A stretch of 64,000 nucleotides of DNA, taken from NCBI GenBank assembly GCA_016192135.1, contig JACPUR010000004.1, forward strand, positions 62,001 to 126,000. The letters are read 5' to 3'. A model generated the notes under the pieces. It was not told the DNA's origin and ran no database searches. It saw only the letters and a program-made list of their open reading frames with translations. The stretch is from Candidatus Tectomicrobia bacterium. GTDB taxonomy: Bacteria; UBA8248. The first letter of the stretch is position 1. Each line of letters begins with the position of its first letter. The position numbers and the translations under genes were made by a program. Below are positions 1 through 64,000 of this stretch, in pieces.

Positions 1-611
1 GCGTTGAAGATGGGAGCCCCCACGCCGTTGACCCCCTCGCGGAACTCCCCCCGGTTCAGCGCGTAGCCCTGCTCCCGGGCCTTCTCGCACTCGCGCCGCA
101 AGCGGTCCGGGTCGGTGACGGTCTGGGAGGTGTAGGGGCGCAGGCCCTGGGCAATCACTTTTTCGATGCGCTCCGGATGGTGGGCGAGCATCACCTTCCC
201 GCTGGAGACGCAGTAGGCGGGGGCCGTCCCGCCCACGTGGGTGCGGGCGACGATGGCGTGATGGCTCTCGATTATGTCCAGGTAGGTGATGTGGGTGTCC
301 TCCAGGACGGTCAGGACGACGCTCTCGTTGATGCGGTCGCGCAGGGATTCCATCAAGGGGAGGGCGGCCTTGCGCAGGCCCAGGTCCTCGACGGCCTTGC
401 AACCCAGCTCGAAGAGCCGGAAGCCCAGGAAGAACCGGCCGTTCTCGGGGTCCCGGCGCACCATGCCGAGCGACTCCATCGTGGACATGAAGCGCGAGAC
501 CGTGCTCTTGGGCATCCTCAGGAGGCGGGCGAATTCGTTCACCCCGATCGGAGCCTTCGACTCCATGAGGATGTCGAGGATACGGGCCGTCTTCTGCAGC
601 GATTGATTCAT
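1..611 (-). CDS. IclR family transcriptional regulator (3' end cut by window edge)
   Basis: Reading the minus strand from the ATG at 609-611 gives an open frame to the window edge (about 203 codons, no stop). The N-terminus begins MNQSLQKTARILDIL and continues with a winged helix-turn-helix typical of IclR (NEFARLLRMPKSTVSRFMST, about residues 25-44), followed by the FxLGxRLxELG stretch and the effector-binding domain (THVGGTAPAYCVSSGKVMLA, and LNRGEFREGVNGVGAPIF near the cut). IclR proteins are usually 250-270 residues, so about 50 are missing. It is divergent from the SDR at 868 and the large catabolic operon, the usual arrangement for a local IclR regulator. The effector is unknown. Confidence 0.93.
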   Translation of the reverse strand, partial: MNQSLQKTARILDILMESKAPIGVNEFARLLRMPKSTVSRFMSTMESLGMVRRDPENGRFFLGFRLFELGCKAVEDLGLRKAALPLMESLRDRINESVVLTVLEDTHITYLDIIESHHAIVARTHVGGTAPAYCVSSGKVMLAHHPERIEKVIAQGLRPYTSQTVTDPDRLRRECEKAREQGYALNRGEFREGVNGVGAPIFN

Positions 612-692
612 CCCGCGCTCCGGCGGAATCCCGTCCTGCTATCCAAATGATCCGGCGGGTTCCGCTCCGACAGGTTCCCAGGGGTTTTTGAC

Positions 693-730
693 TTGACAGG
701 CTTCCAGCCCGAGCCCATAAATTATCTATA
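693..730 (+). promoter_or_regulatory. candidate promoter for the 868-11418 operon
   Basis: TTGACA at 693-698 is followed by an AT-rich stretch with TAAATT (718-723) and TATCTA (723-728). The spacing (19 or more) is longer than ideal, so the -10 choice is uncertain. The gap 612-867 is far more AT-rich than the surrounding coding DNA, as expected for a divergent control region. Confidence 0.35.
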
Positions 731-738
731 CCACATTT

Positions 739-753
739 CAAAACATAGTTTCA
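739..753. promoter_or_regulatory. candidate IclR-type operator 1
   Basis: CAAAACATAGTTTCA is an interrupted palindrome (AAAC-ATA-GTTT core). It resembles the TGAAAC-N3-GTTTCA type of site bound by IclR-family members such as KdgR, with two mismatches in the left arm. It lies between the divergent IclR gene and the SDR operon. Binding is inferred. Confidence 0.4.
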
Positions 754-793
754 ATATATAGAACGAAGTAGATTTGGGAGTGGCAAATCATAC

Positions 794-821
794 AGGTGCA
801 TCCTAAATTTTGTATGCACCT
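794..821. promoter_or_regulatory. inverted repeat AGGTGCAT...ATGCACCT
   Basis: Perfect 8-bp arms separated by 12 AT-rich bases, in the leader upstream of the SDR at 868. It could be an operator or an RNA hairpin; nothing in the sequence decides which. Confidence 0.45.
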
Positions 822-823
822 CA

Positions 824-838
824 TGAAACCTAGTTCCA
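824..838. promoter_or_regulatory. candidate IclR-type operator 2
   Basis: TGAAACCTAGTTCCA matches TGAAAC-N3-GTTTCA with one mismatch in the right arm. A further half site TGAAAC follows at 844-849. Together with the site at 739-753 this suggests cooperative binding of the divergent IclR protein. Confidence 0.45.
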
Positions 839-867
839 AATAATGAAACCAAGGGGGACCACCGCTT

Positions 868-1644
868 ATGAGACTCCTCAACAAGATTGCGTTCATCACC
901 GGCGGGGGCCGTGGAATCGGGCGCGAGATCGCCCTGGCGTTCGCCCGGGAGGGGGCCGACGTCGCCGTGGCGGCCCGCACGGCCTCCGAGGTTGAGAGCG
1001 TGGCGAAGGAAGTTCAGGGGCTGGGCCGCCGGAGCCTGGCCGTGCGGCTCGACCTGACGAACCGGGCCAACATCCGCCAAGCGGCGAAGACCGTTCTGGA
1101 GCACTTCGGCCGGGTGGACATCCTGGTCAACAACGCCGGGGTGCTGAGCAAGGGGCCGGCCGCCACGCTCGACGAGAAGACGTGGGACACCACGCTGGCG
1201 ATCAACCTGACGGGCATATTCCTCGTCACCCAGGCGTTCCTGGGCCAGATGCTGGAGAGGGGGAAGGGCCGCATCATCAACATCAACTCGAGCTCGGGGA
1301 AGATCGGCCTCCCCTACCGCAGCGCATACGCCGCCTCCAAGCACGGGGCCCTCGGCTTCATGCGGTCGCTCGCCAGCGAGGTGGCCGACAAGGGCATCAC
1401 CGTGAACGCCATCTGCCCGGGCCTGGTGGACACCCAGATGTGGGACACGAGCGTCGAGAACTTCGCCGCCGAGATGGGGAAGACGCCCGAGGAGGCGAGG
1501 GAGATGTTCCGCCAGCGCATCCCCGTCAAGCGCTTCACCGAGGCCTGGGAGCTCGCGCCATTGGCCGTGTATCTGGCGTCCGACGACTCCATCTCCCTGA
1601 CGGGCCAGGCCATCCAGCTGGACGGCGGGTTCCTGCAATCCTGA
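868..1644 (+). CDS. SDR family oxidoreductase
   Basis: A 258-residue classical short-chain dehydrogenase. The cofactor motif TGGGRGIG is at residues 11-18, NNAG at 88-91, and the catalytic Ser-Tyr-Lys set is around S143, Y154 and K158 (YAASK). It ends with the typical LDGGF segment. The family reduces or oxidises carbonyl/hydroxyl groups with NAD(P)H; the substrate cannot be read from sequence. It is the first gene of the catabolic operon and is clearly a paralogue of the SDR at 9069 (same length, and shared SGKIGLP and YAASKH segments). Confidence 0.93.
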   Translation: MRLLNKIAFITGGGRGIGREIALAFAREGADVAVAARTASEVESVAKEVQGLGRRSLAVRLDLTNRANIRQAAKTVLEHFGRVDILVNNAGVLSKGPAATLDEKTWDTTLAINLTGIFLVTQAFLGQMLERGKGRIININSSSGKIGLPYRSAYAASKHGALGFMRSLASEVADKGITVNAICPGLVDTQMWDTSVENFAAEMGKTPEEAREMFRQRIPVKRFTEAWELAPLAVYLASDDSISLTGQAIQLDGGFLQS

Positions 1645-1722
1645 GCGCGCCGCGGGAGCATTGAGAGGCCATTCCTTCCCCCCCCGGGGCTCTTTCATCC
1701 GTTCTTGATCTGGAGGTCACAC

Positions 1723-2949
1723 ATGGCGCCAAAGCATGAGTCCGATCGGTGGGCGGTCAGCCCATACAACTTCGCCGACTCCATCCGCGCGGACATGAAC
1801 CTTCCCAAGAAGGTCACGATCTGCGACCTCACCCTGCGGGAGGGGAGGCAGTACGAGGGGGTCAACCTGCGCAAGGAGGAGGTCATCCTCGTCGCGCAGA
1901 AGCTGGCCGAGGCGGGGGTCCCGATGGTGCAGATGCACCACGACGACCCCGAGGAGGTGAAGGAGGTCAAGGCGCTGAAGGCGCCGTTCAAGGTCGAGGT
2001 GCTCGTCCACCCGACCGCGACCCTCAACCCCGAGACCTGCCGCCACGAGGTGGACAACTGCATCGAGTGCCGGGCGGACATCATCTGCATGGCGTTCGCC
2101 GTCTCCGACTACAACTTCGGCCTCTATGAGTCCATGGGCAAGATGAAGATCAGCCGCGAGGAGGCCCTGGCCAAGGCCTGCGAGGCCGTGCGCTACGCGA
2201 AGAGCCAGGGCGCGACCGTCTGCTGCCTGCTCATGGATTTCTCGCGCCTGGAGCTGAAGCGCCTGCTGAACATCGCCCGCTCCCTGGCGGACGCGGGGGC
2301 GGACATCATCCGGCTCGACGATATCTGCGCACCCATCATCCCCGCGGTGTACAAGCACCACGTCCGCGAGGTGAAGAAGGTCATCCCCAACACCCTGGTC
2401 GCCGTCCACTCCCACAACGACTTCGGCCTGGGCACGGCCGCCCTCTTCGCCTCGCTCGAGGGCGGGGCCGACATCATCGACGCCGGCGTGAACAGCCTGG
2501 GCGAGCGCGCCGGGATCCCCAACCTGGCCGAGGTGGCGGCCATCGCCGAAATCCTCTACGGTTTGGACACGGGTATACGCCTGGAGAAGATGTGCGAGCT
2601 TTCCAGCCTGGTGTCCGATCTCTGGAATGTTCCCGTGTATTCCCATTTACCGGGCGTGGGGGAACGCTCCTTCTCCCACGCGGCCGAGGTCCACTACGTG
2701 CTGCCCGAGGGCGACCGCTGGTCGTTCAACGCCTGGGCGCCGGAGACGGTCGGGAACAAGAGCCGCATCCTGTGGTGCCTGTATTCGGGCCCCTTCGCCG
2801 TCCGCCGGAAGGCGAAGGAGATGGGCATCAAATTGACCGAGAAGCAGGCCATGGAAATGCTGGAGAAGATCCGGGAGCAGGTCCGGTGGCGCAAGCGGAC
2901 CGTGACGGATCAGGAGTTCGCGAAGTTCGCCCGCGCGCTGGGCGCATGA
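1723..2949 (+). CDS. DRE-TIM metallolyase family protein (HMG-CoA lyase / homocitrate synthase-like)
   Basis: A 408-residue protein with a pyruvate carboxyltransferase (DRE-TIM) barrel: the strand-1 motif reads CDLTLREGRQ, and the metal-binding histidines are in VHSHNDFGLG. A C-terminal part (GVGERSFSHAAEVHY) resembles the subdomain following the barrel in homocitrate/isopropylmalate synthases. Members make or break C-C bonds next to a carboxylate with a divalent metal. The ATG at 1723 is preferred over an upstream TTG because GGAGG sits just upstream (1712-1716). It is paralogous to the protein at 7133. The substrate is unknown; the adjacent transporter suggests an organic acid. Confidence 0.88.
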   Translation: MAPKHESDRWAVSPYNFADSIRADMNLPKKVTICDLTLREGRQYEGVNLRKEEVILVAQKLAEAGVPMVQMHHDDPEEVKEVKALKAPFKVEVLVHPTATLNPETCRHEVDNCIECRADIICMAFAVSDYNFGLYESMGKMKISREEALAKACEAVRYAKSQGATVCCLLMDFSRLELKRLLNIARSLADAGADIIRLDDICAPIIPAVYKHHVREVKKVIPNTLVAVHSHNDFGLGTAALFASLEGGADIIDAGVNSLGERAGIPNLAEVAAIAEILYGLDTGIRLEKMCELSSLVSDLWNVPVYSHLPGVGERSFSHAAEVHYVLPEGDRWSFNAWAPETVGNKSRILWCLYSGPFAVRRKAKEMGIKLTEKQAMEMLEKIREQVRWRKRTVTDQEFAKFARALGA

Positions 2950-3000
2950 TCTCCCGGCCGTGAAGGCCCCGGCCCGGAACCCCAAGAAAGGAGATCGGCC

Positions 3001-3972
3001 ATGCGCAATGAACGCACGCGGGCGGCTTTGGGTCTGGTCCTGATCTTCGTGCTTGCGGGCGCCCTGCCCTCCGCCCCGGAAGCCGCCCCCAAGACCATGA
3101 TCCTCGGAACGGCCCCGGCCGGGACATCGTCCTTCCCCTACATGGTGGGCGTCGCGACCATCATCAACAAGGCCCACCCCGGCGAGTTCGCCCTCTCCCC
3201 GCAGGAGACGGGCGGATCGGTGACCAACATCCGGCTTCTGGACGCGGGGAAAATCCATCTGACGGGATTCTCCGGCATGGTGGCGGCGGACGCCCTCGCG
3301 GGCAAGCCCCCATTCAAGCAGAAGTACAACGTCCGAGCCCTTTTCAGCATGTACAAGCAGCCCTATTTCTGGTTCGGGCGCGGGGCTTCCGGCATCACCT
3401 CGTGGGACCGGATCCAGGGCAAGAAGATAGCCGTCGGAACCCCCGGAGGCGGCACCCGCCTGGTCGGGGACTTGGTGGTCGAGGCGAAGGGACTGAAGGG
3501 CAAGGCGCGGATCCTCTATCTCCAGCCCAGCGCCATGATCGACAGCCTGCGGGACGGGAACCTCGACGCGGGATTCGGCCAGATCGCGGGCAATTCCCCG
3601 GTGCCTTGGGTCCAGGAGGTCATGGCGTCCCTGAACGTGAATTTCTTCGGCTTGGATGAACCCACCATCGCCGCGCTCATCAAAGCGAAGCCCGGCCTGA
3701 TCCGTTTGGAGGTGCCGGCCAATCTCCTCAAGGGAAGCCCGGGATTCGCGACGGTCGGCGACCCCCTCATCGCGGGCGTCTCCGCCGGGATGGACGAGCG
3801 GACGGCCTTCTTGCTCACCCAGACGGTTCAGGAAAATCTCGCGGCTCTGGCCAGCTACTCGCCGGCGGCCAAGGGCGCCAAGCCCGAGGATGCGCTCAAG
3901 GGCATTCCCTCCAGCGTGCCCTTGCACCCCGGCGCGACCCGCTATTACAAGGAAAAGGGCCTCATGAAGTAA
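3001..3972 (+). CDS. TAXI family TRAP transporter solute-binding protein, copy 1
   Basis: A 323-residue periplasmic binding protein with a cleavable signal peptide (hydrophobic stretch to about residue 28, APEAAPK). It has TAXI-family features: LGTAPAGTSSFPYMVGVATIIN at the mature N-terminus, and a GKKIAVGTPGGGTR segment. It delivers substrate to the fused permease at 5184. A second TAXI protein at 4131 is a close tandem duplicate, with near-identical stretches such as QPSAMIDSLRDGN. AGGAG upstream supports the start. Confidence 0.93.
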   Translation: MRNERTRAALGLVLIFVLAGALPSAPEAAPKTMILGTAPAGTSSFPYMVGVATIINKAHPGEFALSPQETGGSVTNIRLLDAGKIHLTGFSGMVAADALAGKPPFKQKYNVRALFSMYKQPYFWFGRGASGITSWDRIQGKKIAVGTPGGGTRLVGDLVVEAKGLKGKARILYLQPSAMIDSLRDGNLDAGFGQIAGNSPVPWVQEVMASLNVNFFGLDEPTIAALIKAKPGLIRLEVPANLLKGSPGFATVGDPLIAGVSAGMDERTAFLLTQTVQENLAALASYSPAAKGAKPEDALKGIPSSVPLHPGATRYYKEKGLMK

Positions 3973-4130
3973 AGGCATCCCCCGGGGAGAGAAGCCGATC
4001 GCCGGCGGCGAAGGACGCGGCGAGAGCGAAGGCCCATTACACGAGGGTTCGGGCCGGGGGAAATGGGGATTGGGTGCCCCCGGTGAGACGAGGGGGTTTA
4101 AACCATGGTGTCCGCTGAGGGAGAAAAGCC

Positions 4131-5099
4131 ATGATGACCGAGCATGTCCGGACGGCTTTGGGTCTGATTCTGACTTGCCTGTTGGTGGGCGCCCTGCCCT
4201 CCGCGCCGGACGCCGCCCCCAAGAGCATGGTGCTCGGGACGGCCCCGGTGGGGACGGCGTCCTTCCCGTACATGGTGGGCGTCGCCACCATCATCAACAA
4301 GGCTCATCCGAACGACTTCGCCCTCGCGCCCCAGGAGACGGGCGGCACGGTGGCCAACATCCGGCTCGTGGACGCGGGGAGAATCCACCTGACGGGCTTC
4401 TCCGGCATGGTGGTGGCGGACGCCCTCGAGGGCAAGGCCCCCTTCAAGGAGAAGGCCAAAGTCCAGGCCCTCTTCAGCATGTACGGGCAGCATTTCCTCT
4501 GGTTCGCCCGGAAGGCCTCGGGCGTCACCTCGTGGGACCAGATCGCCGGCAAGAAGATGGCGGTCGGCACCCCCGCGGGCTCCACCCGCGTGGGCGGCGA
4601 CCTCGTGGTCGCCGCGAAGGGCCTGAAGGGAAAGGCGCAGCTCCTCTACCTCCAGCCCAGCGCCATGATCGACAGCCTGCGGGACGGGAACATCGACGCG
4701 GGCTTCGGCCTGGCCACGGGCAGCTCCCTCGCCCCCTGGGTCCAGGAGGTCATGTCCACCCTGGACGTGAACTTCTTCGGCCTCGACGAGCCCACCATCA
4801 CCAAGCTCGTCCAGCGGCCCGGCCTGGACCGCTACGTGATTCCGGCCGGCCTCCTCAAGGGGAGCCCGGGCTTCCCCACCATGAGCGAGTACCTGATCGC
4901 GGGCGTCTCCGCCAAGATGGACGAAAAGACAGCCTACATGTTCACCAAGACGATCCAGGAGAATCTCGCGGAGTTAGGCAAGTATTCGACGGCGGCCAAG
5001 GGCGTCAAGCCCGAGGACGCCTTGAAGGGCCTTCCCCCAAAGCTGGCCTTCCATCCCGGGGCGATCCGCTACTACAAGGAAAAGGGCCTCATGAAGTAA
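4131..5099 (+). CDS. TAXI family TRAP transporter solute-binding protein, copy 2
   Basis: A 322-residue close paralogue of the preceding TAXI protein with its own signal peptide (to about residue 29) and conserved core. It has diverged near the ligand cleft and C-terminus (for example a one-residue shorter VQRPGLDRY segment). Two binding proteins for one permease suggest a widened substrate range. The codons begin ATGATG, so the start could also be 4134. The 158-bp spacer from copy 1 holds no gene. Confidence 0.93.
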   Translation: MMTEHVRTALGLILTCLLVGALPSAPDAAPKSMVLGTAPVGTASFPYMVGVATIINKAHPNDFALAPQETGGTVANIRLVDAGRIHLTGFSGMVVADALEGKAPFKEKAKVQALFSMYGQHFLWFARKASGVTSWDQIAGKKMAVGTPAGSTRVGGDLVVAAKGLKGKAQLLYLQPSAMIDSLRDGNIDAGFGLATGSSLAPWVQEVMSTLDVNFFGLDEPTITKLVQRPGLDRYVIPAGLLKGSPGFPTMSEYLIAGVSAKMDEKTAYMFTKTIQENLAELGKYSTAAKGVKPEDALKGLPPKLAFHPGAIRYYKEKGLMK

Positions 5100-5112
5100 G
5101 TCTGGCCTTGAC

Positions 5113-5141
5113 GGCCGCCGCCGGCCAAGCCGGCGGCGGCC
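5113..5141 (+). other. strong stem-loop between binding protein and permease
   Basis: A perfect 12-bp GC-only stem (GGCCGCCGCCGG with its complement) with a 5-base loop, 13 bases after the TAXI stop and 42 bases before the permease start. There is no U-run, so it is more likely an mRNA-stabilising or processing hairpin than a terminator. Such hairpins commonly let the binding protein outnumber the permease. Confidence 0.6.
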
Positions 5142-5183
5142 GGGGGCCAGGCGCCCTCCCCCTCCAGAGATAGGACCGTCAGC

Positions 5184-7088
5184 ATGGGTATCCCGCTGTT
5201 AGGAGGCAACAGGATCGCGTGGGCGGCGTCCGTGGTCGCGGTATGCATGGCCGTCTACCACCTCTTCAGCACCCAGATCGTCCTCTTCTCCCACATCCCG
5301 TTCCTTAACATCCACCTGGCCTTCGGCCTGAGCGTCGTGTTCCTCCAGGCCGCCCAGCGGGAAGAAAGAACCCGCTACCTGTTCCTGCTGGCCCTGGCCC
5401 TCGGCCTCCTGGCGGTGGCCTACATCCACATCGAGGCCGACGCCCTCGTGGACCGGGAGGGCTTCCCCACCTCGGTGGACACGGCGATCGGCCTCGTGAT
5501 CATCGTGCTGGTGCTGGCCGCCTCCCACCTGGCCTTCGGGCCCGTCTTCCCCATCATGGCGCTGATCGGGATCGGGTACGCCTTCGCCGGCCCCTGGCTC
5601 CCCGGCGCCTTCTTCCACGGAGGTATCGAGCCGGTCCGCCTGATCGCCATGCTCACGACCGACCTCTCGGGCATCTACGGGACCCTCCTTTTCATTTCGG
5701 CCACCTACATGGTCGTCTTTCTCGTGTTCGGGAGCTTCATCGAGAACTCGGGCGTGGCCAAGTTCTTCATCGACCTACCGCTCGCCCTCTTCCGCGGGAA
5801 AAAAGCGGGCGGGGGATACGCCGCCGTCATGGCCAGCGCCATGATGGGGATGGGGTCGGGCAGCCCCGTCGCCAACGTGGTGACGACGGGCACCTTCACC
5901 ATCCCGCTGATGAAGCGCCAGGGGTTCCATCCCCATGTCGCGGGGGCGATCGAGGCGGCGGCCTCGACGGGCGGCCAGATCATGCCGCCGGTCATGGGGG
6001 CGGTGGCCTTCGTGATGGCCGAGTTCACCTCGACCCCCTACGTCAAGATCATGGGCTATGCCGCCATCCCGGCCATCCTCTATTTCTGGACGGTGGGGCT
6101 GAGCGTGCACTTCCGGGCGCACTACCGGGACCTCAAGGCCATCCCGGTCGAGGAGCTCCCCCGGCTGCGCGATATCATGGGCGGCTGGAAGTATTTCCTC
6201 CCCATCGCCGCCCTCGTGTTCATCATGGTGTTGGGCTACACGCCCTACCTCGCGGCCTTCTGGGCGGCGTTGCTCCTGGCCGCGATGCTGGGTCTCGAGA
6301 AGTCCGAGGCGGGCTACACCGCCACCCTCCTGCGCTGCCTCGACAACGGCGGGAGGCGGGCGGCGGAGTTCGCCGCCGGGATGGCCTGCATCGCCATCTT
6401 CGTCAAGATCATCATGGCGACGGGCGTCGGCCTCAAGCTGCCTCTGCTGGTGGCCGAGTACTCCCAGGGGAACCTTCTCCTCGCCTACGTCATGACCGCC
6501 ATCGCCTCGGCTATCCTGGGGATGGGGGTTCCGACCGTGCCCGCCTACATCGTGGTGGCGGTCATCGTGGTGCCCGCCCTCATGAAGCTGGGGGCACAGG
6601 AGCTCCCGGCCCACTTCTTCGTCCTCTACTACTCCATCCTCTCGGCCCTCACCCCGCCCGTGGCGCTCGCCGCCCTGGCGGGGGCCAAGCTGGCGGGGGC
6701 CAACTACTGGAAAACGGCGTGGGAGTCCATGCGCTACGGGTACGTCGCGTTCTTCGTCCCCTTCCTCTTCGCCTACAACCCCGCGCTGATGGGCCTGGGC
6801 ACGCCCTATGAGATTTTCCTCGCGGCGGCGGGTGCCTTTTTCGCCACGACGGCGGCGGCGGCCTGCCTGCAGGGCTACTTCATCAAGCGCGCCACCCTGC
6901 CCGACCGGCTGCTGTTCCTCGCCTCGGCCGTCTTTTTCACGGCCGATGTGGTGACTCCGACGCCCACACCCTTCTTCATCGGCCTCGTCCTGCTCGGCGC
7001 GGCGATCATCAAGCAGATCGCCTGGCCCGCCGGGTTGTTCCAAGCCAAGGGGGCCGGCGCGGCGCCGGCGAACCCGCCCCGGCAATAA
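5184..7088 (+). CDS. TRAP transporter fused permease (DctQ-DctM type, TAXI family)
   Basis: A 634-residue polytopic membrane protein. The first ~150 residues hold four hydrophobic segments corresponding to the small DctQ subunit. The rest is the large DctM-like subunit with the conserved GSGSPVANVVTTGTFTIPLM and STGGQIMPPVMGAVAF regions. Fused permeases are the rule for TAXI systems and run on an ion gradient rather than ATP. It is in the operon with both TAXI binding proteins. The length is normal for the family. Confidence 0.95.
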   Translation: MGIPLLGGNRIAWAASVVAVCMAVYHLFSTQIVLFSHIPFLNIHLAFGLSVVFLQAAQREERTRYLFLLALALGLLAVAYIHIEADALVDREGFPTSVDTAIGLVIIVLVLAASHLAFGPVFPIMALIGIGYAFAGPWLPGAFFHGGIEPVRLIAMLTTDLSGIYGTLLFISATYMVVFLVFGSFIENSGVAKFFIDLPLALFRGKKAGGGYAAVMASAMMGMGSGSPVANVVTTGTFTIPLMKRQGFHPHVAGAIEAAASTGGQIMPPVMGAVAFVMAEFTSTPYVKIMGYAAIPAILYFWTVGLSVHFRAHYRDLKAIPVEELPRLRDIMGGWKYFLPIAALVFIMVLGYTPYLAAFWAALLLAAMLGLEKSEAGYTATLLRCLDNGGRRAAEFAAGMACIAIFVKIIMATGVGLKLPLLVAEYSQGNLLLAYVMTAIASAILGMGVPTVPAYIVVAVIVVPALMKLGAQELPAHFFVLYYSILSALTPPVALAALAGAKLAGANYWKTAWESMRYGYVAFFVPFLFAYNPALMGLGTPYEIFLAAAGAFFATTAAAACLQGYFIKRATLPDRLLFLASAVFFTADVVTPTPTPFFIGLVLLGAAIIKQIAWPAGLFQAKGAGAAPANPPRQ

Positions 7089-7132
7089 CGTACACCGCAC
7101 CGCGCTTCCCAACGGAGGGAAAGGGAAAACAG

Positions 7133-8395
7133 ATGCCTGGGCACCCGGTCAACAGCAAGCTCGAAGCCATCACCGGCTCTTGGCGGATCTCGCAGCACTG
7201 CTTCTCGGACGAGATCCGCTCCAAGATGACCATCTCGCCCAACCTCAAGCTCTGCGACATCACGCTGCGCGAGGGGCGCCAGCTCCCCGGCGTCTCCCTG
7301 CGCCGCGACGAGGTGCTGCTCATCGCCGACAAGCTGGTCGAGGCGGGCGTCGGCATGCTCCAGATGCACCACGACGACCCCCAGGAGATGGAGGAGGTCA
7401 AGAAGCGCCACCCCAGGGTGACCATCGAGGCCCTGGTCCATCCCACCGCCGTCCTGAACCCCGAGATGGCCAAGGTGGAGGTGGACCTGAACGTGGACCA
7501 CGGCGCGGACTACACCACCCTGTGCTTCTCCTTCTCCGAGCACCAGATGTGCCTCTTCGAGTCCATGGCGGGCGCCCGCATCACCATCGAGGAGGCCATC
7601 GAGCGCGCCATGGGCTCGGTCGCCTACGCCCGGAAGAGATCGGGGAAGGACAAGAAGGTGGGCTGCCTCATCCAGGACTGTACCCGCATCCCCATCCAGC
7701 GCCTCGCCGAGGTCTGCAAGAAGCTGGTGGACGCGGGCGCCGACATGATCAAGCTCGACGACATCAACGGCATGGCCATCACCCCCGTCTACACCCACGT
7801 GGTGCGCGAGATGAAGCGCCTGCTGCCGGGCACCGAGATCGGCCTGCACACCCACAACGACATCGGGCTGGCCACGGCGGCCATCTACGCCGGCGTGGAA
7901 GGAGGCGCCGACCTCATCGACGCCTGCGTGAACGGCCTGGGCGAGCGCGCCCACATCGCGCCCCTGGCCGAGATCGCCTCGGTCATCCAGATCTACTACG
8001 GCGTCGACCTGGGGATTAAGCTCGACAAGATGACGGAGCTCTCCCGCCTCGTCTCCGACGTCATGAAGTGGCCCATGACCGACACCCTGCCCTTCGTCGG
8101 GAAGACGGCCTTCTCCCACCTCGTCGAGGTCCACTACTGTGTGCCCGAGGGCGAGGAGGGCTTCTGGTCCTACCTCTGCATGAAGCCCCACATGTTCGGG
8201 AACGCTCAGCACAACCTGCTGGGCCACTACTCCGGCCCCTGGGCCGTGCGCACCAAGGCGAAGGAGCTGGGCCTGAGGATCACCCCGGGCAAGGAGCCGG
8301 CGGTGGTGCAGAGGGTCCGCTCGGAGATCCGCTGGCGCAAGCGCCAGCTCACCAACGAGGAGTTTTGCAGGATCGTCAGCGAGGCGGGCCGCTAG
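7133..8395 (+). CDS. DRE-TIM metallolyase family protein, second copy
   Basis: A 420-residue paralogue of the protein at 1723 with the same order of motifs: CDITLREGRQ, LVHPTAVLNPE, the metal-binding HTHNDIGLA, ACVNGLGERA, and a C-terminal TAFSHLVEVHY region. Compared with the first copy it has an N-terminal extension (about residues 1-30) and an extra KRSGKDKK-type insertion. The pair may act on successive or alternative substrates of the same route, or form a heteromer; this is inference. It follows the TRAP permease by 44 bases and precedes the selenoprotein gene. Confidence 0.88.
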   Translation: MPGHPVNSKLEAITGSWRISQHCFSDEIRSKMTISPNLKLCDITLREGRQLPGVSLRRDEVLLIADKLVEAGVGMLQMHHDDPQEMEEVKKRHPRVTIEALVHPTAVLNPEMAKVEVDLNVDHGADYTTLCFSFSEHQMCLFESMAGARITIEEAIERAMGSVAYARKRSGKDKKVGCLIQDCTRIPIQRLAEVCKKLVDAGADMIKLDDINGMAITPVYTHVVREMKRLLPGTEIGLHTHNDIGLATAAIYAGVEGGADLIDACVNGLGERAHIAPLAEIASVIQIYYGVDLGIKLDKMTELSRLVSDVMKWPMTDTLPFVGKTAFSHLVEVHYCVPEGEEGFWSYLCMKPHMFGNAQHNLLGHYSGPWAVRTKAKELGLRITPGKEPAVVQRVRSEIRWRKRQLTNEEFCRIVSEAGR

Positions 8396-8419
8396 GCCGC
8401 CTCGCCACGGGAGAGAGAG

Positions 8420-9031
8420 ATGCCCCGGCTGCCCATGATCAAGGACGAGGAAGCCTCCGAGGAGGTCCGCCGGGCGTTCGACGGCGCCCGGGAGCTCCTC
8501 GGGTTCGTGTCGAACTCCACGCGCACCGTCGCCCACAGCCCCTGGGCGGTGAAGTGGCTCATCCCCTTCACCACCGCCATCCAGCGCGAGAGCGGCGGCA
8601 AGCTGGACGCCAAGACGAAGGAGCTGGCCATCATCCGCACCTCCGCCGTCAACACCTGCGACTTCTGACTCGGGCACAATCGCCGGCTTGGTCAAGTCAG
8701 CGGGCTGACGGAGGAGGAGGTGAAGGCGGCGGAGGGGGATTTCGAGAGCTCACCCGTCCTCTCGCCGAGGCAGAAGTGCGTGGTGCGCTGGGCCGAGCTC
8801 GTCACCCGGAACGAGGCCAAGCGCGACCGCAAGTGCTGGGAGGAGCTCAAGACCTATTTCGACAGCCAGGAGATCATCGAGCTGACCATGGTCGTCTGCC
8901 ACTTCAACCTGATGAACCGGCTGAACGACACGCTCCAGCTCGACCTCGAGACGCCGCCGCCGGGCATGCGCTCGACCAAGGTCTCGCCCGAGAAGCTCAG
9001 GAAGTACGCGCGGGACGTCCTGGCGCGTTGA
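8420..9031 (+). CDS. AhpD-like / carboxymuconolactone decarboxylase-family selenoprotein (UGA at codon 83)
   Basis: A single 203-residue reading frame interrupted only by TGA at 8666-8668. The residues before it read NTCDF and those after read LGHNRRLGQ, giving C-x-x-U-x-x-H where the AhpD/CMD family has its redox C-x-x-C and histidine. The frame continues without further stops through typical CMD sequence (MVVCHFNLMNRLND) to a TGA at 9029. A GC-rich stem-loop with a GGUC loop lies about 21 bases after the UGA, as in bacterial SECIS elements. AhpD-like selenoproteins are an established family. It sits between the lyase and an SDR in the operon, and probably acts as a thiol/selenol peroxidase-like or decarboxylase enzyme. 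The alternative, a nonsense mutation, is unlikely given the identical arrangement at 26046. Confidence 0.87.
8685..8698 (+). promoter_or_regulatory. bacterial SECIS-like stem-loop
   Basis: GGCTT-GGTC-AAGTC forms a 5-bp stem (one G-U) with a tetraloop starting GG. The loop starts on the 22nd base after the UGA, within the distance known for bacterial SECIS elements. The LGQ codons here are CTT GGT CAA, all unusual in this GC-rich operon, which points to constraint on the RNA. Confidence 0.7.
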
Positions 9032-9068
9032 GCCGTACGCGCGCATCACCATCTGACGAGGAGAAGCC

Positions 9069-9845
9069 ATGAAGCTGCAAGGAAAAGTCGCCTTCATCAC
9101 GGGTGCCTCGGGCGGAATCGGGGGGGCCGTCGCCCGGCTCTACGCCCAGGAAGGCGCGGACGTCGCGCTGGCCGCGCGCACGGTCGAGAAGATGGAGAAG
9201 GTGGCCGCCGACGTGCGGAAGCTGGGCCGCAAGGCCGTGGTCTGCCGCTGCGACGTACTGAAGGACGACGACATCATCCAGGCCATCCGCGCCACGGTGA
9301 AGGAGCTGGGGCCGATCGGCATCCTGGTGAACAACGCCGGCATCGTCAGCTTCGAGCCCGTCCATAAGCTCCCGGACGAGGTGTGGAACCGCACCATGCA
9401 GATCAACGCCAAGGCACCCTTCACCGCCATCCGCGAGGTACTGCCCTCGATGATGGAGCGCAAGTGGGGCCGCATCATCAACGTGGCCTCCGTCTCGGGG
9501 AAGATCGGCCTCCCCTTCCGCAGCGCCTACGCGGCCTCGAAGCACGCCGTGATCGGCCTCACGAAGTCGCTCTCGGCCGAGGTGGCGCCGCTCGGCATCA
9601 CCGCCAACTGCATCTGCCCCACCTTCGTGGCGACCGAGATGTTCACCGAGAGCATCCAGAAGTGGGCCGACGAGACGGGCAAGACCTACGCGCAGCAGGA
9701 GGAGGAGCTGCGCCAGCGCGTCCCCATGAAGCGCTTCATCGACCCGGGAGAGGTCGCCCCGCTGGCCCTCCTCCTCGCCTCGGACGGGGCGGCGGGCATC
9801 ACCGGCCAGTCCATCAACGTGGACGGCGGCTTCGTCCAGTCCTGA
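9069..9845 (+). CDS. SDR family oxidoreductase, second copy
   Basis: A 258-residue classical SDR: TGASGGIG at residues 11-18, NNAG at 88-91, S143, and Y154-x3-K158. It ends with VDGGFVQS, nearly the same as the SDR at 868, and the two are full-length paralogues. A Shine-Dalgarno AGGAG lies upstream. It is in the operon 37 bases after the selenoprotein gene. Substrate unknown. Confidence 0.93.
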   Translation: MKLQGKVAFITGASGGIGGAVARLYAQEGADVALAARTVEKMEKVAADVRKLGRKAVVCRCDVLKDDDIIQAIRATVKELGPIGILVNNAGIVSFEPVHKLPDEVWNRTMQINAKAPFTAIREVLPSMMERKWGRIINVASVSGKIGLPFRSAYAASKHAVIGLTKSLSAEVAPLGITANCICPTFVATEMFTESIQKWADETGKTYAQQEEELRQRVPMKRFIDPGEVAPLALLLASDGAAGITGQSINVDGGFVQS

Positions 9846-9863
9846 GCCGGAAAGGACCACATC

Positions 9864-10613
9864 ATGCGTCTCAAGGGCCGGGTGGCCATGGTCACGGGCG
9901 CGGCGAGGGGCATCGGGGAGGCCGTCGTCAGGCTCTTCGCGAAGGAAGGCGCCTCCGTCATCGCCTGCGATCAAAGGAAGGATCTGCTGGAGGCGCTCTG
10001 CGCCGAGGTGGCAAAGGAAGGCCACGCGGCCCGGGCCGAGATCCTGGACGTCTCGAAGGGCGCCGAGGTCCGCCGGGTGGTGGGGGAGAGCCTCGGGGCC
10101 TTCGGGCGCATCGACATCCTCGTCAACAACGCGGGCATCTCGCCCAAGAAGCCCTACCTCGACTACACGGAGGAAGACTGGGACGCCGTCCTCTCCGTGA
10201 ACCTGAAGGGCGAGTACCTCTGCGCCCGCGCCGTCTCCGAGCCGATGATGGCCCAGCGGTACGGCCGCATCGTGAACCTCTCCTCCTCGGCGTGGAGGCT
10301 GGGCTCGGTCGCGGCGGGCTTCCCCTACACCGCGGCCAAGGCCGGGGTCATCGGCCTGACCCGGGCCCTCGCCCGCAACCTGGGGCCCCACGGCATCACC
10401 GTGAACGCCATCGCCCCGGGCCCCACCGCCACGCCGCTCACGGACGAGTGGCTCCCCGCGCGGGAGAAGGAGGTCGTGGCCCAGATCCCGCTGGGCCGGG
10501 TCGGGCGGCCCATCGACATCGCCCACGCGGCCCTCTTCCTCGCCTCGGACGAGGCCTCCTTCGTCACCGGCATCTGCCTCGACGTGAACGGCGGCATCGT
10601 GATGGGCGGCTGA
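9864..10613 (+). CDS. SDR family oxidoreductase, third copy
   Basis: A 249-residue SDR with TGAARGIG (11-18), NNAG (88-91) and the active site Y155-x3-K159 (YTAAK). Sequence features (SPKKPYLDYTEEDWDAVLSVNLKG) are closer to 3-oxoacyl-ACP reductase or glucose dehydrogenase-like SDRs than to its two operon paralogues. It begins 18 bases after the previous stop and is probably co-translated. Confidence 0.92.
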   Translation: MRLKGRVAMVTGAARGIGEAVVRLFAKEGASVIACDQRKDLLEALCAEVAKEGHAARAEILDVSKGAEVRRVVGESLGAFGRIDILVNNAGISPKKPYLDYTEEDWDAVLSVNLKGEYLCARAVSEPMMAQRYGRIVNLSSSAWRLGSVAAGFPYTAAKAGVIGLTRALARNLGPHGITVNAIAPGPTATPLTDEWLPAREKEVVAQIPLGRVGRPIDIAHAALFLASDEASFVTGICLDVNGGIVMGG

Positions 10614-10641
10614 GGCCTCCCCCCCTCAGGAGACTTTCCCC

Positions 10642-11418
10642 ATGGTGAACTGGCCCAAGGTCCGCCTCGTGGACCTCAGCGTCCCCATCATGAACTGCGC
10701 CTTCGAGCCGCAGGAGCAGGTGATCATGTACTGGACGCACGAGGAGTTCGGCCGGCAGGCCGCGAAGAACATGGGCATCGACCCGAACGACCTGCCGGAC
10801 GGCATGGGCACCTCGAGCGAGACCCTCCGCGTCGCCACCCACGCGGCCACCCACCTGGACGCGCCCTACCACTACGGGCCCCTCTCTGAGGGCAGGCCCG
10901 CCAAGCGCATCGACGAGGTGCCCCTCGAGTGGTGCTTCGGGGACGGGGTGGTGCTGGACTTCCACGACAAGCCGGCGGGCTACGAGATCACGGCGCGGGA
11001 CGTACAGGACGCGCTCAAGAAGATCGGCTACGCCCTCAAGCCCCGGGACATCGTCTGCATCCGCACCGGGGCGGACAAGCACCACCGCAAGCCCGACTTC
11101 TTCGAATGCTTCGCGGGGATGTCGCGGGAGGCCACCCTCTGGCTCATCGAGCAGGGCATCAAGGTGATGGCCACCGACGCCTGGGGCTTCGACGTGCCCT
11201 ACAAGTTCATGAAGCGCAACCACGAGTCCGGGCGGCCCCACTCGCTGTGGCCCTCCCACTTCCTGGCGCGCGAGCGCGAGTACATCCACGCCGAGAAGCT
11301 GGCCAACCTGGAGCAGCTCCCCCCCCACGGCTTCAAGATCGCGCTTTTCCCCATCAAGGTGGAGCGGGCGAGCGGGAGCTGGATCCGGGCCGTGGCCTTC
11401 GTGCCGGAGGAGGGGTGA
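10642..11418 (+). CDS. cyclase family protein (kynurenine formamidase-like metal hydrolase)
   Basis: A 258-residue member of the cyclase/formamidase fold with the metal motif H67-x3-H71-x-D73-x3-H77 (HAATHLDAPYH). Family members hydrolyse amides or lactones or act in aromatic catabolism with a bound metal. It is the last gene of the plus-strand operon. A CAGGAG box upstream fixes the start. Its presence suggests the pathway has a hydrolytic step. Confidence 0.88.
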   Translation: MVNWPKVRLVDLSVPIMNCAFEPQEQVIMYWTHEEFGRQAAKNMGIDPNDLPDGMGTSSETLRVATHAATHLDAPYHYGPLSEGRPAKRIDEVPLEWCFGDGVVLDFHDKPAGYEITARDVQDALKKIGYALKPRDIVCIRTGADKHHRKPDFFECFAGMSREATLWLIEQGIKVMATDAWGFDVPYKFMKRNHESGRPHSLWPSHFLAREREYIHAEKLANLEQLPPHGFKIALFPIKVERASGSWIRAVAFVPEEG

Positions 11419-11734
11419 AGGAGAGGCGGGACACCTATCCAAGCCGGCGGTTCGAGCTGGAAGTCGAGACGGACGAATGAGGGTTTCATGCCCATCCCCC
11501 CTCTCCCCGTCTTTCTGGGTCCCCGAACCGGCCCGCCGGTTCGGGAGGGGGGAGAGGGGGGATGGGGGTGAGGGAAACCCGTCCTGGGCGCTGAATCCCC
11601 TCACCCCGGCCCTCTCCCAGAGGGAGAGGGAGGTTCGCGGCGTCTCTCCGCGCAAGAAAACGGGGCTGTTTGCGAATCCCTCCCGCCCTCTCCCCGGGCG
11701 GGGGGAAACCGCCGCATCCATCCGCGCAAAAAAT
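11419..11734. repeat. intergenic cluster of CCCTCTCCC-type palindromes
   Basis: No gene is seen. Several inverted repeats of the form CCCTCTCCC...GGGAGAGGG occur: 11498-11565 (long imperfect arms around CCGGCCCGCCGG), 11598-11632 (CCCTCTCCCAGAGGGAGAGGG-type), and 11685-11712. Related units recur at 24250, 45402 and 54893, so this is a dispersed repeat family. Confidence 0.7.
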
Positions 11735-11760
11735 AGGGGCGGGCCGAACGGCCCGCCCCT
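11735..11760 (-). terminator. Rho-independent terminator of the epimerase gene
   Basis: A near-perfect hairpin AGGGGCGGGCCG / CGGCCCGCCCCT with a short loop, followed on the minus strand by ATTTTTTG. It lies 11 bases past the stop of the epimerase gene that ends at 11772. Confidence 0.85.
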
Positions 11761-11771
11761 GCTTCTTTCCC

Positions 11772-12752
11772 CTACTTGGCCGGCTTCTGCCCGTTGGTGG
11801 CCGAGGCCCCGGCGAGGGCCTGGGCGCCCAGGAACCACTCGGCGAAGGCGGCGATGCCCGCCTCGAGGGTGCGGCTCGGGCGCCAGCCCGTCTGCGCCTG
11901 GAGGCGGGCCGAGTCCAGGCTGATGTGGAAGACCTCCCCGGGCCGCAGGGGCTCCCGGCGGACCTCGACGGGCTCGCGACCCAGGGCGCGGGCCACCAGC
12001 CCCAGCACCTCCTCCACCCGGGTGGCGACGCCGGTGCCGACGTTGTAGGCCCCGCCCGGGGCGCCCAGCCGGCCGGCCAGGCGCATGGCCTCCACCGCGT
12101 CCGCCACGTAGACGTAGTCCCGCGCGGCCTTGCCGTTGCCGTAGAGGGTGACGGGCCGCCCGTCCACGAGGAGACGGGAAAAGATGGAGATGACGCCCGC
12201 CTCGAGGTCTCCCCGCTGGCGCGGGCCGTAGATGTTGGCGAAGCGGAGCGAGACCGCCTGGAAGCCGAACAGCTTGGCGTAGACCGAGACGTAGTGCTCG
12301 GCCGCGTGTTTGCTCGCCCCGTAGGGCGAGCGCAGCTCGACCGGATAGTCCTCCCCGACGGGGGCCATCACCGGATCGCCGTAGATGGCCCCGCCCGTCG
12401 AAGCGTAGATGAAGACCGGGTGGGGGTCGGCCGCGCGGCAGGCCTCGAGCATGCGGAGCGTCCCGGTCACGTTCACGCTCATGTCCAGCGTGGGGTCGCC
12501 GGTGCTCTTGACCACGCTCGACTGGGCGGCCAGATGATACACGGCGTCCGGACGGAACTCCTTCATCAAGAAGCCCGCCAGCTCGGGGTCGCGCAGGTCC
12601 CCCCGCACGAACCGGACCTCGGGGGGAAGGTTCTCCTCCGAGCCGGTGGCGAGGTTGTCCACCACGACGACTTCCTCTCCCGCCGCGAGGCAGGCCTCGC
12701 ATACGTGGCTCCCGATGAATCCCGCCCCGCCCGTCACCAATACACGCGTCAT
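11772..12752 (-). CDS. NAD-dependent nucleotide-sugar epimerase/dehydratase (UDP-glucose 4-epimerase-like)
   Basis: A 326-residue extended SDR. The N-terminus MTRVLVTGGAGFIGSHV carries the GxxGxxG motif, with HLAAQSSVVKS (about residue 80), an active-site YGASKHAAE (Y-x3-K), and RFANIYGPRQ. These are typical of GalE-like and related sugar-nucleotide epimerases. The start at 12752 puts the Rossmann motif at the N-terminus; an upstream ATG at 12809 would add a tail that is not conserved. It is a stand-alone minus-strand gene with its own terminator. Confidence 0.9.
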   Translation of the reverse strand: MTRVLVTGGAGFIGSHVCEACLAAGEEVVVVDNLATGSEENLPPEVRFVRGDLRDPELAGFLMKEFRPDAVYHLAAQSSVVKSTGDPTLDMSVNVTGTLRMLEACRAADPHPVFIYASTGGAIYGDPVMAPVGEDYPVELRSPYGASKHAAEHYVSVYAKLFGFQAVSLRFANIYGPRQRGDLEAGVISIFSRLLVDGRPVTLYGNGKAARDYVYVADAVEAMRLAGRLGAPGGAYNVGTGVATRVEEVLGLVARALGREPVEVRREPLRPGEVFHISLDSARLQAQTGWRPSRTLEAGIAAFAEWFLGAQALAGASATNGQKPAK

Positions 12753-13152
12753 CGGCACGAATCCTTTCCCGGCCGTCCGGCCGGCATCATCGCTTTCCCG
12801 TCCCGGCAAAATGGCCCGTCAACGAATACCTGACGGAATAGTAACACGCGCCGCCGGGCCGATCTTCTGAGGGGAAACCTGGAATTCCCGCGGGTGATTC
12901 CTCGGGGAGCCGCCTCGCCCCGGGCCGGGCATGGGGGAAAACGGGCGCGCCGGGGAAACGCACCGGATGCTCCGCTTCCTGTCTTGGCCCCCCGGCTTCG
13001 CCCGGCATTCGCCAGCCGCAATTCAGCAAATCCCTTGATTGTTCCGTCCCCTCGCCCCGCGTAACTTTCGGGTAACACAGGGCGGCGCGAAAGGCGGCTT
13101 CGCCGGGGAATAAGGAATCGGCGGCGGCAAAGAAAACCAGCGGAGGAAGCGG
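12753..13152. other. intergenic region with no gene
   Basis: A 400-bp gap between the divergent epimerase gene and the recombinase-like gene at 13153. No coding frame with a family match is seen. GTAACTTTCGGGTAAC at 13060-13075 contains a small inverted GTTAC repeat and could be part of a promoter region. Confidence 0.5.
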
Positions 13153-13827
13153 ATGGCGGTCTACGGATACATCAAGGTACCCGCCCGGCGCCCGGGCCGG
13201 GAGCATGACTCGGCGGAAAAGCAGATCCGGGCCATCGTCCGCTACGCCATGCGGCGGGGCTGGGGCATCCGCCAGGTGTTCCCGGAGTGGGAGCCCTCCT
13301 GCGACAAGCGCTTCGAGATCCGCCCCCAGGGCAAGAACCTGCTCTCCGTCCTGGAGGAGGGGGACGTGGTGATCGCCAGCCGGCTCGAGCACATGTTCGG
13401 CTCGGCGGAGGAGGTGCTCCCGGCCCTGGAGGGCTTCCGGCGGCGGAAGACCTCCCTCATCATCCTCGACCCGGCGTGGGAGATCACGCAAGGAAACCTG
13501 GCCGACCGGGTATTCACCATCCTCGGCGCGGTGGCCCGCATCGAGTCGGATCGGACCCGCCCGCTCGCGCCCGCCGCCCGGGCCGCCGGATACCTCGGGG
13601 GCGCCGCCCGGGCGTTCGGCTACGCCGCGGCCGGGCCGGATGACAGCCAGCCCGCCCCGGTGGGGAGGGAGCAGGCCGTCCTCCACGAGATCGCCGTGCT
13701 CCGGGAGAGCGGCTTCTCCTGCGGCAAGATCTCCCACCTCCTGAAGCGCAAGGGCTTTTTCTTCTCGCCCGAGGCGGTGGGGCGGCTGGTCCGCTCCGGC
13801 CGGCCGGCCCACGCCGCCGCGACCTGA
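13153..13827 (+). CDS. serine recombinase-like protein lacking catalytic residues, full length
   Basis: 224 residues with the fold of a resolvase/invertase N-terminal domain and a C-terminal recombinase helix-turn-helix (AVLHEIAVLRESGFSCGKISHLLKRKG). The usual YxRVSTxxQ active-site strand reads YGYIKVPARRP, so the nucleophilic serine is replaced by proline. The LDRLxRS helix reads SRLEHMFGS, losing catalytic arginines. Other conserved blocks (RPQGKNLLSVLEEGDVVIA, and IILDPAWEIT for the LLDLGGDVT position) remain. It therefore probably cannot cut DNA and may act as a DNA-binding or structural protein. A shorter paralogue follows. Confidence 0.75.
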   Translation: MAVYGYIKVPARRPGREHDSAEKQIRAIVRYAMRRGWGIRQVFPEWEPSCDKRFEIRPQGKNLLSVLEEGDVVIASRLEHMFGSAEEVLPALEGFRRRKTSLIILDPAWEITQGNLADRVFTILGAVARIESDRTRPLAPAARAAGYLGGAARAFGYAAAGPDDSQPAPVGREQAVLHEIAVLRESGFSCGKISHLLKRKGFFFSPEAVGRLVRSGRPAHAAAT

Positions 13828-14025
13828 GCGGGAGCCAAGCCCGGAGAAACCTGAGCGGCTTCCCAGGTCTTCTCCCGTCCAGCCGCCGGGATATTGGGCC
13901 GAGGCCCTCGGGCGAACCCTGGATTGTCCGGCGGCGGACGGGCGGATACAGTCGGATGGCAGCCGTCCCTGGCCGGACCCGCCAAAAAGCGGGCGCGGTC
14001 CCCGCAGCCGGCCGGAGGGAAGACG

Positions 14026-14514
14026 ATGGCCCTCTATGGCTACATCAAGGTCCCCCCTCACATCCCCCCGGACGGCCCCGCCTCGCCGGAGGTCCAGCTC
14101 CGGTACCTCGAGCGGCACGCCGCCCGGCGGGGGCTCGCCCTCGACCACGTGTTTCCGGAGAAGGAGTCCTCCTTCGGCAAGCCCCTCGGCGAGCGTCCCG
14201 AGGGCCGGCGCCTCCTCTCCGCCATCGGGCCGGGGGACCGGGCGGTGGCCTGCCGCGCCGAGTACCTCTTCGGGGCGCCGGGCGAGATCCCCCTCGTGCT
14301 GGCGCACTTCCGCCGGCGGGGGGCCTCCCTCTTCCTCCTCGACCTGGGGTGGGAGATCACGCGGGGCGACATGACCTCGCGCCTCTACGCCGTGGTGGAC
14401 GAGGCCTCGCGCGCCCGGCGCGCCCGGGCCGCCCGCGCCCCCCACCCCGAGAAGCCCGCGCCCCTCCGCCTGGCCCTCAGGCTCCCCGAGGCCCCGCTCC
14501 TCCCAGCCTCCTGA
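14026..14514 (+). CDS. serine recombinase-like protein lacking catalytic residues, short paralogue
   Basis: 162 residues, matching the catalytic domain only; no helix-turn-helix follows. The start YGYIKVPPHIPP has proline where the catalytic serine belongs. The DR-x-x-R helix reads CRAEYLFGAPGE, again without the arginines, although RPEGRRLLSAIGPGD and FLLDLGWEIT are well kept. It shares the same substitutions as the gene at 13153, so both descend from an already inactive ancestor. The ATG at 14026 is supported by GGAGGG upstream. It lies 181 bases before the helicase start on the same strand. Confidence 0.72.
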   Translation: MALYGYIKVPPHIPPDGPASPEVQLRYLERHAARRGLALDHVFPEKESSFGKPLGERPEGRRLLSAIGPGDRAVACRAEYLFGAPGEIPLVLAHFRRRGASLFLLDLGWEITRGDMTSRLYAVVDEASRARRARAARAPHPEKPAPLRLALRLPEAPLLPAS

Positions 14515-14695
14515 GGGCGGGGCCCGCGATCTTTCCCTGCGGTAACCTCCTTCCAAAGACACTCCCAGTGTCCCCGCCTCCCATTTTCAAATTCTCAAAA
14601 ACCAATTAAAATCCCGACCATTATTGATTCCATTTGAAACTCGGCATTTTCCTCGCTAGTCGGGCCTTCCGCAGTTGTCAGGCGAGGGAACGAGA

Positions 14696-17600
14696 ATGGC
14701 TACAGCCGCCTTTCAATCGAAAATCCTGCGCCGTAAAGCAGGAATCGAAGAATATCGCATTTACCGGGCAGCCCTCGAATGGGACTTGGTCGACCCCATA
14801 GTAATTGAGAAGCGGGAAGACATTAGGTCCGAACAACTTTGGCGCAACCGCCTGGAACCGTACCATCATCAGGTTTCAAATCTAATCACATTCTGCCGCC
14901 GCTTGCCGGTCACATTACTCGCCGATGACGTCGGCCTTGGCAAGACGATCAGTGCTGGGTTAATCATTAGTGAATTGATGGCGCGCTCACGTCTTTCGAA
15001 AATTCTCATCGTCTGCCCTAAAATTCTAGGTTCACAATGGAAAGAAGAACTGCTGACAAAATTTAATATTTTCTCCGACATTATAACTGGGAAGAATCTT
15101 CGCAAGGCCGACCCTGATGAAACCGGAGCCATCATCACAACGTATGATTCAGCGCGAATGTATTTGGAATCGATCCCAAAGGACCGATTCCAAATGCTTG
15201 TATTGGATGAGGCCCATAAGCTTCGAAACCTCTATGGCGTGGACAAGCCCCCCAAAGTTGCCATTTGCTTTCGGAAGGCCTTAGAGGAACGACGATTTCG
15301 TTTTGTCTTAATGCTAACCGCAACCCCAATACAAAATCGTCTATGGGACCTTTATTCGCTGGTTGATTTGCTAACTGTTGCGCGTGGGCACCAGAATCCT
15401 TTCGGTGATGAAGGAACGTTTGCTCGGAGATTTATCGCGGACGGCTCAGATCAGGCTCGGCGTCTAAAATTACATGCACAAGATGAATTTCGGTCGATTG
15501 TTTATGGCTATATGTCGAGAGTTAGGCGCAACGACGCAAAACTGTATTTTCCTGACCGGATTGTTCAGATGCATAGGGTCGATCCGACAGTGGCGGAGCT
15601 TCAGCTAATTGATGCAATTGCAAAACCAATTCAGTGCTTAAAAAACAAGCTCGCACAAATTTCAATCTTGCAGGCTTTGACGAGCAGCCCTGAGGCACTA
15701 TTGGCTCAGTTGAAGAATATGGCAAGAAACGGCACCGTTCCAAGCCAACTCGCGGAAACGGTTAATGAGATTGTGGTCAAAATGCCGGCCAGCGCCAAGC
15801 TCAATGGCCTCGGAAGATTGATCGATGGTCTCAGACAGGAAAATCCAGCGCACTGGCGATTAGTCATTTTTACTGGTCGACGCGAAACTCAAACCACCAT
15901 TCAAACATTTCTAGAGAAACATGGCCTTAAAGTTGGAACCATTAACGGTGAATCTGGTCCGCGGGACCAGGACACCCTCGCACGTTTCCGAAAAAAACCG
16001 CCCAACTGCCATGTCATTATATCCACCGAAAAAGGCGCCGAGGGCATCAACTTGCAAGTCGCGAACGTGCTGGTCAACTATGACTTACCTTGGAACCCCA
16101 TGATCGTCGAGCAGCGCATCGGCCGGATTCAACGTTTGGCATCCGAACATGCAAACGTCAGTATTTTCAATGTGATGCTGCGAGGCACCTTTGAGGAATA
16201 TATTGTGGGGCGGCTGATGGAAAAACTCCAAATGGCATCTCACGCCATTGGCGATATAGAAGCGTTGCTCGAAGCATCGGGTATCGGCGGAGACAACGAC
16301 AACGGGACGACTAGTTTTGAAGAGAAGATCCGGCAACTTGTCATCGCTGCGCTTGCGGGAAAGGATGTGGAGGCGGCGACGCGCAAAGAAGAGGAAAGTA
16401 TCTCCGAAGCAAGAAAAACGTTGGAACTTGAAGAAGAGAACATCAATTCCTTGCTGGGCGGAATGGATGGCACTGGATATGTCGGTCCTCGCACTCCCAC
16501 TTTGCCGAGCACTACACGCTCCATGGAGCCAAAGGAATTTGCCTTGGCGGCTTTAGGCATTTTAGGTGCCCGCATCACACCAAAATCTCCTGACTTATAT
16601 TTCATGGAAGAAGACGGGAGACGGGAATACATTCGATTCAACGAAATCTCCGAAACAGGAATCAGGAGCACCCTATATGCGCCTAGTACCCCCGCTTTTA
16701 CCCGTTTGGTAGAGCGGATTATTGCGACAGGCATTCATGACATTAAGGATGTCGACCAGGACCCTCGCAAGGTAAGTGCGGAGCTCATCCGTTCCTGGGC
16801 AAAAACGTTCGGAGGATCCCCCGATACCGCTGGAGTCGCCGAAGTACTTCGCGTTTTCGAAGGCAAAGCCTTGGTCCGCGTCCGAGCCACCGTGGCGCAT
16901 GACAGCTACGAGCGTCTCGTTGAGATTCCTTGTTCCCCAACCGAGCATCAAATCCGAACAGGCCGACCGGGCCTAGACCCATTGCCCTCCACTATTGATG
17001 AACCCGCCTCTATCGGAGTTAACCTTGACAGATTGGCCGATGCCGCCAAACTTGATGAGGGAATTAGTGAATTTCGCAGATTTTATTTAGAAAGACGGGC
17101 GGAAGAAATCAAAGCTGCAGAAGGTGATGAGCGAAAGCGGAAAAAACTTGAGGATGACTTTACTCCCCGACTTGAAATGACGCTCGTCGCTCTCGAAGGG
17201 AACTTGCATCGGCAACTAAAACTAAAAATTAAATTTAAGATTGACCCTGGAATTGAATTTTCGACCATATTAACGGTCGACCCTCATCTCCAGAAAATAC
17301 TGGACAAGCCTGAATTGGCTCTGTGTGAGCGTTCAGGCAAGAACGTTCCCCAGACTTGTCTAAAACAATGTGAAATCTCAAAGCGGATGGCTCTGCCGAA
17401 TTTCCTTGTTCAATCAGAAGTAAGTCATAGACTTGCCTTGCCCGAATATACCCTGCGTTGCCATTTCAGTGGAAAACTTGTCCTAAAAGACGAGGTGGAA
17501 ATTTCCGCTGTGACCGGCCTTCATGTTGCAAGCAATTTCCTGAAAACTTCAGCACAAAGTGGAAAGAGAGCCGAACCCAATCATTTCGGTCGGTGTGAGT

Positions 17601-18388
17601 TTACAAATGCCGAAGTCCTGAACACCGAACTTGCTGTCAGTCAGATGTCAGGCAAACGTTATCGCTCGGATGAACAATTGAGTTCTGGCCTTTCAGGAAA
17701 AACAGGGCACAAGTCTGAATTCGTATTCTGCCACGAGACTCGACAACCCCTAATGGTGCTAGAGGCAGAGAAATGCGAGGTAACCGGCAAATATGTAAGA
17801 CCGGGAATTTTGGAAGAATGTGCGATCACGCGGAAACGGGTGCTCTCATCCGAGCTTGAACGATGCTCAGCGAGTGGGGAAAAAGCGCTACAACGATTCC
17901 TGGTGACCAGCTCTTTGTCGGGGGCACGTATTTTAGAAAGAGTTACAATACGATCGATGGCAGGAAATTTTTGCTCCCCCCTTGAGGCTAAACCGTGTTT
18001 CTGGAGCGGTCGCAAATCCCACATAGATGACCTTCGGCTATGCGAGCTAACCGGCCTGCCTATCCACATCGAGTTTGCAACATCAAGTAACAAGCCAAAA
18101 CTCCAGCCGCTTGTCGAGCTCCTCAGTGGCATCAGGAGAACTGCAGACGCAACCAATATTTGGGATGACATGGCGGCGAAAATAGGAACAATCCTCGGAA
18201 AGAATCGCTGCCGAATTGAGGCTACGGTTTATTCACCGGGCAAACGACATCTCGCTGTATGCTGCGAGGTTCGAACTTTGCTGGGCTTTAAAATTCAACA
18301 TTCTGGTTTCATATACGCAATCGAGGATAAATCCATTATTGGTAATGTTGTCTTAGGAAAACGCACATCCAAAGGATGGTCCGATTGA
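14696..18388 (+). CDS. large SNF2-type helicase with C-terminal 15-residue tandem repeats
   Basis: 1230 residues. The helicase core is at about residues 50-520: Walker A DDVGLGKT (K83), DEAH at 171-174, LTATPIQN (motif III), STEKGAEGINL (motif V) and QRIGRIQRL (motif VI). A long middle region contains charged, coiled-coil-like stretches (about 560-610). From C877 to about residue 1130 there are ~17 units of 15 residues with pattern [C/S]-x-x-[S/T]-G-K, for example CEVTGKYVRPGILEE, CAITRKRVLSSELER and CSASGEKALQRFLVT. The gene is much more AT-rich than its neighbours, which suggests horizontal transfer. Distant relatives of this architecture serve in phage defence or chromatin-like remodelling; a role here is not proven. 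The ATG at 14696 follows a GAGGGAA box. Confidence 0.88.
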   Translation: MATAAFQSKILRRKAGIEEYRIYRAALEWDLVDPIVIEKREDIRSEQLWRNRLEPYHHQVSNLITFCRRLPVTLLADDVGLGKTISAGLIISELMARSRLSKILIVCPKILGSQWKEELLTKFNIFSDIITGKNLRKADPDETGAIITTYDSARMYLESIPKDRFQMLVLDEAHKLRNLYGVDKPPKVAICFRKALEERRFRFVLMLTATPIQNRLWDLYSLVDLLTVARGHQNPFGDEGTFARRFIADGSDQARRLKLHAQDEFRSIVYGYMSRVRRNDAKLYFPDRIVQMHRVDPTVAELQLIDAIAKPIQCLKNKLAQISILQALTSSPEALLAQLKNMARNGTVPSQLAETVNEIVVKMPASAKLNGLGRLIDGLRQENPAHWRLVIFTGRRETQTTIQTFLEKHGLKVGTINGESGPRDQDTLARFRKKPPNCHVIISTEKGAEGINLQVANVLVNYDLPWNPMIVEQRIGRIQRLASEHANVSIFNVMLRGTFEEYIVGRLMEKLQMASHAIGDIEALLEASGIGGDNDNGTTSFEEKIRQLVIAALAGKDVEAATRKEEESISEARKTLELEEENINSLLGGMDGTGYVGPRTPTLPSTTRSMEPKEFALAALGILGARITPKSPDLYFMEEDGRREYIRFNEISETGIRSTLYAPSTPAFTRLVERIIATGIHDIKDVDQDPRKVSAELIRSWAKTFGGSPDTAGVAEVLRVFEGKALVRVRATVAHDSYERLVEIPCSPTEHQIRTGRPGLDPLPSTIDEPASIGVNLDRLADAAKLDEGISEFRRFYLERRAEEIKAAEGDERKRKKLEDDFTPRLEMTLVALEGNLHRQLKLKIKFKIDPGIEFSTILTVDPHLQKILDKPELALCERSGKNVPQTCLKQCEISKRMALPNFLVQSEVSHRLALPEYTLRCHFSGKLVLKDEVEISAVTGLHVASNFLKTSAQSGKRAEPNHFGRCEFTNAEVLNTELAVSQMSGKRYRSDEQLSSGLSGKTGHKSEFVFCHETRQPLMVLEAEKCEVTGKYVRPGILEECAITRKRVLSSELERCSASGEKALQRFLVTSSLSGARILERVTIRSMAGNFCSPLEAKPCFWSGRKSHIDDLRLCELTGLPIHIEFATSSNKPKLQPLVELLSGIRRTADATNIWDDMAAKIGTILGKNRCRIEATVYSPGKRHLAVCCEVRTLLGFKIQHSGFIYAIEDKSIIGNVVLGKRTSKGWSD

Positions 18389-18400
18389 CAACAAAACAAC

Positions 18401-18422
18401 GCCGGGCGCTCGCGCGCCCGGC
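18401..18422 (-). terminator. terminator of the tRNA transcript (also 3' of the helicase gene)
   Basis: A perfect 9-bp stem GCCGGGCGC / GCGCCCGGC with a 4-base loop. On the minus strand it is followed by GTTGTTTTGTTG, fitting a Rho-independent terminator for the minus-strand tRNA array. It may also stop the converging helicase transcript. Confidence 0.75.
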
Positions 18423-18437
18423 GTCCGGAGGAGTCCA

Positions 18438-18513
18438 TGGTGGGCCGCGAAGGAATCGAACCTTCAACCGACGGATTAAGAGTCCGTTGCTCTGCCAGTT
18501 GAGCTAGCGGCCC
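18438..18513 (-). tRNA. tRNA-Lys (CTT)
   Basis: Minus-strand cloverleaf: acceptor GGGCCGC pairs with GCGGCCC, followed by discriminator A and an encoded CCA. The anticodon loop is CTCTTAA (anticodon CUU) and the T-arm contains GGTTCGATTCC. It is the last of four tRNAs in one minus-strand array. Confidence 0.96.
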
Positions 18514-18563
18514 ATGGAAGCGCCCGGAAGGGCGCTCGTCGCTGCCTGTCGTCGTTCCGCCGC

Positions 18564-18640
18564 TGGCGCGCCCGGTAGGACTCGAACCTACAGCCTTCGG
18601 ATCCGAAGTCCGACGCTCTGTCCAGTTGAGCTACGGGCGC
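18564..18640 (-). tRNA. tRNA-Arg (TCG)
   Basis: Acceptor GCGCCCG pairs with CGGGCGC, with discriminator G and encoded CCA. The anticodon loop is CTTCGGA (anticodon UCG, reading CGA), and the T-arm contains GGTTCGAGTCC. 77 bases. Confidence 0.95.
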
Positions 18641-18686
18641 CCCCGGCCCGGCGGGAGCTCTCGCCCGGGCGTCCCCGGGGAAAGAA

Positions 18687-18763
18687 TGGGGTGAGTGAGG
18701 GGATTTGAACCCCCGGCCTCCGGGGCCACAACCCGGCGCTCTAACCGCTGAGCTACACCCACC
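18687..18763 (-). tRNA. tRNA-His (GTG)
   Basis: Anticodon loop TTGTGGC gives anticodon GUG. The extra 5' G (G-1) opposite C73 that identifies tRNA-His is present, and CCA is encoded. T-arm GGTTCAAATCC. Confidence 0.95.
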
Positions 18764-18777
18764 GTGCGATATGCGTT

Positions 18778-18854
<77 letters not shown>

Positions 18855-19255
18855 TCCCGGTGTTCGCAAGTCCGGCTCCGGCCGGAAGGAGGCGCTCCCC
18901 GCCGGAGGGCGCCGGAATCTTCACACCCGTGCGGGGGCGTGTCAACAACGCGCCCCCCGCCCCCCGGCAAGGCAGTGGAAGCTACCCCACGCCGCGGGGA
19001 AGATCAACCCCGGCGGGCCGTTTTCTCCGGAAAACCATTCGCGGGATTCAGGGGATCGGGAGGAGCCGGCGGACCGTTCGCACGAGGGGGGCCTCCGGGC
19101 CCCGCCCCATCATGGAGCCCCCCATCCTCCCCCCGTACGTCTGGTATGTATCCAGTATATCGCCCTCAGCAAGATTGTCTAGCTTGTTTTTTGGGTGATC
19201 ACCCGGGAAAGCGAATGAATCCCGAAGGTTTCTCAGGTCTATACCCCCGGAAAAA
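18855..19255. other. intergenic region with no gene
   Basis: A 400-bp gap upstream of the tRNA array and downstream of the TauE/SafE gene. It should hold the tRNA promoter on the minus strand. No clear coding frame is seen; an AT-rich patch lies at about 19145-19200. Confidence 0.5.
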
Positions 19256-20017
19256 TCACCGGGAGAGCAGGAATTTCCATCCCGAGCGCACCACGAGGCT
19301 CGTCGCCACCCAAAAGAGCGCAATCCGCACCGCGCGGTAGAAGAGCTTCTGGTCGAGCCGGTCCCGCAGGCGGATGCCCGCCCACAGCCCGGCGAAGATG
19401 GGGACGAGCAGGAGACCGGCCCATTGGAGGAGCGGCCAGGTGAAGGCGCCCTGCTGCGCGAGCGAGGAGAGGAGCACCCCCGAGACGACGGTGTTGAACG
19501 CGTTCATCAGGAAGATGAACACCTCCTTCGGCCAGGTGAACATCGAGAAGTACACGATGCTCACCGGCCCCGGCACGCTCGCCACCCCGGTCATGAAGCC
19601 GGCCAGCGCCCCCAGCGCGCCCCCCACGCCCCAGCGCGAGGCGCGCGAGAGACCCTCGGCGGGCGGGAAGAAGCGCCGCGAGGCCAGATAGAAGTACACC
19701 GCCAGCCCCATCAGCAGGCGGATGAGCTCGGGGTCCGCCCAGCGGAGCACGTAGACGCCGACCGGCACCGCCGCGATGCCCGCCGCGATGAAGGGGACGA
19801 TCTCCCTCAGGTGGCGCCACTGGCGCCAGTCGTACTGGGCGTTGGCCCAGTTCGTGAGGAACACGGGGATGGACATGATGATGACGGCTTCGCGCGGGCT
19901 GAGGAAGATGGAGAGGAAGGGCACCCCGATCAGCGGGAGCGCGAAGCCGATGATGCCCTTGATCATCCCGGCGGCGAAGAGGACCAGCGCCGCCAGGGCC
20001 GCCTGCCACTCGGTCAC
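19256..20017 (-). CDS. TauE/SafE family sulfite/organosulfonate exporter
   Basis: A 253-residue membrane protein with about eight hydrophobic segments and the family's duplicated pattern: GMIKGIIGFALPLIGVP near the N-terminus and GALAGFMTGVASVPGPV in the second half. These proteins export sulfite, sulfoacetate or similar small anions. The GTG start directly follows the TGA of the DehI-like gene (20018-20020), so the two are translationally coupled. Confidence 0.9.
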   Translation of the reverse strand: MTEWQAALAALVLFAAGMIKGIIGFALPLIGVPFLSIFLSPREAVIIMSIPVFLTNWANAQYDWRQWRHLREIVPFIAAGIAAVPVGVYVLRWADPELIRLLMGLAVYFYLASRRFFPPAEGLSRASRWGVGGALGALAGFMTGVASVPGPVSIVYFSMFTWPKEVFIFLMNAFNTVVSGVLLSSLAQQGAFTWPLLQWAGLLLVPIFAGLWAGIRLRDRLDQKLFYRAVRIALFWVATSLVVRSGWKFLLSR

Positions 20018-20905
20018 TCACTCCCCCTCGAAGGGCTTGCGCCGCGCCTTGCCCTCCCCGGCGAGGGCGGCCTTCAGGAGCACGAGGGCGCCGTGCGTGC
20101 GGGGGACGAGGTGGATGAGCGCGTCCAGCCCGCGGTCGATGGCGTCCGCTTCCGAATCGCCCAGCCCCAGCGCGCGCACCCGCCCGCGGTCCAGCGCGAC
20201 CGGGTGGGGGAACTCCTGGGCCGCCGCGGCCGCGGCCCCCTGGGCGAGGCTGACGGTGATCTCGAAGCCCTTCTTCCGGCTCTCCTCCCGGACGAAGGCC
20301 CAGGCCATCTCCAGGTACTCCGGATGGCTCCCCAGCGCGCGCCAGGCGGCGTCGACCGCCCCGCCCGGGGAGAGGCGGCGGATCTCGTCGAAGACCGCCC
20401 GCGCCCGGCCCTCGGCCCGCCCGGGGTCCGCGAGCCGGAGCGGCCGCATCGAGCGCGGCGGGCCCTGGGGGAGGGGGTCGAGGTCCCCCGCGTGGCCCGG
20501 CTTCACCCCGCCCATCCGGACCCCGTTGAGCGCCCCCTTGAGCGCCGCGGCGAGGATGAGGATTTTCGGGCTGGCGTAGTTGCAGGCGTCGAGGACGCCG
20601 TCGATCTCCGCGATGCGCTCCCCGGAATAGCCCAGTTCCTCGAGCGCCTCGGCGTGCTCGGGCACGTCGGGGGGCATGGGGGGGGCCATCCGCATCCGCA
20701 GGCTGTCGGCGCAGCGCTCGAAGTAGGCGATGGAGGCGTTCGGCCTCAGGGCCTCCCAGGCGGCCGCGAGGTAGCCCTCGTGGGCGGCCAGGGCCGGGAA
20801 GAGCAGGCCCGCGTCGGTCACCCGCAGGATTCGGCGGGCGTCCTCCAGGATTTCGGAGGCGCGCCCGGTGGCGCCGGAAACCTGGGCGAGCGGGGCTTCG
20901 TCCAT
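20018..20905 (-). CDS. DehI-like protein (possible 2-haloacid dehalogenase fold)
   Basis: 295 residues, helical, with two related halves (LLFPALAAHEGYLAAAWEALRP near residue 35 and AAWRALGSHPEYLEMAWAFV near 195). This internal duplication and the Ala/Trp-rich pattern resemble group I 2-haloacid dehalogenases (DehI), which are about 295 residues. Haloacid activity is not shown by the sequence alone, and many family members have other or unknown roles. Coupling to the TauE/SafE exporter suggests the pair handles a small acid or its anionic product. Confidence 0.6.
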   Translation of the reverse strand: MDEAPLAQVSGATGRASEILEDARRILRVTDAGLLFPALAAHEGYLAAAWEALRPNASIAYFERCADSLRMRMAPPMPPDVPEHAEALEELGYSGERIAEIDGVLDACNYASPKILILAAALKGALNGVRMGGVKPGHAGDLDPLPQGPPRSMRPLRLADPGRAEGRARAVFDEIRRLSPGGAVDAAWRALGSHPEYLEMAWAFVREESRKKGFEITVSLAQGAAAAAAQEFPHPVALDRGRVRALGLGDSEADAIDRGLDALIHLVPRTHGALVLLKAALAGEGKARRKPFEGE

Positions 20906-21027
20906 GGATACCTTCCTCGGCCTCGGCGACGGGAAAAAGCGCGCGCGCGTTCAGTTTTCCGAGTATAGGCCCCCCTCCCCGGCGCCACAACCCCGCAGGG
21001 GCAATGTCCTAATTTGTAGCGCGCCCT

Positions 21028-21146
21028 GTCATTCCGAGGGAGCCCGCCCAGGCGGCTCGCCGCCTGGGGACCCGAAGAGAGGGCGACCGAGGAATCTGCT
21101 TTTTCTTTGAAAGTAAAAGCAGATTCCTCGCTGCGCTCGGAATGAC
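21028..21146. repeat. dispersed inverted repeat GTCATTCCGAG...CTCGGAATGAC
   Basis: The outer arms GTCATTCCGAG and CTCGGAATGAC face each other, and inner arms GAGGAATCTGC and GCAGATTCCTC flank an AT-rich loop. Sequences of this kind are widespread non-coding repeats in several environmental bacterial lineages. It fills most of the gap between the DehI-like gene and the MarR promoter. Confidence 0.8.
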
Positions 21147-21188
21147 ATCAGAACCGTCAAACTACCGCCCGCAGCCGCCCCGCGGGGG

Positions 21189-21217
21189 TTGACGGGAGGG
21201 GTGGGCCCCCTTATACT
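21189..21217 (+). promoter_or_regulatory. sigma-70-type promoter of the marR-permease operon
   Basis: TTGACG (-35, 21189-21194) and TATACT (-10, 21212-21217) are separated by exactly 17 bases. Confidence 0.75.
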
Positions 21218-21228
21218 TGAACTGGTCA

Positions 21229-21250
21229 AATATTTCCGGCCCGAAATATT
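21229..21250. promoter_or_regulatory. operator palindrome for the MarR regulator
   Basis: AATATTTC and GAAATATT are perfect 8-bp arms around CGGCCC, lying about 12 bases past the -10 box and just before the marR ribosome-binding site. The position fits autorepression by the MarR protein encoded next to it. AT-rich palindromes of this sort are typical MarR sites. Confidence 0.7.
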
Positions 21251-21263
21251 CGGAGGTTCAAGC

Positions 21264-21809
21264 ATGGCGGGGAGCAAAGGCAACGGGAAAGGAAAGGCCG
21301 CCCTGGCGGAGCGGGACGCCCTGGGCATGCGCCTGAAGAGCGCCCTGGATCTCCTCGCCGACCGGCGCCGGCCCGCCGACCGCGACGCCATCTGCTGCCG
21401 CGAGCTGACCTACAACCAGTGGGCGCTCCTGCGCCTCATCTGCGAGGAGGGCGGGGGCGGGGGGCTCCCCATGGGGATCATCGCCCAGCGCCTGGGGGTC
21501 ACCCCCGGCGGGGCCACCCGCTGCGCCGAGCCCCTCGTCGAGCGCGGCCTCCTCGAGCGCCGGATGCGCCCCGGCGACCGGCGGGTGTGCTGCCTCATGC
21601 CCACCCCCCGGGGCATCGCCCTCCGCCACGAGATCACGGCCGAGTGCGCCGAGCGGGAGCGCGCCCTGCTCTCGCGCCTCCCGGCGGAGGACCGGGAGCC
21701 CATCGTCTGGGCGATCGAGCGGCTGGCCCAGGAGGCGGACACCCTCTTCGCCCCCGCCGGCCCCTGCTGCCTGCCCGAATCCCCCGCCCCCGTGGAAGAA
21801 GCGGAGTAA
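21264..21809 (+). CDS. MarR family transcriptional regulator
   Basis: 181 residues with a MarR winged helix: LTYNQWALLRLICEEGG, helix-turn-helix MGIIAQRLGVTPGGATRCAEPLVERGLLER, and wing RMRPGDRRVCCLMPTPRG. Cysteine pairs (ICCREL, VCCLM, PCCLP) are notable and may sense thiol-reactive agents or metals; that is inference. GGAGG just upstream sets the ATG at 21264. It is followed by the permease at 21819. Confidence 0.88.
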   Translation: MAGSKGNGKGKAALAERDALGMRLKSALDLLADRRRPADRDAICCRELTYNQWALLRLICEEGGGGGLPMGIIAQRLGVTPGGATRCAEPLVERGLLERRMRPGDRRVCCLMPTPRGIALRHEITAECAERERALLSRLPAEDREPIVWAIERLAQEADTLFAPAGPCCLPESPAPVEEAE

Positions 21810-21818
21810 GGAGCGCCC

Positions 21819-23033
21819 ATGCCCGCCCGCGAGTCCCTGCCCCTGCTTCGCGCCGAAACCACAGAGGCACGCAAGGCTCCCCGGGAGGATGCTTGTGGCA
21901 CGCCTGCGGGCAGGGGCGTATTGCAATACGCCCCTGCGGCCAGCCGCTGGACACGCATCGGGGCCGCCCCCGGCCGCCCGCGCGCCTGGCTGGCGCTCGC
22001 CCTCCTCGCGGGCGCCGGGCTCTTCGGCCTGGGGCTCGGGATGGGGCTGACGCCCGGAAGGATGGCGGGCGAGGCCCTGCGCAACCTCCTCTTCGCCGCC
22101 GACGCTTTTTGGAAAATCCTCCCCTACTTCGCCGCGAGCGTGCTCATCTCCGCCTGGGCGACGACCTCCGGTCTGGCGGAGCGCGTCCAGATCCTCTTCC
22201 GGCGCGGGGAGGTCCCCGCCATCCTGGGGGCGGCCGCCGTGGGCGCCGTGGTGCCCCTCTGCTCGTGCGGGGTCATCCCGGCCATCGCGGCCCTGCTCGC
22301 GGGGGGCGTCCCCCTGGGGCCCGTCATGGCCTTCTGGATCAGCGCCCCCGTCATGAGCCCCGAGAAGTTCACCCTGATGGCCGGGGTGCTCGGCCTCCCC
22401 TACGCCCTGATGAACCTGGCCTCGGCCGTGGCCATCGGCGCGGGGGCGGGCCTCGCGGCCCGGTTCGCCGTCCGCCGGGGCCTCCTCGCCGGCCAGATCA
22501 AGCCCCTGGGCGGCGCGGGCGCCTGCTGCGGCGCCGCCTCCCCTTCTCCCCCTGATCAAGGTGCGGCCAGCGCAGGGGCGTATCGCAATACGCCCCTACA
22601 AGGCGGGCCGGGCGGCATGGCCCCCGCCCTCTCCCCCTTCGTCCGCCAAGCCGCCGCGTCCGCCCTCTTCCTCGGGAAGTGGCTGGCCCTGGCCTTCCTC
22701 CTCGAGGCCCTGACCACCCACTACGTGGACCCGGCCTGGATCCAGGCCCTCCTGGGCGGGTCGAGCCCCTGGAGCATCCCCCTGGCCACCGCCGTGGGCA
22801 TCCCCCTCTACGTCTCGGGCGTGGCCGCCATCCCCATCGTGGGCGGCCTCCTCGAGGGGGGCATGAGCCCGGGCGCCGCCATGGCCTTCCTCGTCGCCGG
22901 GCCCGTCACCACCGTCTGCGCCGTGGGCGCCGTCCTGGCCCTGGTGCGCGGGCGCGCCTTCGCCCTCTACCTGGGCTCGGGCATCCTGGGCTCCCTCGCG
23001 GCGGGGTACGCCTTCCAGTGGATGATGGGGTAG
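21819..23033 (+). CDS. permease of the two-half CSCG type (DUF318/ArsP-like)
   Basis: A 404-residue membrane protein with two homologous halves. The first holds VPLCSCGVIPAIAALLAGGVPLG, the hallmark of this permease family, which includes ArsP organoarsenical exporters. The second holds VGIPLYVSGVAAIPIVGGLLEGGMSPG. A strong ribosome site (AAGGAG) precedes the ATG. Two palindromic repeats (21910-21937 and 22574-22597) are inserted in frame in the N-terminal tail and the central loop. Control by the Cys-rich MarR suggests export of a metalloid or toxic organic compound. Confidence 0.85.
   Translation: MPARESLPLLRAETTEARKAPREDACGTPAGRGVLQYAPAASRWTRIGAAPGRPRAWLALALLAGAGLFGLGLGMGLTPGRMAGEALRNLLFAADAFWKILPYFAASVLISAWATTSGLAERVQILFRRGEVPAILGAAAVGAVVPLCSCGVIPAIAALLAGGVPLGPVMAFWISAPVMSPEKFTLMAGVLGLPYALMNLASAVAIGAGAGLAARFAVRRGLLAGQIKPLGGAGACCGAASPSPPDQGAASAGAYRNTPLQGGPGGMAPALSPFVRQAAASALFLGKWLALAFLLEALTTHYVDPAWIQALLGGSSPWSIPLATAVGIPLYVSGVAAIPIVGGLLEGGMSPGAAMAFLVAGPVTTVCAVGAVLALVRGRAFALYLGSGILGSLAAGYAFQWMMG
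21910..21937. repeat. GGGGCG palindromic repeat inside a coding region (copy 1)
   Basis: A perfect 28-bp palindrome with GCAGGGGCGTATTG as one arm. It lies within the N-terminal tail of the permease gene and is read in frame as GVLQYAPA. It belongs to a family with copies at 22574, 49057, 61548 and 62163. Confidence 0.85.
22574..22597. repeat. GGGGCG palindromic repeat inside a coding region (copy 2)
   Basis: Arms AGGGGCGTAT and ATACGCCCCT around CGCA, in frame in the loop between the two halves of the permease (read as GAYRNTPL). Same family as the copy at 21910. Confidence 0.85.
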
Positions 23034-23156
23034 GGATTGTCCTTAGCTGAATGATATGATAGAGGCGAGATTTTATAGAGACATGCGCGGGGAAGAAATC
23101 CGAAAATCGTCGCAATGCGGTGAGATGCATTCCCTTTCCGACAGAGTGGAAGGACA

Positions 23157-23804
23157 ATGAAAACTTCTCAGTGTACCTATTACATGGTCCGTCCCATGGA
23201 TCAAAGCCCGACTGTGCTAGAACTATTCTTTTCAAAGAGCGTAGTTGCCGTGGGCTGGAGCCGCGTGAATTTCAGTCAATATGACGATCTTGAAAAGTTG
23301 ATAGGTAAAGTTCAGGGCGAATATCGCCATGATGCGAGTTATGACCCTAGAGTTGTGGGAAGAAAAAAGGAAGAGGTGAAAAGATTCAAAAGCATCAAGA
23401 AGGGCGACAAAATTGTTGTTCCATGCCCTGAATACATTGCAATTGCCACCGCAGGCTCTGCCGAAATCTATGACGATAAAGCGGGTGAACAATTCGACCT
23501 GGCGAACCAACGGCTTGTTAAGTACGTGCGACGAAAGAATGGCCAGATTAAAGAATATCCCCGTTCAGGATTAACCGAGAATTTTCTGAAGCGGTTGAAT
23601 GTGCGCGGTTCCACATGCCGGGACCTCAACGATTTCCGAGATGAAATTCTTGGGTTGCTGAGTGGGAAGGATGCGCCGCCACCTTCGATTGAGGAAGAAT
23701 TGGACGCTTTGGCTAGAGAAATTCCCCAGGAAGAATGGGATAAGCTTCCGAGGGACTTGAGCACCAATCTGGATCATTATCTGTATGGCACTGCCAAGAA
23801 ATGA
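23157..23804 (+). CDS. uncharacterised protein, PUA/EVE-like N-terminal domain, paired with a PIN nuclease
   Basis: 215 residues, AT-rich compared with neighbours. The N-terminal part (YYMVRPM..., SKSVVAVGWSRVNFSQY, SIKKGDKIVVPCPEYIAIATAGS) resembles the PUA-like modules that open restriction-type and modified-base-reading proteins. The C-terminal third is acidic (IEEELDALAREIPQEEWDKLP). No catalytic motif is seen. It overlaps the next gene by ATGA and so is translated together with the PIN nuclease. It could be an antitoxin-like partner or a nucleic-acid reader; the family call is tentative. Confidence 0.6.
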   Translation: MKTSQCTYYMVRPMDQSPTVLELFFSKSVVAVGWSRVNFSQYDDLEKLIGKVQGEYRHDASYDPRVVGRKKEEVKRFKSIKKGDKIVVPCPEYIAIATAGSAEIYDDKAGEQFDLANQRLVKYVRRKNGQIKEYPRSGLTENFLKRLNVRGSTCRDLNDFRDEILGLLSGKDAPPPSIEEELDALAREIPQEEWDKLPRDLSTNLDHYLYGTAKK

Positions 23805-24217
23805 AGATGGTTTTTGCGGACTCCTTCTACTGGATTGCCCGCGTCCACCCGAGGGATCAAGGGCATGAAGCTGCGAAAAAGGCGAGGGAGGATTTGGGCG
23901 AAGTTCAAATTGTGACGACGGACGAAGTGCTTGTCGAATTTCTAAATGCCCTTTCTTCCAAAGGAGAATATCTTCGAAGGCAGGCGGTGAAAATGGTTCA
24001 AACTATTCTGAAAGACCCTGATGTAGTGGTCGTTCCCCAGTCGAGGGATTCATTCATGAACGGACTGGAGCTTTTCAAGAATCGGCCGGACAAGGAATAT
24101 AGCCTGACCGACTGCATTTCGATGAGTGTCATGTGGAAAGAAGGGCTGCTGGAAATCCTTACGGGCGACCATCACTTTGAGCAGGAAGGTTTTACGGTAC
24201 TGATAAGAAAAGTCTGA
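23801..24217 (+). CDS. PIN domain ribonuclease (VapC-like)
   Basis: 138 residues with the PIN acidic quartet: D7 in FADSFYW, E46 in TDEVLVEFLNAL, D104 in SLTDCIS, and D123 in TGDHHFEQEGF. PIN proteins cleave RNA with Mg or Mn, often as toxins. The usual small VapB antitoxin is not upstream; instead a 215-residue PUA-like protein overlaps its start by 4 bases. Confidence 0.85.
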   Translation: MKMVFADSFYWIARVHPRDQGHEAAKKAREDLGEVQIVTTDEVLVEFLNALSSKGEYLRRQAVKMVQTILKDPDVVVVPQSRDSFMNGLELFKNRPDKEYSLTDCISMSVMWKEGLLEILTGDHHFEQEGFTVLIRKV

Positions 24218-24288
24218 AACTTGGCTCTTCTCTGTCCCCTTTTCCCCTCACTCCCTCTGGAGAGGGGGAATTTGGTGCCCCCCAAGAA

Positions 24289-24589
24289 ATTCCCCCCAGC
24301 CATGAACGTGCGCGAAAATGGACGAAATTGCGGTAGCGGCCCTCACCGCCCCGGGGCGTACATTGGCCCGGACGGAGCCGCGCCCCCGCCGGGCGCGCCC
24401 GGCGCGCGCCCCGGCTGCCCGGCTGGAGGGAGGCGCCCGGGGAGGAGGATAGGGGGGAGTAACGCTTAGTAACGCGAAGCAACGGGAAAAGAGGGTCAAA
24501 AGAGGGGGGGGGAGGATGGCCGGCCGCCGGAGCGGCCGTCGCGGATATTGAGGGAAATTGAGGGAAAAAAGCCGTCTAAAGAGGGGTCC
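24289..24589 (-). repeat. roughly 300-bp dispersed intergenic element, copy B
   Basis: On the minus strand three blocks match copy A (61168-61492) in the same order: a block with twice-repeated CCCTCAATWTC (24533-24589), a block of CGTTAC repeats around TAAG (24452-24485), and a block GCCGCTACCGCAATTTCGTCC continuing to GGGGGGAA (24289-24360). No coding frame is shared. It lies between the 3' ends of convergent genes. The rest of the gap 24218-24608 holds a CCCTCTGGAGAGGG-type palindrome (24250-24268). Confidence 0.7.
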
Positions 24590-24608
24590 GGCGGCCGGGG
24601 GCTTTGGG

Positions 24609-24743
24609 TCAGCCCTCCCGCTTCTCCCGAAGCTTGCTGGGGAGCTTCCCGGGCTTGAGGGGACCCCAGACGCGGCTGAAGTAGGTGTCGGCCAGCTGGA
24701 GGGCGCCGGGGCAGTAGGCGCAGCCGGGGTCCTCGCAGGCCAC
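24609..24743 (-). CDS. small Cys-rich protein (44 residues), hypothetical
   Basis: A short frame begins with GTG at 24743, 7 bases after the OsmC stop, and reads VACEDPGCAYCPGALQLADT at its N-terminus, ending KLREKREG. Three cysteines in C-x4-C-x2-C and codon use like the neighbours support it being real. The start is uncertain because no Shine-Dalgarno is seen. It may bind a metal. No family recognised. Confidence 0.45.
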   Translation of the reverse strand: MACEDPGCAYCPGALQLADTYFSRVWGPLKPGKLPSKLREKREG

Positions 24744-24750
24744 GGGAGGC

Positions 24751-25212
24751 TCAGGCGGCGGGGGCGGAGGCGCCCGGGGTGAGGAGGAGGATCATGGCCT
24801 CGACCCGCACGCGGGAGACGATGGAGTGGGTGACGAGGCAGTCCTTCTCGGCGAAGGAGAGGATCTCCTGGGCGAGGGCGCGGTCGCCGTCCGGGGGCAG
24901 GGCGACGCGGGCCTTGATGAGGATCTCGGTGAAGAGGAACTCACCCTCGGGGCGGGCGAGGGTGCCCTCGGCCTCGGCCTCGAAGGCCTGGAACTTGAGG
25001 CCCCGGTGGTAGGCGGTGCCGAGGAAGGTCATCATGAAGCAGCTGGCCTGGGCGGCGACGAAGAGGTCCTCGGGGCTCCAGACGCCCTCGTGGCCCTTGA
25101 ACTCGGGCGGGGTGGCGACCCGGATGGCGGGCTTGCCCCCGGCGCTGAGAAAGCCCTGGCGCTCGGACTCCCAGATGACCCCCACCTTGTAGCGGTATTC
25201 CTTCGGACGCAT
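24751..25212 (-). CDS. OsmC family peroxide-defence protein
   Basis: 153 residues with the OsmC fold and both redox cysteines: the first in VAAQASCFMMTFL and the second in FAEKDCLVTHSI. Such proteins reduce organic hydroperoxides or act as related thiol enzymes. The start at 25212 follows an AAGGTG box, and an upstream in-frame start (25251) would add a non-conserved tail. It is divergent from the small membrane protein gene at 25475. Confidence 0.88.
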   Translation of the reverse strand: MRPKEYRYKVGVIWESERQGFLSAGGKPAIRVATPPEFKGHEGVWSPEDLFVAAQASCFMMTFLGTAYHRGLKFQAFEAEAEGTLARPEGEFLFTEILIKARVALPPDGDRALAQEILSFAEKDCLVTHSIVSRVRVEAMILLLTPGASAPAA

Positions 25213-25474
25213 TTGCACCTTCCCACCTCCCCGTCGCGGCAGGGCCCGCACCCGGCGCCGGGCCCTTCCAGACCATATCTTCCAAAATCCGTGCCCTTGG
25301 ATAAGATGATTGTTTTTAAATGACTTATGAATTCAGCGCCCCTTCGCGGCGGGCATTTGGGCCACGGGAGGGGCATTCCGCCCCACCGGGGGGTGCCCGG
25401 GAGGCCGGAAAGGGTGTATATTGGATTCGGATTTTTAAATCCGGTTTATGGCGCGCGCCGCGGGAGGAATCCCT

Positions 25475-25753
25475 ATGGAATGGCTGGTGATGGGCCTCAT
25501 TCTTTTCTTGGTGGCGTTCTCGATCTACTACCCGCAGCTTCCCTACGCGGCCTCGGTGTACGGCCGCTTCCGCCGCCCCCGCCGGCTCGTCTGCCCCGCG
25601 ACGGGAGAGCGCGTCCCGGTGCAGATCGACGCGGCGCGCGCGGCGCGCAAGGTGATCTTCTCGGGCGCGCCCGAGCTCCGGGTGAAGGACTGCGCCCGGT
25701 GGTGGAACGGGGAGAAGGACTGCAGGCGGGAGTGCATCGGCCGCCTGCTCTGA
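25475..25753 (+). CDS. small membrane-anchored Cys protein, copy 1
   Basis: 92 residues: one N-terminal transmembrane helix (about residues 3-22), then VYGRFRRPRRLVCPATGERVPVQID, and a C-terminal DCARWWNGEKDCRRECI. The four cysteines (C-P-x-T-G-E, then D-C...C-x-x-E-C) could bind a metal. GGGAGGAAT precedes the ATG. The next gene is its tandem paralogue. No family recognised. Confidence 0.8.
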   Translation: MEWLVMGLILFLVAFSIYYPQLPYAASVYGRFRRPRRLVCPATGERVPVQIDAARAARKVIFSGAPELRVKDCARWWNGEKDCRRECIGRLL

Positions 25754-25768
25754 CGAGGGAGGCCCGTC

Positions 25769-26044
25769 ATGTTCGCGAATCCGCTGTGGCTCGTCTTCTC
25801 CATCGTTGCGCTGGGCGGAATCTACGTCCTCGCCCCCGCCGCCGCGCACGTCTACGGCCGCTTCCGGTCCAGGCGCCAAGTGATCTGCCCGGAGACGGGG
25901 GAGAAGGCCTCCATCCAGCTCGACGCCGGGCGCGCGGCCCGCACCGCGCTGTTCGGGGAGCCCGAGATCCGGCTCCTGGACTGCCGCCGCTGGCCCGAGC
26001 GCCGCGGCTGCGGCCGGGAGTGCCTCAAGGAGGCGGCGGCCTAG
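25769..26044 (+). CDS. small membrane-anchored Cys protein, copy 2
   Basis: 91 residues, the same layout as the gene before it: N-terminal helix, HVYGRFRSRRQVICPETGEK, conserved DAGRAARTALF, and DCRRWPERRGCGRECL. All four cysteines are kept while the loops vary, which argues for function. The two genes are 15 bases apart and surely one transcript. Unknown role; it converges on the selenoprotein gene at 26046. Confidence 0.8.
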   Translation: MFANPLWLVFSIVALGGIYVLAPAAAHVYGRFRSRRQVICPETGEKASIQLDAGRAARTALFGEPEIRLLDCRRWPERRGCGRECLKEAAA

Positions 26045-26045
26045 C

Positions 26046-26714
26046 TCAGGGCGCCAAGGCGTCGGGCCGCGGGAACTCCTGCGGCCAGGCGGCGACGGCA
26101 TCCTCCAGGTAGCGCTTGACGGTGCCCGGGTCGAGCCGGACGGAGCGCTTGATCTTGTTCACCTCGCCCTCGCTCTCGAGGGGGATCCGCAGCGAGTCCA
26201 TGAAGCGGTTGAACATGTTGAAGAAGCCCGCCATGAGGGTGAGCTCGACGAGCTCGGCCTCGGAGAAATGCTCCCGCGCCGCCTCGTAGACGTCGTCCCG
26301 CTCCCGCGCCGTGTTCCGGGTGACGTGCTCGGCCCAGAGCACGGCCGCCTTCTCGCGGGGGGTGAGCAGGGGCGAATCCATGTAGCCGTCCGAGCCGATG
26401 GCCTGGACCTGATCCTCGGTGATGCCCGCCGCTTGACCAAGGGCGGTGTTGTGGGCCAGTCAGTAGGCGCAGCCGTTCACCTTGCTGGTCTTGATGACGG
26501 CCATCTCCTTGATGCGCGACGAGAGCAGGCTGCCCGCCCCCTCCCGCTGGAGCACCGCGTTGAACGGGAGCATCACCCGCGCCACGTGCGGCGTCCGGGC
26601 CAGCGCCCGGTAGGAGTGCGGCACCCGCCCGAGCATCTTCGTCACGGCCTCGTAGAGGCGGGCCACCTCGGGGCCGGCCGCCTCAGGCTGAACCAGGTTC
26701 ACCCGTTCCTTCAT
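26046..26714 (-). CDS. AhpD-like selenoprotein (UGA at codon 85), second gene
   Basis: The frame of 222 residues contains one internal TGA (26462-26460 on the minus strand) at C-A-Y-U-L-A-H, exactly the redox site of the AhpD/CMD family. Downstream coding is uninterrupted and typical (LVELTLMAGFFNMFNRFMD). An 8-bp stem with one bulge and a GGUC loop follows the UGA by 21 bases. It overlaps the rdgB stop by ATGA (26711-26714), so it is the third gene of the rph-rdgB operon. It is homologous throughout to the selenoprotein at 8420 and shares its SECIS core. Confidence 0.88.
26426..26446 (-). promoter_or_regulatory. bacterial SECIS-like stem-loop
   Basis: On the minus strand CCGCCCTT-GGTC-AAG-C-GGCGG forms eight base pairs with a single bulged C and a GGUC tetraloop. 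The loop starts on the 22nd base after the UGA, the same distance as at 8690. Confidence 0.78.
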
Positions 26715-27346
26715 CCCGTCCTCCTCCGGCCGCGCATGGGCCTATATGGGTTTTCCGCCAGCTCCCGGGCCAGCCACCCGCGGAAGGCCGCGAGGGCCCT
26801 CCCCCGGTGGCTGATCCGGTTCTTGGTTTCGAGATCGAGCTCCGCCACCGTGCGCCCCAGGGAGGGCAGGTAGAGCAGCGGGTCGTAGCCGAACCCGCCC
26901 TCCCCCCTCGGCTCCGCGAGCACCCTGCCCGAGAGTTCGCCCTCGAAGAAGCCGAACCGCCCGCCCGGCCGGACGAAGGCCAGCACGCACACGAAGCGCG
27001 CCCCGCGCCGCGCCTCCTCGACGCCCGCGAGGCGCTCAAGCAAGAGGCGGTTGCGCCCGGCGTCGTCCAGGCCCTCGCCGCCGAAGCGGGCCGAGCGCAC
27101 GCCCAGCTCGCCCGGCAGGGCGTCCACCTCGATGCCCGAGTCGTCCGCCAGGGCGGGAAGGCCGCCCGCGCGGCACGCCGCCTCCGCCTTGAGCAGGGCG
27201 TTCTCGGCGTAGGTGGAGCCGGTTTCCTCCACCTCGAGGGAGATGCCCGCCTCCTTCGGCGTGACCACACGCACCGGGAGGCCGGCCAGGGCGGCGCCCA
27301 CCTCCCGGGCCTTCCCGGGGTTTCCGCTCGCGAGCAGGAGGATCAC
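26711..27346 (-). CDS. rdgB: XTP/dITP diphosphatase (RdgB/HAM1 family)
   Basis: 211 residues from a GTG start overlapping the rph stop (GTGA). The N-terminal [14 protein letters not shown] matches the family's (S/T)xNxxK nucleotide-binding motif. [11 protein letters not shown] contains the catalytic Asp, and [10 protein letters not shown] and ISHRGRAL are also family signatures. It hydrolyses non-canonical purine triphosphates to keep them out of DNA and RNA. The rph-rdgB pairing is a common bacterial arrangement. Confidence 0.95.
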
Positions 27347-28089
27347 GCGGAGGGGAGATGCTTCGCCTGAAGCTCGAGGAGCCGGGAGGCGCCCTCCCCG
27401 GCGAGCCGCAGGAGCCGGTTGAGGTCGGGCCGGCCGAAGGGCGTCCGCTCGGCCGTGCCCTGGAGCTCCACGAAGCGGCCCCTGTCGGTCATCACCACGT
27501 TCATGTCCACGTCGGCGAGGGAGTCCTCGCCGTAGTCCAGGTCGAGGAAGGCCGCGCCCCCGATCACCCCCACGCTCACGGCCGCGACCGCCCCGGTGAG
27601 AGGACTCTTCGCCATCTCTCCCCCGCGGGCCAGCGCGGCCAGCGCGTGGGCGAGGGCGACGTAGCCGCCGGTGACGGCGGCGCAGCGCGTGCCGCCGTCC
27701 GCCTGGAGGACGTCGCAGTCGATGTAGATCGTCCGGGGGCCGAGCCGGGAGAGGTCCACCACCGCGCGCATGGAGCGCCCGATGAGCCGCTGGATCTCCA
27801 TGGAGCGCCCGCTCCGCGCGCGCTCGCGCGGCACGCGCACGTTGCCGCTCCCGGGGAGCATGGCGTACTCGGCCGTCACCCAGCCCTCCCCGCTCTCCTT
27901 CTTGTGGGGGGGCACCTTCTCCTCCACCGTGGCGGTGCAGAGGACCCGGGTGTGGCCCATCTCGATGAGGCAGCTCCCGGGGGCGGTCCGGATGCAGCCG
28001 GGCTCGAAGCGGACGGGGCGCAGCGCGCCGGGGGCGCGCCGGCCGGCGCGCGGCGGAGCGGCGGACTTGGGATGGGCCGGGCGCGGCAT
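27343..28089 (-). CDS. rph: ribonuclease PH
   Basis: 248 residues with typical RNase PH blocks: [68 protein letters not shown], and [19 protein letters not shown] with the metal-binding acidic residues. It trims the 3' ends of tRNA using phosphate. It is the first gene of the coupled rph-rdgB-selenoprotein operon. Confidence 0.96.
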
Positions 28090-28170
28090 CGGATCTCCCG
28101 TCCCGCCGGGCGGACCGGCGGCCGGGACGCATCTTACCGGGGGAGGCGGAAACGCACCACCGGGAACGCG

Positions 28171-31100
28171 CTATCCCCTGCGGGGCTCGGAGGGGGCGTC
28201 CGTCGTGGAGGGGGAGGCGGAGACCGGGGCCCCGCCGAGCCCCACCCAGTGCCGCAGGACGTCCACCCCGCCGTGCGCCGTGGTGTACAGGCAGGGCGTG
28301 AGGAACAGGGTGACGAAGGTGGAGACCGAGAGGCCGAACAGCATGACCACGCCCAGGGGCTTGAGCATCTCGGAGCCCTGGTCCCAGCCCAGGGCGAGCG
28401 GGATGAGACCGACGATGGTGGTGACGGAGGTCATCAGGATGGGCCGCAGGCGGATGGAGGCGCCCGAGACGATGGCGTCCCAGCGGCGCACGCCCTCCGA
28501 CTCGATCTGCTCGATGTACTCGACCATGAGGATGGCGTTGTTCACCACGATGCCCACCAGCATGATGACCCCGATGAGCGCGGTCGCGCCGAAGGAAGTG
28601 CCGGTGAGGTAGAGGCCGAGGACGGCCCCCGAGAGCGCCGGCGGGACGGCGAACATGATGACGAAGGGGTTGACGAGCGAATCGTACTGTACGGCCATCA
28701 CGACGTAGACGAGGAAGACCGCCAGGACGGCCAGGACCATGAGCTCCCGGTTCGACCGCTCGAGCGCCTGCTCGTCCTCGCCCGGCAGCACGAAATAGCC
28801 CTGCGGGAGCTTGAGGCCGGCGAGGCGGGCCCGCACGTCCCGGCTCACGTCGCCGAGCGAGCGGCCGGCCAGGTCGGCGGTGATCTCGACCATGCGGCTC
28901 TGGTCGATGCGGGTGATCTCGGAGCTCCCCTGCCCAATCCGCACCTGGGCGATGTGCCCGAGGTGGATGGGCTCGCGTCCGGACGGGAAGAGCGGCAGGC
29001 GCTCAAGGTCCTGGGCGGTGCGGACCAGGGTCTCCTGGAACTTGACCCGGACGGGCACGCGGCGATCCTGCCGGTTGATGTAAGTGACGACCGTCCCGTC
29101 CACCGCCGTGTTCACGGTGTCGCCCACCTGCTGGACCGAAAGGCCGAAGGCCGAGGCCCGCTCGCGGTCCAGGCGCACCAGGAACTCCGGCCGCCGCTGC
29201 TCCTGGTCGAGTTCCAGGTTCACCAGGCCGGGGATGCCCTGAAGGCGATCCAGCACCTCGCGCGAGGCGCGCTGGAGGGCGTCCAGGTCCTCCCCCCGCA
29301 CGGCGAGGGAGAAGGGCTTGTTGTGGGTCGAGTTCGAGGTGCGCAGGCCCCGCACCCTCGTCTTATAAGCGGTGATGCGGGCGTCGGCGATGTCGAGCCG
29401 CGCGAGCTGGGGGCGGAGCCTTCCCAGGTACTCGAACGAGTTCTGTCCCTTCTTGAGGATGAACTCCACCTCTCCCCGCGTGGAGTTCCGCGCCATGCCC
29501 CGGCCGAAGAGCCGCCCGCCCGAGGTGGCGAAGACGTGGGCGACCCGATCGTCCCGCTGGAGCATGTCATGAATACGGTGGATCGCCGCGTTCGTGGTCT
29601 CGAGCTTCGTCCCCGGGCTGAAGCGGACGGAGACGCTGAGACGACCGTCGTCGGTCTCGGGAAGAAGCTCGTTCCCCAGCCTGCCGAAGATGGTGAAGCT
29701 CAGCCCGAAGAGGACGAACAGGGCCGCCATGACGCCCCACCGCCAGCGGAGGACCAGCGGGAGGGAGAGCCGGTAGAGGGCGTTCATCCGCTCGATGAAG
29801 CGGGCGAAGGCGCGGAAGATCAGCCAGCGGTCGATCCCGCTCCGCTGGGGGAGCTGGAGGAGCCGGCCCGAGAGCATGGCCACCAGCGTGAGCGCCACGA
29901 ACAGGCTGCAGATGAAGGAGACGGTGATGGTGAGGATCAGCTCCCGGAACAGGAGCGAGACGTAGCCGGAGATGAGCAGGAAGGGGACGACGGAGGCGAC
30001 GTTGGTCAGGGTGGAGGCGAGCATGGCGCTCTCCACCTCGCGCCCCGCGCGCTCCGCCGCCTCGATGGGGTCCCCTCCCTGGGCCTGGTGGCGCGAAACG
30101 TTCTCCAGCATGACGATGGCGTTGTCCACCAGCATGCCCACGCCCAGGGCCAGCCCGCCCAGGCTGAAGATGTTGAAGGTGAGGCCCAGGGCCCACATGA
30201 CGAAGAAGGTGGCCACGGAGGCGATGGGCACGGACAGGGCGATGATGAAGGTCCGCCTGATGCTCGACAGGAACACCAGCACCACCAGGATGGCGAGGAT
30301 GCCGCCGACCACCGCGGACGAGAGCACGTTCTGGATGGCGGTGCGGATGAAGAAGCTCTGGTCCCCCACCGGGGTGAGGGACGTGCCCTCGGGGACGATC
30401 TTGTAGCGCGCGAGGAAATCGATGCGGTCCTTGATCCCGTCCACCACGGCCACGGTGTTGGCGTCGGGCTGCTTGAGGACGATGACCTTCACGCTCTCCT
30501 GCCCGTTGAACCAGACGAAGAGGCGCTTCTCCTCCGCCCCGTCCGACACCTTGGCGAAGTCCCGCAGGTACACGCGGCCGCCGTCGGGCGTCGGGAAGAT
30601 GAGGCGGGAGAGGTCCCCTGCGTTTCGCAGCTTGCCGGCCGTGCGGCTCGAGTACTCGCGGTCGGTCGTGTCCACCCGGCCGGAGGCCACGTCCACGTTC
30701 TCGTCGCGCATCCGCTGGAGGACGGAGCTCAGGCTGAGCCCCATCCCCTGGAGGCGCGGGAAATCCACCAGCACCTGCACCTCCTCGTCCAGCCCGCCGA
30801 AGGCCTCCACCGAGGCCACCCCCGGCACCACCAGGAGCTGGGGGACGAGCACCTGCTTCGCCCAGGTCTGGAGGGCCGGCCCCTTGAGCCTAGAGGAGGC
30901 CAGCGCGTATTCCACGATGGGGATCTGCGCCGGGTCGCTCTTGAAGATGCGGGCATTCTGCATCTGGGCTTGAAGCTCGTCCGGCAGGTTGCGGCGGGCG
31001 ACGTTGAATTTCGTGATGGCGTCCTGCAGGGCCAGGTTGATGTCCCGGTTGAAGTCGAAGAACAGGAAAATCCGCATCGTCCCCTCCTGGCTGGTGGAGT

Positions 31101-31341
31101 AGATGCGGACGAGGCCCTCCGTCGTCGCCATCTCGCGCTCGATGATCTTGGTGAGCTGCTCCTCGACGACCTCGGCGTCGGCGCCGGGCCAGTCGGCGCC
31201 CACGAATATCCGGGGGTAGATGATGCGGGGCAGGAGGTCCACCGGCAGACGGTAGAGCGAGAAGAAACCCACCACGACCGCGCAGACCATCAGCATGATG
31301 GTCCCCACCGGCCGGCGGATGGAAAGCTGGCTCAGCGACAC
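28171..31341 (-). CDS. RND efflux pump inner-membrane transporter (HAE-1/AcrB type)
   Basis: 1056 residues, normal length for the family. N-terminal helix IRRPVGTIMLMVCAVVVGFF, large periplasmic loops, and TM4 with GLALGVGMLVDNAIVMLENVSRH carrying the proton-relay aspartates. A second set of helices ends with GVIMLVGIVVNNAILMVEYIEQ. It works as a proton-driven exporter with the adaptor gene 13 bases upstream in the transcript. No outer-membrane TolC gene is in the window. Substrate unknown. Confidence 0.95.
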   Translation of the reverse strand: MSLSQLSIRRPVGTIMLMVCAVVVGFFSLYRLPVDLLPRIIYPRIFVGADWPGADAEVVEEQLTKIIEREMATTEGLVRIYSTSQEGTMRIFLFFDFNRDINLALQDAITKFNVARRNLPDELQAQMQNARIFKSDPAQIPIVEYALASSRLKGPALQTWAKQVLVPQLLVVPGVASVEAFGGLDEEVQVLVDFPRLQGMGLSLSSVLQRMRDENVDVASGRVDTTDREYSSRTAGKLRNAGDLSRLIFPTPDGGRVYLRDFAKVSDGAEEKRLFVWFNGQESVKVIVLKQPDANTVAVVDGIKDRIDFLARYKIVPEGTSLTPVGDQSFFIRTAIQNVLSSAVVGGILAILVVLVFLSSIRRTFIIALSVPIASVATFFVMWALGLTFNIFSLGGLALGVGMLVDNAIVMLENVSRHQAQGGDPIEAAERAGREVESAMLASTLTNVASVVPFLLISGYVSLLFRELILTITVSFICSLFVALTLVAMLSGRLLQLPQRSGIDRWLIFRAFARFIERMNALYRLSLPLVLRWRWGVMAALFVLFGLSFTIFGRLGNELLPETDDGRLSVSVRFSPGTKLETTNAAIHRIHDMLQRDDRVAHVFATSGGRLFGRGMARNSTRGEVEFILKKGQNSFEYLGRLRPQLARLDIADARITAYKTRVRGLRTSNSTHNKPFSLAVRGEDLDALQRASREVLDRLQGIPGLVNLELDQEQRRPEFLVRLDRERASAFGLSVQQVGDTVNTAVDGTVVTYINRQDRRVPVRVKFQETLVRTAQDLERLPLFPSGREPIHLGHIAQVRIGQGSSEITRIDQSRMVEITADLAGRSLGDVSRDVRARLAGLKLPQGYFVLPGEDEQALERSNRELMVLAVLAVFLVYVVMAVQYDSLVNPFVIMFAVPPALSGAVLGLYLTGTSFGATALIGVIMLVGIVVNNAILMVEYIEQIESEGVRRWDAIVSGASIRLRPILMTSVTTIVGLIPLALGWDQGSEMLKPLGVVMLFGLSVSTFVTLFLTPCLYTTAHGGVDVLRHWVGLGGAPVSASPSTTDAPSEPRRG

Positions 31342-31354
31342 GGGGGGACTCCGG

Positions 31355-32572
31355 TCATTCGGTCACTACCCGCACCGGCGCGCCCTCCTTGAGCTGGCCG
31401 ATGCCGCTCACAATGACCTTCTCGCCCGGCTTGAGCCCCTCGATGATCTCGACCCGCCCCTCGACGCTCTCCCCGAGCTTCACCTTCCGCTTCTGGGCCA
31501 CGTGGCGCGGCCCCTGGGGCCGCTGGCCCTGGGCCGGGCGCTGGCCCTGCGCCTGCGCCTCGCCGGGGCCTCCGCGCGGGGGCCGGGGGGATTCGGCGCG
31601 CCGCTGGCCCGGGCCCGCGCCCCGGTCCGGCGGGGCCGGCGCCAGGAGGAACACGTGCCCCTCGCTCGGGCTGTTGTCGCTCCACTCGACCGCGTGGGTG
31701 GGGATGACGACGGTTTCGCGGCCGAGCTGGGGCTCGAAGGAAACCCGCGCGTGGAGGCCCGGGCGAAGCGTGCCGTCCGGATTGGGCAGCTCGACTTCGG
31801 TCAGGGCCTGCCGGGTGCGGGGATCGACCTGGGGGAAGATGACGGTGAGCTGGCCCTGGAAGCGCCGGCCCGGGTAGGCATCCAGCTCGACGACCGCGGG
31901 CTGATTCGGGCGCAGGCGGGGCAGCTCCAGCTCGCTCACCGGGGCGCGCATCCGGAGCGTGCTCACGTGCGCCAGGGTGAACATGTGGAATCGGGGCATG
32001 GCGAGATCGCCCGGCTCCATCTTCCGCTCCGTGATTACCCCGTTGATGGGGGAGCGGATCTCGAAGTACTCGAGCTGCGCCCGGAGGAGGTTCACCTTCT
32101 GGCGCATCTTCTCCACCTCGGCCCGCGCGCGGTTCAGCTCCGCCGAAACCTTGATCCACTCGTTCTGGCTCACGACGCCCGAGCGGTAGAGGGGCTCGCG
32201 CGACTTGGCGTTGGCCTCGGCCTCGCCGAGCTTCGCCCGCTCGGCGTCCATCTCGGCCCGTGCGAGGGCCAGCTCGATCCGGCGGGTGGTGTCGTCGAGA
32301 TGCGCGAGGAGCTGCCCCTGCTTCACCTGCATCCCTTCCCGGACCAGGACCTCCTTCACCTGGCCCTCGGCCTGGGACATGAGCTTCACTTCGCTGAGGG
32401 GATAGAGCGTGCCGGTGGCGGTCACCTTGCGGCCGAGACGGCCCGAAACCGCCTCGACCACCAGGACGGGCAGGGGGCGGTCGCCCTGCTGAGGCCGGCC
32501 CGCCTGGGCGCCGGAGGCATGAAAAAGGGCCAGCGCGGAGACGAAAGCAAGGCAAACCGCGAGGCTTTTCAC
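31355..32572 (-). CDS. RND pump periplasmic adaptor subunit
   Basis: 405 residues from the GTG at 32572, which gives a clean signal peptide (VKSLAVCLAFVSALALFHASGAQA). A GTG at 32608 would add 12 residues. Adaptor features: GRKVTATGTLYPLSEVKLMSQAEGQVKEVLV (lipoyl-like), a helical hairpin (about 100-160), and a beta-barrel ending GEKVIVSGIGQLKEGAPV. A low-complexity insert rich in Pro, Gly, Gln and Arg (about residues 310-350) is unusual. It bridges the inner-membrane pump to an outer-membrane channel. Confidence 0.92.
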   Translation of the reverse strand: MKSLAVCLAFVSALALFHASGAQAGRPQQGDRPLPVLVVEAVSGRLGRKVTATGTLYPLSEVKLMSQAEGQVKEVLVREGMQVKQGQLLAHLDDTTRRIELALARAEMDAERAKLGEAEANAKSREPLYRSGVVSQNEWIKVSAELNRARAEVEKMRQKVNLLRAQLEYFEIRSPINGVITERKMEPGDLAMPRFHMFTLAHVSTLRMRAPVSELELPRLRPNQPAVVELDAYPGRRFQGQLTVIFPQVDPRTRQALTEVELPNPDGTLRPGLHARVSFEPQLGRETVVIPTHAVEWSDNSPSEGHVFLLAPAPPDRGAGPGQRRAESPRPPRGGPGEAQAQGQRPAQGQRPQGPRHVAQKRKVKLGESVEGRVEIIEGLKPGEKVIVSGIGQLKEGAPVRVVTE

Positions 32573-32720
32573 GGAAAGATGGTCTCCAAGGCCGACCCGC
32601 CGGGCCACCCGCCTTTCCCGGCGGCGTCTTTACCAACTAACGTATGAACTCCACAAATATATCACAGCGGGTGAAAAAAAGGCCTGGGCGCGGGACTGGC
32701 GGCCGGCTGGGGAGGCCCGT

Positions 32721-33710
32721 TCATCCTCCGATGGCGCTCATGGTGCGGGCGGGCTGGACGAATTCCTTCTGGCCGATCAAGTGGCCGGGCGTCTTGGTCC
32801 GCACCACCCCGGCGAGCCAGACCTTGATCTCCTCGTCGGAAGCCCCGCCGCGGAGGAGGGTCTTCAGGTTGTGCTCCACGGTGGAGAACAGGCAGGTCCG
32901 GACCATCCCCTCCGCTGTCAGGCGGAGGCGGTTGCAGGCTTGGCAGAAGGGCCGGGTGACCGAGGCGATGACCCCCACCTCCCCCTTCCCGTCCTTGTAG
33001 CGGTAGCGGGTGGCCGGGTCGGAGGGGTGGCCGCCCGTGAGCTCGAGCTCCCCCTCGGCCGAGAGCCCCTCCAGGATCTCCTCGGCCGTGAGCACCCTGC
33101 CCCTCTCCCAGGAGCGGTCCGCGTCGAGGGGCATGTACTCGATGAAGCGCACGATGTAGCCCGTCTCCCGCGCCCAGCGGGCGAAGCGGGGGAGCTCGGC
33201 CTCGGTCAGGCCCTTCACCGCCACGGCGTTGATCTTGATCGGGCTGAAGCCCGCCCGGGCGGCCGCCTCGATGCCCTCCATCACCTGCCTGAAGACGTTG
33301 CGGCGGGTGATGAGGAAGAACTTTTGCTCATCCAGGGTGTCCAGGCTGATGTTGATCCGCCTGAGCCCCGCCTCATAGAGCCTCCCGGCCACCTGGGGCA
33401 GCGAGACGCCGTTCGTGGTGAGGGCCAGGTCCATGTCCGGCTGGATCTCGAGCATCATGCGGATGAGCCGGTCGATGTCCTTGCGCAGAAGGGGCTCCCC
33501 GCCGGTCAGGTGGTAGCTCGCGAAGCCCAGCTCCGTGGTGATGCGCACCACCCGGGCGATCTCCTCGTAGGTGAGGACCTCCTCGTGCGGGAGCCATTCC
33601 ATGCCCTCTTCCGGCATGCAGTAGAAGCACCGGAAGTTGCACCGGTCGGTCACCGAGATGCGCAGGTCGTCGTGGCCCCGGCCGTAGTTGTCGAACAGTT
33701 GGGGGGGCAC
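32721..33710 (-). CDS. moaA: GTP 3',8-cyclase MoaA
   Basis: 329 residues from a GTG at 33710 (GGAGGG upstream). Radical-SAM cluster C24-x3-C28-x2-C31 (CNFRCFYC), second 4Fe-4S cluster in CQACNRLRLTAEGMVRTC, and the essential C-terminal GG (SAIGG). It converts GTP to the first molybdopterin intermediate. The start overlaps the stop of the MoeA fusion, the last step of a moeA-moeA-moaA operon. Confidence 0.96.
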   Translation of the reverse strand: MPPQLFDNYGRGHDDLRISVTDRCNFRCFYCMPEEGMEWLPHEEVLTYEEIARVVRITTELGFASYHLTGGEPLLRKDIDRLIRMMLEIQPDMDLALTTNGVSLPQVAGRLYEAGLRRINISLDTLDEQKFFLITRRNVFRQVMEGIEAAARAGFSPIKINAVAVKGLTEAELPRFARWARETGYIVRFIEYMPLDADRSWERGRVLTAEEILEGLSAEGELELTGGHPSDPATRYRYKDGKGEVGVIASVTRPFCQACNRLRLTAEGMVRTCLFSTVEHNLKTLLRGGASDEEIKVWLAGVVRTKTPGHLIGQKEFVQPARTMSAIGG

Positions 33711-33711
33711 T

Positions 33712-35682
33712 TCAGCCCTCCTGTGGCTGGGCGGGAGGGTCGAGGACCCTCCCGGTGAGTTCCGTGTCATAGCCGCCCAGCGCCCGTACGGCGCGGGCGA
33801 AATCCTCGTCCCGCAGGATGTCCACCAGCCTGCGGATGGGCTCCGTCTCCCAATGCTCGGCCGGGACGACGAAGTCGAACCGCTCCCCGCCCAGGGGGAC
33901 GAAGTCCAGGCCCAGCATCCGGGCCGCGGCCAGGATGCCCAGGCCCGCGTCGGCACGGCCCGCCGAAACCGCCATCGCGACCGCGACGTGGGTGGTTTCC
34001 ACCCGGTCGTAGCCGCGCACCCGGGCGGGCTCGATGCCCGCCTTCGCCAGCAGGTGGTCGAGCAGCACCCGAGTGCCCGCGCCGAGCTGGCGGTTGGCGA
34101 GGGTGACGCCCGGCCGGGTGAGGTCGGCCACCGAGGCGATCCGCTTCGGGTTCCCCGGCGGGACCATGATGCCCTGCTCGCGCTGGACGAAGTTCACCAC
34201 CACCACCTCGCGGCCTTTGAGGTAGCGGCGGATATAGCTCCAATTGTACTCCCCCGTCTTGGGGTCCAGAAGGTGGCTCCCCGCCAGGTGGGCCTCCCCG
34301 TTCCTCACGGCGATGAGCCCCGCCATCGAGCCCACCGCCGAGGCCGAGAGGCTCACCCCCCGGAAGCGCCGGCGCAGCTCCCCCGCCAGGAGGTCCAGGG
34401 CGTTGTCGTGGCTCCCCGCCATGAGGATGTTGCCCCGCACCTCGGCCCGGGGCCTAAGCAGCTCGACCCGCACCCGCTCGCCCGACTCCACTCCCTCGGC
34501 GTTCGGGGGGATCCGGACCACGCCGTCCGACTCGATGAGGCTGCTGATGACGCTCGCTCCCCGCTTCGCCGGGAGGGCCATCAGCCGCCCCCCCACTTCC
34601 CCGAGCTTGACCCGCAGGAACTCCTCCATCCCCAGGTGGGAGGCGCTCTTCCGGCTCAGCACGGCTTCCGCCGCCTCCTCTTCGACGGGAACGGTTCCCT
34701 CCAGGTGGGCCATGAGGGGCCGGACGAACTCCTGGGCCGCGATGGCGGCCGAAACCGGATAGCCCGGGACGCCGATGACGGGCTTCGCCGCGCCCGAGGC
34801 CGTCCGGCAGACGCCCATCACGGTGGGCTTGCCGGGGAAGATGGCCACCCCGTGCACGAAGAGCTCCCCGAGCCGCTGGACGATGGCGGAGGTGTAGTCC
34901 TCCCGCCCGGCCGAGGAGCCCGCGTTGACGAGCACGATGTCGGCCCGCTCCAGCGCCTCCCTCACGGCGGCCTCGATGGCCTCGAGGCGGTCCGCCACGA
35001 TGGGCCAGGCCAGGGGTTCGCCCCCCCACTGCTCGATGCAGCCCGAGAGCACCACCGAGTTGAACTCGATGAGCTGGCCCGGCTGGGGCGTCCTTCCGGC
35101 GGGCACCAGCTCGTCCCCGGTGGGAATGACGGCCACGTGCGGCTTCCTCCGGACGCTCACCCGGGCCACCCCGGCCGCGAGGAGCCCGCCCAGGTCGAAG
35201 GGCCGGAGGCGGTGTCCGGGCGGCAGGAGGAGCTGGCCCTCGACCATGTCCTCCCCCGCCACCCGCACGTGGGACCAGGGTGCCACGGCGGCCTCGATCT
35301 GGATCAGGCCGGGCTCGGGCTCGTGGACGTGCTCGGCCATCACCACGGCGTCGGTGCCCGGCGGGAGCGGATCCCCCGTGTCCACCGGGTAGGCGTCAGC
35401 GTTCAACCTCAGGTTGAGGGGCCGCACCGGCGAGGCGCCCGAGGTGGCCTCGGAGCGCAGCGCGTAGCCGTCCATCGCGGCCGCGTGGAAGTGCGGGCTC
35501 GAGAGCGCCGCATGGACCACCTCCGCCGTCACCCGCCCGAGCGCGCGCGCGACCTCCACCTCCTCGGCCGGGAGGGAGGCCGCGGGCCCCGCCTTCTCCA
35601 GCAGGCGCGCGAGGGCCTCCTCCCGGGGGATGTTCTCCAGGTAGAGCTTCCGCCCCGCCATGGGGAGGGAGGTCTCGTTCAT
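33712..35682 (-). CDS. MoeA-type molybdotransferase fused to a periplasmic-binding-like domain
   Basis: 656 residues. The N-terminal ~420 residues are MoeA-like (HAAAMDGYALRS; VIPTGDELVPAGR; NAGSSAGREDYTS; GVPGYPVSAAIAAQEFV). From about 430 a binding-protein-like domain follows (NILMAGSHDNALDLLAGELRRRF; VVNFVQREQGIMVPPGNPK; RVETTHVAVAMAVSAGRADAG). This fusion is found in many bacteria beside a stand-alone moeA and is thought to sense or handle molybdate or the cofactor; its exact job is unsettled. It is in the operon between moeA and moaA. Confidence 0.93.
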   Translation of the reverse strand: MNETSLPMAGRKLYLENIPREEALARLLEKAGPAASLPAEEVEVARALGRVTAEVVHAALSSPHFHAAAMDGYALRSEATSGASPVRPLNLRLNADAYPVDTGDPLPPGTDAVVMAEHVHEPEPGLIQIEAAVAPWSHVRVAGEDMVEGQLLLPPGHRLRPFDLGGLLAAGVARVSVRRKPHVAVIPTGDELVPAGRTPQPGQLIEFNSVVLSGCIEQWGGEPLAWPIVADRLEAIEAAVREALERADIVLVNAGSSAGREDYTSAIVQRLGELFVHGVAIFPGKPTVMGVCRTASGAAKPVIGVPGYPVSAAIAAQEFVRPLMAHLEGTVPVEEEAAEAVLSRKSASHLGMEEFLRVKLGEVGGRLMALPAKRGASVISSLIESDGVVRIPPNAEGVESGERVRVELLRPRAEVRGNILMAGSHDNALDLLAGELRRRFRGVSLSASAVGSMAGLIAVRNGEAHLAGSHLLDPKTGEYNWSYIRRYLKGREVVVVNFVQREQGIMVPPGNPKRIASVADLTRPGVTLANRQLGAGTRVLLDHLLAKAGIEPARVRGYDRVETTHVAVAMAVSAGRADAGLGILAAARMLGLDFVPLGGERFDFVVPAEHWETEPIRRLVDILRDEDFARAVRALGGYDTELTGRVLDPPAQPQEG

Positions 35683-35698
35683 GGCCGCTCCGTCCGCA

Positions 35699-36940
35699 TC
35701 AGTAGAGGGTCACCTGCACATCCGTCCCGGCCGGGAGCCCCTCGCGCTCCAGCGGGAGGGTGAGGAAGCCGTCCGCCCGGGTCAGGGTCGAGATCATGGC
35801 CGAGCTCCCCATGAGGGGATGGGCCACGAGGAGGCCGTCCTTCCGCTCCAGGGTGACGCGCACCAGATCCTCCCGCCCGGGGGCGGAGGGGAGGTTCCGC
35901 GCCAGCCGCGCCGTCACCCGGCCCGCCTCGGCGGCGAAGGAGTCGGCCTCCCCCATCAACTGCCGGAGGATGGGCCGGACGAAGGCATGGAAGATCATCA
36001 GCGCCGACACCGGATGGCCGGGAATCCCCACCACCGCCTTGTCCACGCTTCCGCGCCGGATGCGCCCGATGATGGTGGGCTTCCCCGGCTTGATCGAGAT
36101 GCCGTGAACCAGCACCCCCGGCTCCCCCAGGGAGTCGATGGCCTCGACGGTGTGGTCGCGCGCCCCCATCGAGCTCCCGCCCGAGATGAGCACCACATCC
36201 GCCCGCTCGGCGGCCCCGCGGAGCCGCGCCTGGATGGCGGGGAGATCGTCCGGGAGGATGTCCTCCGTCTCGGGGATCCCCCCCGCCTCGACCACGGCGG
36301 CGGCGAGGGAGAAGCGGTTGATGTCCCGCACCTGCCCGGGCCGGGGCTCGGCGCGCGGGTCCACCAGCTCGTCCCCCGTCGGGAGAATGGCCACCCGGGG
36401 GCGGCGCCGCACCTTGAGCAATACGACCCCCACCCCGGCGAAGGCGCCGATGTCCTGGCTGCGCAGGCGGCGGCCCGCCGGGAGGATGACCTCCCCCTTC
36501 CGCAGGTCGTCGCCCGGGGCGAGCACGTTCTCCCCCGCCGAGACGGGACGCCGAACCTCGAGCGTCCCCTCGTCGGGCCGGGAGGTGTGCTCGTCCATGA
36601 TCACGGCGTCCGCGCCCTCCGGGATCATCCCCCCGGTACTCACCCGCGCCGCCCGGCCCCGGCCCACCTTGAACCCGGGCGCCTCCCCCATCCGGACCTC
36701 GCCCGCGATCTCCAGGTAGGCGGGGACGGACTCCCCCGCCCCGAAGGAGTCGGCCGCCTGGATGGCGTAGCCGTCCATGGTGGCGCGGGGGAAGTCCGGC
36801 AGGTCGGCCGGGCTCCGCACCTCCCCCGCCAGGATGCGCCCCACGGCCTCGAAGGCGGGCACCTCCTCCGCCGGCAGGGGGGCGAACCCCTGGACGGCCC
36901 GCATCGCCTCGGCCGGGGACACGACCTTGAAGAACTCCAC
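35699..36940 (-). CDS. moeA: molybdopterin molybdotransferase MoeA
   Basis: 413 residues from a GTG at 36940, which has GGAGG six bases upstream. An ATG at 37075 lies inside the riboswitch and is rejected. Motifs: FPRATMDGYAIQ, ILPTGDELVDPRAEPRPGQVRDIN, ISGGSSMGARDHTVEAI, and GIPGHPVSALMIFHAFV. MoeA inserts molybdate into adenylylated molybdopterin. It is first in the operon and lies downstream of a candidate Moco riboswitch and terminator. Confidence 0.95.
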   Translation of the reverse strand: MEFFKVVSPAEAMRAVQGFAPLPAEEVPAFEAVGRILAGEVRSPADLPDFPRATMDGYAIQAADSFGAGESVPAYLEIAGEVRMGEAPGFKVGRGRAARVSTGGMIPEGADAVIMDEHTSRPDEGTLEVRRPVSAGENVLAPGDDLRKGEVILPAGRRLRSQDIGAFAGVGVVLLKVRRRPRVAILPTGDELVDPRAEPRPGQVRDINRFSLAAAVVEAGGIPETEDILPDDLPAIQARLRGAAERADVVLISGGSSMGARDHTVEAIDSLGEPGVLVHGISIKPGKPTIIGRIRRGSVDKAVVGIPGHPVSALMIFHAFVRPILRQLMGEADSFAAEAGRVTARLARNLPSAPGREDLVRVTLERKDGLLVAHPLMGSSAMISTLTRADGFLTLPLEREGLPAGTDVQVTLY

Positions 36941-36976
36941 TCGGCTGCCTCCATCCGTCCGGCGGGCCAACAGAAA

Positions 36977-37005
36977 AGCCAGCCGCCGCTCGCGCGGGGC
37001 TGGCT
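36977..37005 (-). terminator. intrinsic terminator in the moeA leader (riboswitch expression platform)
   Basis: On the minus strand AGCCAGCC and GGCTGGCT pair, with an inner CCGC/GCGG, followed by TTTTCTGTT. It sits between the riboswitch-like aptamer and the moeA start, so it can stop transcription before the gene. A second GC hairpin at 37016-37049 lies between it and the aptamer. Confidence 0.72.
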
Positions 37006-37061
37006 CGACCTTCGCGGGCGCCCGCTCCCCCCTCGGGGAGGCGGCGCCCGTTGCCCGCCCA

Positions 37062-37165
37062 GCGCTCCTTTCCATGACCGGGAGGCCCCGCCGTTTCCAG
37101 CGGAACCCTGTCGGCGGAACGCCCGGTACCCTCCGGGAGGGCTTAGGGCGGGCCGCTCGGAGCGC
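37062..37165 (-). promoter_or_regulatory. molybdenum-cofactor (Moco) riboswitch candidate
   Basis: Minus-strand leader of moeA. Outer stem GCGCTCC (37165-37159) pairs with GGAGCGC (37068-37062). The 3' part reads GCCTCCCG followed by GGAAAGG, matching the conserved 3' core of the Moco motif as I recall it from the E. coli moaA leader. An internal hairpin CCGCCG/CGGCGG precedes it. The gene context (moeA, moaA) and a downstream terminator fit. The call rests on a remembered consensus and not on a covariance search. Confidence 0.7.
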
Positions 37166-37179
37166 GGTCCCGGGATTCC

Positions 37180-37395
37180 TTAGCTGTGGCCCGCGCCCGG
37201 GGAGCCCCCGCCCTCCTGCTTGCCGGAGACCTGGGTCTTCTCGGGCTTCTCGGGCTCGTCGCTCATGCCCTGCTTGAAGCTCTTGATGCCCTTGGCGAGC
37301 CCTGAGCCGATCTCCGGAAGGCGCTTGGCCCCGAAGACCAGGACGGCGATCGCCAGGATGATCAGAAGCTCGGGAAAACCGATTGCCGGGAACAT
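37180..37395 (-). CDS. tatA: Sec-independent protein translocase subunit TatA
   Basis: 71 residues: one N-terminal membrane helix (PELLIILAIAVLVFGAKRLPEIG, with the FG and LPE motifs), an amphipathic helix, and a charged tail. It forms the pore of the Tat pathway, which exports folded cofactor proteins including molybdoenzymes. It ends 14 bases before the moeA riboswitch on the same strand. Confidence 0.93.
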   Translation of the reverse strand: MFPAIGFPELLIILAIAVLVFGAKRLPEIGSGLAKGIKSFKQGMSDEPEKPEKTQVSGKQEGGGSPGAGHS

Positions 37396-37417
37396 AGCTG
37401 CTCGCTCCTCGATCTTC

Positions 37418-38602
37418 TCAGGCCGCGGCCTCCGCGTACACCTGGGTGGCGGCGGCCACGGCGCGGCCCACGGAGTCAGTATACCCCATCTGGCGGCAGA
37501 TTACCTCCAGGGCCGAGAGGAGGTAGACCACGTTGGCCTGGGTGGCTCCGTGGCCCATCATGCCGATACGCCAGATCTTCCCCGCCACGGCGCCCAAACC
37601 GCCCCCGATCTCGATGTCGAACTCGTTCAGGAGGCGCTTGCGGATGGCCCCGTCGTCCATGCCCGGCCTGAGGCTCACGGTGTTGAGGGTGGGGGTGCGG
37701 AAGCCCTCCTGGGCGAACATGGAGAGCCCCAGGGCCTCGGCCCCCGCCTGGAGGGCCCGGCTGGCCCGGGCGTGGCGGGCGAAGCGCTTCTCCAGGCCCT
37801 CGTCGAAGACGATCCGCAGGGCCTCCCGGATGGCGTAGTTCATGGTGATGGGGCCGGTGTGGTGGTAGACCCGCTCCTGGCCCCAGTACTTCTCCACCAT
37901 GGTCACGTCGAAATACCAGCTCTTGACCTTGCTCTTGCGCTCGCGGGCCTTGCCCAGGGCGCGTTCGCTGAAGGTGATGGGCGCCAGGCCCGGCGGACAG
38001 GAGAGGCACTTCTGGGTGCCGCTGTAGGCGAGTTCGATCCCCCACTTGTCCAGCTCGACGGGCACCCCCCCCAGGGAAGTGACGCAGTCCAGCAGGAGGA
38101 GCGCCCCGTGCTTGCGGCACATAGCGCCGATCTCCTCCATGGGCTGGAGGACCCCGGTGCTCGTCTCGGCGTGGACGATGCCCACCAGCACCGCGTCGGG
38201 GTGGGCGCCCAGGGCTTTCTTCACGTCCTGCGGGTCGATGGGCCTGCCCCAGGGCGCCTCGACGCGGATGACCCGGGCGCCGTAGCGGCCGGCCACGTCG
38301 GCCATGCGCTCGCCGAACACCCCGTTGACACAGATGATCGCCTTCTCGCCCTCCTCGACCATGTTGCAGACCGAGGCCTCCATGGCGGCGCTGCCCGTGC
38401 CCGAGACCGGGAAGGTGACCCGGTTCTTGGTGTTGAAGAGCCCGCGCAGCATCTGCTGGCAGTCGTCCATCACGGCCAGGAAGTCGGGGTCCAGGTGGCC
38501 CACGACGTGGGTGCTCATCGCCTTGAGGACCCGGGGGTGCACGGGGCTGGGGCCGGGGCCCAGGAGCAGGCGCAGATGGGGGTTCAACTCGCCGATCGTC
38601 AT
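37418..38602 (-). CDS. class V aminotransferase (serine/alanine-glyoxylate type)
   Basis: 394 residues. N-terminal LLLGPGPSPVHPRVLKAM, internal SGTGSAAMEASVCNM (PLP phosphate binding), HAETSTGVLQPMEEIG, and the PLP lysine in AYSGTQKCLSCPPG. It transfers amino groups between serine or alanine and glyoxylate or pyruvate. The start at 38602 drops an upstream extension without homology. It is on the same strand as tatA and 22 bases before it. Confidence 0.92.
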   Translation of the reverse strand: MTIGELNPHLRLLLGPGPSPVHPRVLKAMSTHVVGHLDPDFLAVMDDCQQMLRGLFNTKNRVTFPVSGTGSAAMEASVCNMVEEGEKAIICVNGVFGERMADVAGRYGARVIRVEAPWGRPIDPQDVKKALGAHPDAVLVGIVHAETSTGVLQPMEEIGAMCRKHGALLLLDCVTSLGGVPVELDKWGIELAYSGTQKCLSCPPGLAPITFSERALGKARERKSKVKSWYFDVTMVEKYWGQERVYHHTGPITMNYAIREALRIVFDEGLEKRFARHARASRALQAGAEALGLSMFAQEGFRTPTLNTVSLRPGMDDGAIRKRLLNEFDIEIGGGLGAVAGKIWRIGMMGHGATQANVVYLLSALEVICRQMGYTDSVGRAVAAATQVYAEAAA

Positions 38603-38779
38603 TGAGTCCTCGCATGGCTGGGGAAAAAAGCCCCGGCGCCCTCGGGAGCCGGGCAGGCGGGAAAACGGGCGGCATCCTAGCACACGGAAGGAGGCGCGGA
38701 AATGCCCGGAGGCCCACTCCGCCGGGCGGACGGAGGGGCCTCCGGGGAGGATCCGGGGACTGTTCCAGGAAGGCGGAGC

Positions 38780-40237
38780 TTAGGACCCCAGGTTGACCAC
38801 CACCGATTTGACCTCCAGGTACATCTCGAGGCCCTCGCGGCCGCCCTCGCGGCCGAGGCCGCTCTGCTTGAAGCCGCCGAAGGGGATCTCGTGGGTGTAG
38901 CCAGCGGCGTCGTTCACCCCGATGAGCCCGTAGTCGAGCTGCTCGGTCACGCGGACCACCCGCGACATGTCCTTGGTGTAGAGGTAGCAGGCGAGGCCGA
39001 AGATGGTGTCGTTGGCCCGGCGGATGAGCTCCTCCTCGGTCTTGAAGGTGAGGATGGGGGCCACGGGGCCGAAGATCTCCTCCTGGCAGACCGGCCAGTC
39101 GTCCTTCACGTCCACCATGACGGTGGGGGCGTAGAAGTAGCCCTTCGCGTAGGCGCCCTCGCGCATGTAGTCGCCGCCCGCCAGCACCTTCGCGCCCCGC
39201 TTCTTCGCGTCCTCCACCAGGGCGTGGATCCCCTTGCGGGTCTCCTCGTTGATGAGGGGGCCCACCTGCATCCCCGGCTCGAAGCCCGGCCCCACCTTGA
39301 GGGCCTTCACCTTCGCGACGAAGGCCTCGGTGAACTTCTGGGCGATGCTCTCCTGGACGTAGATGCGGTTCGCGCAGATGCACGACTGGCCGCCGACCCG
39401 GAGGTATTTGATGGCCACCGCGCCGTCCACGGCGGCGTCGAAGTCGGCGTCATCGAAGACGATGAAGGGCGCGTTCCCGCCCAGCTCGAAGGTGATGCGC
39501 TTGATCTGCCTCGCCGCCTGCTCCATGAGGGCCTTGCCCACCTCGGTGGAGCCGGTGAAGCCGATCTTCTTCACCTTGGGATTCTCCATCATCTCGGCCG
39601 CCATGGGCCGCGACTTGGAGCCGGTCACCACGTTCAGCACCCCGGGCGGGATGCCCGCCTCGTGGCAGGCACGGGCGATGGCCAGGGCGGTGAGCGGGGT
39701 GGCCGAGGCGGGCCGCAGCACCACCGTGCAGCCCGCCGCCATGGCGGGGGCGATCTTACGGGTGATCATGTTCGCCGGGAAGTTCCAGGGGGTGATGGCC
39801 CCCACCACCCCGACCGGGCTGGCCTGCACCCACAGGCGCTTGTTCTTGAAGGGGGAGGGGACCGTCTCCCCGTAGGCGCGGCGCGCCTCCTCGGCGTACC
39901 AGTTGAAGTAGCCTATGGAGAAGCCGACTTCCCCCTTCGACTCGGCGAAGGGCTTGCCGTTCTCGAGCGTCATGAGGCGGGCGATCTCCTCGAGGCGCTC
40001 GCTCATCTGGGCCTCGGCCTTCCGGAGGAGCGCCCCCCGCTCCTTGCCCGGGGTGGAGGCCCAGCCGGGGAAGGCCGCGTGGGCCGCGTCGATGGCCCTC
40101 CGCACCTCGGGGACGCCCCCGTCGGCCACCGTGGCCACCAGGTTGCCGTTGGCCGGGTCGCGGACCTCGAACCGCCCCCTCCCCTCCGCCTCGACCCATT
40201 GGCCGTTGATGTACATGGAGTAATGCTCGGCGCACAT
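38780..40237 (-). CDS. NAD(P)-dependent aldehyde dehydrogenase (succinate-semialdehyde dehydrogenase-like)
   Basis: 485 residues. Cofactor region VVGAITPWNFPANMITRKIAPA, FTGSTEVGKAL, catalytic Glu in ELGGNAPFIVF, and catalytic Cys in GGQSCICANRIYVQ. The GQSCICANR pattern is typical of the succinate-semialdehyde dehydrogenase (GabD) group. It oxidises an aldehyde to the acid. Confidence 0.93.
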   Translation of the reverse strand: MCAEHYSMYINGQWVEAEGRGRFEVRDPANGNLVATVADGGVPEVRRAIDAAHAAFPGWASTPGKERGALLRKAEAQMSERLEEIARLMTLENGKPFAESKGEVGFSIGYFNWYAEEARRAYGETVPSPFKNKRLWVQASPVGVVGAITPWNFPANMITRKIAPAMAAGCTVVLRPASATPLTALAIARACHEAGIPPGVLNVVTGSKSRPMAAEMMENPKVKKIGFTGSTEVGKALMEQAARQIKRITFELGGNAPFIVFDDADFDAAVDGAVAIKYLRVGGQSCICANRIYVQESIAQKFTEAFVAKVKALKVGPGFEPGMQVGPLINEETRKGIHALVEDAKKRGAKVLAGGDYMREGAYAKGYFYAPTVMVDVKDDWPVCQEEIFGPVAPILTFKTEEELIRRANDTIFGLACYLYTKDMSRVVRVTEQLDYGLIGVNDAAGYTHEIPFGGFKQSGLGREGGREGLEMYLEVKSVVVNLGS

Positions 40238-40369
40238 GGCGGCCTCCTTGGGCCCGCCGCGCGCCCCTCCGAAAGGGCGCCGATGGGCCGGCTTGAGGTT
40301 CCCGCCCGCGGGCCGGGACGGAACATCCGCGGGATGGCCGCGGCCTTGCCGCGCGCGAGCGGATGGGAA

Positions 40370-40561
40370 CTACCGGTGGTTGCCGTTCTCCTTCATCACC
40401 GCCTGGACGAAATCGAATCCCAGCAGGGCGAGGACGAAAACCACGATGATCGCCAGGGGGACGGACTTCAGGCTGACCGCATAGATACCCAAGAACAGGG
40501 CGACCAGGACGATGCCAATCAGGCTGTTGACGATGTTTCCCACAGTATCCGGAGCCTCCAT
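40370..40561 (-). CDS. small membrane protein with two hydrophobic segments, hypothetical
   Basis: 63 residues from the ATG at 40561: NIVNSLIGIVLVALFLGIYAV and PLAIIVVFVLALLGFDFV are two hydrophobic segments, ending MKENGNHR. The ribosome site is weak, so an upstream start (40600) is possible. No family recognised. It lies between the amidase and the aldehyde dehydrogenase on the same strand. Confidence 0.65.
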   Translation of the reverse strand: MEAPDTVGNIVNSLIGIVLVALFLGIYAVSLKSVPLAIIVVFVLALLGFDFVQAVMKENGNHR

Positions 40562-40640
40562 GGTGCCCCGCGGCTCTCGCGCTCCGCCCGGGGGCGGCAC
40601 CTGCCCCGGCGGCTCTCCATCCGCCTTCCCCGTCCCGCCC

Positions 40641-41969
40641 TCATCCCCCCTCGACCGAGCGCGCCAGCCAGCCGGCCGTCCGGAGGAGTTGGGCGTCCCC
40701 GCCCTTGGAGGCCACGAGCTGCGCCCCGATGGGCAGCCCGCCGGACCCCTCGAGGATGGGAAGGCTCACCGCCGGCAGCCCGCAAAGGGTCCAGAGCGTG
40801 CAAAACACCGGGCTCCCCGTGGACTCCAGGCCCCGGGGCGCCTCGCCGGTGGCCGCGGGCGTGAGAATGGCATCATACCACTTCAATATCTCGTCCAGGA
40901 TGCGGACCAGGAGGAGCCGCCCCTCAAGGGCGCGGTTGTAGTCCACGGCCGGCACCTTCTGCCCGCGCTCGATCATCTCCCGGAGGATGGGGCTCAGCTT
41001 TTCCTTGCCGTGGGCGTATTCCCGCTCGAAGTTCCGGGCGAGGTCCGGCTCCAGGATCATCCGGTGCCATTCCACCGCGTTGCCGAAGACCTCGGGGAGC
41101 TGCACCTCCTCCGCGTCCTCCCCCAAGTGCTCCATCAATTCGGCGAAGGCGGCGCGGGTGTCCTCGTCGGCCTTCTCCCACACCGGGGTCTTGATAAAGG
41201 CCAGGCGGGGCGGCAGGGGGGGCTCCGAGGCCACCGCCTGGACCAGGGAGGGCCGTGCCCGGGGCAGCGTGTCGGGGTCGTGCTCGTCGTACGCCATCAT
41301 CGGCTCCGCGGCGAGCGCCACGTCCTCGAGGGTGCGCCCGAACACGCCGACGTGGTCCAGCGGCCGCGACTGCTGGAGCATGTGGTGGCGGGAGATCAGC
41401 CCGTGGGAGGGCTTGTAGCCGTAAATCCCGCAGTAAGAAGCAGGGCGGAGGGTCGAGCCGTTAGTCTGGGTCCCGATGGCCACGGGCACCATGCCCGCCG
41501 CGACGGCCGCGGCCGAGCCGCTCGAGGAGCCCCCCGGGGTCCGCTCGGGGTCGCGCGGATTCCGCGTCTTTCCCGGGGAGTAGACGGCCAGCTCGGTCGT
41601 GACGGTCTTGCCCATGATGACGGCCCCGGCCTGGCGGAGCAGGGCCACCGCCGTGGCGTCGGCCAGGGGCTGCCGGCCGGCGTGGAGGACGGTACCGTCC
41701 TCGGTGGGCATGTCGTGGGTGTCGAAGATGTCCTTGACGCCGACCGGCACCCCGTGGAGCGGACCGAGGGCCCGGCCTTCCTTCCGGGCCAAGTCCGCCG
41801 CGCGCGCCTGGGCGAGGGCCAAGCCGCGGTCCAGGAAGGCCCAGGCGCCCACCCGCTCCTCCAGCGCCGCGGTATGGTCCAGGCAGGCCTGCACCAGCTC
41901 CTCGGAGGCGATCTGGCCGGAGCGGATGGCCTCCGCCGCCTGGCCGGCCGTCATCTGGATAAGTTCCAT
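40641..41969 (-). CDS. amidase family protein
   Basis: 442 residues with the amidase-signature triad: Lys in GVPVGVKDIFD, and Gly/Ser-rich TPGGSSSGSAAAVAAG with both serines, followed by GTQTNGSTLRPASYCG. It hydrolyses an amide to acid and ammonia. The start at 41969 follows AGGAAGAG. It directly follows the TRAP large permease in the transcript, so the imported substrate may be an amide; this is inference. Confidence 0.92.
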   Translation of the reverse strand: MELIQMTAGQAAEAIRSGQIASEELVQACLDHTAALEERVGAWAFLDRGLALAQARAADLARKEGRALGPLHGVPVGVKDIFDTHDMPTEDGTVLHAGRQPLADATAVALLRQAGAVIMGKTVTTELAVYSPGKTRNPRDPERTPGGSSSGSAAAVAAGMVPVAIGTQTNGSTLRPASYCGIYGYKPSHGLISRHHMLQQSRPLDHVGVFGRTLEDVALAAEPMMAYDEHDPDTLPRARPSLVQAVASEPPLPPRLAFIKTPVWEKADEDTRAAFAELMEHLGEDAEEVQLPEVFGNAVEWHRMILEPDLARNFEREYAHGKEKLSPILREMIERGQKVPAVDYNRALEGRLLLVRILDEILKWYDAILTPAATGEAPRGLESTGSPVFCTLWTLCGLPAVSLPILEGSGGLPIGAQLVASKGGDAQLLRTAGWLARSVEGG

Positions 41970-42014
41970 GCTCTTCCTAGGTGGGAATGGCCCCCAAGAA
42001 GCGCGGGGCAAGCG

Positions 42015-43373
42015 CTATTTTGCAACTCCGTAGACTTGATCGGGCAGCCACATGGCGATTCCCGGGAAGATGTAGAGCAGCACCATGGAAATAATCACCA
42101 TGACCATGAACGGCATGGCCCCCCGGAAGATATCCGCCAACGAAACATGCGGAGGGGCGATTCCCTTGAGGTAGAAGCACGCCATGGCCATCGGAGGACT
42201 CAGAAATGCGGTCTGGAGATTGAGGGCCACCAGGATGCCGAAAAAAAGGGGATCGATCTTGAAGTGATCCACCAGCGGCAAAAAGATGGGCACGAAGATG
42301 ATGATGATTTCCGTCCACTCAAGCGGCCAGCCCAGCAGGAAGATGATGACCTGCGCCACAAGGAGGAACTGGAAGGGCGACAAATTCAACCCCTCGACGA
42401 ACTGCTTGATGAAGGCTTCCCCCCCCAAATACGCGAACACGGAGGCGAAGGTCGCCGAGCCGACGAAGAGCCAGCACACCATGGCCGAGGTACGCACGGT
42501 GAGGAAGACCGACTCTTTCAGGCGCTCCCAGGTGAGCTCCCGGTAGCCCGCGGCGAGCAGCAAGGCGCCGCCCGACCCCACCGCCGCGGCCTCCGAGGGC
42601 GTTCCAAAACCAAAAAGGACGGCCCCCAGAACCCCGATGATGAGAACCGAAAGCGGGACGAACGACGTGATGAGCAACCAGGCAACCTGAAGAAAAGGGA
42701 TATCCGACTCTTCCTTGGGGGGCTTCGGGGCGAGGGAAGGGTTCAGGATGGCCCTGCCCACCACGTAGAGAATATAGAGGCTGGTCAGCAAAAGCCCCGG
42801 GAACATGGCGCCCGCGTAAAGCCTGACCACGGAGATGCCGCTCGTGGCGCCATAGACGATGAGCAGGATGCTCGGGGGGATCAGGATGCCCAGGCAGCCG
42901 CCCGCGCAGATGACGCCGGCGGACAGCTTGTGGTCGTAGCCCGCCCGCAGCATGGCGGGGTACGCGAGCAGCCCCATCAACGTCACCACGGCGCCGACGA
43001 TGCCGGTGGCCGTGGCGAACAGGGCGCACGTCGCAAGCGAGGCCACCGCCAAGGAGCCGGGCACCCTGTTCGCCGCGATGCTCATGCTGTAGAAGAGCCG
43101 GTCAATGATGTTGGCGCGCTCGACGATGTAGCCCATGAAGAGAAACAGCGGGATCGCCACCAGGACATCGTTCGTCATCACGGAGTAGGTTTGGTTCACG
43201 AGGAGATCGAAGATCCGGTTCGCGAAGATGTTCTGCATCTGGTCGGGCAAGGCGTAGGCGTAGTAGCCGAAAGCCACCCCCAGGGCCATCAGGGTGAAGC
43301 AGATGGGGAAGCCCAGCATGATGAGGAAGATGAAGATTCCCAGTTGAACGAGGGCGACTTCGGGATTGCTCAT
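42015..43373 (-). CDS. TRAP transporter large permease (DctM)
   Basis: 452 residues with about 12 membrane helices. The start overlaps the DctQ stop by ATGA. Features: LIMLGFPICFTLMALGVAFG near the N-terminus, PLFLFMGYIVERANI, GGCLGILIPPSILLIVYG and GTPSEAAAVGSGGALL. Energised by an ion gradient, it works with DctQ and the binding protein at 44108. Confidence 0.95.
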   Translation of the reverse strand: MSNPEVALVQLGIFIFLIMLGFPICFTLMALGVAFGYYAYALPDQMQNIFANRIFDLLVNQTYSVMTNDVLVAIPLFLFMGYIVERANIIDRLFYSMSIAANRVPGSLAVASLATCALFATATGIVGAVVTLMGLLAYPAMLRAGYDHKLSAGVICAGGCLGILIPPSILLIVYGATSGISVVRLYAGAMFPGLLLTSLYILYVVGRAILNPSLAPKPPKEESDIPFLQVAWLLITSFVPLSVLIIGVLGAVLFGFGTPSEAAAVGSGGALLLAAGYRELTWERLKESVFLTVRTSAMVCWLFVGSATFASVFAYLGGEAFIKQFVEGLNLSPFQFLLVAQVIIFLLGWPLEWTEIIIIFVPIFLPLVDHFKIDPLFFGILVALNLQTAFLSPPMAMACFYLKGIAPPHVSLADIFRGAMPFMVMVIISMVLLYIFPGIAMWLPDQVYGVAK

Positions 43374-44002
43374 CCGCCGGCCCCCTTCGCTTTTTCGGCC
43401 TCCCGCCGCTTCCTGGCTTCGATCGCGGCCCTGAGCGCGACGTCCGTCTCCTCCACGTCGTGCAGCCGGGGCGGCCACTCTCCCGTCCTCAGGCAAATGG
43501 CGCAGCGGATGATCTGGGCGATCCCCTGGAGCAGAAGGAAAAAAGCCGCGACCGGGATCACCGTCTTGAGGGGAGAAACCGGCACCCCCACCGGGCTATT
43601 GATGCTGATCTCGCCGACCGGGCCGGCCGGGCCATAAGGCCTGTAACTCCAGGACTCCCGGGCAAAGTCGTACCCGGAATACACCAAGGCCAGAACGCCG
43701 GGGAAGAAAAATATGATGTACAGCACGAACTCGACTCCCGCCTGGACGCGCGGGGGCCAAAGACGGAAGAGAAAATCCGCGCGCACATGACTATCCCGCG
43801 AGAGGGCGTATGCCCCTCCCATCATGAACAGCGTGCCGTACATGATGTAGCTGACGTCGAAGGCCCAAGCTGTGGGATTGCGAAATATCTTGCGGAGGAT
43901 GACTTCGTAGCAAACGGCGAGCGTCAGCAACAGGATGCACCAGGCGAAGGCGTGACCGACCTTCAGGCTGAGGCTGTCGATGTACAGGAGAACCCTCTGC
44001 AT
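43370..44002 (-). CDS. TRAP transporter small permease (DctQ)
   Basis: 210 residues with four hydrophobic segments (for example FAWCILLLTLAVCYEVILRKIF and AGVEFVLYIIFFFPGVLALVY), the middle RDSHVRADFL that is typical of DctQ, and a charged C-terminal tail. It is longer than most DctQ proteins because of an extra loop (YRPYGPAGPVGEISINSP). Confidence 0.93.
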   Translation of the reverse strand: MQRVLLYIDSLSLKVGHAFAWCILLLTLAVCYEVILRKIFRNPTAWAFDVSYIMYGTLFMMGGAYALSRDSHVRADFLFRLWPPRVQAGVEFVLYIIFFFPGVLALVYSGYDFARESWSYRPYGPAGPVGEISINSPVGVPVSPLKTVIPVAAFFLLLQGIAQIIRCAICLRTGEWPPRLHDVEETDVALRAAIEARKRREAEKAKGAGG

Positions 44003-44040
44003 GCGGACGCTCTCTCAAGGGGGGGCGGGTCCTCACGCGG

Positions 44041-44068
44041 GCGGGGCGGCGCATGGGCGCCGCCCCGC
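44041..44068 (-). other. strong stem-loop between binding protein and DctQ
   Basis: GCGGGGCGGCGC and its exact complement, 12 bp, with a 4-base loop, in the 105-bp gap between the binding protein stop and the DctQ start. No U-run. Position and form resemble the hairpins at 5113 and 56910. Confidence 0.6.
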
Positions 44069-44107
44069 TGCGCGCTGGCAAGGTTCTTTCCGGTTCCGGG
44101 CCGCGGC

Positions 44108-45310
44108 CTAGACGAAGCCGAGCTTCCCGAAGTGGTGCTCGTACGCCAGCTTGTAGTCGGCCGAGTTGAACAGCTCGTAGTAGGCCACTCGCTTCGAGAA
44201 GGCCTTCTGCGACGCCGTCACCTTTTTGAAGAACTCGTCCTTCTCCAGCTCCGGCATGATCTTGTCCCAGGCCTTGAGCTGGTCCTGCATGACCGCGGTC
44301 GGCGTGCGGATGATCTTGACCCCCGCCTTATCCCGCAGCCACTCGAGGTCGGCCGAGTAGCGGTCGAGCCCCTTCCAGTAGTTGTTCGAGGAGGCCGCCT
44401 CGGCCGCGTACTTGAGGATGGCCTGGTGCTCCTTGGGGAGGGAGTTGTACTTGGCCTTGTTGAAGATGATCTCGAAGAACTCCGCCGCCTGGTGGTAGCT
44501 GCCCATCATGTAGACCTTGCTCACGTCCTGGGCGCCGAAGGAGCGGTCGGAGGTGGGGTTGTTGAACTCGAACGCCTCGATGACGCCGCGCTCGAGCGCG
44601 GGGACGATCTCGCCGCCGGGGAGCTGGGTCACCTTGACGCCCATCGCCTGGAACAGGTCGGCCGCGAGTCCCACCGTCCGGTACTTGAGGCCCTCCATCT
44701 GCTTGGCGTCCGTGATGGGGGTCTTGAACCATCCGAGCGGCTGGGTCGGCATCGGCATGCAGAAGAACCCGACGGTGTTGAGGCCCAGCTTCTCGATGAG
44801 CTCTTCGTAGAGCTTCTGGCCGCCGCCGTAGGCGATCCAGGCGAGGATGTGGTGGGCGTTCTGCCCGAAGACGGGCCCCGTCCCGAACAGCGAGGCCGCC
44901 TTGCTCTTGCCGTACCAGTAGACCGTCACCTGGTGGCCCGCGTCGAGCACCCCCCGGTGCACGGCGTCCTGGACGCGGAAGGCCTTCACCACGGCCCCCT
45001 CGACCAGATAGTCGATCTTGAGCCGCCCTCCGGCCATCTCGTTGACGCGCTTCACGTAGTCTTCGGCGAATTCGTTGAAGATGTCCTTCGCGCCCCAGGC
45101 TCCCTGCATCTTCAGCGTGACCGTCTGTGCCCGGGAAACCATCGGCGCTTCCACCGCCTTGGGAGCGGAGGCGGGAGGAGTGGCCGGCGCGGATTTCCTG
45201 CCGGCCGCGTAGCCGACGACCCCCCCGGCGATGAGGCCTCCTACGCCCGCGATGACCGATCGGCGGGAAATCCCGGCATTGCCTTTCGCTTTCTGCCCCT
45301 CGGGTGCCAT
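44108..45310 (-). CDS. TRAP transporter solute-binding protein (DctP/TakP-like) with Tat signal
   Basis: 400 residues. The N-terminus carries a twin-arginine signal (ISRRSVIAGVGGLIAGG) and an Ala/Pro linker. The mature part begins TVTLKMQGAWGAKDIFNEFAEDYV and includes GGGQKLYEELIEKLGLNTVGF, IEAFEFNNPTSDRSFGAQDV and YMMGSYHQAAEFFE, as in the alpha-keto acid or chloroaromatic-type TRAP binding proteins. It precedes its permeases in the transcript. Confidence 0.93.
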   Translation of the reverse strand: MAPEGQKAKGNAGISRRSVIAGVGGLIAGGVVGYAAGRKSAPATPPASAPKAVEAPMVSRAQTVTLKMQGAWGAKDIFNEFAEDYVKRVNEMAGGRLKIDYLVEGAVVKAFRVQDAVHRGVLDAGHQVTVYWYGKSKAASLFGTGPVFGQNAHHILAWIAYGGGQKLYEELIEKLGLNTVGFFCMPMPTQPLGWFKTPITDAKQMEGLKYRTVGLAADLFQAMGVKVTQLPGGEIVPALERGVIEAFEFNNPTSDRSFGAQDVSKVYMMGSYHQAAEFFEIIFNKAKYNSLPKEHQAILKYAAEAASSNNYWKGLDRYSADLEWLRDKAGVKIIRTPTAVMQDQLKAWDKIMPELEKDEFFKKVTASQKAFSKRVAYYELFNSADYKLAYEHHFGKLGFV

Positions 45311-45401
45311 CTCGAAACCCTCCTTAGAAACAGAAACGCCCCCTCACCGCGCCATCGAAACACGCAGCAAAAAGATGCGGGCCCCCATGCCCCTGCCTTC
45401 C

Positions 45402-45424
45402 CCTCTCCCTGCAGGGAGGGGGGA
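45402..45424. repeat. CCCTCTCCCTGCAGGG-type palindrome
   Basis: Inverted repeat CTCCCTGCAGGGAG with extra C/G arms, in the leader of the TRAP operon. It is a member of the dispersed family seen at 11419-11734 and 54893. Confidence 0.6.
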
Positions 45425-45477
45425 GAGAAAAGAGTTCGCCTAAGAGGCCGCTGCAATTCACATAAAAGAGATGATCG

Positions 45478-45507
45478 CTTATACTTTAAGCACATCAAGG
45501 GTGTCAA
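45478..45507 (-). promoter_or_regulatory. sigma-70-type promoter of the TRAP/amidase operon
   Basis: On the minus strand TTGACA (45507-45502) and TATAAG (45483-45478) are 18 bases apart, about 170 bases upstream of the binding protein start. A small palindrome GCTTA-AAGTA-TAAGC overlaps the -10 box. The rest of the gap 45311-45648 holds the palindrome at 45402 and a hairpin at 45522-45546 (AGGGCCGGG with its complement). Confidence 0.7.
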
Positions 45508-45648
45508 GAAATAAACCCTTGAGGGCCGGGTTCTGTTCCCGGCCCTGGGCCATTCCCTCCCGAGCCGTCTTCGGCCGGTGAGGCTCCGGGCGGCGTTCTG
45601 GTGGAATTCATCCGCTTCGGTCCTTTTCCCGGAACAGGAGGGACGCCC

Positions 45649-45888
45649 GTGCGCGCCGCATTCGCCCTGATAGAAGTGGAGCCCGGCCGGGCCGAGGCCG
45701 TGGCGGATTCTCTCATCGAGATCGAGCCCGTCCACGAGGTCTATTCCATCAGCGGGGAGTACGACATCCTGGCCAAGCTGGTGGTGGAGTCCATGGACGA
45801 CGTGCCGGGCATCATCACCGGGCGCATCCAGCGGATCCCGGGCCTGCGGCGGAGCCACACCCTCCTCGCCTTCAGCGCCTTCAAGTAG
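45649..45888 (+). CDS. stand-alone Lrp/AsnC ligand-binding domain protein
   Basis: 79 residues from a GTG with GGAGG upstream. The sequence (RAAFALIEVEPGRAEAVADSL; ISGEYDILAKLVVESMDDV; RIQRIPGLRRSHTLLAF) is the alpha-beta ligand-binding module of Lrp/AsnC regulators without a DNA-binding domain. Such proteins bind amino acids and may modulate full-length Lrp proteins. Confidence 0.88.
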   Translation: MRAAFALIEVEPGRAEAVADSLIEIEPVHEVYSISGEYDILAKLVVESMDDVPGIITGRIQRIPGLRRSHTLLAFSAFK

Positions 45889-46018
45889 CCTCCTGCGCCT
45901 CTCCGGCGGGCCGCCGGTCCGGGGGGCCTGCGCGCCTGGAGGCGGGCGGCGTCCTGTGAGAGAATCCCGCCGGGTCCACCCCAGCCATCATCCCGACTTA
46001 TCGACCGGAGGAAATAGA

Positions 46019-47695
46019 ATGCCGAAGATGACCGGCGCCCAATACCTCGCCGAGGCGCTCAAGGGCTACGGCGTCACCCATCTGTTCCACGTCCCGGCCA
46101 TCCTGCGCCGCACCATGGTGGAGATGGAGGAGCGCACCCAGATCAACCGCGTGGTCACCCACGGGGAGAAGGCCGCCGCCTACATGGCCGACGGCTACGC
46201 CCGCGCCTCGGGCCGTCCCGGGGTGTGCGGCGCCCAGGTCATCGGGGCCCTCAACCTGGCCGCCGGCCTGCGGGACGCTTGGCTCGCCCGCTCCCCCGTC
46301 ATCGCCTTCACCGGGGGCCGCTCCGCCGCCACCAAGTTCCGGGGCGTGTACCAGGAGGTGGACGACGTGCCCTCCTTCGAGCCCGTGACCAAGTTCAACG
46401 CCACGGTGGACAACGTGGCCCGCATCCCGGACATGCTCTGCCAGGCCTTCCGCGCCGCTACCACGGGCTCGCCCGGGCCGGTGCACCTCCAGTTCGCCGG
46501 GAACGAGGGCCAGCTCGACGCCGAGGAGGCGGACATGGAGGTGCGCGTCGAGCCCGAGTTCTCCCGCGTGTCGCCCTTCCGGCCCGAGCCCGACCCGGCC
46601 AAGGTGCGCGAGGCGGCGAGGCTCCTCGGCGCGGCCCGGAAGCCCGTCATCGTCGCGGGCGGCGGGGTGCGCGCCTCGGGCGCCTCGAAGGAGCTCCTCG
46701 AGCTCGCCGAGAAGCTCCAGATCCCCGTCGCCACCTCCCTGAACGGGAAGGACTCCATCCCGGCCAGGCACCCCCTCTCGGTGGGGGTGGTGGGCACCTA
46801 CTCCCGCAAGAGCGCCAACCGGGTGGTGAAGGAGGCGGACCTCGTCTTTTTCGTGGGCTCTTCGGCGGGAGGCATGGCCACCCACTTCTGGGCCGTCCCC
46901 CCCATCGGCACCCCGGCCATCCAGCTCGACATCGACCCCATGACCCTGGGGCGCAACTACCCCCTGAAGGCCGCCGTCAACGGGGACGCCAAGGTCTCCC
47001 TCAAGAAGCTGGCCGAGGCCGCCGACCCCTCGACCGCCGCCTCGCGCAAGCCCTGGGTCGAGCGCGCCCAGGCCATCGTCAAGGAGTTCTATGAGGAGTA
47101 CGCCCCGCTCCTCAACTCCGAGCAGGTGCCCATGCGGCCCGAGCGCATCTGCAGGGAGCTCTCGGAGCACCTTCCCTCGGACGCCATCGCGGCGGTGGAC
47201 ACCGGCCACTCCGGCATGTGGATGGGGGGCATGTGGGACCTGAAGCAGGGCCAGGGCTACATGCGCAGCGCCGGCCACCTGGGCTGGGCCTTCCCGGCGG
47301 CCTTGGGCGCCAAGTGCGGCGCGCCGGAGCGGCCCGTCCTCTGCTTCACCGGGGACGCCGGCTTCTACTACCACATCGGCGAGGTCGAGACGGCCGCCCG
47401 CTGGAACATCAACGCCGTCATCCTGGTGAACGACAACCGCTCCGGCAACCAGTCCAAGCGCGGCTTCGACCGCGCCTACGGCGGCCAGCAGACCAAGAAG
47501 GGCTTCGAGCTCTGGGGCTTCAACGAGGTGAACCTGGCCAAGGTGGCCGAGAGCCTGGGGGCGACCGGCATCCGGGTCGAGAAGCCGGGCGACCTCAAGG
47601 GCGCCCTCGACAAGGCCTTCTCCATCAAGAAGGGCCCCGTCGTCCTCGACGTCATCAGCGACATCGACGCCGCCGCGCCGCTGGCGTTCAGCTAA
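46019..47695 (+). CDS. thiamine diphosphate-dependent enzyme (acetolactate synthase-like)
   Basis: 558 residues with the three domains of the family: N-terminal catalytic Glu E50 (THGEKAAAYMADGYARA), central domain (ARKPVIVAGGGVRASGA), and C-terminal ThDP/Mg site (CFTGDAGFYYHIGEVETAARWNINAVILVNDN). Close relatives include acetolactate synthase, sulfopyruvate and oxalyl-CoA decarboxylases; the sequence does not settle which. Start set at 46019 by CCGGAGG. Confidence 0.9.
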   Translation: MPKMTGAQYLAEALKGYGVTHLFHVPAILRRTMVEMEERTQINRVVTHGEKAAAYMADGYARASGRPGVCGAQVIGALNLAAGLRDAWLARSPVIAFTGGRSAATKFRGVYQEVDDVPSFEPVTKFNATVDNVARIPDMLCQAFRAATTGSPGPVHLQFAGNEGQLDAEEADMEVRVEPEFSRVSPFRPEPDPAKVREAARLLGAARKPVIVAGGGVRASGASKELLELAEKLQIPVATSLNGKDSIPARHPLSVGVVGTYSRKSANRVVKEADLVFFVGSSAGGMATHFWAVPPIGTPAIQLDIDPMTLGRNYPLKAAVNGDAKVSLKKLAEAADPSTAASRKPWVERAQAIVKEFYEEYAPLLNSEQVPMRPERICRELSEHLPSDAIAAVDTGHSGMWMGGMWDLKQGQGYMRSAGHLGWAFPAALGAKCGAPERPVLCFTGDAGFYYHIGEVETAARWNINAVILVNDNRSGNQSKRGFDRAYGGQQTKKGFELWGFNEVNLAKVAESLGATGIRVEKPGDLKGALDKAFSIKKGPVVLDVISDIDAAAPLAFS

Positions 47696-47711
47696 TCCTC
47701 AAAGGCAAGAA

Positions 47712-47747
47712 AACGGAGGGGGGAGCTAATGCTCCCCCCTTTCCGTT
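47712..47747. terminator. bidirectional terminator between convergent genes
   Basis: GGGGGGAGC and GCTCCCCCC pair around TAAT, with outer AACGG/CCGTT pairing. On the minus strand it is followed by TTTTCTTG. It lies between the ThDP enzyme (+) and the glycosylase (-). Confidence 0.8.
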
Positions 47748-47759
47748 GACGAGTTGTTG

Positions 47760-48494
47760 TTAGACTTCTTGCGAGCATAGACCCACCATAACGCATTCGG
47801 AACATTTTGGATGTTGCGGTCGACACCATTTTCTCCCTATTTCCCACAATGGCGCATCCAGTTTGCCAGGATAAGTAGGGTAGAGTCTTCTTGCCGCCTG
47901 AATGGCCTCGTGGTCTGTGTCGCCATGTGTAAATCCGAGTCTTCGCAATACCCGTCTGGTATGAACATCGGGTTTAATGTCAAGAAAAGCTAATTCGCTC
48001 GCGTCGAATACAATTTCATTAAGCCTCTCAAGAAGCAATATGATCATTGTGGCAATCCCTGGACCGACTTCTTTAATTTCCTGCAATCGACGATGCGTAT
48101 CCCACGCCTTTCTCCCAATCCAGATATTTCGAGTATCGCCCTGATAATTGTTACAGACTAAGAGGGCCGCTGAAATAAAAGCACGCGCGGCTTTGCGAGG
48201 GTATCTGGGCTTGCCTTTAATCTGTTGAATAACTGCCAACAACTCATCTTCCGACATCTTGGCCATTTTGCATGGATCCAAATGGCCCAACAAACCTCTA
48301 ATCTTTGCAGGAATCTGCCAGATACTTTCTGCGGGACGACCGCGGTCTATAGAGGAGGCGAGCAAGAATCCAAACGGATCATCTCTAAGCAGATTCCCCA
48401 CAAATTTATCAGAAGCAAAAACAAGCTCATTGGCCCCAACAGTCTCACCAAACGTAAGCAGTTTGCTTACTACATCGGCTTCATTTACCTCCAT
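47760..48494 (-). CDS. HhH-GPD superfamily DNA glycosylase (endonuclease III-like) with FeS cluster
   Basis: 244 residues, AT-rich relative to neighbours. Helix-hairpin-helix LQEIKEVGPGIATMI, the conserved Asp in KPDVHTRRVLRRLGF, and the FeS loop C-x6-C-x2-C-x5-C near the C-terminus (CRPQHPKCSECVMVGLC). The lysine of bifunctional endonuclease III (in GVGRKTA) is missing here (EVGPGIA), so it may lack lyase activity. It lies four bases after the MaoC gene, so transcription may be shared, but its base composition suggests later acquisition. Confidence 0.85.
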   Translation of the reverse strand: MEVNEADVVSKLLTFGETVGANELVFASDKFVGNLLRDDPFGFLLASSIDRGRPAESIWQIPAKIRGLLGHLDPCKMAKMSEDELLAVIQQIKGKPRYPRKAARAFISAALLVCNNYQGDTRNIWIGRKAWDTHRRLQEIKEVGPGIATMIILLLERLNEIVFDASELAFLDIKPDVHTRRVLRRLGFTHGDTDHEAIQAARRLYPTYPGKLDAPLWEIGRKWCRPQHPKCSECVMVGLCSQEV

Positions 48495-48498
48495 TATC

Positions 48499-49002
48499 CT
48501 ACTCCCCGTCCAGCGGGATGTTCTCGTAGTCGGGGATGGCGCCCGAGCCCTTTTTCGCGGCGAGGGACTTGCGGCGGAACTCCATCACGAGCTCGCCCCG
48601 CTGGTTGTGGGCGCGGGTCTCGATGGTGACGACGCCCCGGTCGGGCTTGCTCCGGGACTCGCGCTTTTCCACCACCACGCTCTCGGCGTAGAGGGTGTCG
48701 CCGGCGAAGACGGGGGCGGGCATCCGGATGTGCTCCCACTCCAGGTTGGCGATGGAGCGGTAGGACATGTCCGTCACCGTCATGCCGGTCACGATGGCGA
48801 GGGTGAGGGCCGAGTTGACGATGGGCCGGCCGAAGGGTGTCTTCGAGGCGTAGTGGCGGTCGAAGTGGATGGGGTGGGTGTTGTTCGTGAGGAGGGTGAA
48901 CCAGGTATTGTCGGACTCCAATATGGTGCGGCCCGGGCGGTGCTTGACGACCTCGCCCACCACGAAGTCCTCGTACCAGCGGCCCATCTGGAACTCGGGC
49001 AT
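48499..49002 (-). CDS. MaoC family dehydratase (hot-dog fold)
   Basis: 167 residues with the hydratase motif N-x-HPIHFD (TNNTHPIHFDRHYA) that holds the catalytic His/Asp pair. N-terminal MGRWYEDFVVGEVVKHRPGRTI is typical of MaoC-like enoyl-CoA hydratases. It probably hydrates an acyl-CoA made by the acyl-CoA dehydrogenase upstream in the transcript. Confidence 0.93.
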   Translation of the reverse strand: MPEFQMGRWYEDFVVGEVVKHRPGRTILESDNTWFTLLTNNTHPIHFDRHYASKTPFGRPIVNSALTLAIVTGMTVTDMSYRSIANLEWEHIRMPAPVFAGDTLYAESVVVEKRESRSKPDRGVVTIETRAHNQRGELVMEFRRKSLAAKKGSGAIPDYENIPLDGE

Positions 49003-49056
49003 GGGGGTTCCCTCCTGCGAAGATGAAGGAGACGCCGCGCCACAGGATTTTCATCT

Positions 49057-49084
49057 GTAGGGGCGTTCCATGGAACGCCCCTAC
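49057..49084. repeat. GGGGCG palindromic repeat
   Basis: A perfect 28-bp palindrome with GTAGGGGCGTTCCA as one arm, in the gap between MaoC and the acyl-CoA dehydrogenase. Same GGGGCG arm as the copies at 21910 and 62163 but a different centre. Confidence 0.85.
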
Positions 49085-49111
49085 GCAGAACGGCCTTACG
49101 GCGTGTTTCTC

Positions 49112-50263
49112 CTACGCCGGGTACTTCTCCAGGAGACGCCGCGCGATGATGAGGCGCTGGATCTCGTTCGAGCCCTCGCCCACGGTCAGGAGCTTGCAGT
49201 CGCGGAAGTAGCGCTCGACCGGGAGCTCCTGGATGAAGCCCATCCCACCGTGCACCTGGATGGCCTCGCTCGCGCAGAATTCCGCCGTCTCGGAGGCGAA
49301 GAACTTGGCCATCCCGGCCTCGAGGTCGCTGCGCTTGCCCGCCGCCTTGAGGCTCGCGGCCTGGTAGGTGAGGAGCTTCGAGGCCTCGATGCGGGTGGCC
49401 ATCTCGGCCAGCTTGGCGGCGATGAGCTGGTGCTGGGCCAGGGGCTTCCCGAAGGTCTCGCGCTGCTGGGCGTAGCGGACGGAGTCCTCGAAAGCGGCCC
49501 GCGCGAGGCCCACGCTCCGCGCGGCGACGTTGATGCGCCCGCCCTCCAGGGCGCTCATGATCATGGGGAAGCCCTCGTTCTCCTTCCCGAGCAGGTTCTC
49601 CAGGGGCACGCGGGCGTCCTGGAAGATGAGCTCGCTCGTCCGGATCCCCCGGTAGCCCAGCTTCTTCAGGTGGCGGCCCACCTTGAAGCCGGGCGCCCCC
49701 TTGTGGACGAGGAGGCAGGAGATGCCCTTGGCCTTGGGGAGGCTCGGGTCGGTGCGCACGAAGGTGCTGAACATGGTGCCGTGCCCGGCGTTCGAGATGA
49801 ACATCTTGGTGCCGTTCACCACCCAGCAGTCGGCCTCTTTTCGGGCCGAGGTCTTGAGGGCGGCGGCGTCCGAGCCCGAGCCGGGCTCGGTCAGGGCCAT
49901 GCCCGAGTGCCACTCCCCCGTCGCCATCCTGGGCAGGTAGGTGCTCTTCTGCTCCTCGGTGCCGTAATTCAGGATCATCCAGGCGGTCATCATGTGGGTG
50001 CCGAGGATGCCGCCCAGGCTCATCCACCCGACCGAGAGCTCCTCCATCAGGATGGCGTAGCACACCTCGTCCATCCCGCCCCCGCCGTAGCGCTCGGGGA
50101 TGGTGAAGCCGAAGAAGCCCAGCTCGCGCATCTTCCGGGCGAGGGGCTCGGGATACTCGTCCGCCAGCTCGTACTCCATCGCGACGGGCCGGACCTCGCG
50201 GTCCACGAAGTCCTTCACCATCTGGCGCACGCTGCGCTGGAGGTCGGTCTCCTCGAAGTTCAC
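49112..50263 (-). CDS. acyl-CoA dehydrogenase
   Basis: 383 residues, full length. FAD/substrate motifs ALTEPGSGSDAAAL and WVVNGTKMFISNAG; C-terminal signature QVHGGMGFIQELPVERYFRDCK and GEGSNEIQRLIIARRLL with the position of the catalytic Glu region. It introduces the alpha-beta double bond in an acyl-CoA. Operon with MaoC downstream. Confidence 0.95.
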   Translation of the reverse strand: MNFEETDLQRSVRQMVKDFVDREVRPVAMEYELADEYPEPLARKMRELGFFGFTIPERYGGGGMDEVCYAILMEELSVGWMSLGGILGTHMMTAWMILNYGTEEQKSTYLPRMATGEWHSGMALTEPGSGSDAAALKTSARKEADCWVVNGTKMFISNAGHGTMFSTFVRTDPSLPKAKGISCLLVHKGAPGFKVGRHLKKLGYRGIRTSELIFQDARVPLENLLGKENEGFPMIMSALEGGRINVAARSVGLARAAFEDSVRYAQQRETFGKPLAQHQLIAAKLAEMATRIEASKLLTYQAASLKAAGKRSDLEAGMAKFFASETAEFCASEAIQVHGGMGFIQELPVERYFRDCKLLTVGEGSNEIQRLIIARRLLEKYPA

Positions 50264-50434
50264 GTCCTCTCCTTCGCGCGAATGACTCGGAAATCCCGGG
50301 AAGGCCCGACCTTACACCACCGCTTTCCGGCCCGGCAAGGCGCGGCGGCCCTCGGGCCCGCCCGGGCGGGGGCCCCGCTATTTCAGAGGCGGGACGAGGG
50401 CCACGCTATCCGGCTGGGTGCGTCGCGAACCGCG

Positions 50435-51004
50435 CTATTTTGCGGGGCGCGGCGCCGGCTGCGCCACGAGCCGCACCCTCACCCGCACCGCGTCGCTCCC
50501 GGGCATGAGGAGGAGGGTCGCGGGACGCGCCATGTCGAACTCGGAGAGCCGGACCTCCCCCTCCCCCCGCAGGTAAAGCTCGGCCCCCGTGTCGGCGATC
50601 TGGAACCGGAGGGAGACCCGCCGCTCCACGCCGTGGAGCGAGAGGACCCCCTGGCCCTCGGCCTCCCAGTCCCGCTCCCGGCCCCGGCGCCCGGGCGGCC
50701 CCGAGGCGCGCGCGGCGGGGACCCGCAGCTCCGCCCTGGGGTGGCGCTCCGCCTCCAGCACCTGGTCCCGGAGCATCCGCTCCTGGATGGGGTCGCCCGC
50801 CCGGACCGAGGCCGTCTCCACCTCGATGCGGCCGGAGGCCCCTTCGAGGCCGTCGCCGACCGGGAGGAGGATCTCCCCCCGGACGATCCCGAAATAGGCG
50901 TCGCTGGGAAGGATGATCCCCCGGAAGGAGAAGGAGACGCGGCTGCGCTCCGGGATCACCTCGTAGCGGTAGACGACCGGGGCGGCGGCCGCGGACTGGC
51001 ACAT
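50435..51004 (-). CDS. YceI-like periplasmic protein
   Basis: 189 residues from the ATG at 51004. The pattern VYRYEVIPERSRVSFSFRG, SGRIEVETASVRAGDPIQERML and GVLSLHGVERRVSLRF is that of the YceI lipocalin-like family. In-frame sequence upstream codes LLRLAALALLLMCQSAAAAP, a signal peptide, but offers no ATG, GTG or TTG. A CTG at 51055-51053 overlapping the TGA of the previous gene is the likely true start. Confidence 0.8.
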   Translation of the reverse strand: MCQSAAAAPVVYRYEVIPERSRVSFSFRGIILPSDAYFGIVRGEILLPVGDGLEGASGRIEVETASVRAGDPIQERMLRDQVLEAERHPRAELRVPAARASGPPGRRGRERDWEAEGQGVLSLHGVERRVSLRFQIADTGAELYLRGEGEVRLSEFDMARPATLLLMPGSDAVRVRVRLVAQPAPRPAK

Positions 51005-51051
51005 CAGGAGCAGGGCGAGGGCGGCCAGCCGGAGCAGGGAGGGCGGGCGGA

Positions 51052-51399
51052 TCAGCGGCCCTCCCCCGCCTCGTCCAGGTAGGCCTGGAAATCCCCCAGG
51101 GTGCGGGAGATGAAGCCGGCCGCGCGGTCCAGGGCGATGAACTCCATGTCCGAGGCGTCCCCGGCGGCCTCGTCCCGGAGCCTCTTGAGCGCCTCGAGGT
51201 ACTCCCGGGCGCGCTCGCCGGGCGGGGTGTTTTTCTTGGCGGCGGGGGGCTTTTCCTTCTCGACGAACTCGGCGAAGGGCCCCGCCTGGTAGGAGACGTA
51301 GCAGAAGGCGTGGTGGAGGGCCGCCTCCTCGACGCTCTCCTCCCCCTGGGCGTCCTTGCGGAGGTCGTTCAGCTTGGCCAGGACGGGTTCGGCTTTCAC
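51052..51399 (-). CDS. small helical protein, hypothetical
   Basis: 115 residues, mostly predicted helical and charged: KLNDLRKDAQGEESVEEAALHH, a Lys/Pro linker (KEKPPAAKKNTPPG), and LEALKRLRDEAAGDASDMEFI. No family recognised. Its stop overlaps the presumed CTG start of the YceI gene, so the two are probably coupled. Confidence 0.75.
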   Translation of the reverse strand: MKAEPVLAKLNDLRKDAQGEESVEEAALHHAFCYVSYQAGPFAEFVEKEKPPAAKKNTPPGERAREYLEALKRLRDEAAGDASDMEFIALDRAAGFISRTLGDFQAYLDEAGEGR

Positions 51400-51466
51400 C
51401 CTTCTCTCCTCGGGCGGGCGCGGGGCCGCATGCCGATGCCAGTATAGGGAGCCGCCCCCCTCCTGC

Positions 51467-52369
51467 TCAAGAAGACTTGCGCGCCCGCGCCTCCACCCCC
51501 GCCATGCGCTCGATCTGCTTCACGACGGCGATGTGGTCGAGGTCCCCTTCCCCGTTCGCCACCAGGGCGTTGAACAGCTGCGAGACGAGGGCCGCCCCCG
51601 GCAGCGCCACCTGGCGCTCGCGGGCTTGATCGAGCGCGTAGCGCAGGTCCTTGACGTGCATCGTGACGCGCGCGCCGGGACGGAAGTCCCCCGAGAGGAT
51701 CTTGGGCGCCTTGACCTCGAGGGCGCCGCAGCGGGCGAGCCCGGCGCCCAGCACCTCGACCAGCGCCGCCGGGTCGAGCCCCGCCTTGGCGCCCAGGACC
51801 AGCGCCTCCCCCACCCCGAGGAAGGTGACGGCCACCAGCACCTGGTTCGCCAGCTTGGCGATGCAGCCCGAGCCGTTGGCCTCCCCCACGAGCACCACCT
51901 TGCGCCCCAGGGCGTCGAGGAGGGGCTTGCAGCGCTCGAAGGCCTTGCGCGGCCCCCCCACCATGATGGAGAGGGTGCCCGCGGCCGCGCCCTCGGGGGC
52001 GCCCGAGACCGGGGCGTCGAGCATCTCCACCCCCCGCTCCGCCAGCGCCTTGGCCACCTTCGCCGCGCTGGCGGGCTGGTTGCTCGTGCAGTCGACGAGG
52101 ACGCTGCCGGGGCGCATGGCCCCCGCCAGCCCGTTCGGCCCCAGGACCACCTCCTCCACGTGGGGGGCGTCGGGCAGGCAGGTGAAGACCACCTCGGCCT
52201 GCTTCGCCACCTCGGCGGGGTTCCCGCAGGGGACGGCGCCCTCGCCCGCGAGCTCGTCCACGGCCGGGCGGCTGCGGTTCGCGACCGCCACCTTGTGGCC
52301 CGCCCCCAGCAGCCGCCGCGTCATCGGCTTGCCCATCAGGCCCAGTCCAATGAATCCCACGGAAGCCAT
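51467..52369 (-). CDS. NAD-dependent beta-hydroxyacid dehydrogenase (3-hydroxyisobutyrate / tartronate-semialdehyde reductase family)
   Basis: 300 residues. N-terminal GFIGLGLMGKPM cofactor motif, DAPVSGAPEGAAAGTLSIMVGG substrate loop, and the catalytic Lys in GCIAKLANQVL. It reduces or oxidises small beta-hydroxy acids. The ATG at 52369 is the Rossmann-domain start; the longer frame upstream is not conserved. Confidence 0.93.
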   Translation of the reverse strand: MASVGFIGLGLMGKPMTRRLLGAGHKVAVANRSRPAVDELAGEGAVPCGNPAEVAKQAEVVFTCLPDAPHVEEVVLGPNGLAGAMRPGSVLVDCTSNQPASAAKVAKALAERGVEMLDAPVSGAPEGAAAGTLSIMVGGPRKAFERCKPLLDALGRKVVLVGEANGSGCIAKLANQVLVAVTFLGVGEALVLGAKAGLDPAALVEVLGAGLARCGALEVKAPKILSGDFRPGARVTMHVKDLRYALDQARERQVALPGAALVSQLFNALVANGEGDLDHIAVVKQIERMAGVEARARKSS

Positions 52370-52501
52370 GGCCTCACCTCCTGTCTGTGGAGAGCGGTCT
52401 TTGGAGAGGGAACCCGCCCAGGTTCGCACAAATCGCCCGGTCCGCGAAAGGAGCGTCCGGGCGGGTTGACGGGCGTCCCATGCGAGGAGTCAGATGCCTC
52501 C

Positions 52502-53080
52502 ATGATGGCCCGATCGCTCGCTCGGCTCCTCGCGCCCCTGGCCGCGCTGGCTCTCCTGGCCGGCTGCGCCGCGACCCAGGAGGCGAGGAGCCAGCCCGTG
52601 GAGATCCGCGTGCCCGCGCCCCGGGGCCGGACGGCCCCGGTGCGCGCCCGCTACGTCCTCCTGGCGGCGGACGCCCTCCCGGAGCCCGACCTCGCCCGCA
52701 CCAAGGACTACGTGCTGCGGGCCAAGGCCTCCCTCGCCTCCACCCTGCTGGAGGCCGCCGCGCCCCGGATGCGGGCCTTCGGCCTCGATCCGCTCGAGGC
52801 CCGGGAGGCGGGGATGGCGTCGGGGCGCCTCATCGTGGTCCTGACCCGGCTCGAGGCGGCGCTCGAGAAGAACCGCTGGGAGGCGGCCGCCGTCCTCACG
52901 GTCGAGGCGGCCGGCAGCGACGGCAAGCTCCGGGGCCGCTGGACGTCCTCCGGGCGGGGCGCCCACGACGACTCGCGCATCCTGGGCGGGGGCGCGGGCC
53001 TCGCGATGGGCCAGGCCATCGGGGAGGCGCTGGACCGCGTCCCCTGGGAGCAGATCGGGGGCGCCCGGCCCTCCCCCTGA
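52502..53080 (+). CDS. lipoprotein of unknown function
   Basis: 192 residues with a lipoprotein signal (LARLLAPLAALALLAGC; lipobox LLAGC). The mature part has the pattern PRMRAFGLDPLEAREAG...LIVVLTRLEAALEKNRWEAAAVLTVEAAGSDGKL and a glycine-rich GGGAGLAMGQAIGEAL end. It resembles small envelope lipoproteins but no family is recognised. The start could be either of two adjacent ATGs. Confidence 0.75.
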   Translation: MMARSLARLLAPLAALALLAGCAATQEARSQPVEIRVPAPRGRTAPVRARYVLLAADALPEPDLARTKDYVLRAKASLASTLLEAAAPRMRAFGLDPLEAREAGMASGRLIVVLTRLEAALEKNRWEAAAVLTVEAAGSDGKLRGRWTSSGRGAHDDSRILGGGAGLAMGQAIGEALDRVPWEQIGGARPSP

Positions 53081-53150
53081 CGCTATACAGCGCCACCCCG
53101 CTCGTTTATCCTGGGCCCGCTTCTCCCCCGCTTTTACCCATATTTTCCGC

Positions 53151-54833
53151 ATGAGGGACGCGATGGCATCCATCTCCGCCGACGTGAACGCCGATCTTCT
53201 CTGGAAGCACATGGAGGCGCTCTGCCAGTGGGAGCGCTACACGGGCACCGCGGGCGAGAACGCCGCCGTGGACTACATCGCGCGCGAGATGGACGCCCTC
53301 GGCATTCCGGTGACCGTCCACGAATTCGACGCCTACATCAGCATCCCCGGCCCCGCCTCGCTCGACATCCTCGGCAAGGACGAGGAGCGCATCCCCGCTA
53401 TCACCGCCGTCTTCGCGGCCTCGACCGGGGAAGCCGGAGTGACGGGCGACGCCGCCTACGTGGGCGAGGCCGAGGGCCCGGGCGAGGGCTCGGTCGCGGG
53501 GCGCATTGTGGTGGCCGAGCGGATGATGAGCCCCGCCCGCTTCTTCGCCTTCGAGCGGGCCGGCGCCATCGCCCAGGTGTACGTGAACTTGGGCTACGCC
53601 CACGAGGGGCCCATCTCGACCATCTGGGGCTCCCCCACCCCCGAGACGGCGGGGCGGCTCCCCTGCACCCCCCTCGTCACCCTCTCCCGGGAGCAGGGCC
53701 AGGACCTCATCGACCGCCTCAAGACGAGGCGGCATGTGCGGCTCCGGGTGCGGTCCAAGGCCGACACCCGCTGGCGGCGCACCCGCATGCCCGTGGCCGA
53801 CATCTCGCCCTCCAAGAAGTCCGAGGAGTTCGCCTTGCTGGGCGGCCACCTCGACTCCTGGCAGATCGGGGCGAACGACAACGCGGCCGGGGACACCACC
53901 CTCATGGAGCTGGCCCGGCTCATCCACGCCCGCCGCAGGGAGCTCCGGCGAGGGCTCCGGGTCATCTGGTTCAACGGCCACTCCCACGGGCGCTTCTCGG
54001 GCTCGACCTGGTACGCCGACCACAAGTTCGAGGAGCTGCGCGCGCGCTGCGTGGGCTACCTGAACATCGACCAGCCGGGCGCCCGCCAAGCCACTCTCTA
54101 CCGGCCCTTCTCGACGGCGGACATCTCGGCCTGGGTGCAGGACGTGGTGAAGCGCCTGGGCGGCCAGAAGACCGTCCCCACCCATCCGCTGCGGATGGCG
54201 GACCAGTCCTTCTGGGGGGTGGGGGTGCCCTCGTTCTCGTTCCTGCCCGTCCTGCCCGAGGGGGCGCCGGACCTCCAGAAGGACCACCCCCACGCGGGCT
54301 TCCCGGAGTACTGGCACAACCCGGCCGACACCCTGGACAAGATGGACAAGAAGCTCCTGGCCGAGCACTGCCGCCTCTACGCGGGGGCGCTGCACGAGCT
54401 CTGCTCGATGGAGGTGGCGCCCCTCGACCCGAGGACGGTCGCGGGGGTGGCCGAGGCCGAGCTCGCCGCCCTGCGGAAGAAGGCGGCGGGGGCGTTCGAT
54501 CTCGCGGAGGCCGAGGAGGCGGCGCGGGAGTTCCGGGGGGCGGCCCAGGGGCTGATGAAGCGCATCGGGAAGCTGAAGGCCCCCGAGGCGAACCGCGCTC
54601 TCCTCAAGATCAGCCACACCCTCAACCCCGTGCTCTACACCCAGGCGGGGCCCTACGACCAGGACCCGGCCTCGCCCGCCGTGCGCTTCCCGGGCCTCCA
54701 CCGCCTGAACGGCTATCTCGCCGCGGGGGCGGCCTCGCACGAGGGGCGGCTCCTCTACACCCGCCTGGTGCGGGAGCGCAACCGCGCCGCCGCAGCGCTG
54801 CGCCAGGCGGCGGAGATAGCGGAGGGGAGATAG
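53151..54833 (+). CDS. M28 family peptidase homologue with PA domain and altered active site
   Basis: 560 residues. A PA-like segment (about 80-190) is followed by the M28 metal motif H233-L-D235-S and ANDNAAG (D243). The family's GEE-x-G-L-x-G-S motif reads GHSHGRFSGSTWY, so the general-base Glu-Glu is replaced by His277-Ser278. The later WHNPADTLDKMD provides the last metal ligand region. No signal peptide is seen, so a cytoplasmic role is likely. It lies near, but convergent with, a peptide-type ABC transporter. A related M28 branch shares this substitution, so it may be an active enzyme with a different base. Confidence 0.85.
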   Translation: MRDAMASISADVNADLLWKHMEALCQWERYTGTAGENAAVDYIAREMDALGIPVTVHEFDAYISIPGPASLDILGKDEERIPAITAVFAASTGEAGVTGDAAYVGEAEGPGEGSVAGRIVVAERMMSPARFFAFERAGAIAQVYVNLGYAHEGPISTIWGSPTPETAGRLPCTPLVTLSREQGQDLIDRLKTRRHVRLRVRSKADTRWRRTRMPVADISPSKKSEEFALLGGHLDSWQIGANDNAAGDTTLMELARLIHARRRELRRGLRVIWFNGHSHGRFSGSTWYADHKFEELRARCVGYLNIDQPGARQATLYRPFSTADISAWVQDVVKRLGGQKTVPTHPLRMADQSFWGVGVPSFSFLPVLPEGAPDLQKDHPHAGFPEYWHNPADTLDKMDKKLLAEHCRLYAGALHELCSMEVAPLDPRTVAGVAEAELAALRKKAAGAFDLAEAEEAAREFRGAAQGLMKRIGKLKAPEANRALLKISHTLNPVLYTQAGPYDQDPASPAVRFPGLHRLNGYLAAGAASHEGRLLYTRLVRERNRAAAALRQAAEIAEGR

Positions 54834-54892
54834 GGGCGCTTCACGCCAAGGCGCGGGGCGGCGCATCTCACCTGGAGGAGTTCCCTCCCCCT

Positions 54893-54914
54893 GCCCCCTC
54901 CCGGAGGGAGGGGG
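54893..54914. repeat. CCCCCTCCCGGAGGGAGGGGG-type palindrome
   Basis: Inverted C/G-run repeat in the gap between the convergent M28 gene and ABC permease, with a second one at about 54945-54968 (CCCTCCCCCTCCGGAGGAGGG). Both belong to the dispersed family at 11419-11734. Confidence 0.65.
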
Positions 54915-55017
54915 AGAAGCAGAAGGTCAAGGTGGAGTTGGAATTACCCTCCCCCTCCGGAGGAGGGTAAGGGTGGGGGAGAGGTTCCGGGCACCGAGGC
55001 GATTCTCTCTGCCTCCC

Positions 55018-55947
55018 CTACGCCGTGTCCTCCTCGGCGCCCTTGCCCGGCGCGGAGCCCCTGAGGCGGGGGTCCAGCACGTCCCGCAGGGCGTCGCCCG
55101 CCAGGTTGAAGCCCATCACCAGCACCATGATGGCCGCGCCCGGGATGACCGAAACCCAGGGCGCGATCTCCAGCACCTGCTGCCCCTCGGCGATCATGAG
55201 CCCCCAGGCGGGCGTCGGGGGCGGGGGGCCCAGCCCCAGGAAGCTCAGGCTCGACTCCACGACGATGGCCGTCGCCACCCGGAAGGTCGCCAGCACGACG
55301 AGCGGCCCCATGATCTGGGGGATGATGTGGCGCGTCCCCAGGCGCAGGTAGTCCGCCCCCAGGCCGCGCGCCGCCTCGACGAACTCCCGCTCCTTCACCG
55401 CGAGGGTCTCGCCGCGCACCAGCCGCGCGATGTGGGGGAAGGTGGCGATCCCGACCGCGATCATGGCGTTGGTGAGCGAGGGCCCCAGGATGGCCATCAC
55501 CAGGATGGCCAGGAGGTAGAGGGGGAACGAGAGGAGGATGTCCACCAGGCGCATGAGGAGCATGTCGGCCCACCCCCCGATGAAACCCGAGAGGAAGCCC
55601 ACCACCAGCCCCAGCGCCAGCCCGATGGCCACCGCCAGGATGCCCATGCGCAGCGAGATGCGCGCCCCCCACACGATGCGGCTGAAGATGTCGCGCCCGA
55701 GCTGGTCGGTGCCGAGCAGGTACTTGGCGCCGGGGGGCTGGAGCTGATCCGCGAGTATCTGGGCGGAGGGCTCGTGGGTGGCGACCCAGGGGGCGAAGAC
55801 GGCCGCCAGCACCACGCCCAGCACCAGAATCACCCCGGCCAGGGCCGAGGGGGAGCCGAGCAGCAGCCGGAGCGCCCCCCGGCGCGCGGTGAGGGCGCCC
55901 TTTTCTTCCGCCGTCGCACCAGGGGTCACCGTTCCCGCCGCCACCAT
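55018..55947 (-). CDS. ABC transporter permease (DppC type)
   Basis: 309 residues: N-terminal extension, LLLGSPSALAGVILVLGVVLA helix, GTDQLGRDIFSRIVWGARISL, and the EAA loop EFVEAARGLGADYLRLGTRHIIPQI. It is an inner-membrane half of a di/oligopeptide or nickel-type importer with DppB at 55952. No ATPase gene is in the window. Confidence 0.93.
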   Translation of the reverse strand: MVAAGTVTPGATAEEKGALTARRGALRLLLGSPSALAGVILVLGVVLAAVFAPWVATHEPSAQILADQLQPPGAKYLLGTDQLGRDIFSRIVWGARISLRMGILAVAIGLALGLVVGFLSGFIGGWADMLLMRLVDILLSFPLYLLAILVMAILGPSLTNAMIAVGIATFPHIARLVRGETLAVKEREFVEAARGLGADYLRLGTRHIIPQIMGPLVVLATFRVATAIVVESSLSFLGLGPPPPTPAWGLMIAEGQQVLEIAPWVSVIPGAAIMVLVMGFNLAGDALRDVLDPRLRGSAPGKGAEEDTA

Positions 55948-55951
55948 CGCC

Positions 55952-56893
55952 TCACCCGTACCGGATGCGCGGGTCGACGTATCCGTAGATCAGGTCGACC
56001 GCGAGGTTCACCAAGATGATCACCAGCAGGTAGACCAGCATCGTCCCCTGCACCATCGGGTAGTCGCGCGCCAGCACCGACTCGATCAGCAGCGTCCCCA
56101 TGCCGGGGCGGCTGAAGACGACCTCCGTCACGGTGGTGCCGCCCAGGAGCTGCCCGAGGTCCAGCCCGATCACGGTGACGATGGGCAGGAGCGCGTTTCG
56201 GAAGGCGTGCTTGCCCTTCACGGCGGCCTCGGAGAGGCCCTTCATCCGGCCCGTTCGGATGTAGTCCTGCCCCAGGATCTCGAGGAAGCTCGAGCGCGTG
56301 ACCCGGGCGATGAGGGCCGCCCCCCGCAACCCCAGCGAGAGGGCGGGGAGGAAGAGGTGCCAGACCACGTCGGTCGGGCTCGAGGGCTCGCCCACCCCGA
56401 TGGTGGGAAAGAGCCTGAGCTGGAACGAGAGGAAGATGATGAGGAGGATGCCGAGCCAGAACACCGGCATCGAGATGCCCGACAGCGCTCCCACCATGCA
56501 CAGCCGGTCGATCCAGCTGTTCCGGTAGGCCGCCGAGAGGAAGCCCGCCGGGATGCCGATGAGGACGGCGATGAGGACCCCGCCGAAGGCCAGGTAGAGG
56601 GTGTGGTGGTAGATGGCCGCGATCTCGGCCATCACCGGCCGCTGGCTCCGGTAGGACTGCCCCAGGTCGCCTTGCACCGCGCGGCCCAGGTAGCGGAGGA
56701 ACTGCACGTGGAGGGGCCGGTCCAGCCCCAGGTCGCGGCGCAGGTCCGCGACGGCCTGCTTGTCCCCGCCGAGGTCGGAGAGCATGAGGGCGGCCGGGTC
56801 GCCGGGCACGAGATGGACGATGAAGAAGACGATGACGAAGGCGGCCGCCAGCGTCAGCAGAGTGGCCCAGAAGCGTTGAATCGCGTAGCGCAT
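55952..56893 (-). CDS. ABC transporter permease (DppB type)
   Basis: 313 residues with six helices: MRYAIQRFWATLLTLAAAFVIVFFIVHLVPGDPA start, LGQSYRSQRPVMAEI, and the EAA loop near QDYIRTGRMKGLSEAAVKGKHAFRNALLP. It pairs with DppC, whose gene follows 4 bases later. Confidence 0.94.
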   Translation of the reverse strand: MRYAIQRFWATLLTLAAAFVIVFFIVHLVPGDPAALMLSDLGGDKQAVADLRRDLGLDRPLHVQFLRYLGRAVQGDLGQSYRSQRPVMAEIAAIYHHTLYLAFGGVLIAVLIGIPAGFLSAAYRNSWIDRLCMVGALSGISMPVFWLGILLIIFLSFQLRLFPTIGVGEPSSPTDVVWHLFLPALSLGLRGAALIARVTRSSFLEILGQDYIRTGRMKGLSEAAVKGKHAFRNALLPIVTVIGLDLGQLLGGTTVTEVVFSRPGMGTLLIESVLARDYPMVQGTMLVYLLVIILVNLAVDLIYGYVDPRIRYG

Positions 56894-56909
56894 GGCGGCG
56901 GGAATCCCG

Positions 56910-56939
56910 GCCTCCCCCCGCCCGGGGGCGGGGGGAGGC
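56910..56939 (-). other. strong stem-loop between SBP and DppB
   Basis: A 14-bp perfect stem GCCTCCCCCCGCCC with its complement and a 2-base loop, in the 54-bp gap between the binding protein stop and the DppB start. No U-run. Same type of junction hairpin as at 5113 and 44041. Confidence 0.6.
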
Positions 56940-56947
56940 GGCGAGGG

Positions 56948-58480
56948 CTACTTCTCGATCCGGACCTGGCGCCAGGGGAAGGAGTCCTGGAACGTGGGCA
57001 CGTTGTTCTTCACGTAGGGCTGCATGGCGACGACGTAGTTCACGTTCACGATCGCGAAGCCCGCGACGTCCTCGGCGAGGATCTTCCGCTCCGCCTGCTC
57101 GATGTAGGCCTTGCGCTGCTCGTCGTCCACGGTGTGGCGGGCCTTGAGCAGGAGGTCGTCGGCCCGGATGTAGCCCGAGGCGTTGGGGTAGGGCTGGCTC
57201 TTGCTGAAGAAGTACTCGTAGAGGTACTGGTCGGCGTCGCTCCGGGTGATCCGGATGAAGACGACGTCGAACTGCCCGGCCCGCGACCGCTTGTCGTAGA
57301 TGGCCCGCTCCGGGACGTTCATCTTGGCTCGGATGCCCGCCTTCTTCCACTGCTCCTGGAGCACGGCGGCCATCTGGGGCCATTGGGAAGAGGGCATGAC
57401 GTTCACGTCCACGTCGATGCCGTTGGGGTGGCCCGCCTCGGCGAGGAGCTTCTTCGCCTTCTCCAGATCGTAGTCCGAGGGGTTGTAGAGCTCCTTGTAG
57501 CCGAAGACGTGGGGGTTCAGCAGGTTGTGCCGGGGCGTGGCGTTGCCGAAGAAGACGTGCTTGGCGATGGACTCCCGGTCGGTGGCGTGCAGGAAGGCGC
57601 GGCGCACGCGGACGTCGTCGAAGGGCTTGCGCTTGAGGTTGAACTGCATGAAATGGGTGGCGTAGCCCGGCGTGGCGAGGACGTTCAGCTTCTGGTTCTT
57701 CTTGATCTCCTGGATCGAGGCACCCTCGAGCAGGGTGGCCACGTCCAGGTCGCCGCGCTCGATGGCGAGCTTGGCCACCGTGTCGTTGCGGATCACCTTG
57801 TGGACCACTTTCGAGAGGTGCGCCTTCTCCCAGCTGTCCGGGTTGCGGGCGAGGACGATCTCGCTCCCGCGCACCCACTTCTCGAACATGAAGGGCCCCG
57901 AGCCGATCGGGTCCTGCCCGAACTTGGAGCCCTTCTCCTTGACCGCCTTCTCGCTCACGATCCAGCCCGGCCGGAAGGCCAGCACCGCCACCATGAAGGC
58001 GGGATGGGGCTGCCTGATGGTGAGGCGGACGGTGTGGTCGTCCACCACCTCGACCTTCTCGAGCGACTGGAGGGAGCCCCGGAAGCGCGACTTCGTCTTC
58101 GGGTCCTTGATGCGGTCGAAGGAGAACTTGACGTCGCGCGCGGTGACGGGGCCGTAGCCCTTGTGGAACTTGGCGTCCCGCCGCAGGTGGAAGGTGTAGG
58201 TCCGCCCGTCAGGGGAGAGCTCCCAACGGGTGGCCAGATCGGGCTCGACCTGGAGGGTGCCCGCCTTGAGGCGCACCAGCCCGCTGAACACGTTCATGGC
58301 CAGCATGTGGTCGGAGGGCTTGCCGATGTAGGCCGGGTCCATGGTGATGAGATCGTCGTCCGCCCGGACGCGGATCGCCTGCTCCCCGCCGGGGGCGGCG
58401 GAGGCCCCGGGCGGAACGAGGACGGCGGCTCCCGCCGCGAGCCAAAGCGCCAGCGCGAATCCTCTTATCATCGTGCGCAT
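56948..58480 (-). CDS. ABC transporter substrate-binding protein (family 5, DppA/OppA-like)
   Basis: 510 residues with a signal peptide (MRTMIRGFALALWLAAGAAVLV). Family-5 features: IRVRADDDLITMDPAYIGK, DLATRWELSPDGRTYTFHLRRDAKFHKG, DPIGSGPFMFEKWVRGSEIVLARNPD. It binds peptides or other small solutes for the permeases DppB and DppC. The ATG at 58480 follows GGAGGGG; the longer frame upstream lacks a signal. Confidence 0.94.
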   Translation of the reverse strand: MRTMIRGFALALWLAAGAAVLVPPGASAAPGGEQAIRVRADDDLITMDPAYIGKPSDHMLAMNVFSGLVRLKAGTLQVEPDLATRWELSPDGRTYTFHLRRDAKFHKGYGPVTARDVKFSFDRIKDPKTKSRFRGSLQSLEKVEVVDDHTVRLTIRQPHPAFMVAVLAFRPGWIVSEKAVKEKGSKFGQDPIGSGPFMFEKWVRGSEIVLARNPDSWEKAHLSKVVHKVIRNDTVAKLAIERGDLDVATLLEGASIQEIKKNQKLNVLATPGYATHFMQFNLKRKPFDDVRVRRAFLHATDRESIAKHVFFGNATPRHNLLNPHVFGYKELYNPSDYDLEKAKKLLAEAGHPNGIDVDVNVMPSSQWPQMAAVLQEQWKKAGIRAKMNVPERAIYDKRSRAGQFDVVFIRITRSDADQYLYEYFFSKSQPYPNASGYIRADDLLLKARHTVDDEQRKAYIEQAERKILAEDVAGFAIVNVNYVVAMQPYVKNNVPTFQDSFPWRQVRIEK

Positions 58481-58966
58481 CAAGGTTTCCCCTCCAAAGA
58501 AGCCCCCCGGGGCGGCGGTCCGCCCTTCGGCGCGGGGCGTGTGCCTGCATGGAAGCCGCGCGGCGCCCGGCATCCGCCGGGGGGCGTGCTCCGGGATGGG
58601 AGTCCCGCGGCCGTCACGGAAACGCAAGGAGACGCTCGCAGAGCGATGCCGCATCCTAGTTAAACCCCACTTTCATTTCAAGCCCGTTTCCGGCGCATGA
58701 AATCGCCGGGATTGGGGAATCGTGGGCCGGTTTGGCGATTCTGCCGCCATCCCGAACGCGGCTTTCCTCACCCCCATCCCCTCCTTCGGCCTACGCCGGC
58801 CGAAAGCCGGCTCTGGCCGGCTGAAGGTCGGAGGCCAAAGCCCCCCGCGGAGGGCAAAGGCCCAACCCATCCATCGCCCGTCATGCAAACCGGCCACGGG
58901 CGCCCCGCTCCCTCCGAAAATGGTATTATGGCCCCGCGCCACCCCTTCCACGCGAGAGGAACCTGC
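58481..58966. other. divergent intergenic region, no gene seen
   Basis: A 486-bp gap between the binding protein (-) and the DUF169 gene (+). It holds CGGCC/GGCCG-rich imperfect palindromes at about 58785-58840 and an AT-richer stretch at 58655-58690 that may contain the promoter of the ABC operon. Confidence 0.45.
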
Positions 58967-59770
58967 ATGGACGCGGCCCGGATGGCCGAATGCGAGGAGC
59001 GCCTGAACCGCCACTTGAGGCTCAACACCTTCCCGGTGGCGGTGCGGTTCCTGAAGAGCTGGGACGAGCTGCCCCCCCGCGCCAAGCGGCCCCTCAAGGA
59101 CCTGGGGAACCGCTTCACCACCTGCCAGGCGATCTCCATGGCCCGGCGCTACGGCTGGGTTGTGGCCCTGGGGCGGGAGGACAGCAGCTGCGTCCTGGGG
59201 GCCATGGCGCTCGGCATCGAGCGGCGCCTCCCTCACTACGAGGAGGGGAACCTCTGCATCCAGCTCTACACCGAGAGCCTCGCGGCCGGCCGCCTGAGCG
59301 AGGAGAGCGTCCCCCGCCTCCCGGAGGGCGAGCACGTCGGCGTGGTGGCCGCCCCCCTCGGCCGGGCCGCCTTCGAGCCCCACTCCATCATCGTCTACGG
59401 TAACAGCGCCCAAATCATGCGGCTGGGCCAGGCCTGGCTCTGGAAGCGCGGCGGCACCCTCACGAGCGAGTTCCGGGGGCGCATCGACTGCGCCGACCTG
59501 GCCATCGCCCCCCACACGACCGGCCAGCCCCAGATGATCGTCCCCTGCACCGGCGACCGCATCTTCGGCCAGGTGCAGGATCACGAGGTGGCCTTCAGCT
59601 TTCCGTTCGATGCGATGGACGAGATCCTCGATGGCCTCGAGGCCACCCACAAGGCGGGCGCCACCCGCTACCCCGTCACCAACTGGCTGAACTACACCGG
59701 GGGCTTCCCGCCCTCCTACGAGGCCTACCGCAAGATGCTCGACGAGGACCGCCCGCCCGAACGCCCCTGA
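58967..59770 (+). CDS. DUF169 family protein
   Basis: 267 residues. Segments NTFPVAVRFLKSWDELP, TTCQAISMARRYGWVVALGREDSSCVLGAMALGI and EGEHVGVVAAPLGRAAFEPHSIIVYGNSAQIMRL match the DUF169 family, whose function is not established. Several conserved cysteines (FTTCQA, SSCVLG, IDCADL, VPCTGDR) suggest a metal or cofactor. The ATG at 58967 has a GAGAGGA box. Confidence 0.85.
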   Translation: MDAARMAECEERLNRHLRLNTFPVAVRFLKSWDELPPRAKRPLKDLGNRFTTCQAISMARRYGWVVALGREDSSCVLGAMALGIERRLPHYEEGNLCIQLYTESLAAGRLSEESVPRLPEGEHVGVVAAPLGRAAFEPHSIIVYGNSAQIMRLGQAWLWKRGGTLTSEFRGRIDCADLAIAPHTTGQPQMIVPCTGDRIFGQVQDHEVAFSFPFDAMDEILDGLEATHKAGATRYPVTNWLNYTGGFPPSYEAYRKMLDEDRPPERP

Positions 59771-59869
59771 CCCCCTTTCGATTCCGCCGCCCAAAGACTT
59801 TCTGCTATAGTAGCCCCGCCCTCTCGTGCGAAGCGTCCGCGGTTCCTCCAGGATAGCCGGGGGAGTCTC

Positions 59870-61090
59870 ATGGCCGAAGCCACGGAACGGAAAGCCGCCG
59901 TCACTCACCCCAACACCTTCTGGGAATACCTCCTCGTCTCCTTGAAGTTCGGCCTCACCTCCTTCGGGGGTCCCATCGCCCACATCGGCTACTACCGCGA
60001 GGAGTTCGTGGTGCGCCGCAAGTGGCTCGACGAACGCGCCTTCGCCGACCTCGTCGCGCTCTGCCAGTTCCTCCCCGGCCCCGCCAGCAGCCAGGTGCTG
60101 ATGGGGGTGGGCGTCATGCGGGCCGGGCTGCCGGGCTGCCTCGCGGGGTTCCTCGGCTTCACCCTGCCCTCGGCCCTCGCCCTCGTCCTCTTCGCCTTCG
60201 GGGTGAGCGCGCTCGAGGGGGCGGCCGGGAGCGGCTGGCTCTCGGGCCTCAAGATCGTGGCCGTGGCCGTGGTGGCCCAGGCCGTGTGGGGGATGGCCCG
60301 CTCCCTCGCCCCCGATCCTCCCCGCGCCACCGTGGCCATCCTCGCCGCCATCTTCATCCTCGCCGTGCCCGCCGCCTGGTCCCAGGTGGCGGTGATTTTC
60401 ATCGGGGGGATCATCGGCTGGGCCTTCCTCAAGGGCGAGGCCTCCGCCTCGGACGGCTTCGGCCGCACGGTGGGGCGCGGCGTGGCGGCCGCCTCCTTGA
60501 TTCTCTTCTTCGGCCTGCTCGTCCTGCTGCCCCTCCTCGCCCGGGCCGTCCCCTCCAATGCCCTGGCCCAGGTCGACAGCTTCTACCGGGCGGGCTCCCT
60601 GGTGTTCGGGGGAGGCCACGTGGTGCTGCCCCTGCTCCAGGCCGAGGCCGTGCGGCCCGATTGGGTGACGAACGAGCAGTTCCTCGCCGGCTACGGCGCC
60701 GCCCAGGCCATCCCGGGGCCGCTCTTCGCCTTCGCGGCCTACCTGGGGGCCGTGATGGCCACCCCGCCCACCGCCTGGATCGGGGCCGCGATCTGCCTCA
60801 TCGCGGTTTTCCTTCCCGCCATTCTCCTGATCGTGGGGGCGCTCCCCTTCTGGGACGCCCTGCGCGCCCGGCCCGCCGTCCAGAGCGCCCTGCGCGGGGT
60901 GAACGCCGCCGTGGTGGGATTGCTCCTGGCGGCGCTCTACCACCCGGTCTGGACCAGCGCCATCCACAAGCCCCTCGACTTCGCCCTGGGCCTCGCCGCC
61001 TTCGGCCTCCTCATGCTGTGGAAGCTCCCCCCCTGGATCGTGGTCATCCTGACCGCCCTGGCGGCCGGCGTCCTCAAGCCGGGCGGATGA
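59870..61090 (+). CDS. chrA: chromate transporter family protein
   Basis: 406 residues with two CHR domains: the first has LKFGLTSFGGPIAHIGYYREEFV and CQFLPGPASSQVLMGVGVMRAG; the second has SLVFGGGHVVLPLLQAEAV and GYGAAQAIPGPLFAFAAYLG. About ten helices. ChrA exports chromate. Gene naming follows the family, not tested function. Confidence 0.92.
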   Translation: MAEATERKAAVTHPNTFWEYLLVSLKFGLTSFGGPIAHIGYYREEFVVRRKWLDERAFADLVALCQFLPGPASSQVLMGVGVMRAGLPGCLAGFLGFTLPSALALVLFAFGVSALEGAAGSGWLSGLKIVAVAVVAQAVWGMARSLAPDPPRATVAILAAIFILAVPAAWSQVAVIFIGGIIGWAFLKGEASASDGFGRTVGRGVAAASLILFFGLLVLLPLLARAVPSNALAQVDSFYRAGSLVFGGGHVVLPLLQAEAVRPDWVTNEQFLAGYGAAQAIPGPLFAFAAYLGAVMATPPTAWIGAAICLIAVFLPAILLIVGALPFWDALRARPAVQSALRGVNAAVVGLLLAALYHPVWTSAIHKPLDFALGLAAFGLLMLWKLPPWIVVILTALAAGVLKPGG

Positions 61091-61167
61091 AAATGCCGGA
61101 ATCCCCCGGAATTTCCCGGAAACCGCCGGAAGCCCCCGGCCTCACCGCGCACAGTCGACTGAGGAAA

Positions 61168-61492
61168 GGGGTCTTTTGACGCGCTTTTTCCCTCAATATC
61201 CCTCAATATCCGTGACGGGCGGTTGGACGGCCACCCGATGGCCTCCCGGTTCTGTGGGGCGGGTCTCAGATGCGCACCCCGGGGTGGTCATACCGCGCCA
61301 CAGCGTTTTTTCATGGGCTTTATCCGTCACTAAGCGTCATTTGCCGTCACTCCCGGTCTCCACGGGCGCACGGCCGTGCGCCTCTACGGAAGGGCGGGCG
61401 CGCCGCGGCCCTCGGGCAAGATACGCCCCGGGCGCGGAGGAGCCGCTACCGCAATTTCGTCCAATTTCGCGCTGGTTCATGCTTGGGGGGAA
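61168..61492 (+). repeat. roughly 300-bp dispersed intergenic element, copy A
   Basis: Plus-strand copy of the element also found (minus) at 24289-24589. Block 1 (61168-61222) has the doubled CCCTCAATATC; block 2 (61324-61354) has CGTCAC repeats around TAAG; block 3 (61422-61492) has GCCGCTACCGCAATTTCGTCC and ends GGGGGGAA. No coding frame is shared. It lies between the 3' ends of the chromate transporter and rpmB, with the rest of the gap 61091-61569 holding CCGGAA-rich sequence and the rpmB terminator. Confidence 0.7.
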
Positions 61493-61500
61493 AAAACAAA

Positions 61501-61524
61501 ACCGGGCGCCCTGCGGCGCCCGGT
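61501..61524 (-). terminator. Rho-independent terminator of rpmG-rpmB
   Basis: ACCGGGCGCC with its exact complement, 10 bp, around a 4-base loop. On the minus strand it is followed by TTGTTTTTTCC. Confidence 0.88.
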
Positions 61525-61547
61525 CCGGAGAAGCTTGGATGCAACGC

Positions 61548-61570
61548 GGGGGCGGTTCGCGAACCTCCCC
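61548..61570. repeat. GGGGCG palindromic repeat overlapping the rpmB stop
   Basis: GGGGGCGGTTCGCGAACCTCCCC, with one mismatch in the outer arm. It belongs to the family at 62163 and touches the rpmB stop codon (61570-61572). Confidence 0.75.
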
Positions 61571-61827
61571 TACTTCCCGCCCTTGCGGCGCATGTCGGCC
61601 AGGACGACCGAGATGCCGCGCTTGGCGATGGTCTTCAAGGCCCGGGCCGAGACGCGCAGCGTGATCCAGCGCTTCTCCTCGGGCACCCAGAACCGCTTGT
61701 CGTGCAGGTTGGGCTCGAAGCGCCGCCGCGTCTTGCGGTTCGAGTGGCTCACGCTGTTGCCGAACTTGACGGTGCGGCCCGTCACCGCGCAGCGGCGGCT
61801 GGCGAGGGGCTTCTTCGAGGCCGCCAT
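61570..61827 (-). CDS. rpmB: 50S ribosomal protein L28
   Basis: 85 residues: [42 protein letters not shown] matches L28, with the conserved [13 protein letters not shown] region. Only one cysteine is present, so it is a zinc-free (C-) type. Its ATG overlaps the rpmG stop (TGATG). Confidence 0.96.
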
Positions 61828-61976
61828 CACTTGGTCTCCTTGAACGGCACGTGCTTCCGGCAGAACTTGCAGTACTTCTTGCGCTCCAGCCGGTCGGTCG
61901 TCTTCCGCTTGTTCTTGGTGGTGGAGTAGCGGTACTTCTTGCAGGCGGTGCATTCCAACTGGATGATCTCGCGCAT
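61827..61976 (-). CDS. rpmG: 50S ribosomal protein L33
   Basis: 49 residues starting [20 protein letters not shown] and containing [20 protein letters not shown]. Two C-x2-C pairs (CTAC and CKFC) make it the zinc-binding (C+) type. It is translated just before rpmB in a two-gene operon. Confidence 0.96.
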
Positions 61977-62162
61977 GGCCCCAGCCTTTCAGCCGACGAA
62001 AGCCTTCAACCCAAGAAAAATCCGCCGGTTAGGAGAGCCCACCGCCCCCCGCCCCGCCGGTGGAAGGCCAAACCATAGCCGAGCCGGGGGGAAATATCAA
62101 GCCGGGGGGGGATCGTCCGGGGCGTGCGCCCCTACGGACGCAACGGTCGGGCGCCTTTTGCA

Positions 62163-62184
62163 GGGGCGGTTCGCGAACCGCCCC
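62163..62184. repeat. GGGGCG palindromic repeat
   Basis: GGGGCGGTTCG and its exact complement (22 bp), with flanks CA and CCAC. A related partial unit lies at about 62117-62137 (GGGGCGTGCGCCCC). Both lie upstream of rpmG, between it and the methyltransferase gene. Confidence 0.8.
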
Positions 62185-62222
62185 CACGGAAGGAGAGAAG
62201 CCACCGGAACGCGAGGATTCCC

Positions 62223-63008
62223 CTACCCCTTCCTCCCCGTCACCAGGGCGTCCCAGCGGAGGACGGTGAGGCCCGCGCCCTCCCCCTCAGGGGCCATCCA
62301 GCTCCCGCCCTCCTCCCGGAGCCGCTCCACCCCGGCCCGGACGAAGGGGACGCTCCCGGCCGCCGTCTCCGCCCCGCGGAGCCAGTTGTCGAAGGTGTCC
62401 CGCCGGCTCATCGTCTCGGCGGATTCGACCTCCAGGCCGCACCGCGCGAAGAGGGCGCGCATGTCCTTCATCGAGAGGATGCGCACCATGGCCGGCTCGC
62501 GCACATGGTCGATCTCCTCGATGCGGGCGCGCTCCCGGCCGTCGTCCGGGTAGAGGTGGTCCATCAGGAGGACGACCCCGCCCGGCCGCACCGCGCGCGC
62601 CATCTCGCGCAGCACCTCCTCGGGCCGGGCCAGGTGGTGGAAGGTGTTGCGGCAGACGGCGCAGTCCGCCGCCCCGTCCGGCAGCGGGGCCCGCTCACAG
62701 AGGGCGAGGACGAAGTGGGCGTTCCTCGCCAGGCTCTCCTCCGCGAGGCGCTTGCGCCCCGAGCGCGCCATGGCCGGGGTGATGTCGATGCCCAGGACGC
62801 GCCCGCCCGCCTGGAGGAAGGGGAGGGCCGAGTTGCCCGTGCCCACCCCGAAGTCCGCCGCCCACCGGCCCGGGCCGAAGCCGATCCGCTCCACCGCGCG
62901 GCGCAGGGCGGGGATGGGGTCCCCCTTCGTGCGCTCGGTGAAGCAGTCCGCCCGGCGGGTGAAGCTCTCGACGTTCAGGCGGGCGGCCTCATTTTTATAA
63001 AAGCCCAT
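62223..63008 (-). CDS. SAM-dependent methyltransferase (class I)
   Basis: 261 residues. Motif I WAADFGVGTGNSALPFLQAGG, then VLGIDITPAMARSGRKRL, CRNTFHHLARPEEVLREMARAVRPGGVVLLMDHLYP. This is the UbiE-like pattern. The substrate is not evident. Confidence 0.92.
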   Translation of the reverse strand: MGFYKNEAARLNVESFTRRADCFTERTKGDPIPALRRAVERIGFGPGRWAADFGVGTGNSALPFLQAGGRVLGIDITPAMARSGRKRLAEESLARNAHFVLALCERAPLPDGAADCAVCRNTFHHLARPEEVLREMARAVRPGGVVLLMDHLYPDDGRERARIEEIDHVREPAMVRILSMKDMRALFARCGLEVESAETMSRRDTFDNWLRGAETAAGSVPFVRAGVERLREEGGSWMAPEGEGAGLTVLRWDALVTGRKG

Positions 63009-63081
63009 GGCTACAGCCTCATTCGACTTTATTGGACAGAAATTGGTATAATTTCACATATATTGCGGTGGAGGAAAACTC

Positions 63082-63576
63082 TTGAACGACAATCGAAAAT
63101 TTAAGGATTTTCCTGATGATTACAAATCAAAGATACATCAGGAGCATACAAGTTATTACATACGTGGCGAAGATCAAATTAATCAAGCTGCCTTTCTGTA
63201 CATCAAACATCTTTTCTTACTGAACGGTGGGGGCGCGGTCGCTGTCCTAAGCTATAAGGGAGCAACCTTTACTAAACTGCCCGACTTAAGCCTCGGATAC
63301 CCTCTCCTTTTTCTCACTCTCGGGCTTATATTTTCCGCAATCTTAGTCGGCGTGGAATATTTACGTCTGAATTATTACTATGGAAAAGTGACAAAGGTAT
63401 ATAGTAATTTTATCTCAAATCGAATAACTTTTGCTCAATTTGACGAAGAGGCCCAGAACATTCAGCCAAAAGTTTGGTATAGCATTTTATTAGGTGGCAC
63501 TGCCCTCATCCTCTTCATCCTAGGCATTGCCTACGGAGTCGTTGAAGGCTTTATTTACCTCGGGAGGAATAGATGA
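63082..63576 (+). CDS. small membrane protein, hypothetical
   Basis: 164 residues, start TTG after a GGAGGAAAA box. N-terminal charged region, two hydrophobic pairs (for example GYPLLFLTLGLIFSAILVGV and WYSILLGGTALILFILGIAYG) and a charged middle. AT-rich compared with the window. No family recognised. It overlaps the following 48-residue gene by ATGA. Confidence 0.75.
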   Translation: MNDNRKFKDFPDDYKSKIHQEHTSYYIRGEDQINQAAFLYIKHLFLLNGGGAVAVLSYKGATFTKLPDLSLGYPLLFLTLGLIFSAILVGVEYLRLNYYYGKVTKVYSNFISNRITFAQFDEEAQNIQPKVWYSILLGGTALILFILGIAYGVVEGFIYLGRNR

Positions 63577-63719
63577 TGGGCAAGGGACCTAACGCGCCGA
63601 TTCCTCCACCAAAGCCTACTCCTAATATCCCGTTAAGGGAGGATCGCCAACTTCCACGCGGCGAACCCCCTATCAGACCGAGACCTGCGCCTCCGCCCTC
63701 GCCACCATCAAAAAAATGA
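63573..63719 (+). CDS. small proline-rich protein, hypothetical
   Basis: 48 residues, MMGKGPNAPIPPPKPTPNIP at the start and PAPPPSPPSKK at the end. The ATG overlaps the stop of the membrane protein and a GGGAGG box precedes it, so it is probably co-translated. The low-complexity content limits any functional call. Confidence 0.55.
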   Translation: MMGKGPNAPIPPPKPTPNIPLREDRQLPRGEPPIRPRPAPPPSPPSKK

Positions 63720-63731
63720 TTATTCTGGTGG

Positions 63732-64000
63732 TCACGTCGCCTTCTTGAAGACGCCCTCGACCGGGAGCTTCGTCCCCACGCCCCGCTCCTTGGCGCGCTT
63801 GTAGAGGAGCGCGCCCAGCGCCACGTCCTCGATGGCGATCCCCTGGCTCAGGAAGAGGTTGATCTCGTCCCGGGAGGCCCGGCCGGGCATCCGCCCCGAG
63901 GCGATGAGGCCGATCTCGACCACCTGGCCCCACTGGACGGCGTTCGCCCCCACCGCCGCGATCAGGTCCCCGCTCTCGAAGCGGGAGCCCTCGATGTTGT
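63732..64000 (-). CDS. ornithine cyclodeaminase/mu-crystallin family protein (5' part beyond window)
   Basis: The last 89 codons are visible on the minus strand: NIEGSRFESGDLIAAVGANA, EIGLIASGRMPGRASRDEINLFLSQGIAIEDVALGALLY and LPVEGVFKKAT. This is the C-terminal Rossmann part of the ornithine cyclodeaminase/mu-crystallin family, which uses NAD(P) on amino or imino acids. The upstream half is cut off. Confidence 0.85.
   Translation of the reverse strand, partial: NIEGSRFESGDLIAAVGANAVQWGQVVEIGLIASGRMPGRASRDEINLFLSQGIAIEDVALGALLYKRAKERGVGTKLPVEGVFKKAT

Follow-up and report, generated by a model that had tools for sequence, protein, structure and literature searches.

AhpD-like and CMD selenoproteins with a CxxU motif were reported in 2005 and 2008 (PMC1088965, PMC2398784), and a 2026 review lists AhpD-like CxxU selenoproteins (PMC13188914), among them the peroxidase-related enzyme TIGR01926, which has CxxU members. 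In bacteria, the SECIS is described as a stem of 4-16 bp with a loop of 3-9 nt and a G in the first two loop positions, lying 16-37 nt after the UGA and with an MFE of at most -7.5 (PMC13188914). We found that in a 64,000-nucleotide stretch of a Candidatus Tectomicrobia genome, hereafter the window, the gene at positions 8420-9031 of the forward strand is an added member of this already known AhpD-like CxxU kind, and its UGA at 8666-8668 is, judging from the sequence, very probably decoded as selenocysteine (Sec). The AhpD-like and CMD selenoproteins of the Sargasso Sea and GOS data likewise combine the AhpD/CMD fold, CxxU and a SECIS-like stem-loop directly after the UGA (PMC1088965, PMC2398784). 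The likeness is one of description, and those proteins come from marine metagenomes, whereas the named relatives of the present gene are MAGs of an uncultured lineage.

The reading frame extends from the ATG at 8420 to the TGA at 9029-9031 with a single interruption, the TGA at 8666-8668, and its product is 203 amino acids long with Sec at residue 83. The initial annotation had read the locus as an AhpD-like selenoprotein, with the frame open on both sides of this TGA and the TGA at the second redox residue, and both observations hold: the exact redox motif is C-D-F-U-L-G-H-N, in which Cys80 (TGC, 8657-8659) is the putative resolving partner of Sec83, the second CxxU residue. Gene calling under table 11 splits the gene, as had been predicted, into pieces at 8420-8668 (82 aa) and 8720-9031 (103 aa). 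Because 10.6% of inter-stop intervals across the six frames of this GC-rich DNA reach at least 121 codons, the open frame alone is weak proof, and the weight falls on other evidence. The in-frame coding score 3' of the UGA is 0.33 per codon, against -0.76 in shuffled sequences (shuffle maximum -0.41), and it is about -1.2 in the +1 and +2 frames. Among four orthologues of 75-100% identity, the TGA is present in 4/4, each from a separately assembled genome, and dN/dS values are similar on its two sides, about 0.14-0.48 before it and 0.14-0.40 after it; purifying selection extends past the UGA. We also observe that the orthologue in genome G014 (L034) is broken by an N run and a frame change and retains the gene order.

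Next, we examined the fold and family assignment. The joined product matches PF02627 (E = 1.2e-10; 41.7 bits against a gathering threshold of 23), and AhpD-like chains from the PDB align across the stop with Cys in the place of the TGA residue. An AlphaFold2 model built from four sequences is of moderate confidence (pLDDT 73.5), and its best matches are 2gmy (Foldseek E = 4.5e-6), 7xw1/2ijc (PA0269), Bmp8 and 6k40. The gene shares with 2gmy, PA0269 and 6k40 both the fold and the position of the redox pair, whereas the AhpD-like proteins of known structure have Cys where it has Sec; the alignment with homologues that the initial annotation had proposed as a check therefore places Cys at this residue in the PDB proteins and TGA in the members of the lineage. 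The debrominase Bmp8 (6ohi, 6ohj) matches across most of the chain, but it is a Cys enzyme with 15-17% identity in the structural match, and no halogen-related genes are seen next to the present gene. Among the NCBIfam models tested, the generic AhpD-domain model TIGR00778 was the only one whose cut-off was passed. TIGR01926 aligned over the whole core with 72.4 bits, below its cut-off of 81.8, and NF053654, the model of YciW-related (seleno)proteins, covered residues 3-174 with 52.4 bits, below its cut-off of 310. Thus, the gene shares the fold of NF053654, whose model name includes selenoproteins, but is not a member; with respect to TIGR01926, the Cys copies of these genomes read CxxCxxMH and the Sec copies CxxUxxHN. 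Glu68 and the CxxU are conserved in the Sec copies, and the Glu/His relay of AhpD is not found in its usual form, with Asn at the usual His position in 90/98 Sec copies. In PA0269, as is usual in Cys relatives, the His lies four residues beyond the second redox residue (+4), whereas here the His stands one residue earlier, at +3, and Asn takes +4. Selenolates require less assistance in deprotonation, a possible reason why the relay was free to change. This shift of the relay-His position to Asn appears not to have been described in the papers searched.

Downstream of the UGA we observe a bacterial SECIS-like hairpin at 8681-8702, with a stem formed by 8681-8689 and 8694-8702 and a GGUC loop at 8690-8693. 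It begins 12 nt after the UGA, the loop 21 nt after it, and the stem consists of 5 bp, one C.A mismatch and then more pairs; the folding energy of the segment 8672-8705 is -8.6 kcal/mol. The hairpin lies within the published constraints on loop, spacing, G position and energy (PMC13188914), so that the stem-loop which the initial annotation had placed at the proper distance passes the bacterial SECIS check proposed with it and, furthermore, covaries across relatives. The GGUC loop is present in 70/90 copies, and the loop-closing pair is U-A in 55, C-G in 32 and U-G in 2 of the 90. In this pair, the wobble position of a codon for Leu or Val, usually Leu, faces the middle base of a Gln (CAA) or Arg (CGA) codon, so that a switch alters an amino acid to preserve the pairing. 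The inner three pairs form in 80/90 copies, compared with a mean of 14.9 and a maximum of 26 in 1000 synonymous recodings; the copies are mutually related, and these hairpin counts are not independent events. Across 32 diverse sequences, 88.8% of the cells of the named stem are paired, against at most 57.5% when the stem is slid. The covariation score of 0.51 compares with 0.26 after shuffling and was reached by 0/500 shuffles. Cys copies in the same genomes are without such a hairpin. RNAalifold on the 32 aligned post-UGA segments gave no consensus stem, an Rfam search gave no match at the locus, and when a longer piece of the window is folded, an alternative structure competes with the hairpin (-16.2 vs -14.4 kcal/mol). 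With a mean z of -0.16, the total post-UGA folding energy is no lower than that of synonymous recodings, a probable consequence of the many GC-rich alternatives with equally good folds. Overall, Sec insertion by SelB at this hairpin is strongly supported.

When searching the genome assembly (3.92 Mb, 41 contigs, 96.8% complete) for the selenocysteine machinery, a check that the initial annotation had also named, we recovered three of the four genes. A SelA match (E = 7.9e-140) is followed about 950 bp downstream, on the same contig, by selB, and tRNA-Sec (selC) scores 74.8 bits, with ARAGORN in agreement (anticodon tca). The fourth gene, selD, was not found in the 41 contigs; the best match, a candidate at C13:54341 with 83.5 bits against a cut-off of 125 bits, adjoins a ThiE-like gene and is more likely ThiL. 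Across the phylum, selD is found in 14/18 genomes, both congeners among them, and full-length SelA matches are likewise found in 14/18. In one congener, selD lies in a block of MsrA-like, selD, aspartyl-protease-like and transglutaminase-like genes and a ligase (names from the reading of the ORFs). DNA comparison gave no counterpart of this block in the assembly, and the ligase has no protein-level counterpart there either. Since selD is missing along with its whole congener block, its absence points to an assembly gap, with a true deletion as the alternative. We additionally observe that the selD genes of the phylum (L057-L070) carry one in-frame TGA of their own in 14/14 genomes having selD.

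We then examined how widespread such genes are. At E <= 1e-20, the 18 genomes of the phylum yield 118 matching places. A TGA is present in every one of them except three, namely two copies with SxxC and a fragment of a gene that an assembly gap interrupts; no CxxC copy occurs in the phylum at this threshold. The largest number of copies is found in G015, with 12 TGA copies at E <= 1e-20. In a set of 98 non-identical TGA copies from the 18 genomes, the in-frame TGA falls at the CxxU residue in 98/98, with no other residue position affected, and CxxUxxHN is read in 90/98. The CxxCxxMH motif is read in 12 Cys copies, which form one separate group in a quick tree. Outside the phylum, only one of 128 genomes, G102, has a relative at this level, and that relative too has a TGA in the CxxU place; with this single outside relative, we saw no Cys orthologues near enough for direct comparison. 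At 88 and 86% identity, MAGs of Candidatus Tectomicrobia are the closest records that carry a name. A scan of viral contigs yielded no relative, and a plasmid search for Cys homologues yielded distant matches only, with at most 32% identity among the matches listed; the residue at the Sec position varies among the plasmid homologues (Cys, Thr, Glu), and the Thermus Cys form has CEYC at the aligned motif.

The window contains a second Sec-CMD paralogue on the reverse strand (span of the match 26091-26705), which is 38% identical, reads CAYULAHN and has the same GGUC hairpin. The initial annotation had noted neither this copy nor the larger set of Sec paralogues, nor that the kind had been reported as early as 2005. 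In G015, tandem arrays (L117, 16601-17977; L094, 2377-4429) place Sec-CMD genes next to TGA-less SxxC (SAYC) CMD copies, which are possibly partner subunits. At L172 (G000:C32:19032-20046), a divergent CMD reads CNYUGN, its UGA being followed by a strong hairpin; this CMD adjoins a CMD copy without both redox residues (DTYFAN), and the two may form a mixed complex.

Upon examining the gene neighbourhood, all on the forward strand, we find two TAXI-type TRAP solute-binding proteins (3001-3972 and 4131-5099), a fused TRAP transporter permease (TIGR02123, 5184-7088) and, directly upstream of the Sec-CMD gene, an HMGL-like aldolase/synthase (7133-8395). Downstream are two conserved SDR dehydrogenases (9069-9845 and 9864-10613) and a cyclase-family protein (PF04199, 10642-11418), which ends the conserved cluster. 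The order TRAP permease, HMGL-like, Sec-CMD, two SDRs and cyclase is shared by the window, by two named records of close relatives in genus g1 (L055 and L056) and by G010 of genus g3, and the HMGL, CMD and SDR genes are also in order in G014 of genus g6; conservation of the cluster thus extends beyond a single genus. Upstream, the window also encodes another HMGL-like protein and another SDR. The paralogue at 26091-26705 is accompanied by an OsmC-like gene and by a block of RdgB-like, RNase PH and AcrB-like genes; this neighbourhood recurs in other genomes, with the RNase PH and AcrB-like genes each recurring in 12 loci. As the paralogues occupy differing neighbourhoods, the family is not tied to a single pathway. 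On the Thermus brockianus plasmid pTB1 (L176, 371-1722), a Cys-type CMD overlaps a cyclase-family gene and is followed by an ABC transporter, a grouping of CMD, cyclase and transporter that echoes the window cluster. Elsewhere in the window, a molybdenum/tungsten cofactor riboswitch lies on the reverse strand at 37061-37164 (64.6 bits). An intergenic repeat some 70 bp long is dispersed over more than 25 places in G000 and is also present at L161 (249-320).

Three readings in which the UGA does not encode Sec can be weighed against these observations. Only a single base separates TGA from TGC or TGT, and MAG assemblies contain errors, as the gap-broken orthologue in G014 illustrates, so that a sequencing error or a recent nonsense mutation, leaving a pseudogene or a misread Cys gene, could be considered; we regard this as extremely improbable for the gene, since the TGA is shared by the four separately assembled genomes and stands at the equivalent residue in 98 copies, the coding signal and purifying selection persist past it, and the covariation of the Leu/Val codon with the Gln/Arg codon would be purposeless in a Cys gene. 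For the family, this reading is refuted. It is very unlikely that the UGA terminates translation and that a separate 103-aa protein starts at GTG 8720, even though the purine-rich GGAGGAGGAG directly precedes this codon: conserved residues (LGHNRRLGQ..G) encoded by the 17 codons that separate the UGA from GTG 8720 would be left untranslated, a single fold would be divided within its active-site motif, and the hairpin would be left without a role. The frame alone does not determine which residue is inserted, and the UGA might be read as another amino acid through near-cognate readthrough or reassignment. We consider this exceedingly improbable, as the gene itself ends on the TGA at 9029-9031 and UGA is therefore still a stop, the genome has Sec machinery, the replaced residue is the redox Cys of AhpD-like homologues, and no different position is affected in the 98 copies. 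The sequence evidence establishes the recoding signals, the fold and the conservation of Sec and of the cluster, and the gene with its apparent internal stop is almost certainly intact.

In the mechanism that we propose, SelB and tRNA-Sec would decode the UGA at 8666-8668 as selenocysteine, directed by the GGUC hairpin, and translation would terminate normally at the TGA at 9029-9031. Cys80 and Sec83 would make up a CxxU redox centre where a core helix begins. There, the Sec selenolate would attack an electrophilic substrate, be it a peroxide or a different reducible metabolite from the pathway of the operon; Cys80 would resolve the product as a selenenylsulfide, which a cellular thiol system would re-reduce. 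We infer the CxxU redox chemistry and peroxidase activity from the fold only, and hold the functional part of this explanation, namely chemistry, substrate and physiological role, at roughly even confidence. The neighbouring TRAP importer, HMGL-like aldolase, two SDRs and cyclase hint at a function in breaking down an imported acid and not in general stress defence. A different function, compatible with a selenoprotein, would be that of a CMD enzyme which acts on a pathway intermediate by redox or lyase-type chemistry instead of reducing peroxide, for example a reductive dehalogenation as in Bmp8 or the action of a decarboxylase subunit. The catabolic cluster conserved across genera, the presence of Bmp8 among the top structural matches, the Thermus plasmid Cys relative that is also beside a cyclase-family gene and a transporter, and the Asn (HN) at the His position of the Cys form (MH) are consistent with such a step; the identity to Bmp8 is just 15-17%, no halogen-related gene was found among the annotated neighbours, and CxxU by itself is typical of thiol-peroxidase chemistry. 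We thus view this function, and the two examples given for it, as possible, while leaning against it.

Regarding the lineage as a whole, the large AhpD-like Sec paralogue families in the little-studied Tectomicrobia appear to be an expansion not described in the papers searched: the open-access literature searched contained no mention of selenoproteins in Tectomicrobia, and no lineage-scale expansion of AhpD-like selenoproteins was found in it. We tentatively propose, with less than even confidence, that the lineage may have radiated AhpD-like selenoproteins into many pathway-specific enzymes, each in its own neighbourhood, with Sec and the change from relay His to Asn carrying out substrate-specific reductive catabolic steps and not generic peroxide defence. 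Since gene callers split such genes, annotations of this uncultured, phylum-level lineage probably overlook a large family of redox enzymes or record its members as fragments. Were the copies to prove pathway-specific, Sec would be used here for metabolic diversification and not for a few conserved housekeeping roles, and the copies would offer a natural series for asking why this lineage keeps Sec where others have Cys.

What the first reader, a model, noticed from the sequence alone, without database searches (positions are those of the whole stretch)
17324..18080. SNF2-type helicase carries about 17 exact 15-residue repeats ([C/S]xx[S/T]GK)
From C877 to about residue 1130 the units step at 15 residues (only one unit is 14 long), with C/S at position 1, S/T at 4, G at 5 and often K at 6. 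I do not recognise this domain. Regular Cys/Ser ladders could bind metal, form a solenoid or sense a ligand. On a helicase of a defence-like AT-rich gene this may be a new sensor module.
Basis: seen in the sequence. Interest (0 to 1): 0.85.

Follow-up and report, generated by a model that had tools for sequence, protein, structure and literature searches.

The report
Helicase with collapsed zinc-knuckle ladder arm
A horizontally spread bacterial DNA-motor protein carries a rigid arm of 17 nearly identical 15-residue steps; the arm appears to be a zinc-finger array that has lost its zinc, and zinc-keeping relatives in salt-loving archaea sit in an operon with a DNA-cutting enzyme, which points to an undescribed genome-defence or DNA-surveillance system.

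Summary
The gene at 14675/14696-18388 encodes an SNF2 ATPase whose C-terminus holds 17 units of [C/S]xx[S/T]G(K), stepping by 15 residues (14 exact steps in a row; shuffles never exceed 3). No Pfam, NCBIfam, PADLOC, PHROGs or PDB sequence match exists for the ladder. AlphaFold2 folds it confidently (ladder pLDDT mostly 90-94) as a regular solenoid-like array, so it is not disordered. Full-length orthologs occur in Nitrospirota, Elusimicrobiota, Planctomycetota and Alphaproteobacteria, mostly with the same 17 units and C/S order; others have 25-34 units. The helicase belongs with HepA/YqhH (RapA-like) ATPases, normally followed by a separate YqhG-like partner; here partner and ladder appear fused to the motor. 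In haloarchaea and some bacteria the partner ends in an equally strict 15-residue ladder of CxxCGxxxCxxH units. A basal fused relative carries both types. So the window's repeats look like a zinc-knuckle array that lost its ligands. Every haloarchaeal Zn-ladder locus read out with flanks (15/15) is followed by an Mrr-type nuclease gene; short partners lack it (0/4). Most likely function: a translocating motor with a long recognition arm, used against foreign DNA. Function is inferred, not shown.

The parts
14675..18388 (+). whole gene; TTG at 14675, ATG at 14696 is the likelier start; 1237 or 1230 aa, SNF2 ATPase + partner-like region + ladder + C-terminal domain
   Evidence: full-length orthologs
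14912..15634 (+). SNF2-related ATPase lobe (aa 80-320)
   Evidence: Pfam PF00176 E=2.3e-25
15839..16138 (+). helicase C-terminal lobe (aa 389-488)
   Evidence: Pfam PF00271 E=2.7e-16
16445..17323 (+). partner-like (YqhG-like) region, aa 591-883
   Evidence: position directly after the motor; weak but end-to-end collinear profile alignment to partner families; AF2 confident
17324..18085 (+). ladder of 17 units, 15 residues each (one of 14), aa 884-1137
   Evidence: AF2 pLDDT mostly 90-94 with repeating strand-short helix-strand pattern
18086..18385 (+). C-terminal alpha/beta domain, aa 1138-1237, conserved in orthologs, no known family
13153..13827 (+). resolvase N-terminal domain ORF upstream (serine recombinase-like), possible mobility gene
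   Evidence: Pfam PF00239 E=2.6e-12
18438..18854 (-). four tRNA genes (Lys, Arg, His, Arg) directly downstream, a common insertion neighbourhood

Best explanation
The protein is a one-chain version of a HepA/YqhH-type (RapA-like) SNF2 ATPase plus its YqhG-like partner. The partner part ends in an arm built by repeating one zinc-knuckle unit, whose ligands have been replaced (C4 to S/T, C9 mostly to L or another non-Cys residue, H12 mostly to E or a hydrophobic residue), so the arm is held by its own packing instead of metal. Proposed working: the motor runs on double-stranded DNA; the stiff arm, with a row of basic residues at position 6 of many steps, reads or holds a partner (nucleic acid or a protein such as RNA polymerase). 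In haloarchaea the same motor and a zinc-type ladder are encoded with an Mrr-type nuclease, so translocation-linked attack on foreign DNA is the likeliest role of the family; the fused bacterial form is a stand-alone, horizontally moving version. Shown by computation: architecture, ladder, orthologs, operon. Inferred: loss of zinc, DNA translocation, defence role.
For: Ladder real and ordered. Orthologs in several phyla with 17 units and the conserved C/S order CCSCSSCSSCCCCSRCC, with small deviations; position 1 conserved at 0.96. Motor family: profile hits to DrmD/RapA/BrxH-type ATPases below equivalog cut-offs, tree in which all fused forms are one clade, 100/100. Relatives mostly have the motor followed at once by a partner gene; in Bacillales it is Pfam YqhG; bacterial and archaeal/Bacillales partners are homologous (E 4.5e-16). 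Zn-type ladders of exact 15-residue steps in partners. Mixed ladder: L121 has CxxC units flanking about 29 S/T units, and is the first branch of the fused clade; L104/L105 also run S/T units into a CxxC unit in register. Haloarchaeal operon motor - Zn-ladder - Mrr-like nuclease: nuclease in 15/15 loci read, none at 4 short-partner loci, Mrr_cat Pfam hit. Basic position 6, K/R 0.58. B. subtilis HepA=YqhH is described as an RNAP-interacting translocase (PMC7385302); B. thuringiensis yqhH protein has ATPase and helicase activity and its loss lowers UV survival (PMC10054049).
Against: Profile similarity of the window's partner region to YqhG-like partners is weak (probability 19-36%, pairwise E 2e-4 to 1e-3) and rests partly on gene order. 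Profile comparison of the S/T ladder with the haloarchaeal Zn ladder is not significant, nor is that of their C-terminal domains; the link rests on mixed ladders, register and position. The AF2 model of the Zn ladder failed (pLDDT 41). No nuclease systematically accompanies the fused form, and no neighbour family is shared by most of the 18 loci. Net charge of the window ladder is only +6.
Confidence: 0.5

Rival explanations
1. A RapA-like RNA polymerase recycling or transcription-repair factor, housekeeping in kind, whose ladder arm docks on RNA polymerase or nascent RNA.
For: Nearest named motors include RapA/HepA; the top PDB fold match of the partner+ladder model is E. coli RapA (8spg, E 0.049, prob 0.80); B. 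subtilis YqhH is listed among RNAP-interacting translocases (PMC7385302).
Against: Sporadic distribution: only the window genome of 18 in its phylum, 10/300 in the Bradyrhizobium family including one partial match; AT-rich island by tRNAs. Nuclease linkage in haloarchaea. RapA cut-off far from met (121.8 vs 576 bits). The RapA fold match is not significant.
Confidence: 0.25
2. A metal- or redox-sensing ladder: the stacked position-1 cysteines (for example aa 1019, 1034, 1049, 1064) bind a metal or form disulfides that switch the motor.
For: Position 1 is the most conserved position and each unit keeps its own choice of C or S across phyla (14 of 17 units invariant); relatives are zinc-type.
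Against: No second ligand per unit: Cys is never at position 4, and positions 9 and 12 are mostly non-ligands. Seven units have S instead of C.
Confidence: 0.15
3. The ladder is a passive spacer or repeat expansion without specific role.
For: Copy number varies by block duplication (17, 25, 34).
Against: Most orthologs keep exactly 17 units with unit-specific residues across phyla; high AF2 confidence.
Confidence: 0.1

Closest known systems
HepA/YqhH (RapA-like) SNF2 ATPases with the YqhG partner (Pfam PF11079), Bacillales
   Same: motor subfamily; motor directly followed by partner; collinear partner-like region
   Different: here one fused protein with a 17-unit ladder and an extra C-terminal domain; YqhG has no ladder; PF11079 does not hit the window protein
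E. coli RapA (RNAP recycling)
   Same: SNF2 motor followed by large C-terminal region; top but non-significant fold match
   Different: no ladder known in RapA; NCBIfam RapA cut-off not reached
DISARM DrmD / BREX BrxHI / ZorD SNF2 helicases
   Same: best PADLOC and NCBIfam motor hits
   Different: below the NCBIfam equivalog cut-offs for DrmD; no fused Mrr nuclease as in ZorD; their models do not cover the ladder
B-box, LIM and zinc-ribbon knuckle modules
   Same: Zn-type relatives have CxxCGxxxCxx[HDC] knuckles; viral fold matches include a 'LIM domain containing protein'
   Different: strict 15-residue tandem step, up to about 50 units, and in the window all C4 ligands are replaced. The B-box comparison is from memory
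Drulisvirus KpV48 gp08 (phrog_6980, unknown function)
   Same: AF2 fold match (E 1.8e-4); C-terminal CxxCG and C.WS motifs
   Different: few, irregular units; no helicase

Membership tests
SNF2 superfamily 2 ATPases | SNF2-related and Helicase_C domains over Pfam cut-off | tested here: met
   PF00176 89.7 bits (24.9), PF00271 60.2 bits (23.5)
RapA (NF003426) | NCBIfam equivalog cut-off 576 bits | tested here: not met
   121.8 bits
RapA (NF003426) | binds core RNA polymerase | not testable with these tools
   needs pull-down
HepA/YqhH-YqhG pair | YqhG partner (PF11079) | tested here: inconclusive
   hit in Bacillales partners, none in the window protein; weak collinear profile match
HepA/YqhH-YqhG pair | motor nearest to YqhH-type motors | tested here: inconclusive
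   the fused clade is separated at a midpoint root from a group holding all the others; no outside motors were included to place it firmly
DISARM DrmD | NCBIfam equivalog cut-offs 610 / 950 bits | tested here: not met
   194.6 and 169.4 bits
DISARM DrmD | drmA, drmB, drmC or drmE genes next door | not tested
   the ORFs at 10-26 kb were read by eye, not searched with DISARM models
Zorya ZorD | Mrr-like nuclease domain on the SNF2 protein | tested here: not met
   no Mrr_cat Pfam hit in the window protein
classical zinc-finger array | paired CxxC/CxxH ligands in each unit | tested here: not met
   no CxxC in the protein; no Cys at position 4 in 15 orthologs

The most novel reading that the evidence does not exclude
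A new repeat fold, the 15-residue 'knuckle ladder', exists in zinc-bound and zinc-free forms, has been expanded more than once on the partner of YqhH-type motors, and is the recognition arm of an undescribed restriction-like system (SNF2 motor + ladder + Mrr nuclease in haloarchaea; fused motor-ladder in bacteria).
Probability: 0.4. Interest if true: 0.8.

Novelty: new variant of a known kind. Interest (0 to 1): 0.62.

Why it matters
If true, it gives a clear case of a zinc-finger array that lost its metal while keeping an exact 15-residue register, with mixed ladders as intermediates, and it names a repeat module missing from the family libraries searched. It also points to a compact three-gene haloarchaeal module (motor, ladder, nuclease) that looks like an undescribed restriction system, and it gives the poorly studied YqhH/YqhG pair of Bacillus a wider family with a testable partner logic.

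Tried and rejected
Disorder or low complexity: rejected. Recent DNA tandem repeat: rejected, TRF finds none. A classical zinc array in this protein: rejected, no CxxC. Viral origin: scans of viral contigs with P0002, A3 and A4, and tblastn on phages with P0002 and P0005, gave nothing. Known defence gene by equivalog cut-off: not met. A conserved accessory nuclease beside the fused form: no family shared by most of the 18 loci; three Bradyrhizobium-family loci share a nearby ORF that by eye resembles a RecB-like nuclease (not searched). Homology of the C-terminal domains of fused and haloarchaeal forms: not detected. AF2 of the Zn ladder: failed, so no fold comparison between the two forms was possible. 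Model coordinates are not exported, so Cys-Cys distances in the ladder could not be measured. Literature searches did not find the ladder.

Full report
OBSERVATION. From nt 17324 there are 17 units; 14 anchors [CS]xx[ST] follow at exactly 15 residues, and one later unit is 14 long. Shuffles give chains of at most 3, and lag-15 identity is 0.204 against a shuffle maximum of 0.148. The DNA itself is not repetitive, so the array is old.

DOMAINS. SNF2-related and Helicase_C domains are clear. NCBIfam and PADLOC place the motor near DrmD, DpdE, BrxH, RapA and ZorD, all below the NCBIfam equivalog cut-offs. The C-terminal third matches nothing in Pfam, NCBIfam, PADLOC, PDB sequences or PHROGs at a meaningful level.

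RELATIVES OF THE WHOLE PROTEIN. A scan of GTDB genomes found full-length orthologs: Nitrospira 61%, Elusimicrobia 59%, Hyphomonadaceae 49%, Planctomycetaceae 68%, Planctomycetia 39%, Bradyrhizobium 52% (best-segment identities). Whole-genome searches gave Planctomycetota 6/343, Nitrospirota 2/198 and the Bradyrhizobium family 10/300, of which some are partial or ladder-only matches, but none in 17 other genomes of the window's own phylum. Most have 17 units in the same C/S order, with small deviations; the Hyphomonadaceae protein has 25 and the Planctomycetia one 34. The 25-unit ladder carries an 8-unit block duplication, and L121 a 4/8-unit one. Position 1 is the most conserved (0.96; invariant in 14 of 17 units), then positions 9, 4 and 5. 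Patchy presence in unrelated phyla, low GC, four tRNA genes next door, a resolvase-like gene upstream, and integrases, a recombinase, an OLD-like nuclease or restriction genes near some orthologs indicate horizontal spread.

STRUCTURE. AF2 on aa 591-1237 with 15 sequences gives mean pLDDT 87; ladder blocks are mostly 90-94, with a strand - short helix - strand pattern repeated every 15 residues. pTM is 0.50, so the arrangement of the large parts is unsure. Foldseek finds no significant PDB match (best RapA, E 0.049), and 21 viral models with E <= 0.001, mostly uncharacterised, including one named LIM-domain protein. TM-scores are low, so only local units match.

PARTNER GENES. tblastn of the ladder part hit a Haloferax plasmid. 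There a short SNF2 gene is followed by an overlapping 1245-aa gene with about 50 units CxxCGxxxCxx[HD] at almost always exactly 15 residues. Across the helicase family the motor gene is mostly followed at once by a partner gene, which in Bacillales is Pfam YqhG. Partner families from bacteria and from archaea/Bacillales are homologous (E 4.5e-16). Partners end with no knuckle (Bacillus), one or two, or long Zn-type ladders (haloarchaea, KSB3, Planctomycetota, Chloroflexi, Lokiarchaeota). The window's aa 591-883 aligns end to end with partners but weakly. I therefore read the window protein as motor + partner fused, with gene order as part of the evidence.

TWO FORMS OF ONE LADDER. Direct profile comparison of the S/T form and the haloarchaeal Zn form is not significant. 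The link is made by mixed ladders: L121 (1832 aa: HEAT repeats, SNF2, partner, ladder) has CxxC units before and after about 29 S/T units, and the planctomycete proteins L104/L105 run S/T units into a CxxC unit in register. In the tree all fused forms are one clade (100/100) and L121 branches first within it (its branch is long, so its place is less sure). This fits loss of zinc ligands, but the direction is inferred.

OPERON. In haloarchaea, 67 of 344 genomes have a partner; about 19 of the loci returned show a ladder. In all 15 ladder loci read out with flanks, an Mrr-like nuclease gene follows, usually overlapping; a motor gene precedes the ladder gene in 13, with only a fragment in one and none detected in one. 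Two such nucleases, from Haloferax and Halorhabdus plasmids, hit Pfam Mrr_cat, and one resembles the ZorD nuclease part. Four short-partner loci had no such gene. No comparable neighbour was found for the fused bacterial form.

MECHANISM. Most likely a DNA-translocating motor with a stiff recognition arm; charges are segregated along each unit (K/R at positions 6, 7 and 15; D/E at 11 and 12), which would put a basic stripe on one side. What the arm binds is unknown. The nuclease link in the zinc-type branch favours action on foreign DNA; known YqhH data (RNAP interaction, PMC7385302; UV survival, PMC10054049) keep a transcription or repair role open.

NOVELTY. The motor is a known kind; the ladder, its two forms and the three-gene module were not found in the libraries or papers searched. 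Hence: new variant of a known kind, with a real chance of a new repeat family and a new restriction-like system.

Noticed in passing
L153-L167 (haloarchaeal genomes), also L002, L005, L006: Three-gene module SNF2 motor - Zn-type ladder partner - Mrr-like nuclease, mostly overlapping genes; Mrr in 15/15 ladder loci L153-L167. Not matched as a system in PADLOC.
   Followed up: partly
L122:6297-7580 and L123:6011-7318: Planctomycete proteins of about 430 aa beside a gene that by eye resembles dprA, with a short ladder of S/T units ending in a CxxC unit, no helicase nearby; the L122 protein has no Pfam hit.
   Followed up: partly
L121:3640-9138: 1832-aa planctomycete protein: HEAT repeats, SNF2 motor, partner, mixed Zn/S-type ladder with 4/8-unit block duplications.
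   Followed up: partly
L059:8022-11719: Bradyrhizobium WSM1743 copy is split by a frame change near aa 462; mutation or sequencing error not decided.
   Followed up: no
window 23157-24217: Second AT-rich patch (GC 0.48): an unknown 215-aa gene overlapping a PIN-domain gene, toxin-antitoxin-like.
   Followed up: no
window 13153-14514: Two tandem ORFs that look alike upstream of the helicase, the first with a resolvase N-terminal domain; the second gives no Pfam hit.
   Followed up: no
L171, L172, L175: Three Bradyrhizobium-family ladder loci share a neighbouring ORF that by eye resembles a RecB-like nuclease (a longer frame in L175).
   Followed up: no
L152:3323-5302: Klebsiella phage KpV48 gp08 (phrog_6980, unknown function) has a C-terminus with CxxCG and C.WS motifs; its size fits the BFVD entry from this phage that matched the model.
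   Followed up: partly
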